This document shows positions 1 through 64,000 of a DNA stretch of 64,000 nt, in pieces. Positions within the stretch are counted from its first letter, which is position 1. Every line of letters starts with the position of its first letter. The stretch comes from Salinimicrobium catena. GTDB lineage: Bacteria > Bacteroidota > Bacteroidia > Flavobacteriales > Flavobacteriaceae. The notes beneath the pieces were generated by a model, which saw nothing but the letters and a program-made list of their open reading frames with translations, searched no databases and had not been told where the DNA came from. The translations under genes were made by a program, and so were the position numbers. Location of the stretch: contig NZ_FNGG01000001.1 of NCBI RefSeq assembly GCF_900102915.1, positions 496,001-560,000 on the forward strand, in the 5' to 3' direction.

Positions 1-119
1 GGATCAAACTTTCTGCTCAAACCTATCTTACCAAATTTTACGAGAGCCATGGCTTCAAACAAATAGGCGAAGGTTACCTGGAAGATGGTATCCCTCACAT
101 AGCCATGTTGAAGGAATAA
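1..119 (+). CDS. GNAT family N-acetyltransferase, ElaA type (3' end only)
   Basis: The reading frame is open from base 3 and ends at TAA 117-119, leaving the last 38 residues of a protein that begins left of the window. The visible tail has the pattern L-x-K-F-Y-E-S-x-G-F followed by G-E-x-Y-L-E-D-G-I-P-H-I-x-M, the typical C-terminus of ElaA-like GNAT acyltransferases, where the FYxxxGF segment helps close the acetyl-CoA site. The substrate is unknown. The stop is directly adjacent to the end of the convergent protease gene, with no intergenic base. Confidence 0.7.
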   Translation, partial: IKLSAQTYLTKFYESHGFKQIGEGYLEDGIPHIAMLKE

Positions 120-1754
120 TTACTGGAGTATCTTATTGTATTCTGCCGGGTCGTTTAATACTGTACGTGCTTTTCTTATCTCCGGATTGTTTTCTACATA
201 ATATTTATACAAACCTTCTTTGTAAAAATACCTTTTAATGATCTCATCAGATAACAGACTGATGATCTCCTCTTTTTTATCTTCTATGGCCTGTTGCTTT
301 GAAGTTTGAATCGTTTTTTCGATCTCTTTGTAATCCTGTGCAATTTCGTCATCAAAGCCTTCAAGCGCTGCCGCTTTTTTGAGTTCGGAAAGTTGTTTTT
401 CCGTAAAGGTCTGGTAATCGAAATCTGTTGAAGCCAGGAACTTTTTGAAATCATTGAAATCTGTCTGGCTTAGATCAAGCGCTTCGGGAGAGGAAAGATC
501 ATGTGAATAGTAGTAGTCTGTCGCATAGTCAAAGATTGAATTCTGCTGCAGGATCGCATTGGTGATACTGCTGTATTCCGAAGTTTCCAGTTTGATATCA
601 GGAGAAATACCTCCTCCGTCATACACTTTTCGACCATTTCGGGTCTTGAATTCGTTATAATCTTCCTGACTGAACCTTATGGCGTTCCCTTCCTCGTCGC
701 GGTTCTGATAATCCAGTGCCTGTATGCACCTGCCGCTTGGAGTGTAATAGCGTGAAATGGTCACTTTTAATTGGGTGCCGTAGGTAAGGTCTTTAGGCCG
801 CTGTACCAGGCCTTTTCCAAAACTCCTGGCTCCTATGACTACGGCACGGTCAAGATCCTGCAGGGCACCCGCCACGATCTCGCTGGCAGAGGCGCTTCTG
901 CCGTTAATGAGCACAGCTAGCGGAATTTCGCTGTCAATTGCTTTTCGGGTTGTGAAAAAGGTCTGGTTGTATTTTTCTACAGCCGATTTTGTACTGGTGA
1001 TCAACTCTCCTTCAGGAATGAAAATATTGGCCACATTAATAGCTTCGGAAAGCAGCCCGCCGGGATTGCCCCTAAGGTCAAGAATGATCTTCTCGGCTCC
1101 CTGTTCCTTCAGCTCCCTGAATGCCTGTACAGTTTCTGCTGAAGCATTGCGGTTAAATTGAGAAAGCACGATGTATCCGGTATTGTCCCCTATCAGTTTA
1201 TAAAATGGAACGGCTTTGATCTCAATAGCGCCCCTTGTAAGTACGGTCTTTTTAATCTCTCCCTGGCGGTTGTAGGTGAGTTCCACCCTACTATTTGGCG
1301 CCCCTTTCAGCAGCTCTCCTGCATCTTCGGTAAAATCAGCTACTGTTACGTCCCCTATCTTTATGATCTCATCTCCTGCTTTTAAACCGGCTTTATCTGC
1401 AGGATAATCTTGGTAGGGTTCGATAATGGTGATCTTGTTGTTCCTTATTCCCACTGTAGCTCCTATGCCTGTGTATTCCCCGGCGTTGTTGATCCTGGCC
1501 GCCTGCACTTCCTGCTCGTTCCAGTAATGCGTGTAAGGATCAAGATCTTCAAGCATCGCATTGATGGCGGTATCCATCAGTTCTGCCGGATTTGTTTCAT
1601 CAACATAGTTAAGGTTGAGTTCCTTGAACAGGGTGGTGAAGATCTCCAGCTGTTTGGCGATCTCGAAGAAATCAGCTTTAAAACTTATGGTACTAAAGAA
1701 AAGCACCAGCACAGTGGCCACTACTCCTAATCGTCTGGTATGGTTCCGGTTCAT
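120..1754 (-). CDS. S41 family C-terminal processing peptidase with PDZ domain
   Basis: A 544-residue protein with an N-terminal hydrophobic segment (about residues 9-27) that exports or anchors it to the periplasmic side. A PDZ domain follows (about 90-165), then an S41 protease domain. The catalytic serine lies in the SASASE motif (about 289) and the general-base lysine in GKGLVQ (about 314). Family members (Prc/CtpA) cleave C-terminal tails of envelope proteins after PDZ recognition. The C-terminal 150 residues are charged and probably helical. Its ATG is one base after the rnpA stop, so the two are probably co-transcribed and translationally coupled. The exact substrate cannot be inferred. 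Confidence 0.93.
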   Translation of the reverse strand: MNRNHTRRLGVVATVLVLFFSTISFKADFFEIAKQLEIFTTLFKELNLNYVDETNPAELMDTAINAMLEDLDPYTHYWNEQEVQAARINNAGEYTGIGATVGIRNNKITIIEPYQDYPADKAGLKAGDEIIKIGDVTVADFTEDAGELLKGAPNSRVELTYNRQGEIKKTVLTRGAIEIKAVPFYKLIGDNTGYIVLSQFNRNASAETVQAFRELKEQGAEKIILDLRGNPGGLLSEAINVANIFIPEGELITSTKSAVEKYNQTFFTTRKAIDSEIPLAVLINGRSASASEIVAGALQDLDRAVVIGARSFGKGLVQRPKDLTYGTQLKVTISRYYTPSGRCIQALDYQNRDEEGNAIRFSQEDYNEFKTRNGRKVYDGGGISPDIKLETSEYSSITNAILQQNSIFDYATDYYYSHDLSSPEALDLSQTDFNDFKKFLASTDFDYQTFTEKQLSELKKAAALEGFDDEIAQDYKEIEKTIQTSKQQAIEDKKEEIISLLSDEIIKRYFYKEGLYKYYVENNPEIRKARTVLNDPAEYNKILQ

Positions 1755-1755
1755 G

Positions 1756-2133
1756 TTATCTTGTTTTTTCTTTCTCTACCAGTCTCTTCAAGAGTTCTTC
1801 GGTTGCCGAAAAAACCTGTTGGTAAGTGGCTTTTTCCCTGCCGGTATATATGAGCATGAAAGCGTAGCGAGAATCTAACTGGCTACTAACAAGATACTTA
1901 TTTTTTCTGAATGCTTCCCGCATCAGTCTTTTCAATTTGATGCGGTCAACTGCTTTTTTATGATTTTTTTTAGGAACAGACACCCCCGTCTTGTTAAATT
2001 CTGCTTCAGGATCGTTCAATGGAAGATAGATAAGCCTCAAAGGATATTTTTTCACCGACTTTCCTTCAGTGAATAATCGATCGATTAGGACCTTGCTCTT
2101 TAATTTTTCCTTTTTTCCGAAGCTTTCGTTCAT
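1756..2133 (-). CDS. rnpA: Ribonuclease P protein component
   Basis: A 125-residue basic protein of the usual length for the family. It carries the RnpA signature: a VSVPKK strand and the conserved helix R-I-K-L-K-R-L-M-R-E-A-F-R (RNR-type motif, about residues 62-75) that contacts the catalytic RNA. It assists cleavage of 5' leaders from precursor tRNAs. rpmH is not adjacent here; instead the S41 protease follows after one base. A strong terminator of the preceding unit lies just upstream, so rnpA should have its own promoter in about 2134-2185, although no clear -7 box was found. Confidence 0.95.
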   Translation of the reverse strand: MNESFGKKEKLKSKVLIDRLFTEGKSVKKYPLRLIYLPLNDPEAEFNKTGVSVPKKNHKKAVDRIKLKRLMREAFRKNKYLVSSQLDSRYAFMLIYTGREKATYQQVFSATEELLKRLVEKEKTR

Positions 2134-2185
2134 GAGGTAAAATTATTCATTTCTGAAGCTATTTTACGCTTCTAACTAAAAAGAA

Positions 2186-2216
2186 TAAAAAAAGCCCCTT
2201 CTAAGAAGAGGCTTTA
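2186..2216 (-). terminator. Rho-independent terminator of the MBL/S8/M1 unit
   Basis: On the minus strand, arms AAAGCC-CTTCT and GAAG-GGCTTT (2191-2215, one mismatch) form a hairpin followed by a T-run. It lies 19 bases beyond the M1 peptidase stop and separates that unit from rnpA. Confidence 0.8.
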
Positions 2217-2234
2217 AAATGGTATTTTTCAGTC

Positions 2235-4064
2235 CTATTTTTGGTAAACATTGTTTTCCCTGTTGATATCGGCCATCAATTTTGAACTGTCTATTTCAAT
2301 AGAAGATATCTCGCTGAGCGGTTCTTCAAGAGAGAAAGTGTAGGTAGGATAAGCCCAGGCCCAGTCGTCTTTTATAACAACATTCTCTGCATCCTCAAAT
2401 GGCTTTTCCCATCTCATCATTTGCAACGGAATGTATACCTGCTTTGAACTGCCGTTGGTATAATTTACAGTCACTTCAACCGGCATAGGCATTACCCCGA
2501 TGCGTTCCAGGGTTACCTGCGTACCGGTTTCTTCCTCCTGCACGTTCTGCACGGCGTAATCAATGGTATTGGTGGTCTGGGTCCAGTCTCTTAGATACCA
2601 GTCAAGTTCGGCTCCGGAAACTTTCTCGGCTACCCTGATAAAATCGTTTGGAGTAGGATGTTTGAACTTCCAGTCGTTGTAGTAGCGTTTTAAAGTTTTC
2701 TGAAGGTTCTCTTCTCCAATGATGTAACCCAGTTGCGCCAGGAATACTTCTCCTTTGGAATAAGCTGAAGCTCCGTAAGCGGCATTATAGGTATATCTGT
2801 CGGCGTGGGTAGATTGCGGCTGCTCCACTCCCGAAGTAGCCAGGCGCAGATAACTATTATACGCACCTTCATAAGGATTTTCCTTGTTCTGGTTCATCAC
2901 CTCGTTCATGGCCTTGCTTGAAATGTAACTGGTGAAACCTTCATCCATCCATTCATGTATGCTTTCATTGGTAGCCATAAGGTGCTGGAACCAGGCGTGA
3001 GCCATTTCGTGGGCGGTAACGCCAACAAGGCTACCAAAATTTCTTTCTCCGGTGATAAGGGTAAGCATGGCATATTCCATTCCGCCGTCACCACCCTGGA
3101 TAACCGAATACTGAGGCCATGGATAAGGCCCTATATGCTCATTGAAGAACTTCAGCAGTTCCTCGGTCTTTGGCTGCAGGTTCTTCCAGTTTTCCTTGAT
3201 CTCCGGGTTATCTTTGTAAAGGAAATGCAGTACGGTTCCATCGGCAGCGGTGCGCTTGTCATGGATGTATTCAGGATCTGCGGCCCAGGAGAAATCGTGC
3301 ACTTTTTCGGCTATAAAATGCCAGGTGTGCTTATCTCCTTTTTTGTTCTTTACTTTTACGCCTTCATCTTCATAACCGTGACCGATCTCATTGGCATTTT
3401 GAAGTATTCCGCTGGCACCAACAGTATAGGATTTGTCAATGTTGATCTTCACGTCAAAATTACCCCATACGCCATGCCATTCGCGACCTATATAAGGATC
3501 AGCATGCCATCCCTGGAAATCATATTCGGCGAGCTTTGGATACCACTGGGTCATGGAAAGGGCCACACCTTCACTGCTGTTCCTTCCGGAACGACGGATT
3601 TGCTCAGGAACCTGTCCTTCAAATTCCATTTTAAAAGTGGCTTTTTCCCCGGGTAAGATCGGTTTATCCAGCTGTACTTCCAGTACGGTTCCCACTTCTT
3701 CATATTGAAGTTGTTTGCCGTCCCGGCTAAGCGATTTTACCTTTAAATATCCCTGTTGTGCGGGTGAAAGTTTGGAGATTCTGTCTCCTACCCTTCTGTC
3801 AGGATCTGAAATGGTTCTTGACCTCACATCCATTTCACTTCCCGGTTGGAAGGCGTTAAAGAACAGGTGATAAAACACCTGGTTCAAAGTATCGGGAGAA
3901 TTGTTGGTATAGACCAGTTCCTGATCTCCGGTGTATTGAAAGTTCTTTACGTTCATGTCAACGTTCATGCGGTAATCTGCATGTTGTTGCCAGTAAGAGG
4001 TGTTGTTCTGGGCATTTAACCCCAGGCTTGCTAAAACAGCAAATGTTAACAGGATTTTCTTCAT
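2235..4064 (-). CDS. M1 family zinc metallopeptidase (aminopeptidase N-like), secreted
   Basis: 609 residues with a Sec signal peptide (about 1-18). The gluzincin core is complete: a G-G-M-E-Y-A exopeptidase-type motif, the zinc site HEMAH (about 350-354) and the distal glutamate in WMDEGF (about 373). A C-terminal non-catalytic region follows and no sorting domain is evident. Its likely role is removal of N-terminal residues from peptides outside the inner membrane. The start is 5 bases from the stop of the upstream S8 protease, so both should be one transcript ending at the hairpin just downstream. It is shorter than four-domain APN, as is usual for Bacteroidota M1 enzymes. Confidence 0.93.
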   Translation of the reverse strand: MKKILLTFAVLASLGLNAQNNTSYWQQHADYRMNVDMNVKNFQYTGDQELVYTNNSPDTLNQVFYHLFFNAFQPGSEMDVRSRTISDPDRRVGDRISKLSPAQQGYLKVKSLSRDGKQLQYEEVGTVLEVQLDKPILPGEKATFKMEFEGQVPEQIRRSGRNSSEGVALSMTQWYPKLAEYDFQGWHADPYIGREWHGVWGNFDVKINIDKSYTVGASGILQNANEIGHGYEDEGVKVKNKKGDKHTWHFIAEKVHDFSWAADPEYIHDKRTAADGTVLHFLYKDNPEIKENWKNLQPKTEELLKFFNEHIGPYPWPQYSVIQGGDGGMEYAMLTLITGERNFGSLVGVTAHEMAHAWFQHLMATNESIHEWMDEGFTSYISSKAMNEVMNQNKENPYEGAYNSYLRLATSGVEQPQSTHADRYTYNAAYGASAYSKGEVFLAQLGYIIGEENLQKTLKRYYNDWKFKHPTPNDFIRVAEKVSGAELDWYLRDWTQTTNTIDYAVQNVQEEETGTQVTLERIGVMPMPVEVTVNYTNGSSKQVYIPLQMMRWEKPFEDAENVVIKDDWAWAYPTYTFSLEEPLSEISSIEIDSSKLMADINRENNVYQK

Positions 4065-4069
4065 AATTA

Positions 4070-5749
4070 TTATCTAGAAAGTTTATCTGCCAAAATCAAG
4101 GCATTATACATATTGGCCATTTTTCCTGAAGTTGAAAGCTGACCGAAATTTTTAGTGTTTGAAGGATCTCCTCCCAGTACCACTGTGGCACTGGAACTAA
4201 GCCCGCCGTCCATGATCACTTTTTTGACCTGTCTGGCTGAAAGCTTTGGATACAACGAACGGATCACTGCAGCCACTCCTGTTACTGCCGGAGCAGCCAT
4301 GGAAGTTCCCTGCATGAACTCGTATTCATTATTTGGTGTGGTAGACCAGATCTGTGTCCCGGGAGCGAAAACGTCCACGTTAGATGCTCCGTAATTGGAG
4401 AAAGAAGCGATCATGTTAGAACCGTATGTGTAATTAAGCGCACCCACGGTCAATACATTGTTAGCGATCTCCTTCGGATCTTCGGGAGTCTGATCGTTTG
4501 GATAAACCCTTTTCTGATCGAGGTCAAGGCCTTCGTTTCCGGCGGCATTAACGACAAGCACATCGTTCTTTTCAGCATACTGAATGGCATCTATCACCCA
4601 TTCCGGATGGGTGGAAAAATACTTTCCGAAGCTGGTGTTGATGATGCTCGCGCCATTGTCTACGGCATATCTTATGGCAAGGGCGATGTCCTTGTCATAT
4701 TCATCCCCGTCGGGTACTGCGCGAATGGGCATGATCTCCACATTATGGGCCACCCCGTTAATACCTCTGTTGTTGTTCCTTTCCGCAGCAATGATCCCGG
4801 CCACGTGGGTACCGTGTTTGATATCTTCCTTATCTGGAGTAGGTCCGGTCACGTCGTTGTTCCCGTAGTTAGTGTCATTGATATCATTCACATCATCACC
4901 AACAATAGCTCTTCCGTCAAGTTCAAGGTTGAAGTGGGAATCAAGCCTTCCGGAGAAATAATCAATGGCCTCGTTCAGCTGGGCAATGGCATCAGGAATA
5001 TTTCCTTCAACATTGCTCATCACCTGGAACAGGAAACCTTTGTATTGTTTCATTTCTTCCGTTTCAGCTTTCATTGCCTGAAGTTCTTCAAGGGTATAAT
5101 CCTCTTTTCCCAGCTTGGTAGAAACGGCATCATGAGCCATTTTTAGCTGCTGAAGAATGCCTTCATACTGGTTCTTTAGACCAAGAGCTTCGTTGTATTC
5201 TTTTTCATATTCGGCTTTAGCGCTCATGTACAGGTCAAATTCCTCTTTGTTCTCAGGCTTAACTGCCGATGCAGGAATCCCATTATATTTTGGCTTCAGC
5301 TTTTTGTAAATACGCACGTATTCCATGTTCTCTTTTACGGCATCTCCCAGGAAGTTCCATCCGTGAATATCGTCAACATACCCATTGTTGTCATCATCTT
5401 TGTTATTTCCGGGAACTTCATCTTCGTTGGTCCAGATCACCCCGTCAAGGTCTTCGTGTTCAATGTCCACCCCGCTGTCAATAACAGCTACGATCACTTT
5501 CTTGCCTTTTGTATTCTTGATGATCTCGGAATAGGCTTTTTGGACGCTCATTCCGGGAATGGTATCAGAAACCAAATCTGCTCCTCCCCATCCTTTTAAT
5601 TCGGTTTCGGTAAGGTCTGTGACCTTGAGGGGCATGGTATCTATGTTTTCAATGGGTGTAGAAACTACGGCCGGGGCAGAACTGCTGCAGCCTGCTACAG
5701 TTATCGCCAAACCGGCGATAAGCAAGGGTCTGAATGTTGGGATCTTCAT
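4070..5749 (-). CDS. S8 (subtilisin-like) serine protease lipoprotein
   Basis: 559 residues with a lipoprotein signal peptide (lipobox V-A-G-C, Cys about 20). The triad is intact: Asp in AVIDSGVD (about 92), His in HGTHVAG (about 313) and Ser in GTSMAAP (about 481). About 200 residues are inserted between Asp and His. The insertion includes a charged, probably coiled-coil stretch (about 170-265) and a D/N-rich segment N-K-D-D-D-N-N-G-Y that could bind calcium. It is probably surface or periplasmic and supplies peptides to the M1 peptidase encoded 5 bases downstream. The MBL hydrolase gene ends 8 bases upstream. Confidence 0.93.
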   Translation of the reverse strand: MKIPTFRPLLIAGLAITVAGCSSSAPAVVSTPIENIDTMPLKVTDLTETELKGWGGADLVSDTIPGMSVQKAYSEIIKNTKGKKVIVAVIDSGVDIEHEDLDGVIWTNEDEVPGNNKDDDNNGYVDDIHGWNFLGDAVKENMEYVRIYKKLKPKYNGIPASAVKPENKEEFDLYMSAKAEYEKEYNEALGLKNQYEGILQQLKMAHDAVSTKLGKEDYTLEELQAMKAETEEMKQYKGFLFQVMSNVEGNIPDAIAQLNEAIDYFSGRLDSHFNLELDGRAIVGDDVNDINDTNYGNNDVTGPTPDKEDIKHGTHVAGIIAAERNNNRGINGVAHNVEIMPIRAVPDGDEYDKDIALAIRYAVDNGASIINTSFGKYFSTHPEWVIDAIQYAEKNDVLVVNAAGNEGLDLDQKRVYPNDQTPEDPKEIANNVLTVGALNYTYGSNMIASFSNYGASNVDVFAPGTQIWSTTPNNEYEFMQGTSMAAPAVTGVAAVIRSLYPKLSARQVKKVIMDGGLSSSATVVLGGDPSNTKNFGQLSTSGKMANMYNALILADKLSR

Positions 5750-5757
5750 AATTCGAT

Positions 5758-6618
5758 TTAGTTAAAAAGTTCGTTGAAAGTATAAACCTGGTCCAGTCTT
5801 ACTCCTTTTTCGGTGTGTTTGACTGTGATGATCTTGTTGTGAGCATCATGTTCCAGGAACAGGTAAAAGTTTTCATCTGCGGCCTTGTTCAAAAATGCCT
5901 TTTTCTCCGGAAGGGTCAGCAAAGGCCGGGTATCATACCCCATCACGAAAGGTAAGGGTGTATGCCCTGCAGTGGGCAAAAGATCGGCCATGAAAACCAG
6001 TTTTTTCCCTTGGTAATCTATGTGAGGGATCATTTGTTTGTCTGTATGCCCGTCTGCATAGAGAATTCCGAATCCCAGTTCTGAAGTGTCCTGGTAGGCT
6101 TCGCTGGTGCGGTCAATGAAATTCAGTTGACCGCTTTCCTGCATGGGCAGGATGTTCTCCTTCAAAAAAGAGGCTTTTTCACGATCGTTCGGGTTGGTTG
6201 CCCATTCCCAATGTTCCTTGTTGCTCCAGAATTTCGCGTTCTTAAAAGCAGGTTCATAACCCGTTCGGTCTTTGTTCCACTGTATGCTTCCGCCGCAATG
6301 GTCAAAATGCAGATGGGTCATAAAAACATCGGTGATATCATCGCGATGAAATCCGTGTTTTTGAAGGGATTTATCGATATTATCATCTCCCCACCGGTAA
6401 TAATAGCCAAAGAATTTATCACTTTGTTTATCGCCCATCCCGGTATCTATGAGGATAAGCCTGTTTCCGTCTTCGATGAGCAGGCAGGTAGCCGCGATGT
6501 CTATCATGTTATTGGCATCTGCCGGATTGGTCCTGTTCCAAATGCTTTTTGGGACTACGCCAAACATGGCGCCGCCGTCCAATTTAAAATTTCCGGCTTC
6601 AATAGGATATAAGGTCAT
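5758..6618 (-). CDS. MBL-fold metallo-hydrolase
   Basis: 286 residues with no signal peptide. The metallo-beta-lactamase zinc motif H-x-H-x-D-H is seen as THLHFDHCGG (about 102-107). Later metal ligands are plausible in GHT (about 190) and the HDAHNK region near the C-terminus. The overall layout resembles the AHL-lactonase/AttM-like branch, but substrate prediction within this superfamily is unreliable, so lactonase activity is only a possibility. It is the first gene of a leftward unit with the S8 and M1 peptidases (gaps of 8 and 5 bases). Its promoter should lie in 6619-6737. Confidence 0.85.
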   Translation of the reverse strand: MTLYPIEAGNFKLDGGAMFGVVPKSIWNRTNPADANNMIDIAATCLLIEDGNRLILIDTGMGDKQSDKFFGYYYRWGDDNIDKSLQKHGFHRDDITDVFMTHLHFDHCGGSIQWNKDRTGYEPAFKNAKFWSNKEHWEWATNPNDREKASFLKENILPMQESGQLNFIDRTSEAYQDTSELGFGILYADGHTDKQMIPHIDYQGKKLVFMADLLPTAGHTPLPFVMGYDTRPLLTLPEKKAFLNKAADENFYLFLEHDAHNKIITVKHTEKGVRLDQVYTFNELFN

Positions 6619-6737
6619 AAAGATTTTTTCTTCGGAAGTTTATGGATCCGCAAAATACTAAAAGCTCCCTATAATTCTAGGTTGTTTTGGAAAATGAATC
6701 ACTTCAATTAACAAAATTTTTAGCATTTATGTAGAGG

Positions 6738-8522
6738 TCAGTGCAAAAAGAGGACCTTTTCTTCGGGCTGAATTTCGTCGTGATAATGGAAAGGACGCTT
6801 ATGACCTTCAGGATCTATGATCAATACCGGAAGTATTTTTCCCTTTCCTGATTTGTGCTTTTTTACCCAGTTTCGGGTGGTGGTTACTTGTTTAACTTCC
6901 TCTGTGTCTTCACTGTAATCACCAGATTTTATCTTGAAGATCCAGGGGCCGAGTTCTGTCTTACTGGCGAACATGGAGGAAGCTTTGATCCTGTCCAGCA
7001 CCTCCACTCCCGCGCCTTCATCCTGGGGTGCGAAGAGGACAATATTCTTTGGGATGAAGAAAGCGTCGTGAGCCAGTTGGGCTGCCAAAAGATTGATCTC
7101 GTTGTTACCGGTAAGGGCAATGAAAGATCCTTTTTCAAAAGCCCTGGCAGTTTCCATGGTTTCTTCTTTTAAGATATTCCCATGAACGCTTTCAAAACCT
7201 CTTTGACGGGCTTCTTCCACCAGCTCCCGGTTGGAATCCACAAAGGTGATCTCCTCCTGGTCTTTAATGTGGCCGGCAAGGTACAATCCTAGCGGATTTG
7301 CCCCCAGGATCAATATGCCTTTCCTGCTTTCCTGGTGAATGAGTTCGCCCCTCTTGCGCAGCCAATTGGTAGTCCAGGTGAGGAACACCGGCACGCTAAG
7401 AGTGGTGAAAATAGCCATGAACACCAGGATGGAAAATATTTCCGTAGAGATAATTCCCATTTCCAGTCCAATTCCGGCGATGATGATCTCCACCGCCCCC
7501 CGGCCGTTCATTCCGGTTCCTACTGTGACACCTTCCCGCCAACCGTAGCCACTGGGCAGGTAGAAAAGCGCTGTTCCCACTATCTTTCCCACCATTGCTA
7601 CAAGCACTACAGTTATCAGCATTAAAAGGTTGGTTTGAAATACCTCCAGGGTTACATGAAATCCTGCGGATACAAAAAAAATCGGCGCCAAAAATCCGAT
7701 GGAAATGTCATGAAAAATGTCGTTTATTTCCTTTGATATTTGTCGGTTGAAAACTCCGTCCCTGATGAAAAGCCCTGCCATAAAGGCGCCCAAAATACTA
7801 TGCAATCCCGCAAGTTCGGCGAGTTCGCAGAATCCGAAGACAATGATAAGAATAAGAGTGAAATGAAAGGTACGGTTCTTAATGTTGTTCTCGCTAAGTA
7901 ACCTTCCGAGTAAGGGCAAAAGAAAATATCCCGAAAGGGCTGTAAAAGCGAAAAAAAGGATGGCTTTCCCGGCCACCCAAACGAGCCCCAGGGTGTCTAT
8001 GCTGCCAACATCAACAAAGCTCAGCATTCCCGCAAAGATCACCAGGGCAAGAGTATCCGAGATGAGGGCACCTGCCATGAGAACATAGGCGATACGGGTA
8101 TTCAGAAGTTTAAGGTCAACCAGGATCCGGCTTTTTGTTGCGAGAGAAGTGACCCCCACGGCTATGGCGACGAAAAGGGCTGCGAGATCAGTTCCGCCAA
8201 AAAAGATAATGGTATAATAACCCATTCCAAACGGAACGATAAACCCACCTATCGCAGCAAGAAGCCCCGGCCATGAAGCCTTTCCAAGGTCTCTGAAGTT
8301 TATTTCTATCCCAATGTAAACCATGAGAAGGATGATCCCCACCTCGGCCAGGACCGAGATCATTTCTGAGGTCTCTAACAGGCCCAGCAGTGCTGGCCCA
8401 AGGATAATACCTATTACCAGCTCGCCTAAAATGGGGGGATAACCCAGCCTTTTTGCACTAGTTCCGCCTAACCAGGCACCGGCAAGAATGATAAGCAGAC
8501 TTAAGATGTTGAATTCTTCCAT
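6738..8522 (-). CDS. CPA2-type cation:proton antiporter with C-terminal RCK_N domain
   Basis: 594 residues. The first about 390 form a 12-13 helix Na+/H+ exchanger-type membrane domain containing the GYPPILGELVIGIILGP-type motif near the N-terminus. After a short basic linker comes a Rossmann RCK_N/TrkA-N domain (about 400-520) with the dinucleotide-binding pattern GANPLG and an acidic residue after the second strand (FVDSN). KefB/C and other CPA2 exchangers use such domains for nucleotide gating of K+ or Na+ efflux. It is transcribed divergently from the next antiporter across a 141-bp gap. Ion specificity cannot be read from sequence. Confidence 0.9.
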   Translation of the reverse strand: MEEFNILSLLIILAGAWLGGTSAKRLGYPPILGELVIGIILGPALLGLLETSEMISVLAEVGIILLMVYIGIEINFRDLGKASWPGLLAAIGGFIVPFGMGYYTIIFFGGTDLAALFVAIAVGVTSLATKSRILVDLKLLNTRIAYVLMAGALISDTLALVIFAGMLSFVDVGSIDTLGLVWVAGKAILFFAFTALSGYFLLPLLGRLLSENNIKNRTFHFTLILIIVFGFCELAELAGLHSILGAFMAGLFIRDGVFNRQISKEINDIFHDISIGFLAPIFFVSAGFHVTLEVFQTNLLMLITVVLVAMVGKIVGTALFYLPSGYGWREGVTVGTGMNGRGAVEIIIAGIGLEMGIISTEIFSILVFMAIFTTLSVPVFLTWTTNWLRKRGELIHQESRKGILILGANPLGLYLAGHIKDQEEITFVDSNRELVEEARQRGFESVHGNILKEETMETARAFEKGSFIALTGNNEINLLAAQLAHDAFFIPKNIVLFAPQDEGAGVEVLDRIKASSMFASKTELGPWIFKIKSGDYSEDTEEVKQVTTTRNWVKKHKSGKGKILPVLIIDPEGHKRPFHYHDEIQPEEKVLFLH

Positions 8523-8663
8523 GCCGGTAAGGGTTTGAAAAAGCGATTAGAAATGAAATTCTTGCTTGACTTCCTTAAAAATAACAGATTTTTTACAGTA
8601 GAGTAGTTAAAGATTCATTTTCTTTCTTTTTTATTTATCTTGTTTTATAAAAAATTTAGGAAT

Positions 8664-10691
8664 ATGAAGGATTTTTTAGATATACTTCATCATGAGTTCG
8701 AATTGCCTTTATCCAATCCGGTACTGGTTTTTGCGTTGATCCTTCTAATCATCCTCGTTTCTCCAATAGCTTTAAAAAGATTGAACATTCCGGGGATAAT
8801 TGTCCTGATCATCTCCGGGATCGTTATTGGTCCTTATGGGTTCGGGATTCTGGAACAAAGCTCGGCTATAGATCTTTTTTCCACCATAGGGCTTTTGTAT
8901 ATCATGTTCATTGCAGGTCTTGAACTGGATATGAATCAGTTCAAAGCGAATAAGAACAAGAGTTTTCTTTTTGGTTTTTTCACCTTCATCATGCCCCTTG
9001 CTATAGGTTTTCCGGTTTGTTTTTACCTGTTAGGTTTTGATTTTAACGCGAGTTTTTTAACGGCCAGTATGTTCGCTACCCATACCCTTCTCACCTATCC
9101 CATTGTGAGCAAGATGAAGGTTTCGAAAAATGAAGCCGTGGCGATTACCGTGGGAGGAACCATACTTACAGATACGGCGGTTCTTATCATCCTCGCAGTG
9201 ATCATGGGCAATCATGAAGGCACATTGAATATGGCTTTCTGGCAAAGACTTATCATCTCGCTTTCCATCTTTTCGGCCATTATTTTCCTGGTGGTGCCCA
9301 GGATCGCGAAATGGTTCTTTACCCAAATGGAGAACGAAAAACATTCCCATTACATTTTTGTGCTATCGGTGGTCTTTATTGCTGCTTTTATGGCAGAGCT
9401 TGCAGGCGTGGAGCCTATAATAGGAGCATTTTTAGCAGGTCTAGGTCTTAACCGTTTGATTCCACATTCCTCGGCTCTTATGAACAGGATAGAGTTCATT
9501 GGAAATTCCCTTTTTATACCCTTTTTCCTGATAAGTGTGGGGATGCTGGTAGATGTTAGCGTGATCTTTAGCGGCCCTATGGCTTTGATCGTGGCAGCAA
9601 CTTTAAGTGTGGTGGCACTATTCGGAAAATGGCTGGCGGCTTTCTTCACCCAACTGGTATTTAAATATTCCGGTTCTCAAAGGAAAGTGATCTTTGGGTT
9701 GAGCAGTGGTCACGCTGCAGCAACTTTGGCAGTGATCATTGTAGGGTTCAATGCGGGGATCATTGAGGAAAACATTCTTAACGGAACGATCATTTTGATC
9801 CTGGTGACCTCCATAGTAGCCACCCTTGCTACCGAGCGGGCTGCAAAGAAAATGGCTGAAGAAGCCCGGGAATTGTCGGCTGTTGATGTGAAAAATTCTG
9901 AAGCATACAAGAGCGAATCCATTTTGCTTCCCATTGCCAATATCCGAAATTTCGACAAACTCCTGGAATTTGCCATTCTTATAAAAGATAAATCTTCACC
10001 CAATCCCATATCAATTCTATCGGTCGTGCCAAATAATGAAGAGGCCGAGGTGAATATAGCCCGTGCGACCGAAAAACTGGAAGATTTTGTCAAACAGGCT
10101 TCAGCGGCCGAGACGAATGTGAATATCCTGGCGGCGGTAGACCATAACGTGGCGGCAGGAATTGCTCGAAAATCCAAGGAGATCATTGCCGATCTCATCA
10201 TCCTTGGCTGGCCTACTCAAAAAGGACTCATGGATAAGCTCATCGGGAAAAAAATGGAGCGTATTATTTCTGCCACTTCAAAGACCTCTTTTGTCACTTA
10301 TTTTGATCGCCCACTTGCGACTCATAAGAGGATATTCATTATTGCGCCGCCTTTGGCCGAAAAAGAGAATGGATTTGACCTATGGATAAGGAAGATTGAT
10401 CTGTTGGCAAAAGAACTGAGTGTTTCGGTGCTGGTAAATTGTACTTCTGAAACAGCTTCAGAAATAAAAAAGAAGATCAGGGAACTTAAAAGTGACTCTC
10501 CTTTTGAATACAGAAAATTTTCTGCCTGGGAAGATTTTCTCATCCTGGGCAAGGATATGCTTGAGGATGATATAGTAGTGCTGGTTTCCGCAAGAAAAGG
10601 ATCAATTTCTTTCCAGTCTGTCTTACCAACCATTCCTGCCAAACTTGAAAAATATTTCTTCGATAAAAGCCGGATCATCATTTATCCCTGA
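8664..10691 (+). CDS. CPA2-type cation:proton antiporter with two universal-stress-protein domains
   Basis: 675 residues from the ATG at 8664, preferred over an upstream in-frame TTG at 8640 that would add eight residues. An exchanger membrane domain occupies about 10-395. It is followed by two cytoplasmic Usp-like domains (about 415-530 and 555-675) in place of RCK. Usp domains in transporters often bind ATP or nucleotides and gate transport. The family moves K+ or Na+ against protons for pH and osmotic balance. It is followed after 95 bp by a third, unrelated antiporter in the same direction. Confidence 0.88.
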   Translation: MKDFLDILHHEFELPLSNPVLVFALILLIILVSPIALKRLNIPGIIVLIISGIVIGPYGFGILEQSSAIDLFSTIGLLYIMFIAGLELDMNQFKANKNKSFLFGFFTFIMPLAIGFPVCFYLLGFDFNASFLTASMFATHTLLTYPIVSKMKVSKNEAVAITVGGTILTDTAVLIILAVIMGNHEGTLNMAFWQRLIISLSIFSAIIFLVVPRIAKWFFTQMENEKHSHYIFVLSVVFIAAFMAELAGVEPIIGAFLAGLGLNRLIPHSSALMNRIEFIGNSLFIPFFLISVGMLVDVSVIFSGPMALIVAATLSVVALFGKWLAAFFTQLVFKYSGSQRKVIFGLSSGHAAATLAVIIVGFNAGIIEENILNGTIILILVTSIVATLATERAAKKMAEEARELSAVDVKNSEAYKSESILLPIANIRNFDKLLEFAILIKDKSSPNPISILSVVPNNEEAEVNIARATEKLEDFVKQASAAETNVNILAAVDHNVAAGIARKSKEIIADLIILGWPTQKGLMDKLIGKKMERIISATSKTSFVTYFDRPLATHKRIFIIAPPLAEKENGFDLWIRKIDLLAKELSVSVLVNCTSETASEIKKKIRELKSDSPFEYRKFSAWEDFLILGKDMLEDDIVVLVSARKGSISFQSVLPTIPAKLEKYFFDKSRIIIYP

Positions 10692-10786
10692 CACGCCCTA
10701 ATAGCGACACCTTCTACTTTTTTCATAAATTGTCTTTTTTCAGCTGAAAAAGGTAACTTTAACCCATATAAAAAGTAAACGCATAG

Positions 10787-12670
10787 ATGTTAGAGCTTGC
10801 AGGATTAGTGATTTTAGGGATCTTAGCCCAGTGGGTGGCATGGAAAACGAAGACCCCGGCCATTTTACCTCTTATTTTGATCGGTCTCTTTGTAGGCCCC
10901 ATTTCCACTCTGCTTTCGGGAGACGGCACCAAATGGCTGGAACCTATCTGGAACGGACAGGAAGGGGTATTTCCCGGCGAAAGCCTTTTCTACTTCGTGT
11001 CGCTTGCTATTGCCGTGATCCTCTTTGAAGGCGGACTGACCCTGAGAAAAGGGGAAGTAGGAAATATTGGCCCCGTGATCATCAAGCTCATAAGTGTGGG
11101 GGTGGTGGTGACCTTTTTTGGCGCCGGACTTGCCGCGCATTTTATCTACGGATTCTCCTGGCAGATCTCTTTCCTGTTTTCATCATTGATCATAGTAACG
11201 GGACCCACTGTGATCTCCCCTATTCTGCGGAATATTCCGCTGAAGACCCACGTTTCTTCCATTCTTAAATGGGAAGGAATTTTGATAGACCCTATAGGTG
11301 CCCTTATCGCAGTTCTCATGTATGAGTTCATTCGCGTGGAAGGCGGGCAGGATTTCACCATGACCGCACTTACGGAATTTGGAAAGATCATCCTGTTTGG
11401 GTTCACTTTTGGGTTCACCTTTGCGCATGTCCTTGCCCTGCTTATAAAACGCAACATTATTCCACATTACCTACTGAACGTTTTCACTCTAGCCACGGTT
11501 CTGGGAGTATTCGTTCTGGCCGATCTTTTCGCACATGAAAGCGGACTTTTGGCCGTGGTAGTTATGGGAATGGTCATGGGAAATAAAGACCTCCCTAACA
11601 TCAAGGAACTGCTTTATTTTAAAGAATCCCTGAGTGTTTTGCTGATCTCTATCCTGTTCATTTTGCTGGCCGCAAATATTGAAATTGAAGAACTGTTGCT
11701 GATTTTCAACTGGAAAGCCCTGATACTTTTTGGAACAGTCGTGTTACTGGTAAGACCGCTTGGAGTCCTGCTGAGTTCCCTTGGTTCCGGGTTAAGGTGG
11801 AATGAAATAGCCTTTGTGAGCTGGGTTGGACCTCGTGGGATCGTGGCTGCCGGTATCGCTTCTCTCTTCGGATTAAAACTTGCAAGAGAAGGAGTGCCCG
11901 GTGCCGAATACATCACTCCGCTGGTGTTCATGATCGTGCTGCTGTCGGTGCTGCTCAATGCGACCACAGCCAGAATGTTTGCCCGTGCCGTAGGAGTGTT
12001 CATAAAGAATTCTGAAGGTATCCTTATTATTGGAGCCTCTTCCCTTTCGCGGCTTATCGCCAAATACTTGCAGGACAATAAAAGGCATGTAGTGCTTGTG
12101 GACAACAATGCAGATAACATCAGGAAAGCCAAGGATCTTGGTCTTGATGCCATTGAAGGCAGTGTGTATCAGGATGACCTTATGAACAATATTGAGCTGA
12201 ACGACATTGGTTACCTCATGGCGATGACCGGTAACAGTGATATCAACAAAACGGCCATTACAAAATTCACCCGTCAGTTCGGTGAAAAAGGATCTTTCAG
12301 GCTGATCTCTTCAGATGAGATGAATGATCCTGAAACCAATCCTTCAGAAGGCCTTTTCTCGCATACAGACGATTATATCAAGCTTACCGAGGTGGCTCGC
12401 AAATACCCCAGAATCCATGAGGTAATGTTGAACAGCCGTGCTCACTATGAAGGATTGATAGAGATCTCCAAAACAGATCCGGATATCATTCCTTTGTTCG
12501 TGAAGAAAGATTCCGGGGAACTGGAGATCATTCCTTCCCACAGTTCAGAGGTGGAAATAGGCAATGGTTATCAACTGGTCTATTTGGGTAAAAAGATCCA
12601 GAAAGAAGTTGAAGAAGAGCAGGAAGAGGATTATGAAGAGACGGTAGAAGACCTGGACAAAGAGGTGTAG
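10787..12670 (+). CDS. CPA1/NhaP-type Na+(K+)/H+ antiporter with RCK domains
   Basis: 627 residues. The membrane part (about 1-395) carries the CPA1 hallmarks L-F-E-G-G-L-T-L and V-G-P-R-G-I-V-A. An RCK_N Rossmann domain follows (about 410-520; the glycine-rich turn IIGASSLS is less canonical than GxGxxG), then a TrkA-C-like segment. The last 25 residues are extremely acidic (EEEQEEDYEE), which is unlike the two neighbouring antiporters. Regulation by nucleotide binding is expected from the family. The stop lies 3 bases from the convergent yebC stop, with no hairpin between them. Confidence 0.9.
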   Translation: MLELAGLVILGILAQWVAWKTKTPAILPLILIGLFVGPISTLLSGDGTKWLEPIWNGQEGVFPGESLFYFVSLAIAVILFEGGLTLRKGEVGNIGPVIIKLISVGVVVTFFGAGLAAHFIYGFSWQISFLFSSLIIVTGPTVISPILRNIPLKTHVSSILKWEGILIDPIGALIAVLMYEFIRVEGGQDFTMTALTEFGKIILFGFTFGFTFAHVLALLIKRNIIPHYLLNVFTLATVLGVFVLADLFAHESGLLAVVVMGMVMGNKDLPNIKELLYFKESLSVLLISILFILLAANIEIEELLLIFNWKALILFGTVVLLVRPLGVLLSSLGSGLRWNEIAFVSWVGPRGIVAAGIASLFGLKLAREGVPGAEYITPLVFMIVLLSVLLNATTARMFARAVGVFIKNSEGILIIGASSLSRLIAKYLQDNKRHVVLVDNNADNIRKAKDLGLDAIEGSVYQDDLMNNIELNDIGYLMAMTGNSDINKTAITKFTRQFGEKGSFRLISSDEMNDPETNPSEGLFSHTDDYIKLTEVARKYPRIHEVMLNSRAHYEGLIEISKTDPDIIPLFVKKDSGELEIIPSHSSEVEIGNGYQLVYLGKKIQKEVEEEQEEDYEETVEDLDKEV

Positions 12671-12673
12671 AAA

Positions 12674-13432
12674 TCACTCTTTCTCGAGCTCCTGCATCAG
12701 TTCCTCTGTTATTTCCATGTTGTGGTAGACGTTCTGGACGTCATCGTCTTCCTCGAACTTATCAATAAGCTGGAGTATCTTTTTCGCGTCTTCCAGCGGA
12801 AGCTCCACAGTGTTTAAAGGAATGCGCTGCAACTCGGCATTTTTGGGTTCTATTTCCAACTCTTCCAATTTGGCGTTCATGCTCCCGAAATCTGTAAAAT
12901 CTGTATAGACGTAGATAACGTCATCTTCTTTTTCAATGGTGGTGGCCCCGCCTTCTATCAGTTCCAGTTCAAATTCTTCCATTTTCCGGGCAATGCTTTC
13001 CCTGTCTATGGTGAAGACCCCTTTACGGTCAAAAAGGAATTCCAGCGAACCGTTGGTTCCAAGGCTGCCGCCGTTCTTGGAAAAGATAGACCTTACTGAG
13101 GCTACTGTGCGGTTGGTATTGTCTGTAGTGCACTCTATGAAAATTGCGATTCCGTTAGGTCCATATCCTTCAAAGGTGACCAATTCGTAATTGTCGGCTT
13201 CTGCCCCGCTGGCCTTCTTTATGGCGCGTTCTATGGTGTCTTTGGGCATGTTGACACCCTTGGCGTTGGAAATGGCATTACGCAGCGCCGGATTGGTTTC
13301 AGGATCGGGGCCTCCCCCATCTTTTACCGCCACGCTGATCTCTTTGATCGCTCTGGTGAATTGTTTTGCTCTTTTCTTGTCCTGGGCCCCTTTGCGGTGT
13401 TTGATGTTCGCCCACTTGCTGTGTCCGGCCAT
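12674..13432 (-). CDS. YebC/PmpR family protein (TACO1-like)
   Basis: 252 residues that fit the family throughout. The N-terminus is the diagnostic M-A-G-H-S-K-W-A-N-I-K-H-R-K, followed by the three-domain YebC layout ending in an acidic C-terminal stretch. Members were long called transcriptional regulators; YebC and TACO1 have more recently been tied to translation of difficult (proline-rich) sequences. Cytoplasmic, stand-alone gene. The C-terminus is slightly longer than in E. coli. It converges on the CPA1 antiporter. Confidence 0.95.
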   Translation of the reverse strand: MAGHSKWANIKHRKGAQDKKRAKQFTRAIKEISVAVKDGGGPDPETNPALRNAISNAKGVNMPKDTIERAIKKASGAEADNYELVTFEGYGPNGIAIFIECTTDNTNRTVASVRSIFSKNGGSLGTNGSLEFLFDRKGVFTIDRESIARKMEEFELELIEGGATTIEKEDDVIYVYTDFTDFGSMNAKLEELEIEPKNAELQRIPLNTVELPLEDAKKILQLIDKFEEDDDVQNVYHNMEITEELMQELEKE

Positions 13433-13643
13433 TTCTTGGTTTTTAGTCGTTAGACTTTAGAAAATAGAATACCTTGTAGAGGTTCGTTTCACAAAGTTAA
13501 AAAAATTGAAGGCAGACCCAAGGAGGTTAGGAAAGAGAGGAGAGAGTAAAGAACAGAGAGTAGAGACCTTCCTAATAGAAAATTATAAAAACCTTAATGT
13601 TTCACGCAAAGAACGCAAAGTTTCCGCGGAGGCCGCAAAGTAA
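13433..13643. other. Repeat-rich intergenic stretch between yebC and lepA
   Basis: No gene is supported here. The stretch contains low-complexity relics: a purine-rich run of GAGAGGAGAGAG/AGAACAGAGAGTAGAG type (about 13535-13566), an ACGCAAAGAACGCAAAG motif (about 13604-13620) and the echo GGCCGCAAAG. The start of this gap (13444-13456) also holds TAGTCGTTAGACT, related to the heptamer array at 30006. Such motifs recur in the other large gaps of this window. Confidence 0.6.
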
Positions 13644-13766
13644 TCACCGTTCAAGCTTCGGCGGGTCAAAATCTTGGTACATGGAAATGACCTCCTGCAG
13701 ATAACACAGCAGTGTTCCAAGTAAAAGCAATCCGACAATATAAAATTCGTGTATTCGTGGCTGCAT
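13644..13766 (-). CDS. Possible 40-residue single-pass membrane microprotein
   Basis: ATG (13766) to TGA (13644) encodes 40 residues: a short polar N-terminus, a hydrophobic helix beginning FYIVGLLLLGTLLCYL, and an acidic/basic tail ending DPPKLER. The hydrophobic helix with a charged C-terminal tail looks protein-like, but the first eight or nine codons coincide with a dispersed intergenic repeat (13745-13761). The original start may therefore have been overwritten, or the frame may be chance. It lies just downstream of the lepA terminator and has no obvious promoter of its own. No family is recognised. Confidence 0.3.
   Translation of the reverse strand: MQPRIHEFYIVGLLLLGTLLCYLQEVISMYQDFDPPKLER
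13745..13761 (+). repeat. Dispersed 17-bp repeat, copy 1
   Basis: ATTCGTGTATTCGTGGC, one base different from two identical copies at 27607 and 27856 (ATTCGTGCATTCGTGGC). The unit is itself a near-tandem of ATTCGTG. A partial ATTCGTGCA is also seen at about 31706. Confidence 0.8.
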
Positions 13767-13771
13767 AAAAT

Positions 13772-13800
13772 GAAAAAGCGCCCGATAATTCGGACGCTCT
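13772..13800 (-). terminator. Rho-independent terminator of lepA
   Basis: Arms AGCGCCCGA and TCGGACGCT (13777-13785 and 13790-13798, one mismatch) fold on the minus strand and are followed by CTTTTTC. The hairpin lies about 65 bases past the lepA stop. Confidence 0.75.
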
Positions 13801-13862
13801 TGTAAAATATCGATTTTAAGATCTTTTGGATTTTGGTGCTTGAACTTTTGGAATTTCTCCGT

Positions 13863-15659
13863 TTAGTCGTTCAGCTTCAGTACCGCCATGAAAGCCTCTT
13901 GCGGGATCTCTACGTTCCCTACCTGGCGCATGCGTTTTTTACCTTTTTTCTGTTTCTCAAGAAGTTTTCTTTTACGGGAGATATCTCCTCCGTAACACTT
14001 CGCGGTAACATCTTTTCTAAGTGCTTTTACGGTCTCACGGGCGATGATCTTCGCCCCGATAGCAGCCTGAATAGGAATATCGAACTGCTGTCTCGGTATA
14101 AGTTCCTTCAGCTTTTCACACATCTTTTTACCTATGTCATAAGCATTGTCTACGTGCAAAAGGGCAGAAAGGGCATCTACGGTATTTCCGTTCAGCAGTA
14201 CATCAACTTTCACCAGTTTTGAAGGCCTCATGCCAATAGGAGAATAGTCAAAGGAAGCATAGCCCCTGGAAACTGTTTTCAAGCGGTCATAAAAGTCAAA
14301 TACGATCTCGGCAAGCGGCATGTCGAATGACAATTCCACTCTTTCTGGGGTCAAATAGGTCTGGTTGGTGATCTGTCCGCGTTTCTCGATACACAATGAC
14401 ATTACAGGGCCAACGAAATCGGCTTTCGTAATGATGGTCGCCTTGATGTAAGGCTCTTCTACCCTGTCGAGACTTGAAGGCTCCGGCAGGTCGGACGGGT
14501 TGTTCACCAAAATGACTTCATCCGGGTGTTTATGGGTATAGGCGTGGTAGGAAACGTTAGGAACCGTGGTGATCACGGTCATGTCAAATTCCCTCTCCAG
14601 GCGCTCCTGAATGATCTCCAAATGCAGCATGCCCAGGAATCCGCAACGGAAACCAAAACCTAATGCAGCGGAACTTTCCGGAGTGAAAACCAGCGAAGCA
14701 TCATTGAGCTGCAGTTTCTCCATAGAAGCCCGCAGATCTTCATAATCTTCGGTATCTACAGGATAAATTCCCGCGAATACCATCGGTTTGACATCTTCGA
14801 ATCCGGGAACGGCTTCGGTGGTCGGGTTTTTCGCATCGGTGATGGTATCTCCCACCTTCACCTCTTTGGCTTCTTTGATCCCAGTGATGAGGTAACCCAC
14901 ATCTCCGGTCTTTATTTCATTCCTCGGAAGTTGCTTCAGTTTAAGCGTACCCACCTCGTCTGCATTATAGTTCTTGCCGGTGGCCACGAATTTGATCTGC
15001 TGTCCTTTTTTGATGGTACCGTTGATCACCCTGAAGTAGGTCTCCACTCCGCGGAAAGGGTTGTAAACAGAATCAAAGATCAAAGCTCTTAAAGGGGCAT
15101 CCACTTTTCCTGAAGGAGGCGGAATACGCTCAATAATTGCTGAAAGAATCTCGTCTATCCCCAGGCCGGTTTTTGCACTGGCAGGAATGACTTCAGAAGG
15201 GTCACATCCCAGAAGATCCACGATATCATCGGTCACCTCTTCGGGATTGGCGCTTGGAAGGTCAACTTTGTTCAGCACTGGAATGATCTCCAGGTCATTT
15301 TCAAGGGCCAGGTACAGGTTGGAAATGGTCTGTGCCTGAATACTTTGCGCAGCATCCACCACCAGGAGGGCACCCTCGCAGGCAGCTATGGAACGCGAAA
15401 CTTCGTAAGAGAAATCCACGTGTCCCGGAGTATCGATCAAATTCAGAACATATTGTTCTCCCTTGTAGGTATAGTCCATCTGGATCGCATGACTCTTTAT
15501 GGTAATACCTCTCTCCCGCTCCAAATCCATACTGTCAAGCAACTGCTCCTGCTTTTCCCGATCGGTCACCGATCCGGTAGAGTCCAGCAACCTGTCGGCA
15601 AGAGTACTCTTGCCATGGTCAATATGTGCAATAATGCAAAAATTCCGAATATGCTTCAT
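13863..15659 (-). CDS. lepA: Elongation factor 4 (back-translocating GTPase LepA)
   Basis: 598 residues, the standard length. G1 is AHIDHGKST near the N-terminus, with the G2 [10 protein letters not shown]3 DTPGH and G4 NKVD motifs. EF-G-like domains II, III and V follow, then the LepA-specific C-terminal domain ending in the basic [17 protein letters not shown] tail. It binds the ribosome and affects elongation or initiation under stress. A canonical Bacteroidota -7 box lies about 55 bases upstream and a terminator follows, so it is probably monocistronic. Confidence 0.98.
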
Positions 15660-15712
15660 GTGTCAATTTCCAAGATAAATTTCCGCTAAGGGAAATACGA
15701 ATTTAAAAGGTA

Positions 15713-15743
15713 CAAATATAGTTTTTTTTAGAGGGCGCTAAAG
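15713..15743 (-). promoter_or_regulatory. Putative lepA promoter
   Basis: On the minus strand, TATATTTG (complement of 15713-15720) matches the Bacteroidota -7 consensus TAnnTTTG. A weaker CTTTAG sits about 18-20 bases upstream as the -33 region. Confidence 0.5.
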
Positions 15744-15831
15744 AAATATTCATATGGGATCATGACCTATATTTTTCCCCATTTTCAATAGTCTACATAA
15801 AATAATCAAAGCAGAAAATATTCTTTATTCA

Positions 15832-15863
15832 TTTATGCTTTATTTAAGAAATGTATATCTTAG
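15832..15863 (+). promoter_or_regulatory. Putative promoter of the peptidoglycan-fragment operon
   Basis: TATCTTAG at 15856-15863 differs from TAnnTTTG by one base, with TTTA about 20 bases upstream. It lies 52 bases before the first ATG of the operon. Confidence 0.35.
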
Positions 15864-15915
15864 GTGCTGTTTAGAAACCTGCTTATTAAGTAATTAAATT
15901 CCTCCCCCCGCACTT

Positions 15916-17187
15916 ATGGAAAACACCCATAGTACTACGAGATCGGGCACCAATCGATCTATAATCATAATTGGTGCTCTCTTTTTTATTTTTGGATTTG
16001 TGACGTGGCTTAACTCGGTCCTTATTCCTTATCTGAAAATAGCCTGTGAACTCAATAATTTCCAGTCTTATTTTGTGGTGACTGCGTTCTATATTTCTTA
16101 CCTGGTGATGGCTTTGCCTTCAGCCTGGGTGCTGCAAAAGACCGGTTACAAAAAAGGGATGTCGCTTGGCTTACTGGTAATGGCAGTGGGAGCCGTAATT
16201 TTTATCCCGGCTGCATATTCACGTACTTATGAGTTATTCCTGCTTGGATTGTTTGTACAGGGAACTGGTTTGGCACTATTGCAAACGGCGGCCAATCCGT
16301 ATGTCGTGGTTTTAGGCCCTTCTGAAAGCGCTGCAAAAAGGATCAGTATCATGGGAATTTGTAATAAAGTGGCGGGAGTATTGGCACCTATTGTCCTGGG
16401 AGCTATCCTCTTCACTTCCGGAGATAATTTGCTGGAGACGGTAGATGCCTTGAGTGGAACCGAAAAAGCAGCCGCTCTGGACGAGCTGGCGCAAAGAGTG
16501 ATCAACCCTTACCTGGTAATGATGGGCATTCTGATATTGTTGGGCGCATTGGTATATTTCTCTTCTTTACCTGAAGTTGATGCCGATGCCGAGGATGAAG
16601 AACTGGCACAAACCAACCTGACCAAAAAGAGCATTTTTCAGTTCCCTCATGTTTTCCTGGGGACTCTGGCTTTATTTCTGTACGTGGGAGTAGAGGTAAT
16701 AGCAGGGGATACGATCATCAATTACGCAAATGAATCCCACGGCATTCCATTGGATGAGGCCAAGTTCTTCGCCAGTTTTACCCTGGGAGCAATGATCGTG
16801 GGTTATATTATTGGGATCTTTACGATTCCCAAGTTCATCACCCAGGAAAATGCGCTGAAAATTTCCGCTATTCTCGGATTGATTTTTGGGTTGCTGGCCA
16901 TATTTGCTGATGGATTTACTTCGGTAATGGCAATTGCGCTGCTGGGAATTGCCAACGCTCTGGTTTGGCCCGCCATCTGGCCCATGGCTCTGGCCGGTCT
17001 GGGGAGGTTCACCAAGGTAGGTTCCTCCTTTTTGATCATGGCTATCGCAGGCGGAGCAGTTATTCCTCCCATTTACGGCTATCTTGCTGATAGCTGGGAT
17101 CCGCAGCAGGCATACTGGATCCTCATTCCCTGTTACCTGTATATCCTTTATTTCGCTACCAAAGGATATAAAGTTAGATCGCTATAA
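15916..17187 (+). CDS. Sugar MFS transporter of the FucP/GlcP/NagP type
   Basis: 423 residues with 12 predicted helices. After a short hydrophilic N-terminus comes the family pattern F-F-I-F-G-F-V-T-W-L-N-S-V-L-I-P-Y-L-K, followed by a G-x-x-x-G-L-x-L-L-Q-T-A-A-N-P-Y motif typical of FucP/NagP-like proton-sugar symporters. It begins a rightward operon of peptidoglycan-degrading genes, with murQ 24 bases downstream. By context its likely cargo is an amino sugar such as MurNAc, GlcNAc or 1,6-anhydroMurNAc, rather than fucose or glucose. This assignment is inferred from neighbours. Confidence 0.85.
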   Translation: MENTHSTTRSGTNRSIIIIGALFFIFGFVTWLNSVLIPYLKIACELNNFQSYFVVTAFYISYLVMALPSAWVLQKTGYKKGMSLGLLVMAVGAVIFIPAAYSRTYELFLLGLFVQGTGLALLQTAANPYVVVLGPSESAAKRISIMGICNKVAGVLAPIVLGAILFTSGDNLLETVDALSGTEKAAALDELAQRVINPYLVMMGILILLGALVYFSSLPEVDADAEDEELAQTNLTKKSIFQFPHVFLGTLALFLYVGVEVIAGDTIINYANESHGIPLDEAKFFASFTLGAMIVGYIIGIFTIPKFITQENALKISAILGLIFGLLAIFADGFTSVMAIALLGIANALVWPAIWPMALAGLGRFTKVGSSFLIMAIAGGAVIPPIYGYLADSWDPQQAYWILIPCYLYILYFATKGYKVRSL

Positions 17188-17211
17188 TTACTGCTCTAAA
17201 GAAAGAATGCT

Positions 17212-18036
17212 ATGGAAAAACGTACAACAGAACAGGCTTCATTATATGATCATCTCGAAAAGATGAGCACCAGCGAGATCCTTACCAGTATTAACCGGGA
17301 GGACAAAAAGGTGCCGGAGGCTATTGAAAAAGTGATCCCGAAGATTGAAGAACTGGTTGAAAAAGTAGTGGAGCAGATATCTGTTCACAATGGCCGTCTT
17401 TTTTACATAGGAGCCGGCACCAGCGGGCGTTTGGGAGTGTTAGATGCTTCTGAATGTCCACCCACTTTTGGAGTTTCAGATAACGTGATCATTGGGCTGA
17501 TCGCCGGCGGGGATGTAGCCCTGCGGAAGGCGGTAGAGAATGCCGAAGATGACGATACCAGGGCCTGGAAAGACCTGCAGGAATATAAGATATCGAAAAA
17601 TGATGTTTTGATCGGGATTGCGGCTTCGGGTACTACTCCTTACGTGATTGGCGGAATAAAGGATGCCAGGAAAAATGGGCTTATAACGGGTTGTATCACG
17701 AATAATGAAGGCTCTCCACTGGCCGAAGCGGCTGAATTTCCCATCGAGGTGGTAGTAGGGCCTGAGTTCGTCACCGGTAGCACCCGTATGAAAGCGGGTA
17801 CAGCTCAGAAACTGGTCCTGAACATGATCTCAACAGCTGTAATGATCAGGCTTGGACGCATCAAAGGGAATAAGATGGTTGATATGCAGCTATCCAATAA
17901 GAAACTGGTAAGCAGGGGCGAACTTATGCTTATGGAGGAACTCGATATCTCTGAACATCTTGCAAAAACCCTGTTATCCGAATACAAAAGCGTTCGCAAG
18001 GTCCTGGAAAAATATAAGAACAAGCCCAAAAGTTGA
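17212..18036 (+). CDS. murQ: N-acetylmuramic acid 6-phosphate etherase
   Basis: 274 residues, slightly shorter than E. coli MurQ because of a trimmed C-terminus. The SIS domain holds the diagnostic GAGTSGRLGVLDASECPPTFG-type segment (about 65-85), with the catalytic glutamate in that segment and the G-S-T-R-M-K-A-G-T-A-Q-K motif (about 187-198). It removes D-lactate from MurNAc-6-P to give GlcNAc-6-P in the cytoplasm. A MurNAc kinase is needed upstream in the pathway and is not present in this operon. It follows the transporter by 24 bases. Confidence 0.96.
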   Translation: MEKRTTEQASLYDHLEKMSTSEILTSINREDKKVPEAIEKVIPKIEELVEKVVEQISVHNGRLFYIGAGTSGRLGVLDASECPPTFGVSDNVIIGLIAGGDVALRKAVENAEDDDTRAWKDLQEYKISKNDVLIGIAASGTTPYVIGGIKDARKNGLITGCITNNEGSPLAEAAEFPIEVVVGPEFVTGSTRMKAGTAQKLVLNMISTAVMIRLGRIKGNKMVDMQLSNKKLVSRGELMLMEELDISEHLAKTLLSEYKSVRKVLEKYKNKPKS

Positions 18037-18111
18037 TCTGTAATATACTTTTTACAGAAGTTGATTGTTTAGAAATAGAAATTGCTTAACCTAATTTTTC
18101 AGAAGCTGTAT

Positions 18112-19728
18112 ATGTCCCCAAAAAAACCGATCATCCTATCGGTGATGATCATTTCCTTTATTTTTTCCGGTTGTTTCACCCCAAAACCTGTAGTCTCTCC
18201 TGAATCATCCATAGAAACTCGGGAAGTTCCTTCTGAAAAGAAGGAACCTTCCAATATGATTTCAGAACCAGTTCCTGAAATCAAAAAAGAGGATTCGGAA
18301 GAAAAAGCTTTCAAACACTCTCCTTTTGTGATGCGGGAATTCCGGGCGGCATGGATCGCCACGGTAGCCAATATTAATTGGCCCAGCAAGGCTGGTTTAT
18401 CTTCAGAAGAGCAGAAAAAGGAAGCCATTGCCCTGCTTGATTTTCTGCAGGAGCATAACTACAACGCGGTGATCTTTCAGGCAAGGCCACAGGCTGATGC
18501 ATTATATGAAAGCGACCTGGAGCCCTGGTCTTATTTTTTAACGGGGGAACAAGGGAAAGCCCCACAACCTTATTACGATCCGCTGGAGTTTTGGATAAAT
18601 GAGGCGCACGACCGCGGCCTTGAGCTGCACGTTTGGCTCAATCCATACAGAGCTCACCATTCCACGGGCGGGAAGATCACCGAAGCTGCAACCGTTAAAA
18701 ATCATCCCAACCTTGTGGTAGAGCTCAAAAACGGAATGTGGTGGTTGGATCCTTCAAAAAAGGAAACTCAGGACCATACCGCGGCTGTAGTGATGGATAT
18801 TGTGAAACGCTACGATATTGACGGGGTGCACTTCGATGATTATTTTTACCCCTATGCTTCCTACAACAAGGGAGAGGATTTTCCGGACTCTTCAAATTAC
18901 CAGGCTTACCTGCAGCAGGGAGGAAAAATGGAAAGAGCTGACTGGCGCAGGGATAATGTCAATCGTTTTGTTGAGAGGATCTATAAAGAAATAAAAGCCG
19001 AAAAACCTCACGTTAAATTCGGGATCAGCCCTTTTGGGATATACAGACCGGGCTTTCCGCAGTCGATCCAGGGAATGGACCAGTACAATGAACTTTATGC
19101 AGATGCCCGGTTATGGCTGAATAAAGGCTGGATAGATTACTACTCCCCTCAATTATACTGGAAGATCAATCAAACCGCTCAAAGTTTTCCGGTACTGCTT
19201 GGGTGGTGGGAAAAGGAGAACCATCAGCAAAGGCATTTATGGCCCGGGATCAATATCGATTTTGGAGGGGATGATCCCAATGTCATTGAGACCATTAGCC
19301 AGATCATGATCACCCGCGGAATGCTTCCGGAAAGTAAAGGCAGTGTGCACTGGAGCATTGGTCCTCTACTGAAGTACCCAAAAATTTCCGCTGGAATTCG
19401 GGACGGAGCCTACAGCAGGAAAGCCTTGATCCCTGCAAGTCCGTGGCTGGATGCTACGCCTCCAAAAAAACCGGAACTTTCCGTAGAACTTAATAACGAC
19501 CTGGTAAATCTTTCCTGGAACCATGAGAACGAGTTTGAAATCTTTCAATGGGTAATACACTATAAATACAAAGGTGCATGGAACTATAGGATTCTTGATC
19601 GTCACCAAAAGTCCTTAACTTTACCCAAATCCCATTCCGAAGGAGAGAATAACTACCTGACGCATATTGGAGTTACTGCTGTGGACAGGAGCGGAAACCA
19701 AAGCGAGTTCGTCGAACAGAAACTTTAA
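18112..19728 (+). CDS. GHL10-family (DUF187) glycoside hydrolase lipoprotein, DigH-like
   Basis: 538 residues from ATG 18112 (an in-frame TTG at 18082 is less likely because it would lengthen the signal peptide). Lipobox F-S-G-C is at about 20. After a Pro/Glu-rich linker, the GHL10 domain starts at about 80 (EFRAAWIATVANINWP). It has the acidic pair in GVHFDDYFYPY and the pattern FGISPFGIYRPG. A fibronectin-like C-terminal segment is plausible (about 450-538). E. coli DigH (YddW) of this family cleaves denuded glycan strands, which fits the peptidoglycan context. It lies between murQ and the epimerase. Confidence 0.85.
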   Translation: MSPKKPIILSVMIISFIFSGCFTPKPVVSPESSIETREVPSEKKEPSNMISEPVPEIKKEDSEEKAFKHSPFVMREFRAAWIATVANINWPSKAGLSSEEQKKEAIALLDFLQEHNYNAVIFQARPQADALYESDLEPWSYFLTGEQGKAPQPYYDPLEFWINEAHDRGLELHVWLNPYRAHHSTGGKITEAATVKNHPNLVVELKNGMWWLDPSKKETQDHTAAVVMDIVKRYDIDGVHFDDYFYPYASYNKGEDFPDSSNYQAYLQQGGKMERADWRRDNVNRFVERIYKEIKAEKPHVKFGISPFGIYRPGFPQSIQGMDQYNELYADARLWLNKGWIDYYSPQLYWKINQTAQSFPVLLGWWEKENHQQRHLWPGINIDFGGDDPNVIETISQIMITRGMLPESKGSVHWSIGPLLKYPKISAGIRDGAYSRKALIPASPWLDATPPKKPELSVELNNDLVNLSWNHENEFEIFQWVIHYKYKGAWNYRILDRHQKSLTLPKSHSEGENNYLTHIGVTAVDRSGNQSEFVEQKL

Positions 19729-19743
19729 ATGGCAGCATAAAAT

Positions 19744-20784
19744 TTGAAATTAGAAACTTACACTTTTGACCTTGAACTGAAGAATACTTTTACCATTACC
19801 CATGGTTCAAGAAATCATCAGCCCACCCTCATAGTAAAACTTACTGAGGATGGTTTTAGTGGATATGGAGAGGCAGTTGGCACCTCGTACTATGGCAAGA
19901 GTGTGGAAAGGATGCGGGAGTCTGTGCTGAGGGTTGAAGAGATTCTGATTGATAATTTACATCGGCGTCCAGAGGAGGTTTGGGATGTACTTCAGCCTTT
20001 ACTTGAACAGGATTATTTTGCTCTCTGTGCCATCGATATCGCTATGCACGATCTTCATGGTAAGAGAAAAGGCCTGCCCCTTTACAAACTTTGGGGTTAT
20101 AACCTGGATCATATTCCGCTGACAAATTATACCATTGGGTTAGATTCCACGGAAAAAATGGTAGAAAAAATGAAAGCTTTTCCGTGGCCTTTATACAAGA
20201 TCAAACTTGGCACGAAAGAAGATGTAAAGATCGTGAGGGAATTAAGAAGGCATTCAGATTCAGTTTTTAGAGTAGATGCCAATGGTGCGTGGACTGCTGA
20301 AGAGGCCGTTGAGAATTCCAGACAGTTGAAAGATTTGAATGTGGAGTTCATTGAGCAGCCTTTGCACCGAAATGATTGGGAGGGTATGAAAAAGGTCAAA
20401 CAAGAAGCAGTTCTTCCTGTTATTGCCGATGAAAGCTGTATTACTGAAGCAGATGTGAAAAAATGTGCTGAATATTTTGACGGCGTGAATATTAAGCTCA
20501 CTAAGTGCGGAGGCCTTACTCCAGGAAGAAGAATGGTACAGGAAGCTAACAAACTAGGGCTAAAAGTCATGGTTGGCTGCATGACAGAATCAACCATTGG
20601 GATCTCTGCCATAGCCCATCTTTTGCCGGTCCTTGATTATGTAGATATGGATGGGGCGATGCTGCTGAAAAATGACATTGCCGAGGGAGTTAAGGTCCAT
20701 GATCAAAAAACATATTTTCCCGAAAGAAACGGAACTGGAGCAATGCTCCTTCCGAAATATGAAAGTCAAAAATCATTAAAATGA
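19744..20784 (+). CDS. L-Ala-D/L-Glu type dipeptide epimerase (enolase superfamily)
   Basis: 346 residues, TTG start at 19744; no in-frame ATG is available nearby. The muconate-lactonising subgroup features are present: K-x-K in YKIKLG (about 155-160), metal ligands in RVDANG, FIEQPL and IADES, and the second base lysine in VNIKLTKCGG. With the tight linkage to an NlpC/P60 peptidase this indicates epimerisation of L-Ala-D-Glu released from muropeptides, as for E. coli YcjG. Its stop overlaps the next ATG by four bases (ATGA), so translation is coupled. Other dipeptide specificities are possible. Confidence 0.88.
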   Translation: MKLETYTFDLELKNTFTITHGSRNHQPTLIVKLTEDGFSGYGEAVGTSYYGKSVERMRESVLRVEEILIDNLHRRPEEVWDVLQPLLEQDYFALCAIDIAMHDLHGKRKGLPLYKLWGYNLDHIPLTNYTIGLDSTEKMVEKMKAFPWPLYKIKLGTKEDVKIVRELRRHSDSVFRVDANGAWTAEEAVENSRQLKDLNVEFIEQPLHRNDWEGMKKVKQEAVLPVIADESCITEADVKKCAEYFDGVNIKLTKCGGLTPGRRMVQEANKLGLKVMVGCMTESTIGISAIAHLLPVLDYVDMDGAMLLKNDIAEGVKVHDQKTYFPERNGTGAMLLPKYESQKSLK

Positions 20785-22022
20785 AAAGAATCCAGAAATC
20801 ACTTGTTCTCACTCTAGCTGGCATGAGCCTGTTGTTCTCATGTAAGAATGAAGAAGTTGAAGCGCCTTCCGAAGAAAATGCAGCTACACCTTACATTGCT
20901 GAGGTGCGACAGCAGCATGCACCCGATAAGCGGGTAGCGCTTTTTAATGTTGAAGCGAAAGAAAATGGGGATCAACTGGTGCTACGAGGAGAATCAAACC
21001 TGCCTGCAGCGGTAAACGATTTAAAAACGCGTTTAGATGAAAAAAACGTGCAATATGTTGATAGCATCCAAATGTTGCCTTCTAAAGAGCTCGGGGAAAA
21101 CATTAATGCGGTGGTAAAGAACTCAGTGGCCAATATTCGCTCCAATCCCGGGCATTCGGCAGAACTTGCTACACAGGCTACCCTGGGCACTCCTTTAAAA
21201 GTCTTTAAAAAAGACGATAACTGGTACCTTGTTCAAACACCCGACGGATATCTTTCCTGGGTAGACAGCGGGGGAATCGTTTTGATGACAAATGAGGAAC
21301 TGGCAGCCTGGAAAGCCAGGGAAAAACTGATCTTCCTGAAGCCTTTCGGGGAATCTTATCAACAGCCTGATAGTGGATCTCAGTCGGTTTCAGATCTGGT
21401 TGCCGGTGATATTCTGATATTAAGGGGAGAAGAAGGAAATTTTTACGATGTTGAATATCCGGATGGAAGAACGGCCTTTATTGCAAAAGAGGAAGCCCAG
21501 AGATATCAGGAATGGCTAGATTCTTTAGATCATTCTGAAGAATCACTGGTAGCCACTTCAAAAAGATTAATGGGGCTGCCATACTTGTGGGGTGGCACCT
21601 CTCCCAAAGGAGTAGACTGCAGCGGGTACACCAAGACAATATTTTTCCTTAACGGGATGATCATTCCAAGGGATGCTTCGCAGCAAGTGCATACAGGAAA
21701 GGTTGTGGATTCTACCAAAAATTTTGAAAACCTTCAAAAAGGAGACCTTCTATTCTTCGGAAAACCCGCAACAGATTCCACCAAAGAGAGGGTCGTTCAC
21801 GTGGGAATGTGGATAGGTGACAACAAATTCATTCATTCTATGGGAGATGTGCACGTAAGTACCATGGATACCACTGCTGCAGATTTTGACGAATACAATT
21901 ATAATCGTTACCTGCGCACCAAGCGCTTACTTGGAGAGGAAGATTCCAAGCTGATCCAGTTAACTCAAAGCGATCTTTTTATGACTTCCCGGGAGAAGGA
22001 AGATACAGTTGATACCCAATAA
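20781..22022 (+). CDS. SH3b-NlpC/P60 cell-wall peptidase lipoprotein
   Basis: 413 residues. The lipoprotein signal ends in L-L-F-S-C (Cys about 21). Two bacterial SH3-like regions (about 110-165 and 190-235) precede the NlpC/P60 domain (about 250-385). The catalytic Cys lies in VDCSGYT (about 278) and the His in VVHVGMW (about 341). By analogy with gamma-D-glutamyl-diamino acid endopeptidases it would release L-Ala-D-Glu, the substrate of the epimerase encoded just upstream. It is probably held in the outer or inner membrane facing the periplasm. The next gene starts 8 bases downstream. Confidence 0.9.
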   Translation: MKRIQKSLVLTLAGMSLLFSCKNEEVEAPSEENAATPYIAEVRQQHAPDKRVALFNVEAKENGDQLVLRGESNLPAAVNDLKTRLDEKNVQYVDSIQMLPSKELGENINAVVKNSVANIRSNPGHSAELATQATLGTPLKVFKKDDNWYLVQTPDGYLSWVDSGGIVLMTNEELAAWKAREKLIFLKPFGESYQQPDSGSQSVSDLVAGDILILRGEEGNFYDVEYPDGRTAFIAKEEAQRYQEWLDSLDHSEESLVATSKRLMGLPYLWGGTSPKGVDCSGYTKTIFFLNGMIIPRDASQQVHTGKVVDSTKNFENLQKGDLLFFGKPATDSTKERVVHVGMWIGDNKFIHSMGDVHVSTMDTTAADFDEYNYNRYLRTKRLLGEEDSKLIQLTQSDLFMTSREKEDTVDTQ

Positions 22023-22030
22023 GAAAACTT

Positions 22031-24970
22031 ATGAAAAATCTACTGAGTTTTCTTTTTTTGGTTGTTTTCTGTTTTGCCGGAACAGCCCAAACCACCAAAC
22101 CACCCTTTCTTAAATACACCAACAGCACCTGGGTAGATTCTGTGATGACCACGCTATCGCCCGATGAGCGCATTGCGCAGCTCATCATGGTTGCGGCTTA
22201 TTCAAATCGTGGGGAAGAGCACAAACAGGAGATCCTGAAACTTATCGAGGAACAAAAGATCGGCGGACTCATCTTTTTCCAGGGTGATCCGGCAAGTCAG
22301 GTGAAGCTGATGAACGAATACCAGGAGGCTTCAGAATTACCGCTTTTGGGTGCTATTGATGCCGAGTGGGGTATCGGAATGCGGCTTGACAGCACTATAA
22401 GCTATCCTTTCCAGATGACACTGGGAGCCGTTCAGGATGACCAAATGTTGTACGAATTGGGGACTGAGGTTGCCAGGCAGGTGAAAAGAACCGGCCTGCA
22501 CCTTAATTTCGCGCCGGTGGTAGATGTGAACAACAACCCAAATAACCCCGTGATCAATTTTCGCTCGTTCGGGGAAGATAAGTTCAACGTCGCCCGTAAG
22601 GCTACTGCTTACATGCAAGGCATGCAGGATGCGCAGTTGTTAACCACTGCGAAGCATTTTCCTGGTCACGGAGATACCGATACCGACTCGCATTACGCCC
22701 TTCCGCAGATCAATCATCCTTTGGCAAGGTTGGATTCCCTGGAGCTGTACCCGTTCAGGGAGATCCTGAAAGAAGGAATTGGCGGGGTAATGGTGGCGCA
22801 TTTGAACATACCGGCGCTTGATTCCACCGGTGTTCCTTCCACTTTATCTAAACCTATTATTACGGGACTGCTGAAGGAACAACTGGGTTTTGAAGGCCTT
22901 ATCGTGACCGATGCCATGAACATGAAAGGGGTTACCGAAGGCAACGAACCCGGAGTGGTGGACAAGGATGCAATTCTGGCCGGGAATGACCTGCTGGAGT
23001 TCACCGAAGATGTACCCAAAGCCATCGCCGAGATCAGGAAGGCGATCAATGCTGGATTGATCTCCCAAAAAGAAATTGACCAAAGGGCGAGAAAGATCCT
23101 GGCGGTGAAGCAATGGGTTGGACTGAACCAATATCAGCCGGTAGCGGTTGAAAATATCGTCGAGGAACTAAATACGCCCGACGCGGCATTGCTCAATCGC
23201 CGACTTATGGAAGCCGCTCTTACGGTACTCAATAATAAAGACAATATTCTGCCGCTTCAGGAACTTGAAAAAAGAAGATTTGCTTCGGTTTCCTTCGGAA
23301 GGGATCAAAAAACGCCTTTCCAGAAAACTCTTGACCTGTATGCCGGAATGACACATTTCACTGTGCCTGTTGATGCTACCGAAGAAATGGTGAGTACCCT
23401 TAGAAACCAGCTGGAGAATTATGATGTGGTCATTTCGGCCATTCATGATCAGAGCAAATTTCCGCGGAACAGCCTGAAATTTTCAGAAGCCGCGCTTGAG
23501 CTGGTCACTGAACTTGCCGAAAAAGAAAATTCTGTTTTTGCCTTTTTCAAGAACCCGTATGTGCTTAATAAAATAGATAAGATTGAAGAGGCAGCGGGAC
23601 TGGTAGTGGCTTACCAGGACAATGACGTGGCGCAGGAAGTTGCTGCACAGCTCATTTTTGGAGGTGTTGGCGCTAACGGAAAGCTGCCGGTGAGCGTGGG
23701 CGAAAAGTTCAAAGCCGGGGATGGCCTTGACCTGGAAGAAAAGATCAGGTTGAGCTACACCCTGCCTGAAGCGGCCGGTATGGATTCAAAGCTCCTGAAC
23801 AGCCGAATAGATTCGCTAATGAATGTGGCCATACAGATGAAAGCGACGCCCGGGGCACAGATCCTGGTGGCCAGGAACGGGAAAGTGGTGTTTCACAAAG
23901 CCTATGGCGAGCATTCCTACTTCGATACCATCAGTGTTAAAAAGGATGATCTTTACGACCTGGCTTCGGTCACCAAGATCTCGGCCACCATGCCGGCGCT
24001 GATGAAACTGTATGATGAGGGAAAATTTCAGCTTGACGGTACTTTGGCAGACCACCTTCCGAAGTTCAAAAGATCAAACAAAGCCGACATTCCTTTTACC
24101 GACATTCTCACCCATCAGGCGCGTTTTCAGTCCTGGATCCCTTTCTGGAAGAACACGCTAAGAAAGAACGGGAGCTACAGGTGGTGGACCATCAAAAAGG
24201 ATTCTTCTGCGCGCTACCCTATCAGGATCACCAATGACATGTACCTGCACCGCAATTATCCCGAAAAGATCGTAAAGGCAATCAGGAAATCCCCTTTAAG
24301 GGAAAAGAAGGTGTATGTGTATTCAGATTTCTTCTTTATCCTCGCTCCACGGGTAGTGGAAAGCCGTACAGAGGAAGATTTCGCGTCCTACCTGCAGGAG
24401 AATTTTTATGGGCCGCTGGGCGCTGAAACTGTTGGTTTCAATCCAGCTGCGCCAAAATACAAGATCGTCCCTACAGAGTATGATTTTTCATTCAGAAAAG
24501 AACCCATTCACGGCACGGTACACGATGAAGGTGCGATCATGCTTGGCGGAGTTTCAGGCCACGCAGGTTTGTTTGCCAATGCTAATGACCTTGCCAAACT
24601 GCTGCAGATGTACCTTAACGGCGGGGAATACGGCGGGAAAAGATACCTTCAGCAAGAGACATTGGAAAAATTCACCAAAACCACCTTTCCCGACACTGAT
24701 AACCGCAGGGCCTTAGGCTTTGACAAACGCCGGCCCAATAGTAAAGGGGTGGTGAACAACACTGCTAAAGATGCGAGCGAGGCCAGCTATGGCCATACCG
24801 GCTTTACCGGCATCATGGTATGGATGGATCCCGAAGAGGACCTCTTGTACATCTTTCTTTCTAACCGGGTTCATCCTACCCGCGAGAACCACAGGCTGTA
24901 CAGTCTCGACACCAGGACCAACATTCACCAGGTGTTATATGACGCTATAAAGGCTGAAAAGACCTCCTGA
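22031..24970 (+). CDS. GH3 beta-N-acetylglucosaminidase (NagZ-like) fused to a class C beta-lactamase-type domain
   Basis: 979 residues with a Sec signal peptide (about 1-19). The GH3 N-domain carries the NagZ signature KHFPGHGDTDTDSH (about 209-222) and nucleophile Asp in VTDAMNMKG (about 292). A GH3 C-domain-like region spans about 385-560. A serine beta-lactamase/DD-peptidase fold then occupies about 590-970, with S-x-x-K as SVTK (about 645), a Y-S-D motif and HTG near the end. The NagZ part should remove GlcNAc from muropeptides; the second part could be a D-amino acid esterase or carboxypeptidase. Last gene of the operon; the fusion is known in Bacteroidota. Confidence 0.9.
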   Translation: MKNLLSFLFLVVFCFAGTAQTTKPPFLKYTNSTWVDSVMTTLSPDERIAQLIMVAAYSNRGEEHKQEILKLIEEQKIGGLIFFQGDPASQVKLMNEYQEASELPLLGAIDAEWGIGMRLDSTISYPFQMTLGAVQDDQMLYELGTEVARQVKRTGLHLNFAPVVDVNNNPNNPVINFRSFGEDKFNVARKATAYMQGMQDAQLLTTAKHFPGHGDTDTDSHYALPQINHPLARLDSLELYPFREILKEGIGGVMVAHLNIPALDSTGVPSTLSKPIITGLLKEQLGFEGLIVTDAMNMKGVTEGNEPGVVDKDAILAGNDLLEFTEDVPKAIAEIRKAINAGLISQKEIDQRARKILAVKQWVGLNQYQPVAVENIVEELNTPDAALLNRRLMEAALTVLNNKDNILPLQELEKRRFASVSFGRDQKTPFQKTLDLYAGMTHFTVPVDATEEMVSTLRNQLENYDVVISAIHDQSKFPRNSLKFSEAALELVTELAEKENSVFAFFKNPYVLNKIDKIEEAAGLVVAYQDNDVAQEVAAQLIFGGVGANGKLPVSVGEKFKAGDGLDLEEKIRLSYTLPEAAGMDSKLLNSRIDSLMNVAIQMKATPGAQILVARNGKVVFHKAYGEHSYFDTISVKKDDLYDLASVTKISATMPALMKLYDEGKFQLDGTLADHLPKFKRSNKADIPFTDILTHQARFQSWIPFWKNTLRKNGSYRWWTIKKDSSARYPIRITNDMYLHRNYPEKIVKAIRKSPLREKKVYVYSDFFFILAPRVVESRTEEDFASYLQENFYGPLGAETVGFNPAAPKYKIVPTEYDFSFRKEPIHGTVHDEGAIMLGGVSGHAGLFANANDLAKLLQMYLNGGEYGGKRYLQQETLEKFTKTTFPDTDNRRALGFDKRRPNSKGVVNNTAKDASEASYGHTGFTGIMVWMDPEEDLLYIFLSNRVHPTRENHRLYSLDTRTNIHQVLYDAIKAEKTS

Positions 24971-25044
24971 AAATGACCTTTTCATCACTGATTTGGTGGA
25001 AAGGGTTTTCTGACAATTTTGTTTTTCTGTTATAGGAGAATGGC

Positions 25045-25052
25045 TATATTTG
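25045..25052 (+). promoter_or_regulatory. -7 box of the TonB-type receptor gene
   Basis: TATATTTG matches TAnnTTTG exactly, 45 bases before the ATG. The only TTTG upstream is 23 bases away, slightly longer than the usual spacing. Confidence 0.45.
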
Positions 25053-25096
25053 TCTGATTTCCCTACGAATCCTGCATTTTAACGAACCAAATCTTG

Positions 25097-27505
25097 ATGA
25101 TTAAGAAATATTGCCTCCCGTTCTTAACACTGTTTTTTTCAGCATCTATAGCAGCAACAGCCCAGAACACCGTAGAAGGAAAAGTTACAGACAGCACCAG
25201 TAAACCCGTAGCCTACGCCAATGTTATCCTGCTCAACGCAGCAGATTCCACCACCGTATATAAAGGTGCGGTAAGCGGTGAGAACGGCAACTTCAGCTTA
25301 AATGAGATCGCTGCGGATAGTTACCTGTTAAAAGTGAGCTTTGTAGGTTATGAAGATTTTTTGAAGCAGGTGAAGATTTCCGAAGATAGGAACCTTGGGC
25401 AAATTACTTTAAAAGAAGCGACAACAGGACTTGATGAGGTTTCCATCAATTACAAAAATCCTTCCGTAGAAAGAAAGGTGGACAGGCTGGTCTTTAAGGT
25501 GGAAAACACCACGCTTTCCAGCGGTACGTCCTGGGATATCCTGAAGAAGACACCGGGGGTGATCATGGCCAATAATGTGCTGCAGGTGCGTAACCAGGGT
25601 GTGGACGTGTATATCAATGACCGTAAAGTGCAGCTTTCGGCAGCTGAACTGCAGACCTTGCTGTCCAACTATTCCGCGGAAAATATCAAATCTGTTGAGG
25701 TGATCACCAATCCGCCGGCGCGATATGACGCCGAAGGCGGAGCTATTCTCAACATCGTCACCACCAGCGCCATTTCGCCTGGTTACAAAGGCAGTGTGAA
25801 CGCGGCCTGGACGCAGGCGATCTTTCCGAAGTACACCTTTGGCACCAGCCACTATCAAAAAGGGGAAAAAATCAACCTTTTTGCCAATTACAGTTTTAGT
25901 CCGCGCAAGGAGTTCAAAAATGATATCAGTTATATCAATTTCAGGGACAACAGCGGCATAATTTCCCGCTGGGAAACAGATTTTGAGCGCACCACCCGCT
26001 CAAAGGCTCATAATGCCAATTTGATGCTGGATTATTACCTGGATGAGCGCAATACTTTGAGCTTTTCGGCGAACGGTTTATATTCCCCCAACAAGACCTT
26101 TGACAACGAAGTACTCACCGAGATCGATGACCGACAAGGGGAAGATTCTTCTTTTTACACCAACAGCGGTTTGGAAACAGATCAGGCCAACATTGGAATG
26201 GACCTGGAATTCACTCATAAGCTCAAGAAACCGGGGGCGCAACTTTCGGCTAAAGCTCATTACACCCATTATGAGCAGAACCGCGATCAAAACGTCTTTA
26301 CCCGCTATTTTGATGCTTCCGGAGTTCCCACAAATGACAACAGGTTCTTTACCGATGCCGATCAGGAGATCAATATCGTGACCGGGCAGCTGGATTATTC
26401 CACTCCCTGGGGTACCACAAATTTCGCGACCGGGGTGAAGGCATCGATGATAGATTCTGAAAGCGGTATCGATTTTTATGATGTTGCCAACGGCGATGAC
26501 CAGTATAACCAGGCGCTGTCTGATAATTTCCTGTATGATGAAGGCATATATGCCGCCTACTTTAGCCTGGCTAAAGACTGGGACAGCTGGAGCGTAAAAG
26601 GTGGTTTGAGAGGGGAGTTTACCGACAGGCAGGGAGAGTCTATTTCAATGGATGAAGTGGACAGCCGCGAATATTTTGAACTGTTCCCTACATTCTACCT
26701 TATGCATACCTTTTCGCCAAAGCACAGCATGAGCTTTGACTACAGCCGGAGGATTCAGCGGCCGCGGTATGAGAGCCTGAACCCTTTCAGGTATTTCCTG
26801 AACGAGCACAACTACAACGCAGGAAATCCGGACCTGCGAGCCGCCATTTCCAATAATTTCAATTTGAACTACACCTTCAAAAATGAGTATTTCTTTGACA
26901 TTTATTACCGGGATAATGGCCCCGCTCCGGCGACTTTGAGTTTCCAGGACAACCAGGCCAGGAACATCAGGTCGGTAAGCGTGAACCTGCTTGAAAGTTC
27001 TTCTTACGGGCTTGACATAAGCCACGGCCGTTCTATTACCAACTGGTGGTACGCTTATGCTTACACCTCTTTTTTCCATGAGGAGCAGACATTTTTGGCT
27101 TTGGAAAGCGGCAACGCCGAGGTGACGAATGAACTCGATGGTTTCTACGGAACCCTTTACAACAGCCTTGTCATTTCTAAAGACGGGACCTTTACCGGAG
27201 AACTTACCTTCACTTATGTTTCTGACTGGCTTAGCGGTTCCTATTACCTGGAGCCCATGACCACGCTTTCTGTCGGCCTTCGGAAGACCCTGTGGAACAA
27301 CAGGGCTGAACTCACGCTTAATGTGGAAGATGCGCTGGATGAAACCAACACCTGGATGCGCTCCCGCTATCTGAACCAGGATAACGGGTTCTTCGCAGAA
27401 CCTGAAACGCGTTACGTAAGAATAGGTTTCAAATACAACTTCGGAAACTTCAGGCTTAGCGACAACCAGAGAGCTGTGGAAGCAGCGGAGCGGGAACGTT
27501 TGTAG
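25097..27505 (+). CDS. TonB-dependent-receptor-like outer membrane beta-barrel protein
   Basis: 802 residues from ATG 25097 (a TTG three bases earlier is ignored). A signal peptide ends at about A-T-A-Q (23). A CarboxypepD_reg-like domain follows (about 25-105), then a plug (about 120-220, with V-x-V-I-T-N-P-P-A-R-Y-D-A-E-G-G). The remainder is an outer-membrane barrel of the OMP_b-brl_3 class ending in a polar tail after F-K-Y-N-F-G. No TonB box is obvious. Members import or bind unknown ligands. It follows the peptidoglycan operon by 126 bp but has its own -7 box, so co-function is not established. Confidence 0.85.
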   Translation: MIKKYCLPFLTLFFSASIAATAQNTVEGKVTDSTSKPVAYANVILLNAADSTTVYKGAVSGENGNFSLNEIAADSYLLKVSFVGYEDFLKQVKISEDRNLGQITLKEATTGLDEVSINYKNPSVERKVDRLVFKVENTTLSSGTSWDILKKTPGVIMANNVLQVRNQGVDVYINDRKVQLSAAELQTLLSNYSAENIKSVEVITNPPARYDAEGGAILNIVTTSAISPGYKGSVNAAWTQAIFPKYTFGTSHYQKGEKINLFANYSFSPRKEFKNDISYINFRDNSGIISRWETDFERTTRSKAHNANLMLDYYLDERNTLSFSANGLYSPNKTFDNEVLTEIDDRQGEDSSFYTNSGLETDQANIGMDLEFTHKLKKPGAQLSAKAHYTHYEQNRDQNVFTRYFDASGVPTNDNRFFTDADQEINIVTGQLDYSTPWGTTNFATGVKASMIDSESGIDFYDVANGDDQYNQALSDNFLYDEGIYAAYFSLAKDWDSWSVKGGLRGEFTDRQGESISMDEVDSREYFELFPTFYLMHTFSPKHSMSFDYSRRIQRPRYESLNPFRYFLNEHNYNAGNPDLRAAISNNFNLNYTFKNEYFFDIYYRDNGPAPATLSFQDNQARNIRSVSVNLLESSSYGLDISHGRSITNWWYAYAYTSFFHEEQTFLALESGNAEVTNELDGFYGTLYNSLVISKDGTFTGELTFTYVSDWLSGSYYLEPMTTLSVGLRKTLWNNRAELTLNVEDALDETNTWMRSRYLNQDNGFFAEPETRYVRIGFKYNFGNFRLSDNQRAVEAAERERL

Positions 27506-27606
27506 TTTATGGTACTGTCAGGTCGAGCGGAGTCGAGACCTACTTTCATAGAGAAATCCCAAATCCCAAATTCCAAATTCCAATTTCCAAAAATCGCACA
27601 AAAATA

Positions 27607-27623
27607 ATTCGTGCATTCGTGGC
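27607..27623 (+). repeat. Dispersed 17-bp repeat, copy 2
   Basis: ATTCGTGCATTCGTGGC, identical to the copy at 27856-27872 and one base different from 13745-13761. Confidence 0.85.
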
Positions 27624-27855
27624 CCTTGGAACCTGTGAAGACGGGCCAAATTCTGCGCCCTCCACAAGCAACAGAAGGAGCCTGGTAGAAGGGATTGCTT
27701 CGTCGGTTTCCAACCTCCTCGCAATGACAATAGTTTCATGATCTGCGAAAATCAGCTATATCTGCGGGTAATGGGTAAGACCCATATTACGAGCCCCAAA
27801 TTCCAAAAACCTTTTCGTCATAATTAAGAAATCAGAAGCTTTTTAGATATAAGTT

Positions 27856-27872
27856 ATTCGTGCATTCGTGGC
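27856..27872 (+). repeat. Dispersed 17-bp repeat, copy 3
   Basis: Identical to the copy 249 bases upstream. Both lie in the gap before the dus gene. Confidence 0.85.
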
Positions 27873-27888
27873 ACTAAAACTCTACTTC

Positions 27889-27918
27889 TTTGCAACTGAA
27901 TTAATTTCGTTATTTTTG
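27889..27918 (+). promoter_or_regulatory. Promoter of the dus gene
   Basis: TTTG (27889-27892) and TATTTTTG (27911-27918) are separated by 18 bases, a close fit to the Bacteroidota TTTG/TAnnTTTG promoter. The TTG start follows 20 bases later. Confidence 0.6.
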
Positions 27919-27938
27919 CAACCCAAAAAACAATTGAT

Positions 27939-28931
27939 TTGGCTAAAATAGGAAACATAGATGTAGGAGAATTTCCATTGTTGCTGGCACCAATGGAAGA
28001 CGTGAGCGATCCGCCATTTCGCGCCCTTTGCAAAGAGCAGGGCGCCGATGTTGTTTATACTGAATTCATTTCTTCAGAAGGATTGATCCGTGACGCGGCC
28101 AAAAGCGTGATGAAACTCGATATTTACGAAAAGGAAAGACCCGTAGGCATACAGATCTTCGGGGCTAACCTGGAATCCATGCTGCAGTCTGTAGAGATCG
28201 TGGAGAAATCGGGCCCTGATATCATCGATATCAACTTCGGATGTCCCGTAAAAAAAGTGGTTTCAAAAGGCGCCGGTGCGGGAATCTTAAAAGACATTCC
28301 GCTGATGGTCTCCTTGACCGAGGCTATGGTGAAGCACACTAATTTACCGGTGACCGTGAAGACCCGTCTTGGCTGGGACAGTGATTCCATCAAGATCGTA
28401 GAGGTAGCCGAAAGACTTCAGGATGTTGGAGCAGCCGCTATTTCCATCCACGGGCGTACCCGCGTGCAGATGTACAAAGGGGAAGCCAATTGGGCGCCGA
28501 TTGCCGAGGTTAAGAACAACCAGCGGATGCACATTCCGGTATTCGGCAACGGAGACGTTGACAGCCCCGAAAAAGCCGTAGAGATGCGCGATAAGTTCGG
28601 ACTTGACGGCGCGATGATAGGTAGGGCGAGCATCGGGTATCCCTGGTTCTTCAGGGAAGTGAAGCACTACTTCAAGACCGGCGAACATTTATCGCCGCCA
28701 ACCATGCAGGAAAGGCTTGACGCCGCACGCAGGCACCTGCAGATGTCCATTGACTGGAAAGGGGAGAAGCTCGGGGTTTTTGAGACCCGACGACATTACA
28801 CCAACTACTTCAAGGGAATTCCGCATTTCAAGGAGTACCGCCAAAAAATGGTGACCAGCGATGATGCTGCCGATGTTTTCGCGGCCTTTGACGAGGTGGA
28901 AAAGGATTTTGCAGATTATCAGTTTGCTTAA
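27939..28931 (+). CDS. dusB: tRNA-dihydrouridine synthase (DusB type)
   Basis: 330 residues beginning at TTG 27939. No ATG exists upstream in frame, and the TTG places the conserved G-x-F-P-L-L-L-A-P-M near the N-terminus. Dus features: APMEDVSDPPFR, the Y-T-E-F segment, INFGCPVKKV with the catalytic Cys (about 100) that protonates C5 of uridine, TVKTRLGW, SIHGRTR and the FMN-phosphate loop GNGDV...GAMIGRASIG. It reduces uridines in the tRNA D-loop using FMN and NADPH. Stand-alone with its own promoter. DusB is favoured over DusA/C by the motif pattern. Confidence 0.93.
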   Translation: MAKIGNIDVGEFPLLLAPMEDVSDPPFRALCKEQGADVVYTEFISSEGLIRDAAKSVMKLDIYEKERPVGIQIFGANLESMLQSVEIVEKSGPDIIDINFGCPVKKVVSKGAGAGILKDIPLMVSLTEAMVKHTNLPVTVKTRLGWDSDSIKIVEVAERLQDVGAAAISIHGRTRVQMYKGEANWAPIAEVKNNQRMHIPVFGNGDVDSPEKAVEMRDKFGLDGAMIGRASIGYPWFFREVKHYFKTGEHLSPPTMQERLDAARRHLQMSIDWKGEKLGVFETRRHYTNYFKGIPHFKEYRQKMVTSDDAADVFAAFDEVEKDFADYQFA

Positions 28932-29259
28932 GGTATAAATTACATATACCAAATTCCAAATGGTACATTTTTCTGCGTCCTATGAGTTGTGGTTAACTTG
29001 AGAATAGTTAATTGGGGATTGGTTAAATGGAAAAAAGCACCTGATTTTAATTCCAAATTGCACCAAATTTAAAAGATCACTTCTGCTTGCTTTGCACATA
29101 ACCTCTGCGGTCTCTGCGAGAAACAAATTGGCTAGTTGGTAGACGGTAGAATTTCTTCGTGCTCTTATTTCTACCTTATTTTGCCTTGTGTGAATAAATT
29201 GGCGGTGATCAACGAGATCTGCAGGAAACAAAAAAGGGAATTGGTTCATTATGGACATA
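28932..29259. other. Gene-free intergenic stretch with repeat relics
   Basis: No gene is supported. It contains the fragment CCTCTGCGGTCTCTGCGAGA (about 29102-29121), reminiscent of the GCGGAGGCCGCAAAG relic at about 13626, and CAAATTCC runs like those near 27570. The leftward open frame at 28980-29258 has no protein-like features. Confidence 0.6.
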
Positions 29260-29281
29260 ATTACGCTTTTTTAAGCGTAAT
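29260..29281. promoter_or_regulatory. Perfect 9-bp inverted repeat upstream of parDE
   Basis: ATTACGCTT-TTTT-AAGCGTAAT forms a perfect stem. With only TAAATTT after it, it could be a weak terminator shielding the toxin-antitoxin operon, or a distal operator. Confidence 0.4.
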
Positions 29282-29310
29282 AAATTTCATCCGTTTATAA
29301 AAAGTGATTT

Positions 29311-29332
29311 ATACCAATTTTTGGTATCTTTC
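29311..29332 (+). promoter_or_regulatory. parDE promoter with palindromic operator
   Basis: ATACCAA-TTT-TTGGTAT (29311-29327) is a perfect palindrome. It overlaps TATCTTTC (29325-29332), a near match to the -7 consensus, 15 bases before the antitoxin ATG. This is the expected arrangement for autorepression by a ribbon-helix-helix antitoxin. Confidence 0.55.
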
Positions 29333-29347
29333 TAAAAAGTTTGAGAC

Positions 29348-29599
29348 ATGGGAAAGAACACCTCCATATCACTGGGAGAATATTTTGACAAGTTCGTACA
29401 GGAGCAGGTTTCTACCGGGCGCTACAAAAATGTTAGTGAAGTGATCCGATCCGGATTGCGATTGTTGGAGACCGAAGAAAAGAAAACTGCCGCTTTGAGA
29501 AAAGCCATTCAGGAAGGAATAGACAGTGGTATTGAACAGGATTTTGATGCAGCAAAAAACCTTAAAATACTGAAAACTTCCCATAAGGTTAATGGCTAA
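29348..29599 (+). CDS. parD: ParD-family ribbon-helix-helix antitoxin
   Basis: 83 residues. The N-terminal RHH DNA-binding fold (about 5-45) shows the ParD pattern S-I-S-L-G-E-Y-F-D-K-F-V followed by G-R-Y-K-N-V-S-E-V-I-R-S-G-L-R-L-L-E. The C-terminal tail (about 50-83), which would wrap the toxin, contains the usual A-L-R-x-A-I-x-E-G-x-x-S-G. It neutralises the toxin encoded downstream (8-base overlap) and probably binds the palindrome at 29311. Type II toxin-antitoxin system, cytoplasmic. Confidence 0.9.
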   Translation: MGKNTSISLGEYFDKFVQEQVSTGRYKNVSEVIRSGLRLLETEEKKTAALRKAIQEGIDSGIEQDFDAAKNLKILKTSHKVNG

Positions 29600-29894
29600 T
29601 TATTATCTCACCAGAAAAGCCGTTGAAGATCTTAATAAAATCTGGTATTATACCTTTCAAAATTGGTCAGAAGAACAAGCAGATAGATTATACCATTTTC
29701 TGCTCGACAGCTGTCAATACATAGCTGACAACCCAACGCTGGGCAAATCATATGATTTAATAAGACCTGATCTCTATGGGATTAAAGCTAATCGCCATAT
29801 CATATTCTACCGCAAACTAAGCAGTGACAAATTGGAGATAACAAGGATTTTACACGGACGGATGGATTTAAAAAACAGGTTCACTGAGCAGTGA
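29592..29894 (+). CDS. parE: ParE/RelE-superfamily toxin
   Basis: 100 residues with the ParE layout: an N-terminal Y-x-L-T-x-x-A-x-x-D-L-x-x-I-W-x-Y-T segment, paired helices, then strands with Y-G-I-K-A-N-R-H-I-I-F-Y-R and a C-terminal I-T-R-I-L-H-G-R-M-D. ParE toxins poison DNA gyrase, although some relatives act on mRNA. It overlaps the antitoxin gene by 8 bases, so expression is coupled. Residues appear intact, so the toxin is probably functional. Confidence 0.9.
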   Translation: MANYYLTRKAVEDLNKIWYYTFQNWSEEQADRLYHFLLDSCQYIADNPTLGKSYDLIRPDLYGIKANRHIIFYRKLSSDKLEITRILHGRMDLKNRFTEQ

Positions 29895-30005
29895 TAATTT
29901 TCTTCACGTAAACATTGCACATCTGAGGAAAACCTGAAAATGGTTAATAATAAAATGATAATTATCCGAAGCAATCCTGAATTCTAATCGGGAAATTTTA
30001 GCTTT

Positions 30006-30073
30006 CTAACGTCTAACGTCTAACGTCTAACGTCTAACGTCTAACGTCTAACGTCTAACGTCTAACGTCTAAC
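30006..30073. repeat. Heptanucleotide tandem array (CTAACGT), 9.7 copies
   Basis: Nine uninterrupted copies of CTAACGT plus CTAAC, with no variant base. The last partial copy supplies the stop codon (CTA = TAG on the minus strand) of the ABC permease gene, so the array begins exactly at that gene's end. Confidence 0.97.
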
Positions 30074-31265
30074 CGAGCGCCTTCTTACTTCGGCTGGCCG
30101 CGATCCAGGAAGCCAACGTCCCCAGGGCTCCGATGGTGAGCAGTACGATCAGAATATTTTCAAAAGTAATGGCCACGGGGTAGGCAAGACTTGGGGTGAT
30201 CATCACCAGTTGATATTCCAGTTGCAGCATCACAAGTAATATCGAAAAACCGAGCCCTATCACTCCGCCCAGCAGCGTCATGAAAACTCCCTGCGCAAAG
30301 AAGATGTTCCTTATCTGCACCGGCGTGGCTCCCAGGCTGTGAAGCGTCTTGATGTTCTCACGCTTGTCCAGGATCACCATAATGATCGAGCCCACCACGT
30401 TGAACAGGGCGATGATCAATACCAGCGTGAAAATCAGGTAAACCGCAAGGTTTTCCGTGTTGAGCATTTTGTAAAGCGCGTCATTCAGCTGCGCGCGGTT
30501 CTTGATCTGCACGGGATCATCTATGGCAGCACGGACTGCCTGCTGCACCATCTCTACATTGGCCGTGGGCGAAAGCTTCAGTTCCAGCGCGCTTAATTCG
30601 TTCGGCTTAAGGTCAAGCAGGTCACGGGCAAAGGAAATGTCTGAAAAAACGAATTTATCGTCCAGGTCTTCGTTGATGCTGTAAATTCCGGAAACCACCG
30701 CATTTTCCGAATTGAATGCGTTGGTAGGGTCGGTAACCTGTCCCGTACCCGGGCGGGGCACCAGGATCTCCAGCAGGCCCGAATAATCAAAAGGCCCGAG
30801 GGATAGTTCCCTTGAAATGGTGTTGCCAATGACCACCTGGCTTTCCCCGGGTACGAACCACGCGCCTATCACCAGGGCGCTGTCCAGCTGGTTCACCCGC
30901 AGGTAATTCTCGTCCACGCCTTTGATGTAGGCCGTCTTGTTCTTCGACTTGAAATTGAGGAACACCCTTTCTTCGATCACTTCGGAAAATTTCTGCAGCC
31001 CCTCGATCTTTTGGAGCCGTTGCGCTTCTTCCGAAGAGAAATTGAAGGTCTTGCCGCTCTCCGGAAGCACCTTAAGATCGGGATCGTACTTGTTTGAAAA
31101 GGATAAGCTGAAGTCTTTGAGGCCGGTAAAGCCCGAAAGCACGATGAACAGGGAAAAAGCCCCTGCAAAGACCCCTATAGCCGCGATAAAGGTAATGATG
31201 TTGATGGCGTTATTGCTGCTTTTGGAAAACAGGTACCGCCGGGCTATGTAAAAGGGGAAATTCAA
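30069..31265 (-). CDS. FtsX/LolCE-like ABC transporter permease
   Basis: 398 residues with the MacB/LolC-type plan: an N-terminal transmembrane helix (about 20-45), a large periplasmic MacB_PCD domain (about 46-265) and three C-terminal helices (about 275-297, 322-350, 368-392) forming the FtsX domain. Such permeases use a separate ATPase, not encoded nearby, to move lipoproteins or similar envelope cargo. Its start is 6 bases after the rbfA stop, so it is co-transcribed with rbfA. The stop codon lies inside the heptamer array. Confidence 0.88.
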   Translation of the reverse strand: MNFPFYIARRYLFSKSSNNAINIITFIAAIGVFAGAFSLFIVLSGFTGLKDFSLSFSNKYDPDLKVLPESGKTFNFSSEEAQRLQKIEGLQKFSEVIEERVFLNFKSKNKTAYIKGVDENYLRVNQLDSALVIGAWFVPGESQVVIGNTISRELSLGPFDYSGLLEILVPRPGTGQVTDPTNAFNSENAVVSGIYSINEDLDDKFVFSDISFARDLLDLKPNELSALELKLSPTANVEMVQQAVRAAIDDPVQIKNRAQLNDALYKMLNTENLAVYLIFTLVLIIALFNVVGSIIMVILDKRENIKTLHSLGATPVQIRNIFFAQGVFMTLLGGVIGLGFSILLVMLQLEYQLVMITPSLAYPVAITFENILIVLLTIGALGTLASWIAASRSKKALG

Positions 31266-31271
31266 GCCTGC

Positions 31272-31667
31272 TTAGGATTTTTTCCTTCTGGACAACAGAT
31301 CGGGATCCTCGATAGGGTTTTCATCCCCCTTCATTGACTTCTCAATGTTCTCGATATAATCAAGCGAGTCGTCTATATAGAAATCCAGGTTGGGCATACG
31401 GCGCAGCTGATTTTTGGTGCGCTGTGCCAGTTCATGCTTTATCTGTGGTTTGAGGATATTGATTTCCTTGAGCAGTTCCTGCGCGTTCTTCGCCGGAAAA
31501 ATGCTTAGGTACGCCTTGGCCTGTGAAAGGTCGGTCGTTACTTTCACCTTAGAAACAGAGATCAATATACCCGTCTTCCCCGCGTCCCTAAGGTGGGCCT
31601 GCAGTATAGCCGCCAGGTCCTCCTGTAAAACTCCGCCAATTTTCTTTTGTCTGTTTGTCTCTTCCAT
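31272..31667 (-). CDS. rbfA: Ribosome-binding factor A
   Basis: 131 residues of RbfA form: a KH-like fold with N-terminal E-T-N-R-Q-K-K-I-G-G-V-L-Q-E-D-L, the core V-S-K-V-K-V-T-T-D-L-S-Q-A-K-A-Y-L and L-R-R-M-P-N-L-D-F-Y-I-D-D-S. It binds the 30S subunit during 16S rRNA 5'-end maturation. It heads a two-gene unit with the FtsX-like permease, a pairing seen in other Flavobacteriia. Confidence 0.95.
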   Translation of the reverse strand: MEETNRQKKIGGVLQEDLAAILQAHLRDAGKTGILISVSKVKVTTDLSQAKAYLSIFPAKNAQELLKEINILKPQIKHELAQRTKNQLRRMPNLDFYIDDSLDYIENIEKSMKGDENPIEDPDLLSRRKKS

Positions 31668-31732
31668 AACGCAAAAATAACATTTTTAAATGTGATTATT
31701 CTTAAATTCGTGCAAGTAAGCTGTTAGCTTTT

Positions 31733-31773
31733 AGCTGTTGGCCTTTGGCATCAATGGCCAATAGCCAACAGCT
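31733..31773. repeat. Inverted repeat of the AGCTGTTGGC type
   Basis: AGCTGTTGGC (31733-31742) and GCCAACAGCT (31764-31773) flank an inner TTTGGC/GGCCAA stretch. It is probably another dispersed repeat relic. It lies between rbfA and the epimerase gene and could fold as a hairpin in either direction. Confidence 0.55.
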
Positions 31774-31810
31774 GAAATTTTTTAACCGACAACAGAAAAC
31801 CGAAGACGAC

Positions 31811-32257
31811 ATGAACAAGATAGAACACATAGGCATTGCCGTAAAAGACCTGGAAGCCGCCGGAAAGACCTACGAAACCCTTTTGAACACCGAATGCTAC
31901 AAGACCGAAAAAGTGAAGAGCGAAGGCGTGGAAACCGCATTTTACCAGGTGGGGGAGAGCAAGATCGAGCTGCTGGCCGCCACGAATGAAGACAGCCCCA
32001 TCGCCAAGTTCCTGAACAAGAAAGGGGAGGGGATACATCATATCGCCTTTGCAGTAGACGACATTAAAGCCGAAATGAAAAGGCTTAAGGAAGAAGGGTA
32101 TCAGCTCCTGAACGAAAAACCAAAAAAAGGGGCCGACAACAAGCTCGTGGCCTTCCTGCACCCGAAGTCAGCCAACGGGGTGCTGGTGGAGCTGTGCCAG
32201 GAGATCACCGAAGAGCCCGAGCGCCTTCCCGAGGGCGATGAGGTATGGGAGGATTAG
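31811..32257 (+). CDS. mce: Methylmalonyl-CoA epimerase
   Basis: 148 residues from ATG 31811, giving the canonical start M-x-K-I-E-H-I-G-I-A-V. A longer open frame from 31745 reads through a repeat and is rejected. Paired glyoxalase/VOC modules supply metal ligands His in KIEHIGIAV, His in GIHHIAFAV and Glu in VLVELCQE. It interconverts (2R)- and (2S)-methylmalonyl-CoA in propionate metabolism. No mutase gene is adjacent. Confidence 0.93.
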   Translation: MNKIEHIGIAVKDLEAAGKTYETLLNTECYKTEKVKSEGVETAFYQVGESKIELLAATNEDSPIAKFLNKKGEGIHHIAFAVDDIKAEMKRLKEEGYQLLNEKPKKGADNKLVAFLHPKSANGVLVELCQEITEEPERLPEGDEVWED

Positions 32258-32278
32258 GTAAAATATATTTTTGAAATG

Positions 32279-32310
32279 CTTGTTAAGTAAACAGAAGTTA
32301 TCTAAATTTG
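32279..32310 (+). promoter_or_regulatory. Putative promoter of the tRNA-Ile2 transcription unit
   Basis: TAAATTTG (32303-32310) matches TAnnTTTG exactly, with CTTG (32279-32282) 20 bases upstream. Transcription from here would include both tRNA-like fragments before the mature tRNA. Confidence 0.5.
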
Positions 32311-32335
32311 CACGCTCTCAACAGCGTTTGAGATT

Positions 32336-32379
32336 GGTCCTATAGCTCTCCCGATAGTTATCGGGATGGTTAGAGCACC
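32336..32379 (+). repeat. tRNA-Ile2 5'-half copy 1 with palindrome in the D-loop
   Basis: The first 13 bases match the tRNA (GGTCCTATAGCTC), and the end TGGTTAGAGCACC matches tRNA positions 17-29. Between them, TCCCGATAGTTATCGGGA (8-bp arms) replaces the three bases AGT. GCTC and GAGC can still pair as a D-stem, now extended by the palindrome. There is no anticodon arm, T arm or 3' acceptor strand. Confidence 0.9.
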
Positions 32380-32383
32380 AAGC

Positions 32384-32424
32384 GGTCCTATAGCTCTCCC
32401 GACACATCGGGGGGTTAGAGCACC
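32384..32424 (+). repeat. tRNA-Ile2 5'-half copy 2 with palindrome in the D-loop
   Basis: The same design as the copy 4 bases upstream: GGTCCTATAGCTC, then TCCCGACACATCGGGG with a different loop, then GGTTAGAGCACC. It ends 5 bases before the intact tRNA. Both copies are truncated at the same base. Confidence 0.9.
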
Positions 32425-32429
32425 AGAGC

Positions 32430-32503
32430 GGTCCTATAGCTCAGTTGGTTAGAGCACCTGACTCATAATCAGGTGGTCCCTGGTTCGAGCCCAGGTGGGA
32501 CCA
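32430..32503 (+). tRNA. tRNA-Ile2 (anticodon CAT, lysidine-modified)
   Basis: 74 bases, full cloverleaf: acceptor GGTCCTA/TGGGACC, D-stem GCTC/GAGC, anticodon stem CCTGA/TCAGG with loop CTCATAA, T arm CCTGG-TTCGAGC-CCAGG and discriminator A. CCA is not encoded. The GACTCATAATC anticodon region matches E. coli tRNA-Ile(CAU) rather than tRNA-Met, so C34 is expected to be converted to lysidine by TilS to read AUA. The 3' end serves as the attachment site of the adjacent element. Confidence 0.93.
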
Positions 32504-32504
32504 C
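32492..32504 (+). other. attL core of the integrated element
   Basis: CAGGTGGGACCAC, the tRNA 3' end, recurs at 39172-39184 as a direct repeat. Identity ends at the next base on both sides. Confidence 0.85.
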
Positions 32505-32518
32505 AGAATACACTTTAG

Positions 32519-32555
32519 AAGCCCTATGAACAGTACGTTTGTAGGGCTTTTTTTA
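32519..32555 (+). terminator. Element-supplied terminator after the tRNA
   Basis: AAGCCCTA (32519-32526) pairs with TAGGGCTT (32542-32549) and is followed by a run of seven Ts. It lies inside the element, 15 bases beyond attL, so it replaces the tRNA terminator displaced by integration. Confidence 0.75.
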
Positions 32556-32556
32556 T

Positions 32557-32580
32557 TTCAGGGGACGAATGAGGGGACGA
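32557..32580 (+). repeat. 24-bp direct repeat, left copy (candidate recombinase arm site)
   Basis: Begins TTCAGGGGACGAATGAGG and is identical over 24 bases to 39027-39050. It contains two GGGGACGA units separated by ATGA. It lies 53 bases inside attL and just upstream of the OLD gene -7 box. Confidence 0.9.
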
Positions 32581-32597
32581 CAATGGGAGAAATACTA

Positions 32598-32605
32598 TAT
32601 ATTTA
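32598..32605 (+). promoter_or_regulatory. -7 box of the OLD nuclease gene
   Basis: TATATTTA differs by one base from TAnnTTTG and lies 21 bases before the ATG. The matching -33 position falls on the last bases of the 24-bp repeat, so bound recombinase could affect transcription. Confidence 0.4.
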
Positions 32606-32626
32606 CTGAACCCAATCAAATAGAAT

Positions 32627-34585
32627 ATGAAAATAAATAAGATCGAAGTCAAGAACATTAAAAGTTTTAAAGAACAAATAATAGTAGATTTTAACAAAGA
32701 CTTCAATATTCTAATCGGCCCCAACGGAAGTGGTAAAAGTAATTTATTAGATATTATCACCATTTGTATTCGGCATTTCTTTCTTAAAACATTTACGCTT
32801 AATGAAGGGACTGATAATAGTGGCTTCTATAAGGATATTCAACCCGCATTTTCATTCAGTAATGTCGGTTATTCTTTAGACAAATTTTACGGAGATGATA
32901 GTGATTCCGAAATAATCTTTCAGTTTTTAATACAAAAAGAGGATATCCAGAATATTCAGACTATCCAGTCAAATATTGGTAAACTTGAGGCGGAATTACT
33001 TAAATACAGATTTGGGCAAAATCAGAAGCATTATTTAGATAGTGTCAAAAATTGGAAGACAGGTTCTCTTAAGGAAAATGATATCCTGACGTACAACATT
33101 AAAAATAATCAGTTAAATAGTAACTTGACTGAAGAAGAAAGAACTTTTCTTCAATATCTTAATTGCTTTGAACTTCTCCTTATTTTAATAAGAGACATCC
33201 CAGAAGTTAAATTAAACACTAATTATCTCTTTTTTAGTCCATACAGAGGAGCAAATTTGCAGAATCTACAGGCTAATTTATCCGCCCAAAATTTCTATGG
33301 AATTCTAAAATCACATTCGGATGCTACTTCAAAGTCTGTGTTTTCTTTAATTATGCTCGCAACCATTTATTTTGCTGAGAAGAGAAGAAGATTCGAAGAT
33401 GAAGCCTCAAATCAAGGATATGAACAGAAGTGGAAACAGGATGATGAGGTGAAATTGGTTTCGAAGTACTTAGGAAAACTAGGGTATGGATGGAATCTTA
33501 AACTAGTAGATAAGAATAAAAATATCTACGAAATTATTTTAACAAAGGAGGATAAACAGTTTTATATAAATCAGGCTAGTTCTGGGGAAAAGGAGATAAT
33601 TAATTTTATGCTTGGAATCTTTGCACTGAATTTGAAAAATGGCATCATTGTGATAGATGAACCAGAACTTCATTTACATCCTAGATGGCAAAATGTCTTG
33701 CTTGAATTATTTATTGAACTTGCTACAATTACCAAAAACCAATTTATTGTTTCAACTCATTCACCGACATTTATCAATGATAAATCTTTAAATCATATAT
33801 TCCGAATTTACAAAGATGAAAATAACATTAGTCGGCAAGTAACATTGAAAGATAACCATACTTTTAAACTCCGAGACATTCTTCATATCGTAAATAGTAC
33901 AAACAATGAAAAGTTATTCTTTGCAGATGTCGTTATCTTAGTGGAAGGAATTACTGATAGGTTAGTATTTCAAAAAATTCTGAAGGATAAGTTAGAAAAT
34001 TTAGGTGTAACTAAAATTATTGAGATTATTGAAATAAAGGGGAAACATAACATTCAAAATTTCAGAAATTTTTTAGATATGGTGAATGTGCCAAATTTCT
34101 TTATTAGTGATCTTGACTTTATCAATGAAGTGGGGACTAAAGAAATAAAATCTTTTTTTATAACGGATGAAAAAAAAATAAAAAAGGATGTGATTAAAAA
34201 TCCAAAAAGTAAGGATGGAGAAACATTGGTAAAAGCAATGGATGAAGCTATACAAGGAGGGGAGATTTCACAATTACAAAATTTATGGAATTATATTAAA
34301 TCTTTCAGGAGAAAACTAAAATCTGATCTTAATGAGGGTGAAGAAAAAATTCTTTGGAATTTTTTAGAAGATCAGAAAAGTTTAAGAAATTATATTTTAA
34401 AACAGGGGGACATCGAGGAATACTTTCCTTCTGACTTTAAGAGTAAGAAATTGACCAACGTAATTGCACTGTTGTCGAATACCGAATATGAAAAATGGAA
34501 AACCTCTCCAGAATTTAAAGAGTTGTCACATATAGTGGAGGAGATCCTTCTTCGTTCCAATCTGATTGAGGAAAAAGATAATTAA
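32627..34585 (+). CDS. OLD-family nuclease: ABC-type ATPase plus TOPRIM domain
   Basis: 652 residues. The ATPase domain has Walker A GPNGSGKS (about 31-38), signature SSGEKE (about 317), Walker B IIVIDEPE (about 340) and H-loop STHSPTF (about 377). The TOPRIM domain follows with Glu in LVEGITD (about 438) and the Asp pair in SDLDF (about 494). This is the domain order of phage P2 Old and of GajA. No UvrD-like helicase gene is adjacent, so it fits a stand-alone class 1 OLD rather than Gabija. The likely role is defence of host or element against competing phages. Its stop overlaps the Rep stop in TTAA (34582-34585). Confidence 0.9.
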   Translation: MKINKIEVKNIKSFKEQIIVDFNKDFNILIGPNGSGKSNLLDIITICIRHFFLKTFTLNEGTDNSGFYKDIQPAFSFSNVGYSLDKFYGDDSDSEIIFQFLIQKEDIQNIQTIQSNIGKLEAELLKYRFGQNQKHYLDSVKNWKTGSLKENDILTYNIKNNQLNSNLTEEERTFLQYLNCFELLLILIRDIPEVKLNTNYLFFSPYRGANLQNLQANLSAQNFYGILKSHSDATSKSVFSLIMLATIYFAEKRRRFEDEASNQGYEQKWKQDDEVKLVSKYLGKLGYGWNLKLVDKNKNIYEIILTKEDKQFYINQASSGEKEIINFMLGIFALNLKNGIIVIDEPELHLHPRWQNVLLELFIELATITKNQFIVSTHSPTFINDKSLNHIFRIYKDENNISRQVTLKDNHTFKLRDILHIVNSTNNEKLFFADVVILVEGITDRLVFQKILKDKLENLGVTKIIEIIEIKGKHNIQNFRNFLDMVNVPNFFISDLDFINEVGTKEIKSFFITDEKKIKKDVIKNPKSKDGETLVKAMDEAIQGGEISQLQNLWNYIKSFRRKLKSDLNEGEEKILWNFLEDQKSLRNYILKQGDIEEYFPSDFKSKKLTNVIALLSNTEYEKWKTSPEFKELSHIVEEILLRSNLIEEKDN

Positions 34586-35421
34586 GACTTAGTTTTATTC
34601 TTTTCATCCAATCTTCTATATAAAGGCAAAGTCTTTCTGTTTAGATCAATCATTTTGATATTAAGAAACGGTTGTTCCCTGTGATCTTTCACCTCAAACT
34701 CTTTTAGTATTGCATTTAAGCGCTTGAGTTGGTCGGTAAACTCTGTTGTAGTATAAAAGTCTGTATAAAGCTCTGAAACACGCTTAGAACAGTTCCAAAC
34801 CTGACATTTAAACTTTGCATCGTTCTTAGTTACATATTTAGTAACATAAGAAGCTATTGACCTAATATTGCTAGAATTTAATTGTTTTACATCAAATGCT
34901 GAAGAGGGCTTAAAATCTTTCTTTCTAGGTTTAATTCCATTCTTGATTTGTAGGTCTATCCAGTAGTTCCACCACTTTTCAATTTTCCAGTATTTATTAG
35001 TGATCATATGGAAATGAACATTCCCTTTATAGGCATCATTCTTTGTTTGTCGTTCTGCCACCCAAACATATTCAAAGTCGCTACTTCTCTTTTTTGCATT
35101 ATCTAAGAACTTCCTGAGAATATTTACTGCTTCTTCATCTGAGACTTTATTTAAGAATGTTAGAGTAACAAAACTTAATCGTTTATAGCATCTCGCAAAG
35201 CAGGTAATTTTCTTTCTGATCTTTTGTTTTGATCTTCTTGAAAGAGTACGAAGTTTAATTTCTTTTTTCTCCACACTCACTACTTTTTTCTTTTTTGGTT
35301 TCTTATCTGGATCTGGTTTTTTGCGTTGTAATGCTGAACCTGAAAATTCTTCTTTTGGAACTACACCGTATTGACGAGTTGAAAATGCGACACTAGTTCC
35401 ATAAGTATTCTTGACTATCAT
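34582..35421 (-). CDS. HUH endonuclease, rolling-circle Rep-like protein with two tyrosines
   Basis: 279 residues. After a Lys-rich N-terminus come the three HUH motifs in order: FVTLTF (84-89), the metal site HFH (136-138, in GNVHFHMI) and SYVTKYVTK with Tyr192 and Tyr196. The double-tyrosine spacing resembles phage and plasmid Reps such as microvirus replication proteins, so it probably nicks and rejoins DNA at a replication origin of the excised circle. It could also be a relaxase for mobilisation. It is the last gene of the leftward element operon, 93 bases after the 72-residue protein gene. No helicase domain is present. Confidence 0.78.
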   Translation of the reverse strand: MIVKNTYGTSVAFSTRQYGVVPKEEFSGSALQRKKPDPDKKPKKKKVVSVEKKEIKLRTLSRRSKQKIRKKITCFARCYKRLSFVTLTFLNKVSDEEAVNILRKFLDNAKKRSSDFEYVWVAERQTKNDAYKGNVHFHMITNKYWKIEKWWNYWIDLQIKNGIKPRKKDFKPSSAFDVKQLNSSNIRSIASYVTKYVTKNDAKFKCQVWNCSKRVSELYTDFYTTTEFTDQLKRLNAILKEFEVKDHREQPFLNIKMIDLNRKTLPLYRRLDEKNKTKS

Positions 35422-35434
35422 AATCGGAATCGTT

Positions 35435-35490
35435 GCACATTAATAAATACCATTTAAAGGTTTTTAATTGAGGGTAGATATTAATGGTGC
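35435..35490. other. Imperfect inverted repeat upstream of rep (candidate origin)
   Basis: GCACATTAAT (35435-35444) faces ATTAATGGTGC (35480-35490), with TTTAAAGGTT repeats inside and beside the loop. The position between rep and the preceding gene suits a nick site or rep operator; no consensus nick sequence is recognised. Confidence 0.25.
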
Positions 35491-35514
35491 TGTTTTTAAA
35501 GGTTAAAAAAAAAC

Positions 35515-35733
35515 TTACTCTTGGATGAATGGAGGAATGAAACTATCTCTCTTGAATTGACGCATGAAAGCACGTGTTCTTCTGTTGTAAACATTCATAT
35601 ATTGCCAAGTGGGATGTTCTTTGTTGAGAAACATCTTAAACCCGTTTAGTTTATGAACAAACATCCATTTCTTAGGGGAAGTGCCATCTTCAAAATAGAC
35701 TATAACCGAATAATCATTTTTCTTTTTTAGCAT
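35515..35733 (-). CDS. Small basic element protein of unknown function
   Basis: 72 residues with no recognised family. The N-terminus is Lys-rich, followed by alternating aromatic and charged residues (V-I-V-Y-F-E-D-G-T, W-M-F-V-H-K-L-N-G-F) and a basic C-terminal third with R-R-T-R-A-F-M-R-Q-F-K-R. It has no signal peptide or membrane helix. The ATG overlaps the end of the HTH gene by 7 bases, so translation is probably coupled. Its position between HTH and Rep suggests an accessory role in replication or copy control, which is only an inference. Confidence 0.65.
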   Translation of the reverse strand: MLKKKNDYSVIVYFEDGTSPKKWMFVHKLNGFKMFLNKEHPTWQYMNVYNRRTRAFMRQFKRDSFIPPFIQE

Positions 35734-36026
35734 CTTAACCCCCTTCCATTATTTGATGATTGAATTTGACTAAGTGCCTCATTAACCTCTTCCAGTTTAT
35801 AGAGAATTCTGTTCCCTATTCTGTGAGCTTTAATAGTTCCATTTTTAGTCCAATCGTGGAGAGTGGGAAGAGATATACAAAGAAGCTTCGCGGTATCTTT
35901 TCTAGTTAAGAGAGTGAGCTTTTCTTTCTCTTGAGGAATGAAAGTTTGTAGTTTTCTTTCAAGAACTTCTTCAACGACTTTTTTTATGTCGGAGAGTTCG
36001 AATGTGTGCAATAATACTTTTGCCAT
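35727..36026 (-). CDS. Helix-turn-helix DNA-binding protein (MerR-like/excisionase type)
   Basis: 99 residues. An N-terminal helical segment precedes a winged-helix HTH_17-type domain (about 42-90) with the pattern L-T-R-K-D-T-A-K-L-L-C-I-S-L-P-T-L-H-D-W-T-K-N-G-x-I. Such proteins are common beside Bacteroidota integrases and act as excisionases or regulators of the element genes. It is followed directly by the 72-residue gene (7-base overlap). Palindromes in the 80-base leader (36091-36116) are possible operators. Confidence 0.82.
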   Translation of the reverse strand: MAKVLLHTFELSDIKKVVEEVLERKLQTFIPQEKEKLTLLTRKDTAKLLCISLPTLHDWTKNGTIKAHRIGNRILYKLEEVNEALSQIQSSNNGRGLRC

Positions 36027-36090
36027 AATTAATCTTATTTAATTGATTTATGGCGCAAATATGTTGCGAGAAGGTGCGTGTGGTAGTTCG

Positions 36091-36116
36091 AGTGGTAACC
36101 ACTAAGTTATTTAGTG
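36091..36116. promoter_or_regulatory. Overlapping palindromes upstream of the HTH gene
   Basis: AGTGGT-A-ACCACT (36091-36103) overlaps CACTAA-GTTAT-TTAGTG (36100-36116). Both are perfect. They cover the stop of the upstream gene and lie 65-90 bases before the HTH ATG. They could be an operator or a weak terminator/attenuator. Confidence 0.45.
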
Positions 36117-36784
36117 ATCTTTTCTAAATCAGATTTTATAGTGTTTGATATTTCATCAAAACCTTGTGATTCAAAGAGATTAAGTGTGATCTTTAGTGTT
36201 TTAGGAGTTCGAACATTATTTTTCCCTGCAGTGAGATAGGATAAGTATTTTCTAGTATTTTCTTCGCTATGGCCTATAATCTCCGAAAGAATCTTAGACG
36301 TTTTTTTATTATCAAATTTGCTTAAATCCAATCCCAAATAATGCAGAGCTAGAAGTTTTTCCTTATGGTCTAAAGAAGATTTTTTAGGAAGTGTCTGTGG
36401 CTTATTTTTTAATTCGTTTAACCATTTATAATATTTTACAAATTCTAAAGCCTGTTGTGAGATTTGCTTACGGAAAAGAAATGCCTGGTCAGATTCAGAG
36501 TGAAGTTTAACCTCTTCAAGTTCTCCAGTTATTATAATTTTATTGAAAGCTTCAGCAAACGTTCTTCGAAACTCGAAAGGAATATCAAGATCAAAGATTG
36601 CTGTTCCTTTAGGAATAGAATAATATTTAGAAAAAATATTTCTTTTAGCTCTTGGGATTGGCAGATTAGTAACAAAATTGTTTATTTCTCGAAGTTCATT
36701 TTCTATCAGGTATTGTTTTTCTGAAGACTTTTCGAGTGCAGATTTGAAAGACTTTTTGAGGTCAGAAAGAGTGGTAAGAATCAT
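36107..36784 (-). CDS. Element protein of unknown function
   Basis: 225 residues from ATG 36784, where the protein begins with a helical charged segment. An earlier in-frame start at 36850 would add a hydrophobic 22-residue stretch that overlaps the upstream terminator and is rejected. It is largely helical and rich in Lys and Glu. The C-terminal third (about 150-225) has H-Y-L-G-L-D-L followed by I-I-G-H-S-E-E-N-T-R-K-Y-L, which looks like a DNA- or protein-binding helical domain. No family recognised. It precedes the HTH gene by 80 bases and may be in the same operon. Confidence 0.65.
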   Translation of the reverse strand: MILTTLSDLKKSFKSALEKSSEKQYLIENELREINNFVTNLPIPRAKRNIFSKYYSIPKGTAIFDLDIPFEFRRTFAEAFNKIIITGELEEVKLHSESDQAFLFRKQISQQALEFVKYYKWLNELKNKPQTLPKKSSLDHKEKLLALHYLGLDLSKFDNKKTSKILSEIIGHSEENTRKYLSYLTAGKNNVRTPKTLKITLNLFESQGFDEISNTIKSDLEKITK

Positions 36785-36835
36785 TAAAAGAGAATGTATT
36801 GGAATTAATGCGTAATTGGTGATACTCTTTAGTAA

Positions 36836-36871
36836 AAATAAAAAAAGCACCCATTAAATCTAATGAGTGCT
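36836..36871 (-). terminator. Rho-independent terminator of the lipoprotein gene
   Basis: On the minus strand AGCACTCATTA pairs with TAATGGGTGCT (36846-36871, one mismatch) and is followed by CTTTTTTTATTTTT. It lies 26 bases beyond the lipoprotein stop, separating it from the regulatory and Rep genes. Confidence 0.8.
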
Positions 36872-36896
36872 ATTCTTTTATTTTAAGACCTAATAC

Positions 36897-37628
36897 TTAT
36901 ATCTCATCCTCCTCATCCTCATCTTCCATTTCTACATCACTTGCTAAATCAAGACCATCAGCAACGACATCAAAAATATGAGTATTTTCAGTAGAGCTAA
37001 CAACTATAACACCTGCTTCGTTCTTAGTTGCATTGGCGTACTGCTCATCAGTAACTTCCATGAACCATGCCACAGGATCAAAAGTGACCTGAGCAATAGC
37101 TACTTGGGCTTCTGCAAATGAAATTAATCCTTCTCTTTCAACTTCAAAAGTTTCCTCAGAATTAAAATCAAATCGGATGTCATGTTCTACTCCGTCTGGA
37201 GCCACATAAGTTCCGAAAAGACGAATAGCTGGTTGTTCTAATCCTTCACTTAATTCTATTTCCACCTCAACTTCTTCATAGGTTCCTGCAGGAATAGATA
37301 TAAAATTAATATCAGGATTTGTGGTTCCTGTAGCGAAATCGATCAATGTATTTTGTTCTATTTCGAATTCTATTTCTATAGAATCATTTTCTGCTTCTAC
37401 TTCGAATTCCAAACTGCTAATGGCAATATGGCCTGTAGAAAATGTAAGAGTACCAGCGGCAGCTTGCTTTAGTTGGGACTCTTTGCTTATGGCTTGAGTT
37501 GTTAAAGCCGATTGAACTGTGTTGAATTCAACTCCCACCTGTGCTTCTGTGGTAGGTTCGGATTCTGTGCTACAAGAGACGAAGCTCACGGCTAGGATCA
37601 TCATTAGTGAAAAGGATAAGTGTTTCAT
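36897..37628 (-). CDS. Acidic lipoprotein carried by the integrative element
   Basis: 243 residues. The lipoprotein signal ends in S-F-V-S-C (Cys about 19). The mature protein is beta-rich and very acidic, with alternating Glu (E-F-E-V-E-A-E-N-D-S-I-E-I-E-F) and a tail E-D-E-D-E-E-D-E. The pattern of an early G-H-I-A-I-S-S-L and later P-A-G-T-Y-E-E-V-E-V is reminiscent of DUF4382-like lipoproteins, but I cannot assign a family. It has its own terminator and lies alone between integrase and regulatory genes, so it is probably cargo. A role in surface exclusion of phages is a guess. Confidence 0.8.
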   Translation of the reverse strand: MKHLSFSLMMILAVSFVSCSTESEPTTEAQVGVEFNTVQSALTTQAISKESQLKQAAAGTLTFSTGHIAISSLEFEVEAENDSIEIEFEIEQNTLIDFATGTTNPDINFISIPAGTYEEVEVEIELSEGLEQPAIRLFGTYVAPDGVEHDIRFDFNSEETFEVEREGLISFAEAQVAIAQVTFDPVAWFMEVTDEQYANATKNEAGVIVVSSTENTHIFDVVADGLDLASDVEMEDEDEEDEI

Positions 37629-37765
37629 TTTAAATAGATTTAGGTTTGTTAAAAAATAAATTAACTTCTTGTTAAATATAAAACAACTGAGATCTCTTTT
37701 ACCCTACCCCCCTGTTAATTTTTTTATTTTAGAAAGGAATGTGCCTATTATTCAGGTTTTTGTCT

Positions 37766-39001
37766 TTAGTTAAAGAATGGATGATTTACTAATTTATCTG
37801 CGTTCTGTTCTTGAGTTACCCGAATGTATTGCAAAAATGATCTTTCTGATTTATGACCAGTGATTTTCATTATTGATATACTGGGAACATCCGCTAAATA
37901 CAAATTAGTGGCAAAACTTCTTCTTGCTGTATGAGTGGAAACAAGATCATATTTTTTAGAAAGAGTTTTTTCTACTTTTCCACCTCTTGTAATTGTAGTT
38001 TCTACTGTTTCTTTCAAACCTGCTAAAGATGCCACATCTTTTAAATACCTGTTCATAACCTGATTAGTATAGGCTTTAGGTAGATGATTATCATATTTAG
38101 CTAAAATCTTTTTAACTGTCTTGTGCAAAGGAATAGAAACTCTTTCTCCTGTTTTTTGAGTCCTTACTTGAATGATAGATTTTTCTGTTATTATATTTTC
38201 TGGCTTTATCTGCGTGAAGTCCGAAAACCTTAAACCTGTATAACACCCGATCAGGAAAAGATCTCGTACTTTTTCTAAACGAGGACTGGCAGAAAGATCA
38301 AGCTTTTCAAATTTTTCAAGTTCATCAAGTGTGAGATAGATAGAATCTGACTCTTCCCTAAGAGTTTTAAACTTTCTCTTTTTAAATGCTAGGTTTGTAT
38401 TGTAACCTCTATCAGTAGCTTCATTCATAAATGTTTTTAATGTCTTGATATGTTTTCCAACTGTATTAGAGGCAAGTTTATGCTCGAGAGATAGAAAGGA
38501 AACGTATTGATTGTAGAACTCTAAATTTATTGAATGGAAGTCTATTTCTTTATTGAGATAAGCAGAGTACTTTTTTAAATATCTATAGGCAGTTGTGTAA
38601 ACTTTTACTGTTCCTTCTTTTTTGTGAGCTTTACTTTCCTCTATGTAATTTTTTATAAACTCAAGGAGAGTTAATTTATTCCCTTGAAGAATATTCCCTG
38701 AAAGTTCTGCTTCAAAAGTTTTTTTGAGGATTGTATTATTTGGCTGAATTCCGTCATTCAAAAGTTTTCGAAATGCAGTATTTATGGCAGTTTCAAAATT
38801 ATTTAACCGAGCATTAAACTCTGGATATTCTCTAAACTGTTTAGTTTCTTTCACTCTCTGTTTGTCAACATTCCAAAATTTAGGAAGAATCTTTTCTCCT
38901 GTTGAATATTTAAATCTTTTATACTGATACCTAAACAGCATATAGATCAAAGTCTCTTCTTTTGCCTTTGGTTCTTTGAGGATAAATTTTGCGTTTGCCA
39001 T
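37766..39001 (-). CDS. Tyrosine recombinase (integrase) of the element
   Basis: 411 residues: N-terminal arm-binding domain (about 1-105), SAM-like core-binding domain (about 108-205) and catalytic domain (about 220-400). Catalytic residues are all present: R258 in TGLRFSD, K283, H357 and R360 in HTARR, H383 in TGHKS and Tyr392 in LQYIR. It would catalyse integration and excision at the tRNA-Ile2 3' end; its gene lies next to attR as usual. The -7 box is only 4 bases from the ATG, so the mRNA is nearly leaderless. One copy of the 24-bp repeat overlaps its promoter. Confidence 0.95.
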   Translation of the reverse strand: MANAKFILKEPKAKEETLIYMLFRYQYKRFKYSTGEKILPKFWNVDKQRVKETKQFREYPEFNARLNNFETAINTAFRKLLNDGIQPNNTILKKTFEAELSGNILQGNKLTLLEFIKNYIEESKAHKKEGTVKVYTTAYRYLKKYSAYLNKEIDFHSINLEFYNQYVSFLSLEHKLASNTVGKHIKTLKTFMNEATDRGYNTNLAFKKRKFKTLREESDSIYLTLDELEKFEKLDLSASPRLEKVRDLFLIGCYTGLRFSDFTQIKPENIITEKSIIQVRTQKTGERVSIPLHKTVKKILAKYDNHLPKAYTNQVMNRYLKDVASLAGLKETVETTITRGGKVEKTLSKKYDLVSTHTARRSFATNLYLADVPSISIMKITGHKSERSFLQYIRVTQEQNADKLVNHPFFN

Positions 39002-39005
39002 GGAA

Positions 39006-39036
39006 CAAATATATTCTAAAAAATCATTCAGGGGAC
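39006..39036 (-). promoter_or_regulatory. Integrase promoter overlapping the right 24-bp repeat
   Basis: On the minus strand TATATTTG (complement of 39006-39013) is an exact -7 match. The -33 position falls within the repeat at 39027-39050, which predicts autoregulation by arm-site binding. Confidence 0.5.
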
Positions 39037-39050
39037 GAATGAGGGGACGA
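39027..39050 (+). repeat. 24-bp direct repeat, right copy (candidate recombinase arm site)
   Basis: Identical to 32557-32580 and in the same orientation, with two GGGGACGA units separated by ATGA. It lies 121 bases inside attR. Confidence 0.9.
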
Positions 39051-39171
39051 ATAAATTTAATTTAATGCTGTTATCTTTGTTTTTGCTTTATCCTGTAAAC
39101 CCTTTAAAATATAGTCTAAACCTGTATTAATAAAGAAAATAAGATAAAATGCAGTAAAATTTCATGGTGTA

Positions 39172-39184
39172 CAGGTGGGACCAC
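39172..39184 (+). other. attR core of the integrated element
   Basis: CAGGTGGGACCAC, copy of the tRNA-Ile2 3' end at 32492-32504, with no tRNA attached. Confidence 0.85.
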
Positions 39185-39192
39185 GAAATTAG

Positions 39193-39219
39193 ATCCTCGC
39201 CAATGGCGGGGATTTTTTG
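39193..39219 (+). terminator. Displaced original terminator of tRNA-Ile2
   Basis: ATCCTCGCC-AAT-GGCGGGGAT (one G-U pair) followed by TTTTTT, 8 bases after attR. Before integration it would have followed the tRNA directly. Confidence 0.8.
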
Positions 39220-39617
39220 TTTGTGCACCTTATATTCGGCTCCCCAAGTTCCCACTTCCCTTTTATTGCCCTCTATTCCAACTCCTTTTGCCGCTTTTCA
39301 AAGAACCTTTACCACATTTACAACTCCCTCATTTTCAGATATAAGAATCTTCCTTCAATCATAAAGTTTTTCTTCCAAAAGAAAACTTAAAGAGGGTTGT
39401 TAAGGCCTTTTCTACAGTTAAGCTTAAGGTAAAATGTAGGAAATATGATGATTTAACTTTCTGTGTGCCAGATTAATATGACACCATATTAAGACTTCTT
39501 AACACTGCTCTCCCCTATATTTGTCCGGTACAAAAGCAGGTGTCTTATGAGGGTTAAAAGCTCACCTTGAATGTTGATGCCTTATTCATTAACCATTCTA
39601 ATTTAAACACAAAACCT
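39220..39617. other. Intergenic stretch between the element and the TSP3 lipoprotein gene
   Basis: About 400 bases with no gene. The only feature recognised is an exact -7 box, TATATTTG at 39516-39523, about 95 bases before the lipoprotein ATG. This gives a long 5' leader. Confidence 0.6.
39516..39523 (+). promoter_or_regulatory. -7 box of the TSP3-repeat lipoprotein gene
   Basis: TATATTTG, exact TAnnTTTG match; no good TTTG at the -33 position. Confidence 0.4.
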
Positions 39618-41189
39618 ATGAGAAAATTCCAAATTTACCTAGCATTTCTGGCCGCCTTTGCGCTGGTTTTTACATCCTGTAGTAAGGATGAGTCCGACAC
39701 AATAGCTACCGAGGAGAAAGCAACTCTTTCCTTTGGAGCCATTGTTGCCGATATGGCCAACAAATCTGCCGACAAACAATCTGACGTGGGTGACCTTCCC
39801 ACCTGTTCAGAAGATTCTCCCGCATACGTAGAAGTCGTATTGATGAAGGGTGATGAATATGTAATTGGGGAGGACGAGCCGTACAGGGTCGATCTTGCTT
39901 CCGGCCAGGTGTTCACCAAAGAAGATGAGGCTTTAGAGCTGGAACCGGGACAGTACACCCTGGAACATTTTGCCACCTATGATGCAGAAGGGAATTTAAT
40001 CTGGATCGCGCCAAAGGGAGGAGTACTTGAGAAATTCGTTGACGCGCCGCTTCCGCTGAACATCGATCTTGGTGCCGGAGTGAAGAAGTATGTTGATGTT
40101 TCCGTTCTTTGTTATGACGACAGGGATGTCAATCAATACGGGTACCAGTTCTTTGAATTCAATACCACAAAAGCGATGGAATTCTGCTTTTTCGCAAATT
40201 ACTGCGCCCCAAGCGGAAGACACTTCCCTGCGAGATATTCTGTAGAATTTTCTGTTGACGGTGAGGTGATCTATGAAGCCGAAGAGAACATTAACAATGT
40301 TGGCGTGAACGAATACGGCGATAACTATGCAGATCCTATTTGTTTTGCACTTCCGGATCTTTCTGAGTATGCAGATGATGAAGAATACATCGACTATACC
40401 GTAACTCTCCTTGATTCTGAAGGCGTGTATGATGCTCCCGAAAACATGACGATCACAGGAAGCCTTAGCAGAAACGAGATCGAAGCTAACTTTGACGGTG
40501 ACAGCAATGTGGACTATGAGCACCTGAGATTTGGTTGTGACGGAGAAGTGCCTGCAGATGACGCAGACGATGACGGAGTAGCCGATGAGGAGGACAACTG
40601 TCCTGAAACCTATAACCCGGGGCAGGAAGATGCCGACGGGGACGGAGTAGGAAACGCCTGTGAGGATGGTTCCGGAGACGGAGACAACGATGGCGACGAC
40701 AATGACAACGACGGGAACGATAATGACGGAGACAGTGACGGTGATGATAACGACGGAGATGACAATGATGGGGACGAAGTAGCAGAAAACTGTGACACCG
40801 CCTACATGTATGGAGATAATGAGCTTGACGACCTTGGTTTGTATGATAACGCTAACTGGGGCTGGGGTCTTGTTCTGGATGAAGATGCCTTTGATGATGA
40901 ATATTACGAAGGTGACGGTGTGTGGAGATTGCCATTCTACGCCGGAGCCGGACAAAATGATGTTTCCAAAGGCTGGGAAGCCGGTTATATCGTGCTTACT
41001 TTAGACGGAAATGAACTCGAGGTGGATATTGAGCTTAACGAAGGGGTAAGCCTGAATGAATCTCATATCTACGTTGGAGCTGACTGGCCTGAAAGTGACG
41101 CGCCGGGACAATTTGACCTGGGCACTGATACCTTCACAGTGGGTGATGCACCTCATATCATTGTACATGCGGAGGTGTGTGAAAACTAA
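39618..41189 (+). CDS. Surface lipoprotein with thrombospondin type 3 (calcium-binding) repeats
   Basis: 523 residues from ATG 39618 (an earlier start would spoil the signal peptide). Lipobox V-F-T-S-C at about 21. The N-terminal 300 residues form one or two beta-rich domains. Residues about 312-391 are a TSP3-like stretch (D-A-D-D-D-G-V-A-D-E-E-D-N-C, then G-Q-E-D-A-D-G-D-G-V-G-N-A-C) grading into pure G-D-N-D-G-D repeats expected to bind calcium. The C-terminal about 130 residues form a separate domain with Cys near both ends. Probably cell-surface; function unknown. A strong terminator follows. Confidence 0.85.
   Translation: MRKFQIYLAFLAAFALVFTSCSKDESDTIATEEKATLSFGAIVADMANKSADKQSDVGDLPTCSEDSPAYVEVVLMKGDEYVIGEDEPYRVDLASGQVFTKEDEALELEPGQYTLEHFATYDAEGNLIWIAPKGGVLEKFVDAPLPLNIDLGAGVKKYVDVSVLCYDDRDVNQYGYQFFEFNTTKAMEFCFFANYCAPSGRHFPARYSVEFSVDGEVIYEAEENINNVGVNEYGDNYADPICFALPDLSEYADDEEYIDYTVTLLDSEGVYDAPENMTITGSLSRNEIEANFDGDSNVDYEHLRFGCDGEVPADDADDDGVADEEDNCPETYNPGQEDADGDGVGNACEDGSGDGDNDGDDNDNDGNDNDGDSDGDDNDGDDNDGDEVAENCDTAYMYGDNELDDLGLYDNANWGWGLVLDEDAFDDEYYEGDGVWRLPFYAGAGQNDVSKGWEAGYIVLTLDGNELEVDIELNEGVSLNESHIYVGADWPESDAPGQFDLGTDTFTVGDAPHIIVHAEVCEN
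40670..40785 (+). repeat. Short-period coding repeat (Gly-Asp-Asn-Asp) in the TSP3 lipoprotein
   Basis: Tandem six- to nine-base units of the GACAACGAC/GATGGCGAC type encode the acidic G-D-N-D-G-D stretch. The array is likely prone to length change by slippage in multiples of three. Confidence 0.75.
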
Positions 41190-41225
41190 TTCATATATTG
41201 TAAATACTGTAAATTCTACAGTAGA

Positions 41226-41258
41226 AGCGGAAGTTCGAAAAGAGCTTCCGCTTTTTTA
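41226..41258 (+). terminator. Rho-independent terminator of the TSP3 lipoprotein gene
   Basis: AGCGGAAG (41226-41233) pairs with CTTCCGCT (41245-41252), followed by TTTTT. Confidence 0.85.
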
Positions 41259-41415
41259 TTTCAATAAATTTTTCAGCAGTATTTTCTTTTAATCTCATGT
41301 TCCTCAAAAGGTTCAACCTCTTCTTAAAATTTCCTGAAGAACCCTGTTAAGCAATCTAAAATTCTATTCGTGAATATTGTTTTTCCTGTATTTTCCCCTT
41401 GAAAAAGAAAAAGTT

Positions 41416-41622
41416 ATGAGCGCAGAAGACATTTATGAACTACTACAGCCTAAGATCAAAAGACTGAACAAGACCGAAAAGAAAAAATTGTACTACAAGA
41501 TCTTTTCTGAAACGCATCCTGCCTATCAGGTGAGGAAAAGAGCAAAAACCAGGAGTCTTTCAGAAGCAAAAGAGAAACTCCAAAGAGATTTTCGGGTTGC
41601 CTGCCTACAGGAACGGGCATAG
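41416..41622 (+). CDS. Small conserved-looking cytoplasmic protein of unknown function
   Basis: 68 residues from ATG 41416; the in-frame upstream extension to 41377 is rejected because it starts within an AT-rich leader. Helical and strongly basic (R-L-N-K-T-E-K-K-K-L-Y-Y-K, V-R-K-R-A-K-T-R), with no signal or membrane segment. It may bind nucleic acid. It converges on the DUF5916 gene, with 28 bases between stops. No family is recognised. Confidence 0.6.
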   Translation: MSAEDIYELLQPKIKRLNKTEKKKLYYKIFSETHPAYQVRKRAKTRSLSEAKEKLQRDFRVACLQERA

Positions 41623-41650
41623 ATCCCAGTAGAGCTTTCCGAAAACCTTT

Positions 41651-44119
41651 CTAAAACCTCTTTTTTGAATCCAGGTAACTCGTTCCGTTCATTTCCCCCG
41701 CGGGATTTTCCGAAGATCTGAACCAGCTTTTTACGCGGTTATAATCCAGGTAATAGGAGATGCGTAGGGAAAGACTGTTCACCTGCGGCTGTTCAAAAAG
41801 GTTCCTGAAGTTGTCTCTAAAGTTGATGTGGGAATAACCCAGGTAGCTGTCGGTGCCATTGCGGTAGAGCAGCGTCATCTGGCTGCCCGGGGCAAACCAC
41901 CAGGAAAAGCGCAGGTCAACATTCCAGCTGTTGTAGGTGGTGTTGAAATCATTGTTTCGGGGACCGTAATAACTTAGTTCCCCGTCGTCCTGCAGGGTAT
42001 AGAATTCGGTATAAAAAACTTCGGAATAATAATGCCTGAAGGCCAGGTTCAAGCCCATCTTGTTGTTGAAGATATAATTCGCGCCGAGGGAATTGATAAT
42101 GGTATTACGATCCCGCTGCCCGAACAGGATGTTGTCTTCCAGGAATTTTACAAACCCTTCTTCCTTATCAGATAATCGAACATTGGTCGATAAGTTCATC
42201 TTGAACTTGTCCGAAAAACGGTATCGCGGCCCAAAATCAAAAATGAGGTCTCCGCGGCCGCGTTCGTCATATTTGTACCAGTCGGCTACGGCCTGCACCA
42301 CCAGTTTCTTTCTAAAATCTGTATTGAACCACAACCATTGGTCGTAGTATGCAGGAATTTTAAAATAAAGCCCGTCCACCCGGGGTTCATAAATATCGTT
42401 GGTGCCAATGGGAGTGGTCTCAAAACCACCGCCAAAATTGAAAAAATCTTTGGTGGTGAAGCTGGAGTTAAAGTTCAGGATCAGCTTGCTGTGAAGATCC
42501 GGTTCGAGGCGACGCTCGTGCACCGCCACAAAATTGAGGTACATGTTGTTGAGAAAGCCCTTCGGCTGTAAAAGCCTGCGCTGGTAAAGTCCCTGGTACC
42601 GTACATAATTTGTGGCGCTGGAATAGCCCAGGTCATTGATGTCGTAATCTTTTGTGCGCAACTGGAAATTAAGGTCTGCCCGGTTCTTGCCGCTTATCTT
42701 CGAAAGCCCGGCCGCCGCCTCCAGTCCTGCTTTGGTATCATCTTCCATCACCCAGCTGCCCTCCAGCCCTGTAAAATATCTGTAGGTGTTGTTCTTGTTG
42801 GTGTGGTTGAGGTAAAGCCCGGTGGCATTCGCGTCCCTGAAATGCCCTTCCCGGGTGGTGTTCGTATTGACCAGTGATACAGATGAATTGTCGCCATAGC
42901 GTTGGTCCAGCACCAGGATGTTATAATTGGTGAACGGCTCAATAAGTTCCCTGCGGGTTTCTTCGGTTGTGGTGTTTCTCACCGTTACATACGTCTTTTC
43001 TGTAATGGCGTTAAAAAAACCCACTCCCAGACCGCCATCGGTGCGCCCCGAAACCTTAAAAGCGTTGATAAGATCTACGGAAGAAGGAAAATTCAACATC
43101 TCTTCTTCTTCGGAAAGTGTTACGCTTCCGAAAGGAGCCCCGCCAACCCTTCGGGAATAGAAGAGGTTCCCTTTGGTGAACAATTCGGTGCCTTCGGTGA
43201 AGAAGGGCCGCTGCTCATCATACTGCACCTCAAAGGCTGAAAGGTTCAAAACAGATTCATCAAATTTGGTCTGCCCAAAATCGGGCACCAGGATCATATC
43301 CAGCGTAAAAGCGTCATTTATGCCATATTTCAAGTCCATTCCCCCATTAACGGTGGTAGCGGTCTCTCCGTCGTAATTGTTCAGGTAAGCAGAGATGTAC
43401 GGCTGTATCGAAAGTCGGGTAGGGGTTTCAATGTTTTTGATCCCGTGGATCTCCCCGTCGTAAATAGAGTAGGAGCCTTTAGCGGTATTTATCGGGCTCC
43501 AGCTGTAGCGGGTACCTGCGCGCTTAAATTCCCTTTCCATCTGCAGGCCCCACTCCTGCACGGGTTTTTCCGGAAATCTCAGCTCAGAATACGGAATAAA
43601 GACTTCGGCCGTCCACCCACGGCCATTGATCTCAATATCGCTGTACCAGATGGCATTCCAGGAAGAGTCCTCAGAGCCATTGGTCATCTTGGCGTCATAC
43701 TGCACCCCGGCGGCTGTGACTATGAATTGCATGCTCTGCTGTCGGTCATTATACCCATTGAGCAAAATAAAAAAGAAATCGTCATTGCCTATTCCATCAC
43801 GCTCGGTAAGCTCTTTCCTTATTTCTGAAGGATTCGGGTCGAGCATCTCTGCCCCAAAATAGATCCCCAAATCATCATATACTATTTTCACGGTGGTGGA
43901 CAGACTGTCCGGGATAGGTCTGCCGTTATTGGGTAAGCGCTCCACAAAATTGTTGGCGATTGCGGCATCTTGCCAGGCTGCATCGTTCAATTTCCCATCG
44001 ATCTTCGGAGATTCCTGAATTCGCTTTATATGGATCTGTTTCCGCGGAATGCTGTCTTGTTCCTGCGCAAGACCCGTAAAGCCTAAGAACAGGAAAAGAA
44101 CTGAAAAAATGGATTTCAT
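41651..44119 (-). CDS. CBM9-like plus DUF5916 outer-membrane protein
   Basis: 822 residues from ATG 44119, which starts a clean signal peptide (M-K-S-I-F-S...G-L-A-Q). A start at 44185 would put 22 extra residues in front and is rejected. An N-terminal carbohydrate-binding family 9-like domain (about 25-215, with K-I-D-G-K-L-N-D-A-A-W) is followed by a DUF5916 region (about 225-810) of many amphipathic strands ending in aromatic residues, probably an outer-membrane barrel. Function unknown; often linked to surface nutrient uptake or proteolysis. Stand-alone gene. Confidence 0.88.
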   Translation of the reverse strand: MKSIFSVLFLFLGFTGLAQEQDSIPRKQIHIKRIQESPKIDGKLNDAAWQDAAIANNFVERLPNNGRPIPDSLSTTVKIVYDDLGIYFGAEMLDPNPSEIRKELTERDGIGNDDFFFILLNGYNDRQQSMQFIVTAAGVQYDAKMTNGSEDSSWNAIWYSDIEINGRGWTAEVFIPYSELRFPEKPVQEWGLQMEREFKRAGTRYSWSPINTAKGSYSIYDGEIHGIKNIETPTRLSIQPYISAYLNNYDGETATTVNGGMDLKYGINDAFTLDMILVPDFGQTKFDESVLNLSAFEVQYDEQRPFFTEGTELFTKGNLFYSRRVGGAPFGSVTLSEEEEMLNFPSSVDLINAFKVSGRTDGGLGVGFFNAITEKTYVTVRNTTTEETRRELIEPFTNYNILVLDQRYGDNSSVSLVNTNTTREGHFRDANATGLYLNHTNKNNTYRYFTGLEGSWVMEDDTKAGLEAAAGLSKISGKNRADLNFQLRTKDYDINDLGYSSATNYVRYQGLYQRRLLQPKGFLNNMYLNFVAVHERRLEPDLHSKLILNFNSSFTTKDFFNFGGGFETTPIGTNDIYEPRVDGLYFKIPAYYDQWLWFNTDFRKKLVVQAVADWYKYDERGRGDLIFDFGPRYRFSDKFKMNLSTNVRLSDKEEGFVKFLEDNILFGQRDRNTIINSLGANYIFNNKMGLNLAFRHYYSEVFYTEFYTLQDDGELSYYGPRNNDFNTTYNSWNVDLRFSWWFAPGSQMTLLYRNGTDSYLGYSHINFRDNFRNLFEQPQVNSLSLRISYYLDYNRVKSWFRSSENPAGEMNGTSYLDSKKRF

Positions 44120-44330
44120 TGACGATTTTATGGTAAAGACTACAAAAAAACAAAGTTGTTTCAGTTTTAGCGCATTTTTTTGCAATTAATTCGAATGGAA
44201 TCTAAATAACAGGGGAAAGTTTTCTCCCAGATCAGGAAATCTTCTGCGGAGGGCCGAAGGAAATTCAATCCAACTGAACATCTTAATAAGCGGTTTGTTT
44301 TCCTATCTTTCCGCCAATTATTGGCTCCTT

Positions 44331-44705
44331 ATGCTGCGGTTTCAAAAAACCTATTTTTTCATTGCTCTTTTGCTGTTCCTATCGCTGGTGTTCATCGCCA
44401 TGTATGTAAGAGATAGTTTCATCAGGCCGTATGGAGGCGACCTCCTGGTGGTGATCTTCCTGTATTGCCTGATAAGAATTTTTTTTAGAATACCGGTCAA
44501 AAAAGCCGTTTTCGGGGTGCTTCTGTTCGCTTTTTTCATTGAAGGTTTGCAGTACCTAGAACTCATCAGGCGCCTGGAACTGGAAAATAATGCAGTGGCC
44601 GTGGCGGTGCTGGGGAGCCATTTTGAATGGCTTGACCTGCTGTTGTATTCTGTTGGCGCCATTCTGATCTTCGGGTTTGAAAATATAAAAAAACCAAATT
44701 CATGA
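44331..44705 (+). CDS. DUF2809 family integral membrane protein
   Basis: 124 residues from ATG 44331. Four predicted membrane helices: about 9-27, 33-50, 55-72 and 95-117. The DUF2809 features are the Y-V-R-D-S-F-I-R-P-Y-G-G-D-L-L-V-V segment after helix 1 and a conserved acidic helix start (F-I-E-G-L-Q-Y). Function unknown; some relatives are annotated as VanZ-like neighbours. Start choice: the 44295 alternative adds 12 residues with no clear signal. Confidence 0.82.
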   Translation: MLRFQKTYFFIALLLFLSLVFIAMYVRDSFIRPYGGDLLVVIFLYCLIRIFFRIPVKKAVFGVLLFAFFIEGLQYLELIRRLELENNAVAVAVLGSHFEWLDLLLYSVGAILIFGFENIKKPNS

Positions 44706-44823
44706 TTCTCAATTCGATGCTTCTGTTTCGATCAGTTCAGCATTGACAATTAATAAAATCTTGGCACTCACTTAGAAAATGTCTTATTAACTTATTTGAG
44801 TATATAAGACAGATCCACCATTT

Positions 44824-45237
44824 ATGCAGCACGCAATTTGTTACATAAGCACCGCTACAAAAGATTTTACCGAAACTGGGATCCGGGAGCTGCTCAATAA
44901 ATGGAAAGAGAAGAACAACAGACTGAACATTAAAGGCCTCCTGCTGTATTCGCAGGGGCACTTTTTCCAGGTATTGGAAGGAGAAAAGACCACTGTTATG
45001 GAATTATTCAATTCCATAACAACAGACTCTCGTCATACCGGGATCATCCAGATAATGGGTAAAGATATTACCAGAGGATCTTTTGATGATTACAGGGTGG
45101 AACATCTTAAAGAAGGAAATTTTTCCCGACCAAAAATCATTAGCGAATATTGCGAATCTGTAAAAGGAATGGACCCAGAAACTCAGCAGCAGATAAAGAC
45201 CATGCTCCAATCCTTTATTGATACACAGGTCCTGTGA
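44824..45237 (+). CDS. BLUF-domain blue-light photoreceptor
   Basis: 137 residues, a single BLUF domain with a short helical C-terminal cap. The flavin-binding and switching residues are present: Tyr7 in ICYIS, Asn35 in LNIKGLLLY and Gln49 in FFQVLEGE. The Trp position common in AppA-type proteins reads Tyr90 here (F-D-D-Y-R-V). FAD binding and a blue-light-driven hydrogen-bond switch are expected. No output domain is fused, so it must act through a partner. A 12-bp perfect inverted repeat lies inside the gene (44994-45021). Confidence 0.92.
   Translation: MQHAICYISTATKDFTETGIRELLNKWKEKNNRLNIKGLLLYSQGHFFQVLEGEKTTVMELFNSITTDSRHTGIIQIMGKDITRGSFDDYRVEHLKEGNFSRPKIISEYCESVKGMDPETQQQIKTMLQSFIDTQVL
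44994..45021. repeat. Perfect 12-bp inverted repeat within the BLUF gene
   Basis: TGTTATGGAATT-ATTC-AATTCCATAACA lies inside the coding sequence, encoding V-M-E-L-F-N-S-I-T-T. It would form a stable hairpin in mRNA on either strand. Confidence 0.9.
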
Positions 45238-45430
45238 TTCTTCTTTTTCACTTGTCCACTACCGCTTTATTTAATCCTGTTTTCAAACTTCCTTCAGCCA
45301 AATCCTTTTGCCATCACTCATGGCTTTTTCAAAAAAATATTCCTCCCTACGCAACCTTTTTCATTTTCCTGGTCATATAAATAAAGACCGGCTGTAAAAT
45401 GAATCTAAGAAGCCGTCCAAATTTATTTTT

Positions 45431-46447
45431 ATGAACTCTTACATGCACCTCAACAAGTTGTCCCTGCTGTTTATCCTTTTTTCTTTTCTTACAGCTTGCT
45501 CTCCTGAAGAAGAACCGGTTATTACTGGAAACAATGAATACACCGTCTCATTTGATTTTTACGTCCTGGAAACAAATTTTTCAAAGATCGATTTTCATAA
45601 TAAACAGTCCGGTTATGGAATTGAAGAAACAGGAGCGATCTGGAAGACCGAAAACGGGGGAAAGGCCTGGACAGAACTATATAACGCCGGCGACGCTCTT
45701 TTGCATCTGCAGGTAATATCAGAAAACACAGCTTTTGTTTTGGAAAAGGAGGGAGTCAATTACACGCTTATTAAGACCGAAGATGGAGGGCAGACCTTTG
45801 AAGAGATCCTTCTTCCGGCGGGAGGGGAACCTTCAAAAGTGTATTTTTCACAGCCTGAATTGGGGTTCGTCATAGGGCAGGATGTTGTGCTGAGAACAGA
45901 AGACGGAGGTGCATCCTGGACCAAAATTCCGTTAAAATTCAATGTTTACACAGATATTACTGAAAACAGGGATGGGGAATTCCTGTTGACCGGCCTTGAT
46001 GGCGCTCTTTACAAAAGTAGCGACCTGGGGCAAAACTGGGAATTCGTTAATATTGGTACGAAATCACACCTCTACCATATTAACTTATATAACGATCTTT
46101 ACTTTATAGAGGGGCAGAACTTGATAAAAACCGATCTTTCGACTTCTAAGGAATTTGAAATGCCAGCATATATACTGGGAATAAGTGTAATGGATGAAAA
46201 TTCCCTGGTGGGTGTTGGTCATAATTTTGCCAATAGCGACTTCGGACATGCAGCTTACTTCTTGAGTGACGATTCAGGGGAAAACTGGGATATTTTCCTT
46301 ATGAAAGATTTTATAAGGATAACCAGTCCTGATTTTATAGAACCTTCCACGGGTTTTGCCTTATTCAGCGATGTGGTGGATGGGGTTCAAAAACTGGGGA
46401 TCATCACCGTTCAAAAAAATGAAATCCCCGTCGAAATCAACATTTAA
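45431..46447 (+). CDS. Ycf48/BNR-repeat-like lipoprotein
   Basis: 338 residues. The lipoprotein signal ends in F-L-T-A-C (Cys about 23). The mature part is a beta-propeller of BNR or Ycf48-like blades, marked by recurring G-x-I-W-K-T-E-N-G-G-K-x-W, I-K-T-E-D-G-G-Q-T-F, L-R-T-E-D-G-G-A-S-W, Y-K-S-S-D-L-G-Q-N-W and L-S-D-D-S-G-E-N-W. It has no sialidase catalytic set, so a binding or scaffold role is likely. It leads a rightward series of small envelope genes; spacing to the next (136 bp) does not prove an operon. Confidence 0.85.
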   Translation: MNSYMHLNKLSLLFILFSFLTACSPEEEPVITGNNEYTVSFDFYVLETNFSKIDFHNKQSGYGIEETGAIWKTENGGKAWTELYNAGDALLHLQVISENTAFVLEKEGVNYTLIKTEDGGQTFEEILLPAGGEPSKVYFSQPELGFVIGQDVVLRTEDGGASWTKIPLKFNVYTDITENRDGEFLLTGLDGALYKSSDLGQNWEFVNIGTKSHLYHINLYNDLYFIEGQNLIKTDLSTSKEFEMPAYILGISVMDENSLVGVGHNFANSDFGHAAYFLSDDSGENWDIFLMKDFIRITSPDFIEPSTGFALFSDVVDGVQKLGIITVQKNEIPVEINI

Positions 46448-46583
46448 TACTTCTCCCTATGGATTTGTCATTTTTCCTGGTAAATAAATACGAAATCTCA
46501 ATTTTTAGAAACCATTTCCCGGTACGCAGCCATCTTCTTTCTGCAGGTCATTTAAGAAAGAGGGCATCTAAAAACATCTTTTT

Positions 46584-47048
46584 ATGAAGCGAAAATTACT
46601 GATCTTAAGTACCCTTATCTTAGGGATCTCCTGTTCTAAAGATTCTGTTCAGGATGACCATCGCTTCACGGGAAGCTGGATGGCTTATTTTGGATTAAAG
46701 AGTTCCAGTACCTCTGCCCACAGGTTTGATTTTAAAGCCGACGGGACTTATAAGGAAGCCTCCCTGGAACTCGACAGTGAAACCTTAGAAGTTCTCGGTT
46801 ACTGGACCTATGCTACAGGCACCTACTCTGCAATAGATAACAGGCTTACCTTAAACAGGAAGGAGTTCTATGTGGCTGAAGATCTATCTGAATATCAACA
46901 GCAGGAAGACCTTATAAAGAAGGAGGAAAATATAAGCTATGGCTTTAATTATGAGTTCCAGTCAGGCTCACGGTTTACCCTTTACCCTGAATGCCCGGAA
47001 AATTCAAGTTGCCTTGGTGCCGTGGAGTATGAAAAACTGGATGAATAA
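46584..47048 (+). CDS. Small lipoprotein, lipocalin-like
   Basis: 154 residues. Lipobox I-L-G-I-S-C (Cys about 17). The mature part begins with F-T-G-S-W-M-A-Y, then F-D-F-K-A-D-G-T-Y and G-Y-W-T-Y-A-T-G-T-Y, a beta-rich pattern seen in lipocalin-like lipoproteins of Bacteroidota. Function unknown. Followed after 84 bp by another small lipoprotein gene of the same general plan. Confidence 0.75.
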   Translation: MKRKLLILSTLILGISCSKDSVQDDHRFTGSWMAYFGLKSSSTSAHRFDFKADGTYKEASLELDSETLEVLGYWTYATGTYSAIDNRLTLNRKEFYVAEDLSEYQQQEDLIKKEENISYGFNYEFQSGSRFTLYPECPENSSCLGAVEYEKLDE

Positions 47049-47132
47049 AGGAGTAGACAGGATGTCAAAAATATGTTGGCGGCCATATAGAAGCAACAAT
47101 AGACAACATATTATAATTTTAAAACCGTATCT

Positions 47133-47531
47133 GTGAGAAAGCTATTTTTTTTACCACTTATCTTTGTTTTAAACCTATTCTGGTTAGGGTGTGATAAAGA
47201 CGAGGAATTGATCCAGACATCATTTATGAATGTACAGTGGATTGAATCATTTGAAGAAAAAACATCAGAGGAAATTGAGGTTTACAGAACTGGCAATGTC
47301 GATGATTTTCCACCAAGCTGGTACAGGCAGATTTTTTATTTCGATGTTAATAATGAAGTTGAGTATAGCGTATTAGCCGCAAATGATGCTCATTATATGA
47401 CAAGCGGAACCTGGGAGTATGACGAGGAAATGAAGATCATTAACATATATAATTCAGATTCAGAAAAAGTATTTGAATTTAAGATAGTGGAACAAACCGA
47501 TCAGGTGCTTAAATTAATCGCAAATCCCTAA
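47133..47531 (+). CDS. Small lipoprotein of unknown function (GTG start)
   Basis: 132 residues starting with GTG at 47133, which places a proper signal peptide and lipobox L-F-W-L-G-C (Cys about 20). Beta-rich mature part with S-G-T-W-E-Y-D and a C-terminal F-K-I-V-E-Q-T-D-Q-V-L-K-L-I pattern, again lipocalin-like and similar in plan to the gene before it. It precedes the ECF sigma factor gene by 108 bp. Confidence 0.7.
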   Translation: MRKLFFLPLIFVLNLFWLGCDKDEELIQTSFMNVQWIESFEEKTSEEIEVYRTGNVDDFPPSWYRQIFYFDVNNEVEYSVLAANDAHYMTSGTWEYDEEMKIINIYNSDSEKVFEFKIVEQTDQVLKLIANP

Positions 47532-47639
47532 TTTCAATAAAGAACAATTTGAATTGAGTCCCAGGTTTTTGAAAATTATTCCAACCGCCAACAGGAGATT
47601 CTTCGAAAACAGAATAATCATGACCCAAAGATTTGCCCG

Positions 47640-48191
47640 GTGAGACTGAAGAAGCTCATTTCACAATGTCGAAAACAGGACAGGGAAGCTCAGGAAAAGC
47701 TTTATCGCGAATATGCCGATAAGCTGTTCGTACTGTGTCTTAAATATGCCGGCAACTATGAAGAAGCTAAAGATATCCTGCAGGATGGGTTCATAAAGAT
47801 CTTTCAGAACATAGCCCAGTTTCGCGGAAAAGGGACTTTTGAAGGCTGGATGACCCGTATCATGATCAACACTGCCTTGAAAAAATATCAGAACCGCTCT
47901 GTCTTTCTTAGCATTGAGGAAGAGTGGGTGGAAGAGCCCGAAATAGAAGATGACGAGGAACTGCTTTCCCTGAACGTGCTTATTGACCTGGTGCAGGAAC
48001 TGCCGGAACGTTACAGGCTTGTATTCAACCTGTACAGCCTGGACGGATATTCCCATAAAGAGATCGCTGAAATGCTGAATATCACTGAAGGAACCTCAAA
48101 ATCCAACCTGGCCAGAGCCCGTATAAAGCTCAAAGAAAAAATAGAAGATCACCGAACTAAAAACCTCAAACCTGTTTATGTCGAAAAGTAA
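47640..48191 (+). CDS. ECF-type sigma-70 factor
   Basis: 183 residues, GTG start at 47640. Region 2 (about 20-85) has D-K-L-F-V-L-C-L-K-Y...A-K-D-I-L-Q-D-G-F-I-K-I-F and T-F-E-G-W-M-T-R-I-M-I-N; region 4 (about 115-170) has L-P-E-R-Y-R-L-V-F-N-L-Y-S-L-D-G-Y-S-H-K-E-I-A-E-M-L-N-I. It directs RNA polymerase to envelope-stress or surface genes. Its end overlaps the next gene by 14 bases, pairing it with that gene product as likely anti-sigma. Confidence 0.93.
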   Translation: MRLKKLISQCRKQDREAQEKLYREYADKLFVLCLKYAGNYEEAKDILQDGFIKIFQNIAQFRGKGTFEGWMTRIMINTALKKYQNRSVFLSIEEEWVEEPEIEDDEELLSLNVLIDLVQELPERYRLVFNLYSLDGYSHKEIAEMLNITEGTSKSNLARARIKLKEKIEDHRTKNLKPVYVEK

Positions 48192-49383
48192 GAAAATAGG
48201 CGAACTATACAGGGAGCGGTTTGAAGATGCCCGCCTCGAACCCCCAAAGGAGTGCTGGGACGCTATCTCGGCTGCCCTTCCCCCGGAGAAGGGACAAAAA
48301 AGGAGAGTAGTGCCATTGTGGATATCCCTTGGTGGAGTGGCAGCTGCTTTGGCTTTTATTTTCTTGTTAAACTTTGACCGGACGAATTCGGTTCCTTCAG
48401 AACCTTTTGTTGTTAGCCCTGAAACTGAAAAACCAGCAGAGATAGATAAGCTTCAGGAAGAAACCATACTTAGGGAGACAGAGAAAAATCTGCCACAGGA
48501 AAAAATGTCCGGGGTGGTGGTTTCTGAAAAGGTAGAGGAAAACGAATTTTCAAGTCAAACACCAAACTCTCTTGAGACCATAATTACGGTTTCGAAACTA
48601 CGGCAGGGGTCGGTCATGCTGAAGGAGGCAACTATCAGCAGTTCGCAGGGTGGTCTTTGGAAAACCTTTCCGCATGAAAAGAATATGCCGGAAAGCATTT
48701 TTGAGGCTAAAGAAGCATTGCTCTTGGCATTTTCCGAAGAAAAAAAGGAGAAGGAACCGGAGCCCGAAAAAGTGAGCCGGTTCAGTATCAGCCCTAAGGC
48801 CGGTGCCATTTATGCTGACCAGATGGGGTCAAATGGAAATTCTCCTGGCGGAAGCGGCCTTACCATGACCTATGGAATGAACCTGGAATATCGCATCTCA
48901 GATAAGATCAGGTTGCGAACAGGTTATGGGAAACTGGATCTCCAGTACCGTTCCCAAGAATTAAATTATGATTCGGCGGTAGATTACGGATTTGTCGGGA
49001 GGACAGGAAATCTGCCCCGCTGGGAACAGGCTAGTCTTGAACAGGAAATGGCATATGTGGAGATTCCTGTGGAGATGGAATTCCAGATAATAGAAGGTAA
49101 ACTCGGATTGAATCTGATAGGCGGGATGAGCAGCTTCTGGCTGCAGGAAAACAGTATGTCGCTTGAGGGTTCAGGTGGTTCATATGAAGAAGGCAAGGCA
49201 GGAAATCTCCGTGGACTTAGTTTCAGTACTAACCTGGGCGTGGGACTGAGTTATGATCTTTTCCGGGGAATGGAATGGAACCTGGAGCCCATGTTTAAAT
49301 ACCAGTGGAACACTTATACTCATGATACGAACCTGAGGCCCTATATCCTGGGTGTATATTCTGGCATCAGGTTCCAATTTTAA
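48178..49383 (+). CDS. Dma-like anti-sigma factor predicted to span both membranes
   Basis: 401 residues. The N-terminal about 40 residues are cytoplasmic in character and resemble short anti-sigma segments (E-L-Y-R-E-R-F-E-D-A-R-L-E-P-P-K-E-C-W). One inner-membrane helix follows (about 45-65), then a disordered Glu/Lys-rich periplasmic linker (about 66-200). A C-terminal beta-barrel (about 200-401) ends in R-F-Q-F, the outer-membrane insertion signal. This layout matches the Dma family reported in Bacteroides, where one protein spans both membranes and restrains its ECF sigma factor. The 14-base overlap with the sigma gene supports that pairing. Confidence 0.8.
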   Translation: MSKSKKIGELYRERFEDARLEPPKECWDAISAALPPEKGQKRRVVPLWISLGGVAAALAFIFLLNFDRTNSVPSEPFVVSPETEKPAEIDKLQEETILRETEKNLPQEKMSGVVVSEKVEENEFSSQTPNSLETIITVSKLRQGSVMLKEATISSSQGGLWKTFPHEKNMPESIFEAKEALLLAFSEEKKEKEPEPEKVSRFSISPKAGAIYADQMGSNGNSPGGSGLTMTYGMNLEYRISDKIRLRTGYGKLDLQYRSQELNYDSAVDYGFVGRTGNLPRWEQASLEQEMAYVEIPVEMEFQIIEGKLGLNLIGGMSSFWLQENSMSLEGSGGSYEEGKAGNLRGLSFSTNLGVGLSYDLFRGMEWNLEPMFKYQWNTYTHDTNLRPYILGVYSGIRFQF

Positions 49384-49414
49384 TTTTTTCAACATACTTA
49401 TTAATCACTGAAAC

Positions 49415-50038
49415 GTGAAGAAATTTTTTTTTCTAAGTATCCTTTTTTTGCTCTTTTTTATCAGCGGCTATTCTCAAAAAGATTTAAAATTTGGAATTAA
49501 GGGCGGTATTAATTTATCTGAAATGCGATCTAATGAATTTCAGAATAAAGAAGGACATACCGGGTATCATCTGGGGGCATTAGTTAGTTTTCCTTTGGCC
49601 GGTAGATTTTCTCTGGAAACAGGTTTAGGTTATTCCACACAGGGAGGTACAGCTGAATTTTCAAATGAAGTGGGGAAAACACGGGCTGAGATGGACCTTG
49701 ATTACCTGCAGCTGCCTGTAATGATAAAAATTTTGGTGGTTCCAAAACTGTCTATAAACGCAGGCACTTACCTTAATTTTCTGGTTCACGAAGAAATTGG
49801 GGCTGAACATACATCCCCGTTCCTTTACAGCTTTCTTCCAATAGATCCCACAGAAATACAGTATGATACCAACGATCTTGAGGTGAATGCTGCCTTGGGG
49901 TTGAACTACGAACTTTCTTCCCGGTTCTGCCTGTATACAACCTTTGTACAGGGTGTAACCAATGCTGTTGAATTCGGAGAGGGTTCTGTTAAAGCCAGGA
50001 ACAGAACATATCAGGTAGGAATAGGATACCGGTTCTAA
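49415..50038 (+). CDS. PorT-like outer-membrane beta-barrel protein (GTG start)
   Basis: 207 residues, GTG at 49415, signal peptide ending near G-Y-S-Q (about 21). The mature part opens with F-G-I-K-G-G-I-N-L-S and closes with V-G-I-G-Y-R-F, the pattern of small eight-stranded PorT/OmpW-like barrels. It lies 31 bases after the Dma-like gene, so it is probably the third gene of the sigma-factor operon. Role unknown. A bidirectional hairpin terminator follows. Confidence 0.83.
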   Translation: MKKFFFLSILFLLFFISGYSQKDLKFGIKGGINLSEMRSNEFQNKEGHTGYHLGALVSFPLAGRFSLETGLGYSTQGGTAEFSNEVGKTRAEMDLDYLQLPVMIKILVVPKLSINAGTYLNFLVHEEIGAEHTSPFLYSFLPIDPTEIQYDTNDLEVNAALGLNYELSSRFCLYTTFVQGVTNAVEFGEGSVKARNRTYQVGIGYRF

Positions 50039-50040
50039 TA

Positions 50041-50070
50041 AAAGAACCCGCCTTTTACAGCGGGTTCTTT
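50041..50070. terminator. Bidirectional rho-independent terminator
   Basis: AAAGAACCCGC and GCGGGTTCTTT flank CTTTTACA, with A- and T-rich sides. It serves the sigma operon on the plus strand and the M16 gene on the minus strand. Confidence 0.85.
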
Positions 50071-50091
50071 TAAAATTAAGGAAGCGGGAAA

Positions 50092-52968
50092 TTACATTTT
50101 CACATCTTCCAGTTCTATTTCTTCTCCCTGCTTGTTAAGCAGTTTCACTTCGTCAAAGCCCATCTTCTTGAACTGCTCGAACTGGGTGGCGGCGTCTCCA
50201 ACCACCAGGTAAGCCATTTTGGACTCATCAAGATATTTATTGGCCAGTTCTTTATGCTGCTCCAGGGTCATGGCCCCAATGATCTCTTCTTCTTTCTCGA
50301 TATATTTCGGGTCAAGGTCATAAGCGCTCATCTCCTGTAACATTCCCAATAGTGAGTACTGAGTCTCAAACCTGCGGGCGTTCGACTTGATCATCGCGTT
50401 CTTGGTGAACTCAAGATCCTCTTCGGAAATTCCTTCTTTGTATTTGGCTATCTCATCTCTGAAGATGCCTACAGACTCTCCTGTGGTGTTGGTACGCACG
50501 CTGGAAGAAGCCGTGAAAGTTCCCGGGATCTTAGAGCCGCTGAAGCCTGAACGTGCCCCGTAGGTATATCCTTTCTCCTCACGCAGGATCAGGTTCACGT
50601 TTCCGGAGAAAGAACCGCCCAGCTTGTAGTTCATCACCTCGGCAGGGAAGAAGTCCTCGCTGGTACGTGGCAGGGCGATATATCCAATATTGATCACCGA
50701 TTGCTTCGCGTTCGGCACATCCACAAAGTAAAGGGAGGCTTTATCGCGTTCATTGGGTATTTCGAATTCCGGAATACTTACTTCTTTGGCTTCCCAGTTT
50801 TCTTCAAGGCCTTCTATGGCTGCAAGAGTAACCTCCTTAGAAACATCCCCCACCACATGGAAACGGGTCACTGAAGGTGAAAAATAGGAATTATAGTAAT
50901 CCTTTAGGTCCTGCATGGTAATGGCCGCGACAGATTCTTCGGTTCCAAGAGTTGGATAGGCAAAAGGATGCCCTTCACCATACAGTACCTTGTTGTAAAC
51001 CTGGTTCGCGATACGGTCAGGATTGGCCTGGTTTCTTTTGATGTTGTTGATGGTACTGGTCTTGATGCGCTCCAGCTCTTTCTCGTCCCAGCGTGGCTGC
51101 AGGAGCATTTCCTGTACCAAAGCCATGGTCTCGTCAAAGTTACGCTTCAAAGTATTTCCGCGTATCACGATAGATTCGTTGGTGGTATACATGCTGATGT
51201 TGGCTCCCAACAGGTCTATGGCCTCCTCCAGTTCTTCCGGGGTCTTGTTGGCCGTACCTTCCATTAAAATATCAGACATAAGGTTGGCTAACCCGTTCTT
51301 GTTGAGGTCGTCCAGTAAATGTCCTCCTTCCAGCACTATGCTGAAATTGACCAGCGGAATCTCAGTTTGCTCAATTCCATAAACTTCAAGGCCGTTATCC
51401 AGTTCCACGGTCCAGGAATCGGGGATGTTGAGGCTTGGTGTGGTTCCCATCTCAGGCTGAACAGACCGGTCAAAAGAAGAAGGGGTCTTCTTGATCTCTT
51501 CCTGCTCTGTTTCGGTTACTTCAGTTTCCACATTCTCGGTGATCTCTTCTTCAACCACCTCGGCTTTTTCAGAATTCTCCGCGATAAGCTCTGTCTGCCC
51601 CTTCGGGACAAAACTGGTCATCACGTAAGGTTTATCCTGAATGTACTTTTTGTACACACGCATCACATCATCTTTGGTGACCTTCTTAATGTTAGCGATA
51701 TCCTTTTCGATGAATCCCGGGTCACCGGCGAAAACGTCATACTGTGCCAGCTGAAAGGATTTTCCAAGCACGCTGCTCACCCCGTTGTAAAAATCGGTTT
51801 CCAGCCCTGCTTTGATGCGCTCAATGTCTTTTTCGGTCACGCCTTCTTTTTCAAATAAGGCAAAAGCCTCATTGATCCCGGCTTCCACGCTGTCAAGGTC
51901 TACTCCCGCATTGGCGGTGACCAGAATGCGGAATTTTCCGGAGATCTGTTCTGAACTGTTGAAAGCGTATGGTTTTGAGGTTACCTTTTTCTCTTCAACC
52001 AGCACTTTGTAAAGGGGAGCCTTTTTTCCGTCAGAAAGTATCTTTCCGAGGAAATCAAGGGCATAGGCATCCTCTGTATAATGTTCTACCGTTGGCCACA
52101 CCATGTTAAGCTGCGGTGCGGTTGCGAAGTTATCTTCGTGGTAAAGCCTCTTGGTTTCGTCAAGAGTCACGATCTGCACCTCAAGCGGTGCTACTTCCTG
52201 GCGCTTTTTGATCTCTCCGAAATATTTTTCGATCATTTTTTTGGCCTCGGCCTTATCGAAATCTCCCGCAAGTACAAGCGTAGCGTTGTTAGGTCCGTAG
52301 TACTTGTCATAGAATTCTTTTACATCTTCTACAGTAGCATTCTGCAGGTCTTCCAGTTCCCCGATCACCTGCCAGCTATACGGATGTCCATCAGGATAAA
52401 GGTTTTTGTCAAGCACCCAGTTGGTGTGGCCGTATGGATTGTTGTCCACGCGCTGGCGCTTTTCGTTTTGCACTACCTCCTGCTGATTGGCAAAAGCAGA
52501 TTCCGTTACCGTGTTGATGAGGTAACCCATACGGTCAGATTCCAGCCACATTACCATTTCCAGAGCGTTCTTTGGAACAACTTCATAGTAGATGGTCCCA
52601 TCCTGCCAGGTTCCACCGTTAAGTGTTCCACCAGCATCCTGAATCTTTTTGAAGAACTGGTCTTGCCCAACATTTTCAGATTCCTGGAATAACATGTGCT
52701 CAAAAAGGTGCGCGAAGCCGGTGCGGCCTTTTTTCTCGCGGTTAGAACCCACGCCGTACTGAATGGCTACGGAAACTATTGGATCTGATTTGTCCTGATG
52801 AAGCACCACATTAAGGCCGTTCTCCAGTTCATATTTTTCAAAGTCGATCGACAGCCCTTCCTGGTCGGCCGAATCTTTCTCCTTTCCCGTAAGGGTGTCG
52901 CAGGAGATAAAAGCAAACATCACCAATGGTAAAAAGAGCACCATTGGGTTTAATTTCATTTTTTTCAT
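50092..52968 (-). CDS. M16 family zinc protease lipoprotein (two-domain)
   Basis: 958 residues. Lipobox F-I-S-C (Cys 23). The first M16 unit (about 45-470) has the inverted zinc motif HLFEH (87-91), with the downstream acidic segment E-V-V-Q-N-E-K-R. A Glu-rich linker (about 475-505) leads to a second M16 unit (about 525-950) without HxxEH but with an intact binding fold (R-x-x-x-Y-T-Y-G-A-R). Fused two-half M16 proteins are usual in Bacteroidota envelopes and degrade peptides. Stand-alone gene bounded by hairpin terminators on both sides. Confidence 0.92.
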   Translation of the reverse strand: MKKMKLNPMVLFLPLVMFAFISCDTLTGKEKDSADQEGLSIDFEKYELENGLNVVLHQDKSDPIVSVAIQYGVGSNREKKGRTGFAHLFEHMLFQESENVGQDQFFKKIQDAGGTLNGGTWQDGTIYYEVVPKNALEMVMWLESDRMGYLINTVTESAFANQQEVVQNEKRQRVDNNPYGHTNWVLDKNLYPDGHPYSWQVIGELEDLQNATVEDVKEFYDKYYGPNNATLVLAGDFDKAEAKKMIEKYFGEIKKRQEVAPLEVQIVTLDETKRLYHEDNFATAPQLNMVWPTVEHYTEDAYALDFLGKILSDGKKAPLYKVLVEEKKVTSKPYAFNSSEQISGKFRILVTANAGVDLDSVEAGINEAFALFEKEGVTEKDIERIKAGLETDFYNGVSSVLGKSFQLAQYDVFAGDPGFIEKDIANIKKVTKDDVMRVYKKYIQDKPYVMTSFVPKGQTELIAENSEKAEVVEEEITENVETEVTETEQEEIKKTPSSFDRSVQPEMGTTPSLNIPDSWTVELDNGLEVYGIEQTEIPLVNFSIVLEGGHLLDDLNKNGLANLMSDILMEGTANKTPEELEEAIDLLGANISMYTTNESIVIRGNTLKRNFDETMALVQEMLLQPRWDEKELERIKTSTINNIKRNQANPDRIANQVYNKVLYGEGHPFAYPTLGTEESVAAITMQDLKDYYNSYFSPSVTRFHVVGDVSKEVTLAAIEGLEENWEAKEVSIPEFEIPNERDKASLYFVDVPNAKQSVINIGYIALPRTSEDFFPAEVMNYKLGGSFSGNVNLILREEKGYTYGARSGFSGSKIPGTFTASSSVRTNTTGESVGIFRDEIAKYKEGISEEDLEFTKNAMIKSNARRFETQYSLLGMLQEMSAYDLDPKYIEKEEEIIGAMTLEQHKELANKYLDESKMAYLVVGDAATQFEQFKKMGFDEVKLLNKQGEEIELEDVKM

Positions 52969-53131
52969 AAAAAATAGTGGTTAAAAAATTGCTTAATAAG
53001 TATGTAATCTACTAAGAATCTGTCTTCTTGCCCCTTGATTTGTTACAATAAATTTACGGGAAGAACAAAATTGCTCCTGAAAGTCTATTATTTTCGAAGG
53101 AAATTACTTCTTTTAAGAACCACTTGGTGCC

Positions 53132-53172
53132 AAATAAAACAGGCTTTCGAACATCGAAAGCCTGTTTTATTT
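53132..53172. terminator. Very strong bidirectional terminator (19-bp perfect stem)
   Basis: A perfect 19-bp stem, with AACAGGCTTTCGA against TCGAAAGCCTGTT at its core and a 3-base loop ACA, flanked by A/T runs. It ends the sugar-porter gene on the minus strand. Confidence 0.9.
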
Positions 53173-53188
53173 TAAGCCTGAAATTTTA

Positions 53189-54592
53189 TTAGGTCGTTTC
53201 TTTTGCCTCTTCAGGAATGTTCCACATATCTTCCAGTTCTTCCAGGGATTTACCTTTGGTCTCCGGAATGTATTTCATGGTGAAGATGATGATGATAAGG
53301 ATGAATCCGGAGAAAATGAAATAGGGGAGAGACCCGCTCCAGAACTCATTGTTATTCATCTCACTTTCGGCCACCATTGGGAACAGTTGCGTTACCAGGT
53401 AATTAGCTGCCCATTGCGCCGCTACGGCTATAGACATGGCCACACTTCTAATGGAGTTAGGGAACATTTCAGAAAGTACTACCCAAACTACCGGCCCCAT
53501 TGACATGGCGAAGGAAGCGATGAACAATAAAACTCCGATAAGGGAAAGAATGCCTACGTTTCCGGTCATCAGGGTGATGCCAAGAATGATAAATCCGGTC
53601 ATCATTCCCACAGAACCTATGTAGATCAAAGGCTTTCTTCCGAATTTATCTACGGTCGCCATGGCTACAAAAGTGAAGATGAGGTTTACCGCCGCAAGCA
53701 ATACCTGCTGCTCCAATACATCCTCCTGCCCAAAGCCTAAGGCCTGTTCAAAGATATCGGCCCCGTAATAAAGTACCGCGTTGATCCCGGTGAACTGTTG
53801 GAGGGCAGAAAGTACCGTACCAATTACCACTATGGAGAAAACTCCTTTGGCAAAAACGCTGAGCTTTACCTTTCTTTCTTCTCTTTGGATGGAATTTTCG
53901 ATCTCCCTGAACTCTACCGCCGCCATCTCATTTCCGTGAATGCGGTTGAGCACCCTCAAAGCTTCTTCTTTTGCGCCATGTAGTGCCAGCCAGCGCGGAC
54001 TCTTTGGAACAAAGAACAACAGGATAAGGAAACTCAAACTGGGTATAAGTTCAGACCAGAGCATCAATCTCCAGCCTCGTTCAATATTTTCGGCTTCGGT
54101 GGCCGAACTTCCAATAAAGTAGGTGGCAAGGAACACCACGAAGAAACCTATAACAATGGCCAGCTGGTAATAAGTTACCAGGGTTCCCCTGATCTTTGCA
54201 GGAGCGATCTCGGCAATGTAGGTTGGCGCGTTCATGGATGCGATCCCGATCCCTAGTCCGCCAATGATCCTGAAGACCACCAGCAGCGAAACCGACTGCG
54301 GCAGGAATTCCGGTAACCCCGAGCCCCAGGCAGAAATCGAGAACAGGAGGGCGGAAATGATAAGCGAATATTTTCTTCCCAACCAGTTGCTCAATGGCCC
54401 GGCAAGGATGGCTCCAAAAAAACAGCCTATTAGGGCACTTCCCACAACCCAGCCTTTCATGCCTGCGTCCAGGTCAAAATACTGACTGAAATAATATTGG
54501 GAACCGTTGATTACACCGGTGTCATACCCAAAAAGGAGTCCGCCAAGAGCAGATACTATTGTGATTAGAAAGAGGTAAGATTTATTTTTCAT
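53189..54592 (-). CDS. Sugar porter family MFS transporter
   Basis: 467 residues, 12 helices. Sugar-porter signatures are present: G-G-L-L-F-G-Y-D-T-G-V-I-N-G, G-R-K-Y in the first intracellular loop, the G-R-K-P repeat in the second half, and P-E-T-K-G near the C-terminus. It is similar to xylose, arabinose or galactose proton symporters. It lies at the downstream end of the polysaccharide cluster, 163 bases after the formylglycine enzyme gene, and probably imports the released monosaccharide. Its specificity is not determined. Confidence 0.9.
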   Translation of the reverse strand: MKNKSYLFLITIVSALGGLLFGYDTGVINGSQYYFSQYFDLDAGMKGWVVGSALIGCFFGAILAGPLSNWLGRKYSLIISALLFSISAWGSGLPEFLPQSVSLLVVFRIIGGLGIGIASMNAPTYIAEIAPAKIRGTLVTYYQLAIVIGFFVVFLATYFIGSSATEAENIERGWRLMLWSELIPSLSFLILLFFVPKSPRWLALHGAKEEALRVLNRIHGNEMAAVEFREIENSIQREERKVKLSVFAKGVFSIVVIGTVLSALQQFTGINAVLYYGADIFEQALGFGQEDVLEQQVLLAAVNLIFTFVAMATVDKFGRKPLIYIGSVGMMTGFIILGITLMTGNVGILSLIGVLLFIASFAMSMGPVVWVVLSEMFPNSIRSVAMSIAVAAQWAANYLVTQLFPMVAESEMNNNEFWSGSLPYFIFSGFILIIIIFTMKYIPETKGKSLEELEDMWNIPEEAKETT

Positions 54593-54755
54593 GATAGGTC
54601 TTCATTATTTGGCGTAAGGTAATATGTTTTAGGAAAATATTAAGAATGTTGAGCTGTCGATATTGAAAATTTTATTGGCAGATCAAACTGGGTCTACCAG
54701 TGAAATTTGCCATTGCAAAAGTGGAAATAAGTTGTGACATGTTGTGTGATTGCCG

Positions 54756-55859
54756 TCATTTTTCAGGATTCATTTGGTTTTTAAGTTTTTCAGCGCTTAC
54801 CACAGTTCTGAACCCCAGGTGTTCATGTGAAGAATCTAAGCTGGTCTGCATCCTGGCCGAGATCCTGAAACTGGAACAATAGGATTCATGGCATAAAAAG
54901 GATCCTCCTTTAATGACCTTTTCGGGTACCTGTGGATTATGCTGATTATAAGGCCTCTCTGCCCCCTGCGGGTTTATTTGCAGGCCTGTGTCTTTTGACT
55001 GCTTGTAGTAATTGACATTGTACCAGTCTGTTGTGAACTCCCATACATTCCCGGCCATATCATAAAGGCCGAAATCATTTGGCGGGAAAGTTTTCACCGG
55101 GGCTGCGCCTTCAAATCCGTCTGAAAGGAGATTCTCAGTCGGGAATTCCCCGTTCCAGGTATTCGCCATGTCACTGAGCTTTGCAGCGTCGCTTCCCCAA
55201 AAGTAAACTTCACCTTCCTTTCCTGCTCTCGCGGCGTATTCCCACTCGGCTTCGGTAGGCAGTCGTCGTCCTGCCCATTCTGCATAGGCCTGGGCATCTT
55301 CAAAAGCAACATGCACCACGGGATGATCCATTTTTCCTTCTATAGAACTTCCCGGTCCCTGGGGGTGTTTCCAGTTGGCACCGATCTTCCATTCCCACCA
55401 TTGTGAAAAGTCATAGAGGTTAGCCACTTTTTGTCCGGGTTTCTTGAACACCAGCGATCCCGGTTGCAACAGGGAATCAGGTGGTTTTGGAGTACCGGGA
55501 GGCACCTGTTTTTTGATCTCTTCCCAGCTTATCTCTCTTTCGGCCACTGTCACGTAGCCGGTAGCATCAACGAACTTTTTAAATTCAACGTTGGTTACCT
55601 CGGTTTCATCCATGAAAAAGCCATCTACCTGTACAGGATGTGCCGGTTTCTCGTGGTTCATCGCCATGCTATCCTTTTCTACCGCGCCCTGCATGAACTT
55701 CCCGCCGGGGATCCACACCATCCCTTCAGGGGTTTCGACGCCTTCGGGTTTTTCGGTTAGAACTTCCGGAGCAGGGGGAGAGGAAATTTTTTGTTCCTCC
55801 TTGCAGGAAAAGATCAGGAAAAATGAGGTTATAAAAAGGTATTTTAGAGAGGTCTTCAT
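54756..55859 (-). CDS. Formylglycine-generating enzyme (SUMF1 family) as a lipoprotein
   Basis: 367 residues. The lipoprotein signal ends in L-I-F-S-C (Cys about 19). The FGE fold starts with M-V-W-I-P-G-G-K-F and has the D-E-T-E-V-T-N-V-E-F motif. The two active cysteines of true FGEs are present in G-G-S-F-L-C-H-E-S-Y-C (Cys323, Cys328), followed by D-S-S-H-E-H-L-G-F-R. It converts Cys in the C-x-P-S-R site of sulfatases to formylglycine using copper and oxygen. The matching sulfatase is encoded at the right edge of the window. The lipoprotein form implies action after export. Confidence 0.88.
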   Translation of the reverse strand: MKTSLKYLFITSFFLIFSCKEEQKISSPPAPEVLTEKPEGVETPEGMVWIPGGKFMQGAVEKDSMAMNHEKPAHPVQVDGFFMDETEVTNVEFKKFVDATGYVTVAEREISWEEIKKQVPPGTPKPPDSLLQPGSLVFKKPGQKVANLYDFSQWWEWKIGANWKHPQGPGSSIEGKMDHPVVHVAFEDAQAYAEWAGRRLPTEAEWEYAARAGKEGEVYFWGSDAAKLSDMANTWNGEFPTENLLSDGFEGAAPVKTFPPNDFGLYDMAGNVWEFTTDWYNVNYYKQSKDTGLQINPQGAERPYNQHNPQVPEKVIKGGSFLCHESYCSSFRISARMQTSLDSSHEHLGFRTVVSAEKLKNQMNPEK

Positions 55860-56761
55860 AATATTATTTTTGACTGCACGGTATTCTTGTTAAAAACCAC
55901 CTTTTTCAGAAATTCGAACACCTGCGGCAGGTGATCAAAAGGCATTCCCGAGATCTCGTGCCGGGCATCCTTAAAGGTGTAGAACAAAAAAGAGGTATCC
56001 AGCTCTTCCAGTTTTTCGACTATCGTTTTGGAACCGTCTAAAATGAGATATCCCGGTTTATTGTTCTCGCAATAATGATGTGGTGCGGTTGCGTAGGGCA
56101 CCAGGTTATCATCAGTGCCATGGAAAAAGATTCCGGGAACGGCATTTTCTTCGGTTAAATACCGCACGTCAACCAGGGCACCGGCAAGGGAGATCACTGC
56201 GGAAAACTTCAGATCGGAATACTTTTCGGCATCCTTGAACATGAGATCAGGATTATAAACCGCGTTGAGCACGGCTTCAGCGCCGGCACTGCTGCCGCCC
56301 ACGATGATCTTTTCTTTGTCAATGCCGAATTTTTCGGCATTCTTATGCATGAATCCGGCGGAATCCATGAAATCTTCGGCCGCGGCCCTGAAGGTTTCTA
56401 TCTTGCCTTCAGCTTCAAAATCACAGCCGAAAGACTCGCCTTTCCGGGTAAGCCGGTAAGAGATCAGCCCTACTGAATAGCCCCTTGCAGTGGCGATCTT
56501 CGCGAACTTCACTTCCTGTGGGTTCTTCGGACTACCCCCTGAAAAGCCACCGCCGTGCATGAAAATGATCAGGGGAGTGCTTTCACCTGCATTTTTCGGC
56601 CGGTACAGGTCGATCACTAATTCTTCTCCCGCTTTTGTAGCGTAGACCACCGTTTTCGGTTCTTGAACTGAATAAAGGCTGTCCACATACTTTTCCTGCG
56701 CGGTTACAGCCAAACCGGAAATGAGCAAAAGCAATAGGGAAACGAATTTTTTCATGCCCAA
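55856..56761 (-). CDS. Secreted alpha/beta-hydrolase (carbohydrate esterase-like)
   Basis: 301 residues with a signal peptide (about 1-21). Oxyanion motif H-G-G-G (about 71), nucleophile elbow G-G-S-S-A-G (Ser about 156) and a late His in D-A-R-H-E. The resemblance to BD-FAE/feruloyl or acetyl xylan esterases suggests deacylation of a polysaccharide. Overlaps the FGE gene by four bases, so the two are translationally coupled. Specificity inferred only from context. Confidence 0.85.
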   Translation of the reverse strand: MGMKKFVSLLLLLISGLAVTAQEKYVDSLYSVQEPKTVVYATKAGEELVIDLYRPKNAGESTPLIIFMHGGGFSGGSPKNPQEVKFAKIATARGYSVGLISYRLTRKGESFGCDFEAEGKIETFRAAAEDFMDSAGFMHKNAEKFGIDKEKIIVGGSSAGAEAVLNAVYNPDLMFKDAEKYSDLKFSAVISLAGALVDVRYLTEENAVPGIFFHGTDDNLVPYATAPHHYCENNKPGYLILDGSKTIVEKLEELDTSFLFYTFKDARHEISGMPFDHLPQVFEFLKKVVFNKNTVQSKIIL

Positions 56762-56764
56762 GGT

Positions 56765-59353
56765 TTAAAGTTTTTCAAGTTTGATGGCGGAAAGTAAGGA
56801 TTTTCCAAGATTTGAGGAAAAGCTCACTTCGAGGCCTTTTTCAGTCCTGGTGATAAAGGAGATCTCCGCGGCCCTGATGCGGCCAAAATCCCGTGCTAGG
56901 TTCAGGTCTTTTTTCACTTTTTCGCCATTGATGCTGATGTCAAAACTTCTCAGCGTAGCGGCTTTTTCTTCTGAGACTTCCGAAAGGTTGTAGATGTTCT
57001 CTTCAGATGCGGAATATTCAGGCTCAGCAAATAAAAGAGTGACTTTGTATTTCCCTTTTTCGACATCAAATTTATAAGCTTCTATGCCCTCACGCATGGT
57101 CTGGAACAACGGATCATTCTCTGTACCCTGAATGTCTGAAGCCGTGCCCTGGAACTTATCTTTGGATTTCTGGTAAATTTTCCCGCCTACATAGCCAAAA
57201 CCGCCTTCCCGGTATTCCTGGTCGGCGATCCATACTTCTTTGGTCACCGGATCGTGATACTGCACGTGCGTGCCCACATTGATGAGCAGGTCATTCTTAT
57301 CCAGTTCAGAAAGTAAATTTCTGCGGTACCTGATCGTAAAATCTCTGGAGTGGGACAGATCTTCTGCTGTTGCCGTGAGCTGGTGAGTGCCTTCGGGAAG
57401 GGAGATCTCAAAAAGGGCAATTCCTTTTTCAACTTCGGAAGTATACTGCTTTCCATTAAAATTCAGAGTCACTTCAGCAGCATTTGAAAATACGGTGAAC
57501 TGCAGTTTTTCCGAAGCGTCTTTCGGAAATCTTTCCGAGAAATTCTTTCCGGCGAGATAGAGTACAGGTTCTTCAAGCAGTCTTGCCTGGTAGTAATAGT
57601 AAATATCCTTTTTTGTGCGGTCCATGTTCAGCAGACCCTTCTGGTTGATGTACGGCATGGCGTCCTGCCGAAAGGAGGAACCGAAATCAGCAAAATTCCA
57701 GGCGGCCATTCCAAGCACGAAATCGCGTTCCAGCACCTGCCTTATGTAGCTGCGGTGCAGCTTCAACTGGTATGCTTCGGAATAATCCCAGGGTTTGGGA
57801 TCAGAGGTCTGATTGCGTATGTCTGCACCGGGTCCGTACTCTGAAATGAACAGCGGCCTATCCGGATAGCGCTCGTGCTGCTCATCGAGAAATTTTCCGA
57901 AGTTTTCAAGTCCGGGGCCATACCAACCCATGTACAGGTTCCAGCCAATAACATCGGGAATGTCTGCGATCTTTGAGGTATTGTAAATTTCATTTTCGTG
58001 GAGGGCCATCACGCTCAGCCTGTAAGGATCGAGCTCTTTGGTCTGTTTTTCCAGTTTTTTGGCCAGCTCCACTGAGGTACGGATCTTTTCCCTTTTTTCC
58101 TCCTCGGTCAGCTTGTTGTTGAAGACCAGCCTGATGAAGATCTCGTTCATGTAGCCCCACATGACGACCGAGGGATGGTTGAAGAACTGCAGGATCTGTT
58201 CGCGCTGCATTTGTTTGGACACTTCGTGATAGGCCTCGGAATCGGTTACGTCATTGATCACCGGGATCTCTGACCAGACCAGCAAACCGAGCTCATCACA
58301 GACCTTATAAACTTCAGGGTCTTGAGGATAGTGAGCGGTACGAATGAAGTTGGCGCCCATTTCTTTGATCATTTCGTAATCACGGAGATGGAGTTCACCT
58401 GGTAATGCATTACCCAGGTTTTCGAAGTCCTGGTGGCGGTTGGCGCCGATTAGCTTCAGCGGTTTTCCATTGAGGAAAAAGCCTTTTTCGGGATCGGCTT
58501 CAAACCAACGGAAACCGAAACGGGAGTCAATAATGTCATTTTCTGAATCTGCAGCTGAAACCGAAGCTTCCACCCTGTAAAGAACAGGGGAGGAGGGAGA
58601 CCACAATTCAGGGGTATTGACGGTGTGACTGAAATTCACCTTTTTTATTTCTCCGGCTTTCAGGTTAAATTCCTTCCGCAACGTCTTTATAAGCTTATCT
58701 GTAGGGTCAAAAATGTCAATTTTAACCTCTGTATTTTTCTTTCCGGCACTGCTATTGACCACTTTGGCCTCGACCTCCAGGTTCCCGGATTCTTCGGAAA
58801 CTTCGGGGGTTTTGATCAAAATATTTCCGGCAGCTTCATTGGCCATTTCAAAATGCACTTTGGGAGTGGTGACCAGCCAAAGGTCACGGTAAATTCCGCC
58901 GTAAAAGTTGAAGTCGGCGTCAAGAGGGGGAATATCCAGATTGTGGCTGTTATCAACCTCGATCCTGATCTTGTTTTCCTTGCCCGGTATCAGGGCTTCA
59001 GAAATATCAAAAACAAACCCGGTATAGCCACCCCGGTGCTCCCCGATCTGCTGATCGTTAACAAAAACAGTGGTGACTTGGTTACTGCCTTCGAATTTCA
59101 GAAACATCCTTTTTTCGTTCCATTCTTCAGGGGCAAAAAGCGTCTTTTCATAAATACCTTTTCCGCGGAAATATTCCTTCCCGTCCCTGAAGGCGTCTTC
59201 GGCATTCCAGGTGTGGGGAATATTGACGATCTCAGTTTTTTCAGGTTCCTGTTCCGTAGCAAATTTCCAGGCCGAATTCAGGCTTTGGATGTTGCGCTGG
59301 CTGTGAGCCGTTAGACTTAGGCATATAAAGAGGAAAAACAACGATTTTTTCAT
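56765..59353 (-). CDS. GH2 glycoside hydrolase with C-terminal malectin domain
   Basis: 862 residues. Signal peptide (about 1-18). GH2 sugar-binding, Ig-like and TIM-barrel domains (about 20-600). The acid/base Glu is in W-G-Y-M-N-E (about 400) and the nucleophile Glu in F-I-S-E-Y-G (about 504). A malectin-like carbohydrate-binding domain occupies about 690-862. Likely beta-galactosidase or beta-glucuronidase activity; the family does not settle which. Only 3 bases separate it from the esterase gene and 9 from the PHP gene. Confidence 0.9.
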   Translation of the reverse strand: MKKSLFFLFICLSLTAHSQRNIQSLNSAWKFATEQEPEKTEIVNIPHTWNAEDAFRDGKEYFRGKGIYEKTLFAPEEWNEKRMFLKFEGSNQVTTVFVNDQQIGEHRGGYTGFVFDISEALIPGKENKIRIEVDNSHNLDIPPLDADFNFYGGIYRDLWLVTTPKVHFEMANEAAGNILIKTPEVSEESGNLEVEAKVVNSSAGKKNTEVKIDIFDPTDKLIKTLRKEFNLKAGEIKKVNFSHTVNTPELWSPSSPVLYRVEASVSAADSENDIIDSRFGFRWFEADPEKGFFLNGKPLKLIGANRHQDFENLGNALPGELHLRDYEMIKEMGANFIRTAHYPQDPEVYKVCDELGLLVWSEIPVINDVTDSEAYHEVSKQMQREQILQFFNHPSVVMWGYMNEIFIRLVFNNKLTEEEKREKIRTSVELAKKLEKQTKELDPYRLSVMALHENEIYNTSKIADIPDVIGWNLYMGWYGPGLENFGKFLDEQHERYPDRPLFISEYGPGADIRNQTSDPKPWDYSEAYQLKLHRSYIRQVLERDFVLGMAAWNFADFGSSFRQDAMPYINQKGLLNMDRTKKDIYYYYQARLLEEPVLYLAGKNFSERFPKDASEKLQFTVFSNAAEVTLNFNGKQYTSEVEKGIALFEISLPEGTHQLTATAEDLSHSRDFTIRYRRNLLSELDKNDLLINVGTHVQYHDPVTKEVWIADQEYREGGFGYVGGKIYQKSKDKFQGTASDIQGTENDPLFQTMREGIEAYKFDVEKGKYKVTLLFAEPEYSASEENIYNLSEVSEEKAATLRSFDISINGEKVKKDLNLARDFGRIRAAEISFITRTEKGLEVSFSSNLGKSLLSAIKLEKL

Positions 59354-59362
59354 GACTGTTTC

Positions 59363-60556
59363 TTATTTCTGGTAAACATACGGCTGGATCCACGCCACTT
59401 CTACATCGCCTTTGCGGTAAGGGTTCTTCTTGGGCTTGGTGGAGAGGATCTTCGCTCTTACGAATAATTCATCCTCCTGAAGTTGATAAGAGGCTTCTGT
59501 CCCGGTTACCGTTTTCACTATGCTGGTCTTAGGTTCATTTTCTTTGGCGGTGATGAATTGTATAGTGTACTCGATGCCTTTTTCAGCCTTGATCTTTAGG
59601 TCCAGCCTGTTATCGCTGAAGGAGACCTTTTCCATTTCCACGCCGGTGGAAGAATAGAATTTACCGGCTTCCATACTTCTAATGAGCGAGTGCGGGTGGA
59701 GAATATCGGCTTTCACTACCACCCAGCCGCGGCCGGCATTGCTGAACTTCGACCCGAATTTGTGGTAGTGGTGACTGTCATCTGTGGCCAGGCCGTACAT
59801 GACGGGTTTTCCCATCTGGAGGTAAGCGATATTGACGCGGTCCCACATTTCTTCGGTACTGCTGTGAATGCTGTCGCCGTAGTTGTTCACGTACGGGTGA
59901 CCGTTGAAAACCTCGAAAAACCGTTCCCCGTCTACCTGGATGATATCTTCGGCAGAAATGGCATAGGTGAAATTAGGGTGATTGAGGTGTTGTAAGATCG
60001 GCTCTCCGCTTTTCTTTTCCTGCGCCATGATGGCGTCGAGGTTGTTCTGAATGAGCTCCACGATAGTATTCCCTTTTTGAGGTTCGATGACCTCCTGAAC
60101 GTTGATCGCGCCCATGTGCACTGCCTTGCCCTCCAGGTAAGAAGTGACCTCCTCGGCCCTGAAGATCATGAATTCTTCCTCTTTTTCAAAGAGCGGCCGG
60201 AATTCCTCCAAAGTCTTCAATTGAACATGTGTACCTGCGGAATCTGTCCTGTAGTTCACCCAGTCTTCGCCATATTTTTTCAGGTACTGCTGAAAAGCTG
60301 CCTGGTAAAGACTGTCTTTTCTGATCTTTTTCCATTTTTCCCCTTCGGCAATGATGTTGTGGTCTGATAGTGCCACGAAATCATAGCCGTTATTCTTATA
60401 CCAGTCCATGATCATCTCGGGAAACTCATCGCCGTCACTCCAGTAGGAATGGGTGTGGAGGTTGCCTTTGTACCATTTCTGCTGGGCCTGAAGAGTGCTC
60501 GTAAGCAGAAGCACACATATCACGAATTTTATTTTTTGAAGGGAACAGGTTTTCAT
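59363..60556 (-). CDS. Secreted PHP-domain metallohydrolase (CehA/McbA type)
   Basis: 397 residues from ATG 60556, which starts a signal peptide ending near L-Q-A-Q. A longer open frame from 60655 overlaps the GH43 gene and is rejected. PHP metal motifs: G-N-L-H-T-H-S-Y-W-S-D-G-D (about 28-40) and A-L-S-D-H-N (about 62-67), with further His in the C-terminal half (D-D-S-H-H-Y). PHP enzymes hydrolyse phosphoesters or related bonds; here the substrate may be a substituent on the target glycan. Unusual for a polysaccharide cluster. It is 16 bases from GH43. Confidence 0.82.
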   Translation of the reverse strand: MKTCSLQKIKFVICVLLLTSTLQAQQKWYKGNLHTHSYWSDGDEFPEMIMDWYKNNGYDFVALSDHNIIAEGEKWKKIRKDSLYQAAFQQYLKKYGEDWVNYRTDSAGTHVQLKTLEEFRPLFEKEEEFMIFRAEEVTSYLEGKAVHMGAINVQEVIEPQKGNTIVELIQNNLDAIMAQEKKSGEPILQHLNHPNFTYAISAEDIIQVDGERFFEVFNGHPYVNNYGDSIHSSTEEMWDRVNIAYLQMGKPVMYGLATDDSHHYHKFGSKFSNAGRGWVVVKADILHPHSLIRSMEAGKFYSSTGVEMEKVSFSDNRLDLKIKAEKGIEYTIQFITAKENEPKTSIVKTVTGTEASYQLQEDELFVRAKILSTKPKKNPYRKGDVEVAWIQPYVYQK

Positions 60557-60572
60557 AAGTAGGAAAAATTTT

Positions 60573-62369
60573 TTATTGAACTTTCTGGATCTTGGTCCTT
60601 TGGGAAATTCCGTTTTCGTTAAAGGCTTCCACCTGGGAATAGTACGCCTGATCAATATTTAAGGCCCGCAAATTATATTCCGGCTCTCCATAGATCAGGA
60701 CAGAATTGTTGAGCTTATCTTCTTCAATTCCCCAGTAGATCACATAGCCGGTAGCTCCTTTGACGGGATCCCATTTCAGATCAGCGTTTCGGCGATCTTC
60801 CTGCCTATGAACTTGAAAATTTTCGGGAGCCTCAGGTGCCTTTCCGTAGCCTTTTCCGAAGATCCGAAAACCGGAAATGGCAAGATATTCATTAGGAGTA
60901 CTGATGTTCCTGTACCGCACATATCGCGCGTCGGTTGGAGTTTCGAACGCAATATAGGCGTGGGGCTGGTCCTTCTGATTTTCGGAATAGTCTGCAATAA
61001 CATCCCATTTTTTTCCATTTTCAGAAGCTTCAATTATGAACTGATGCTTAATTCCTGGCTGTCTTCCGAAGATCTCTGCATTGAATTCGTGGAAGTTCAC
61101 CTGCAGGGCATGAATTTTCATGGTTTCCCCAAGGTCGATGCTGGCTTCTACTGATCTATCGTTGGTCTTTGCCACCCAAAAACTGCTGATATTCTCATCC
61201 ACCATGTTCGCAGGATCATAACCGGTGTTTTCTCGGACCATTGATTTCATCCCTGGTCCAATTACTTTTTGCTCCACTTTTTTGTCTAAAACCGAATTGG
61301 CAGTGACCTTTTTGCCATAAGAAAGCAGCATCCAGCCTGTAAAGCGATTTTTGTGTTCCTTTACTTCAGCAGTGGGTAAATAATGTGGATAATCCCCGTA
61401 TGCGGTATTGACATACATTTGGCCATTGTTTTCAAATCCTGCAGGAAAGAGTCCTATTCTGCGTTCAAATTTGTAATTCACGGCGATAGGCATGGTCGCA
61501 AAATGCCAATAGTTTCCATTGTTATCCTGAACTGTACTTCCATGGCCGGCACCTGTGACAAAACCTCCGGGTTTATAGGAAACGGGATTGTAAGGAGCAT
61601 ACTCAAAAGGTCCCAACGGATTGTCACCGGTATAAACCCCATCGGCATAAACATTGAATTCTGTGCCAGGAGCGCCATACTGCAGGTAATAGGTGCCATT
61701 GTGTTTGGTCATCCATGGGCCTTCCAGATAAGGTGCCATTTCTGAGGAATGGTCCTGCCCAAAGCGTTCCCAACCATGTGCTTCCGGATCGAGCTGAATA
61801 AGGGCTGTTTCCTCCCCTTTTGGGAGATAATTATTGTCCGGGTCAAGTTCTACCCCATAAAGCGGATGTTTATTGGAAGACTCCTCGTACAAAAAAACTT
61901 TTCCGTCATCATCAACGAAAAGTGCAGGATCCTGAATGCTGATCGGGAGTACGCTATAGGAAGTTTTCCAGTCTCCAACTTCGGGCGTATCGGTGCTAAT
62001 AATGGCCATTCTTCCGGAGGGATCGCCGGCTACTATGATCTTATCCCCGTGAACAGCAGCGGCAGGGGCGTTACTGCCGTTGAAATACCAGTTTTGAGGC
62101 GTGATGAATTCCCAGTTGCTCATATCATCTGAAACCCAGTAGCCGTAGGAGCGGGTAACGAACATGAAAAATTTTCCTTTGAAGTTGATCACCGCCGGGT
62201 CGGCTCCTGCCCGATAGGAAACTCCGGTATAGGAGTTATGGGCCACATAGGTGTAATCTATATCTATGGGATTGCAGTAGGTTAGAAAATCCCTTTCACC
62301 AGGGGTGTTTTGACCTCTTCCGGGGAAATAGACCAGTATAAAAAGAAGAAAAAGACTGATGTTTTTCAT
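60573..62369 (-). CDS. GH43-family glycoside hydrolase with discoidin-like and Fn3-like domains
   Basis: 598 residues with a signal peptide (about 1-19). The five-bladed propeller (about 28-335) shows the GH43 acids: Asp in A-G-A-D-P-A-V (about 57), Asp in Q-D-P-A-L-F-V-D-D-D-G and Glu in Y-L-E-G-P-W. An F5/8 type C-like carbohydrate-binding module follows (about 370-505) and an Fn3-like module ends the protein. Likely alpha-L-arabinofuranosidase or beta-xylosidase/galactosidase; the specificity is not set by these motifs. It is 21 bases downstream of the sulfatase gene. Confidence 0.88.
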   Translation of the reverse strand: MKNISLFLLFILVYFPGRGQNTPGERDFLTYCNPIDIDYTYVAHNSYTGVSYRAGADPAVINFKGKFFMFVTRSYGYWVSDDMSNWEFITPQNWYFNGSNAPAAAVHGDKIIVAGDPSGRMAIISTDTPEVGDWKTSYSVLPISIQDPALFVDDDGKVFLYEESSNKHPLYGVELDPDNNYLPKGEETALIQLDPEAHGWERFGQDHSSEMAPYLEGPWMTKHNGTYYLQYGAPGTEFNVYADGVYTGDNPLGPFEYAPYNPVSYKPGGFVTGAGHGSTVQDNNGNYWHFATMPIAVNYKFERRIGLFPAGFENNGQMYVNTAYGDYPHYLPTAEVKEHKNRFTGWMLLSYGKKVTANSVLDKKVEQKVIGPGMKSMVRENTGYDPANMVDENISSFWVAKTNDRSVEASIDLGETMKIHALQVNFHEFNAEIFGRQPGIKHQFIIEASENGKKWDVIADYSENQKDQPHAYIAFETPTDARYVRYRNISTPNEYLAISGFRIFGKGYGKAPEAPENFQVHRQEDRRNADLKWDPVKGATGYVIYWGIEEDKLNNSVLIYGEPEYNLRALNIDQAYYSQVEAFNENGISQRTKIQKVQ

Positions 62370-62390
62370 TTTTTGAAATCCTTTTTTGGT

Positions 62391-64000
62391 TTACCGTACT
62401 TTAAAAGCCTTGGTGGTACGTGGGTCTATGGAGTCATTATTATGATCGTTGTACTTCAGGAATTTCTTGTGAAGCCTGGAAACGGTTTCCTGATATTCCG
62501 GTTGGTCGATCAGGTTGTGTTCCTGCGCGAGGTCATTTGAAAAATCATACAATTCGGTGGCTTCTTCATTCCTGTCTACTACCAGGACAAGATCTCCTTC
62601 CCTGATAGCGCCTTCATAGGCAAAACCAGCCTGGTAAAGGATGAACTCGTGCAAAGGTTCGTTCTCGGCTTGTTTTCCGGTAAGAATGGGCAGGAGGGAA
62701 GCGCTGTCTTTTGCCTGATCCTCCTCCATGTTCTGCCCGGTGATCTCATACATGGTGGCTACCCAGTCGTGGCCCACGATCAACTGATCTGAAACCGATC
62801 CGGGTTTGATGACCGAGCCGGCATCGGTGCCATCTCCCCATTTCGCAATAAAAGGTACGCGGTGCCCACCTTCATAAACCGAAGCCTTATAATCACGAAG
62901 AGGACCGTTGTTATCATGAGAAGGGTCGCCGTAATGGGTAATGTGAGGCCAAAGGGCGCCATTGTCGCTTGTGAAGAAGATCAGGGTATTATCGGCAATA
63001 CCTTCTTCCTCAAGTTTGTTCAGAATCTTTCCAACCTGCAGGTCGAGTTCATACAGCACATCTGAAGTTACCGCCCCGGTCTTACCCATCACCTGCTCAT
63101 CTATGGTCGACGCATCGCCGTCAAAGTCGAATGGCGGAGTATGAGGCACGTGAATTGCCTGAGAAGCGAAATATAGTAAGAAAGGCTGCTCTTTTCCGGT
63201 TTCCTTATTGTTCTGAAGGTGCTGATCAATAAAATTCACAGCTCCGTTGGTAAAAATGATCCCGGCCTGACTGGAGTCATAATCCACATCTCCCCGGGCG
63301 GGAACCTTGCCGGCTTCCACGATCTCAGAAAGTCCGTTGTCACTTACCCTGTAAAATCCGTTTTTCAGGAGGCGGGTGCTGGAGTTATCTGCCGGTTTTC
63401 TGGGATCAACAGGAACAAATTTTCCATTTTCGAAATATGCGTAGGGTTCATGCTGGATTCCGCTAAGAAGTCCCAGCCAGTAATCAAAACCGTGTTCATT
63501 TAAAGCGTCATCAACTCCGCGACTGTAGTCCATAGTGTTGAGCTTATCTTTTTCCCTGATGACTTCTCCTTCGGAATTATAAACATTTCCGCCTAAATGC
63601 ATTTTTCCGAAGAAAGCGGTCTTATAGCCTGCATTTTGCAGGATCTCACCTACAGTAATATGCCTTCCGGCTTTAGTCCTGTCGCCGTTAAGGCTGAAAC
63701 CCGAGCTGTTATTCACATCCCACGAACCACCCGGGCGGCCATTTCTGTAGGGATAACTTCCCGTCAATAAGCTAAAGCGGGAAGGGGCACAGAGGGCTGC
63801 CGGCGCATGGGCATCGGTAAAGCGCATTCCCTGTTTTGCCAGTTTGTCGATGTTGGGAGTAGGCACAGTGCCACCGTCAATGCCAAGGTCGGCATAGCCG
63901 ACATCATCGGCAAGGATGAAAATCACGTTAGGGGCTTCAGGCGCAGTCTTTGATTCCTGTGCATGGACAGAGAAAACCGAAAGCCATATAAGAGCGATCA
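62391..64000 (-). CDS. Type I (formylglycine) sulfatase, 5' end beyond the window
   Basis: The frame remains open to the right edge. Codons beyond 63926 encode a signal peptide tail (L-I-W-L-S-V-F-S-V-H-A) and P-E-A-P-N-V before I-F-I-L-A-D-D, so the GTG at 63926 is internal and the true start lies past 64000. Sulfatase features: the metal Asp pair I-L-A-D-D, the C-A-P-S-R modification site (Cys codon 63789-63791) and S-D-N-G. It desulfates a glycan outside the cytoplasm after FGly formation, probably by the lipoprotein FGE of this cluster. First visible gene of the leftward unit. Confidence 0.93.
   Translation of the reverse strand, partial: IALIWLSVFSVHAQESKTAPEAPNVIFILADDVGYADLGIDGGTVPTPNIDKLAKQGMRFTDAHAPAALCAPSRFSLLTGSYPYRNGRPGGSWDVNNSSGFSLNGDRTKAGRHITVGEILQNAGYKTAFFGKMHLGGNVYNSEGEVIREKDKLNTMDYSRGVDDALNEHGFDYWLGLLSGIQHEPYAYFENGKFVPVDPRKPADNSSTRLLKNGFYRVSDNGLSEIVEAGKVPARGDVDYDSSQAGIIFTNGAVNFIDQHLQNNKETGKEQPFLLYFASQAIHVPHTPPFDFDGDASTIDEQVMGKTGAVTSDVLYELDLQVGKILNKLEEEGIADNTLIFFTSDNGALWPHITHYGDPSHDNNGPLRDYKASVYEGGHRVPFIAKWGDGTDAGSVIKPGSVSDQLIVGHDWVATMYEITGQNMEEDQAKDSASLLPILTGKQAENEPLHEFILYQAGFAYEGAIREGDLVLVVDRNEEATELYDFSNDLAQEHNLIDQPEYQETVSRLHKKFLKYNDHNNDSIDPRTTKAFKVR

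Follow-up and report, generated by a model that had tools for sequence, protein, structure and literature searches.

The two half-tRNA copies that stand before the tRNA gene with anticodon CAT in Salinimicrobium catena are probably (at a rough probability of 0.6) remnants without an open reading frame, or short non-autonomous forms, of a Bacteroidota mobile element family found at tRNA genes. The frame for this locus should therefore shift from a device in the leader of tRNA-Ile2 to one case of a more widespread arrangement, in which half-tRNAs have palindromic loops and are often accompanied by a GIY-YIG gene. The features of the locus are given below, with coordinates in the window, by which we mean the whole stretch of 64,000 nucleotides analyzed. 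They were read from the sequence or assigned by sequence match, and the intact tRNA was called by ARAGORN and Rfam.

32303 to 32310, plus strand: -7-type box TAAATTTG, a putative promoter element, kept in eight aligned congeners
32336 to 32348, plus strand: copy 1, tRNA positions 1-13, GGTCCTATAGCTC
32349 to 32366, plus strand: copy 1, palindrome TCCCGATAGTTATCGGGA replacing the D-loop bases AGT
32367 to 32379, plus strand: copy 1, 3' side of the D-arm, TGGTTAGAGCACC
32380 to 32383, plus strand: spacer AAGC between the copies
32384 to 32396, plus strand: copy 2, tRNA positions 1-13, GGTCCTATAGCTC
32397 to 32412, plus strand: copy 2, palindrome TCCCGACACATCGGGG replacing the D-loop bases AGTT
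32413 to 32424, plus strand: copy 2, 3' side of the D-arm, GGTTAGAGCACC
32425 to 32429, plus strand: spacer AGAGC between copy 2 and the tRNA
32430 to 32504, plus strand: intact tRNA, anticodon CAT (tRNA-Ile2 according to the earlier note on this DNA)

The intact tRNA scored 72.6 bits against the Rfam tRNA model and was typed as Met(cat) by ARAGORN, the tRNA-Ile2 label being the assignment of the earlier note. The sequence GGTCCTATAGCTC was found at three sites in the window (32336, 32384 and 32430), all exact, where shuffled sequences gave a mean of 0.04 with up to one mismatch permitted, and GGTTAGAGCACC was likewise found at three exact sites (32368, 32413 and 32447; shuffle mean 0.13). Chance as the source of these repeats, whose starts lie 44-48 bases apart, was excluded. 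Together, the sequence, ARAGORN, Rfam and the shuffles confirmed the original description of two tandem tRNA 5'-half copies with D-loop palindromes ahead of an intact gene, and the exact -7 box reported ahead of the copies was also present, as TAAATTTG at 32303. This box fits what we take to be the Bacteroidota -7 promoter box and is common to the leaders of all eight congeners aligned, whether copies are present or absent. The window copies, which lie between it and the tRNA, would presumably be transcribed. The claim that both copies are cut at the same base held within the window, where each ends in GAGCACC, but in relatives the 3' limit varies, lying in the D-stem in some and reaching the anticodon arm or farther in others. 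No GIY-YIG ORF lies between the copies and the tRNA, the spacers being of 4 and 5 nt, and an Rfam search of the locus returned the tRNA, one sub-threshold match on the opposite strand, and no other family. On the 3' side of the tRNA (32628-33000 and on) is the start of an ORF, MKINKIEVKNIKSF.., in which GPNGSGKS, read by eye, is a Walker-A-like motif.

In many Flavobacteriaceae, the leader of tRNA-Asn contains a broken half about 340-360 nt upstream of the tRNA, and the gap encodes a protein of ~95 residues, a few of these ORFs being frameshifted or shortened. Three such proteins matched the Pfam GIY-YIG domain (E 8.6e-10 to 8.7e-14), and an NCBIfam search with three tRNA-linked nucleases returned no family. 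The same layout of half, ORF and tRNA was found at the tRNA-Ile2 of Salinimicrobium sediminilitoris (G007, locus L193) and at a tRNA-Phe (L222). These tRNA-linked GIY-YIG genes point to mobile-element remnants, a reading absent from the earlier note.

A search for the nuclease alone in 149 genomes of the family gave 32 matches in 20 genomes, and 23 of the 30 loci read had a called tRNA within 700 nt; among those that did not (L292, L299, L302, L304, L310, L313 and L315), some had tRNA fragments or lay deep in an array. The 21 matches within the genus came from 6 of 12 genomes and yielded 20 loci, 18 of them with a called tRNA within about 1 kb, and the remaining two had tRNA fragments (L348) or nothing (L344); in both sets the loci of one array overlap, such that the counts are not independent, and the distances rest on ARAGORN calls as given, which also include palindrome-bearing pseudo-tRNAs (e.g., L149). 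As a control, seven other small GIY-YIG loci of S. catena were inspected, and none (0/7) had a tRNA within 1.5 kb. In the 40 distinct intact nucleases from the fetched loci (27 further matches that were broken, short or cut by the end of a stretch were left out), the residues Y, Y, G, R and H were present in 40/40 and E in 39/40; we take these six to be the catalytic residues of the GIY-YIG fold. A tRNA-type nuclease had no match in the S. catena genome at E<=1e-8, and likewise none in the congener G009. At locus L317 (G502:C44:275931-278948), three tandem nuclease units stand beside a Met(cat) tRNA, and in each of the three the palindrome lies within the coding sequence, always at one position, and splits the reading.

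A mirror layout was also found, in which the intact tRNA is followed by the nuclease ORF and then by a tRNA 3' half with a palindromic loop. The loop replaced in these 3' halves was the variable loop in tRNA-Asn, the T-loop in tRNA-Phe and the anticodon loop in the tRNA-Ile2-like and tRNA-Arg cases, and one genome (G172) had at least five tandem units of 391 bp. No palindrome-bearing half followed the ORF within the 170 nt read at L342, L344 and L345, and the stretch at L339 ends too early to show a 3' half.

Based on these layouts, we propose that the full form of the element would be a tRNA 5' half with a D-loop palindrome, a single-domain GIY-YIG nuclease ORF and the intact tRNA, in that order, and that its mirror would be the intact tRNA, the ORF and a tRNA 3' half with the palindrome in another loop. 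In the simplest account, the nuclease would cut a tRNA gene at a loop, and repair from an element-bearing copy would insert the palindrome, the ORF and a fresh tRNA half, such that a working tRNA would be rebuilt and the broken half would stay behind as an insertion scar. Loss of the ORF would then leave a unit of half-tRNA plus palindrome, which may amplify in tandem or be deleted cleanly between direct repeats. The cutting, the copying and the movement are steps that we infer, as is a former ORF in the window copies. In the window, a half-tRNA with a loop palindrome immediately adjoins an intact tRNA whose acceptor strand is the same, and the full form is present at the same tRNA of a close relative (L193, G007). 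The window has no GIY-YIG ORF between half and tRNA, and for this reason its copies would be a remnant or short form rather than a full element.

The pattern recurs well beyond this locus. A pattern search of 397 family genomes had matches in at least 88. Among the matches listed, 40 stretches were picked for reading, and 19 of these, from 16 genomes, were half-tRNA copies, the tRNAs behind them being Ile2, Asn, His, Trp, Phe or Gly (the contig of L082 stops short of a tRNA). The other 21 stretches had different contexts, including a GCGTTAGGG..AACGCCC repeat with the palindrome at its hairpin tip. This same palindrome is held by the repeat GCGTTAGGGATTGAGC..GAGCTC-palindrome-AGCGAG..AAAGCCCGACC..AACGCCC in L096-L103, L105, L106 and L116, and Rfam gave no convincing family for nine further loci, three of them with the GCGTTAGGG..AACGCCC repeat, for which no match exceeded the threshold.

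A scan of GTDB species with an exact pattern of D-arm plus palindrome found at least 116 stretches with at least 141 copies, and the record titles of all 116 stretches among the matches listed name Bacteroidota taxa. Among the matches listed, 115 of the 141 copies are followed within 700 nt by a tRNA whose acceptor strand matches theirs (at most 2/7 mismatches). One copy has such a tRNA upstream only (L181, in which a run of N follows the copy), and 25 have none, 18 of them at the end of a stretch and seven otherwise; these seven include L190, whose array is longer than 700 nt. The acceptor 7-mers of copy and tRNA were identical in 103 of the 115 pairs among the matches listed, with one mismatch in nine and two in three. 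Seventeen kinds of tRNA were represented among the matches listed, Asn being the commonest (35), and the tandem half-tRNA arrays had up to 11 units. To see whether the duplication ends exactly at tRNA position 1, the 12 positions upstream were compared, and in this uncontrolled comparison 35 to 75 of 98 copy-tRNA pairs among the matches listed were identical per position. The longest array, that of L190 (CP012155.1, Bacteroidetes bacterium UKL13-3), is of 11 tandem half-tRNA-Asn units of 80 nt each, and four GIY-YIG ORFs at a spacing of about 410 bp lie within the same 8 kb.

Of 148 phylum genomes, 17 had the bare palindrome, at 78 places in all, and only two of these places, both in S. catena, had the D-arm context. 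The palindrome is thus a general dispersed repeat of which the half-tRNA form is a minority. Two places in 148 genomes, both in S. catena, led us to reject a common occurrence of D-loop copies in the phylum. A hairpin tip as the constant site of the palindrome was likewise rejected, since several of the contexts read had no outer stem.

All 40 tRNA genes of the S. catena genome, as identified by the Rfam tRNA search, were read with their flanks. The upstream scan, which reached up to 700 nt and at least about 520 nt where the stretch was shorter, identified broken copies at 4 of the 40: tRNA-Ile2 (two copies), tRNA-Gly(GCC) (a copy with a D-loop palindrome), tRNA-Arg(CCT) at C24:370363 (L254; a copy with a hairpin in the anticodon arm) and one tRNA-Pro(TGG) at C5:46351 (L246; a copy with a different palindrome in the D-arm region). 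Downstream of the 40 tRNAs no broken copies were found in a scan keyed to the initial 13 nt, which would overlook 3' halves. The sequence TCCCGATANNTATCGGGA occurs at three places in this genome, two of them inside the half-tRNAs. At C7:1500-3500 of the genome (L005, L277), tandem 152-bp repeats contain TCCCGAAACGTCGGGA hairpins and one TCCCGATAGCTATCGGGA, and these repeats adjoin a small GIY-YIG gene away from any tRNA.

The dispersal of the palindrome bears on a rival explanation, in which the 5' half of a tRNA gene underwent an ordinary partial tandem duplication by slippage or recombination, a dispersed REP-like palindrome then landed in the redundant copy, and the nuclease settled at tRNA genes independently. 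Duplication of a 5' part necessarily puts the truncated copy upstream, which would account for the direction, and the palindrome is widespread outside tRNAs, with insertions in the nuclease ORFs of G502 and at the hairpin tip of another repeat. In addition, many copies have no nuclease nearby, and most copy-to-tRNA spacings were 47-166 nt among the matches listed. However, two rare events would have to coincide repeatedly at the same loop. The GTDB scan set was selected by palindrome, but the Arg, Pro and congener copies, which were found without palindrome bait, also have hairpins, and the mirror layout with the nuclease between tRNA parts is left unexplained by duplication. We therefore consider this explanation doubtful, although it retains some real chance of being correct.

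The copies at tRNA-Ile2 itself are patchy. The tRNA-Ile2 pattern was found at 46 places in 41 of 99 relatives, and 30 loci were read, five of them 3' halves only. Half-tRNA copies were present at 4 of the 25 intact tRNA-Ile2 loci read, all four in Salinimicrobium. Among the 12 genomes of this genus, two that are 74-75% complete (G001 and G008) had no match, the locus of G011 was a 3' half, and the second matches of G003 and G011 were left out. Of the nine intact loci read, those of S. catena (G000), G006, G007 and G009 were filled and those of G002, G003, G004, G005 and G010 were empty. In a tree of the neighboring epimerase gene (one gene, ~440 nt), each filled genome paired with an empty one with supports of 0.945-0.999, which indicates at least four gains or four losses. 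The insertions of G006, G007 and G009 have clean borders, with the shared leader on one side and GGTCC on the other; the S. catena leader is too diverged there for its borders to be judged. In S. sediminilitoris, the tRNA-Ile2 leader combines a full element with a short form that has decayed, and the nuclease of G007 was a 100% match to the S. sediminilitoris nuclease. The check for copies in related genomes that the earlier note had proposed was thus positive, for tRNA-Ile2 and for other tRNAs, and given these copies its suggestion of a specific palindrome-associated process is likely to be correct.

Its other suggestion, selection for a function in the leader, was not borne out. Conservation in orthologous leaders would be expected of a regulatory leader, and copies were present at 4 of the 9 genus loci read, filled and empty loci alternate on the one-gene tree, and the copies have drifted in their acceptor strand (GGTACTA, GGTCTTG, GGTCCTG), which stays constant in the tRNA itself. 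According to this explanation, the copies would provide the pre-tRNA with an additional 5' acceptor strand and with a stable hairpin of the D-arm, by which the rate of RNase P processing or the folding of the tRNA would be set. A ViennaRNA model of 32317-32560 predicted pairing of the 3' acceptor strand with copy 1 at a probability of 0.475, with copy 2 at 0.315 and with the true strand at 0.206, but equilibrium folding ignores tertiary contacts and folding during transcription. Consistent with a leader function are the identical acceptor 7-mers in 103 of the 115 copies among the matches listed (a copy being counted at up to two mismatches) and the recurrence in many Flavobacteriaceae of tRNA-Asn copies with an ORF. 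Against it, the copies are absent in five of nine genus genomes and drift where they are present, and we regard a leader function as unlikely. Far less credible still is a role as decoys for tRNA-targeting nucleases. The usual target of such nucleases is the anticodon loop, and although the copies resemble the 5' halves of many tRNA kinds, the short forms lack this loop and their presence is patchy.

Several observations weigh against the mobile-element reading, which we nevertheless prefer. There is no ORF in the window copies and no match to the tRNA-type nuclease at E<=1e-8 in S. catena or in the filled genome G009. Within the genus, the presence of a nuclease gene does not go with that of Ile2 copies: in G004, G005 and G010 the nuclease stands at other tRNAs while tRNA-Ile2 is empty. 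The intact tRNA beside an element should itself be a target of the nuclease. The palindrome is dispersed on its own, even inside the G502 nuclease ORFs; L342, L344 and L345 are without a palindrome-bearing half in 170 nt, and L344 is without a tRNA; and four losses fit the genus pattern as well as four gains. A more specific version, which we put forward tentatively as possible, is a homing drive with rescue: a selfish element across Bacteroidota whose single-domain GIY-YIG nuclease would cut essential tRNA genes at a loop and bring its own tRNA half to rebuild them. The palindrome in the broken half would then mark the cut site, and the window would hold two scars.

GIY-YIG homing endonuclease genes are free-standing or lie in introns. 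The element described here resembles them in having a small GIY-YIG-domain gene with conserved residues, a site at a conserved gene and a patchy distribution. Unlike them, it has no intron or intein, the host tRNA is kept whole by a duplicated half, the broken half is palindromic, and homing is putative. In integrative elements that use tRNA att sites, and in the E. coli tyrT/rtT repeats, it is, as far as is known, mainly the tRNA 3' part that is duplicated, without a palindrome. The att-site elements share with the window a partial tRNA copy as a direct repeat beside an intact tRNA, and tyrT/rtT shares repeated units beside a tRNA, whereas the window duplicates the tRNA 5' half, with a palindrome. 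No integrase gene lies in the 94 bases taken up by the two window copies.

REP palindromes and similar palindromic repeats of bacteria are short, dispersed and mostly outside genes, sometimes inside, with a tag of GTAG or CGTC at the palindrome foot (PMC3733652). The palindromes studied here are similarly short, dispersed and mostly outside genes, sometimes inside; those of the window differ in sitting in half-tRNA loops, and by eye neither a GTAG nor a CGTC tag is present at the foot of the two. Mitochondrial repetitive hairpin elements and palindromic repeats are another comparison: in the available parts of the two papers, hairpins spread in the genome, stems are kept while loops vary, and palindromes nest (PMC2800124, PMC2670323). 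The spread of hairpins, kept stems with variable loops and nested palindromes are all shared; the mitochondrial elements are organellar, and neither a linked GIY-YIG gene nor a tRNA half is described in those parts. In the literature accessible as titles and the starts of abstracts, from which most subscription papers and preprints were missing, no bacterial GIY-YIG genes with half-tRNAs and palindromes were described, and a text search with three palindrome strings and one longer form had no match.

If the mobile-element reading is correct, the tRNA genes of Bacteroidota host a compact nuclease-bearing element, and odd half-tRNAs in leaders are the scars of its movement. This would offer a natural system for studying how a nuclease gene can take up residence in an essential gene that it rebuilds, and would caution against assuming that every tRNA mimic in a leader is a regulator. 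Single-domain GIY-YIG proteins, which to our knowledge are common and unexplained, would gain a testable job.

Two further observations concern partial tRNAs and palindromes in other settings. At C19:8471 of S. catena (L008), the palindrome TCCCGATAGCCATCGGGA forms the loop of a terminator-like hairpin, AATTGC..GCAATTTTTT. At L017, L019, L024, L032 and L038 of relatives, tRNA-Ile2 3' halves occur without a 5' half, as expected of the att sites of integrative elements.
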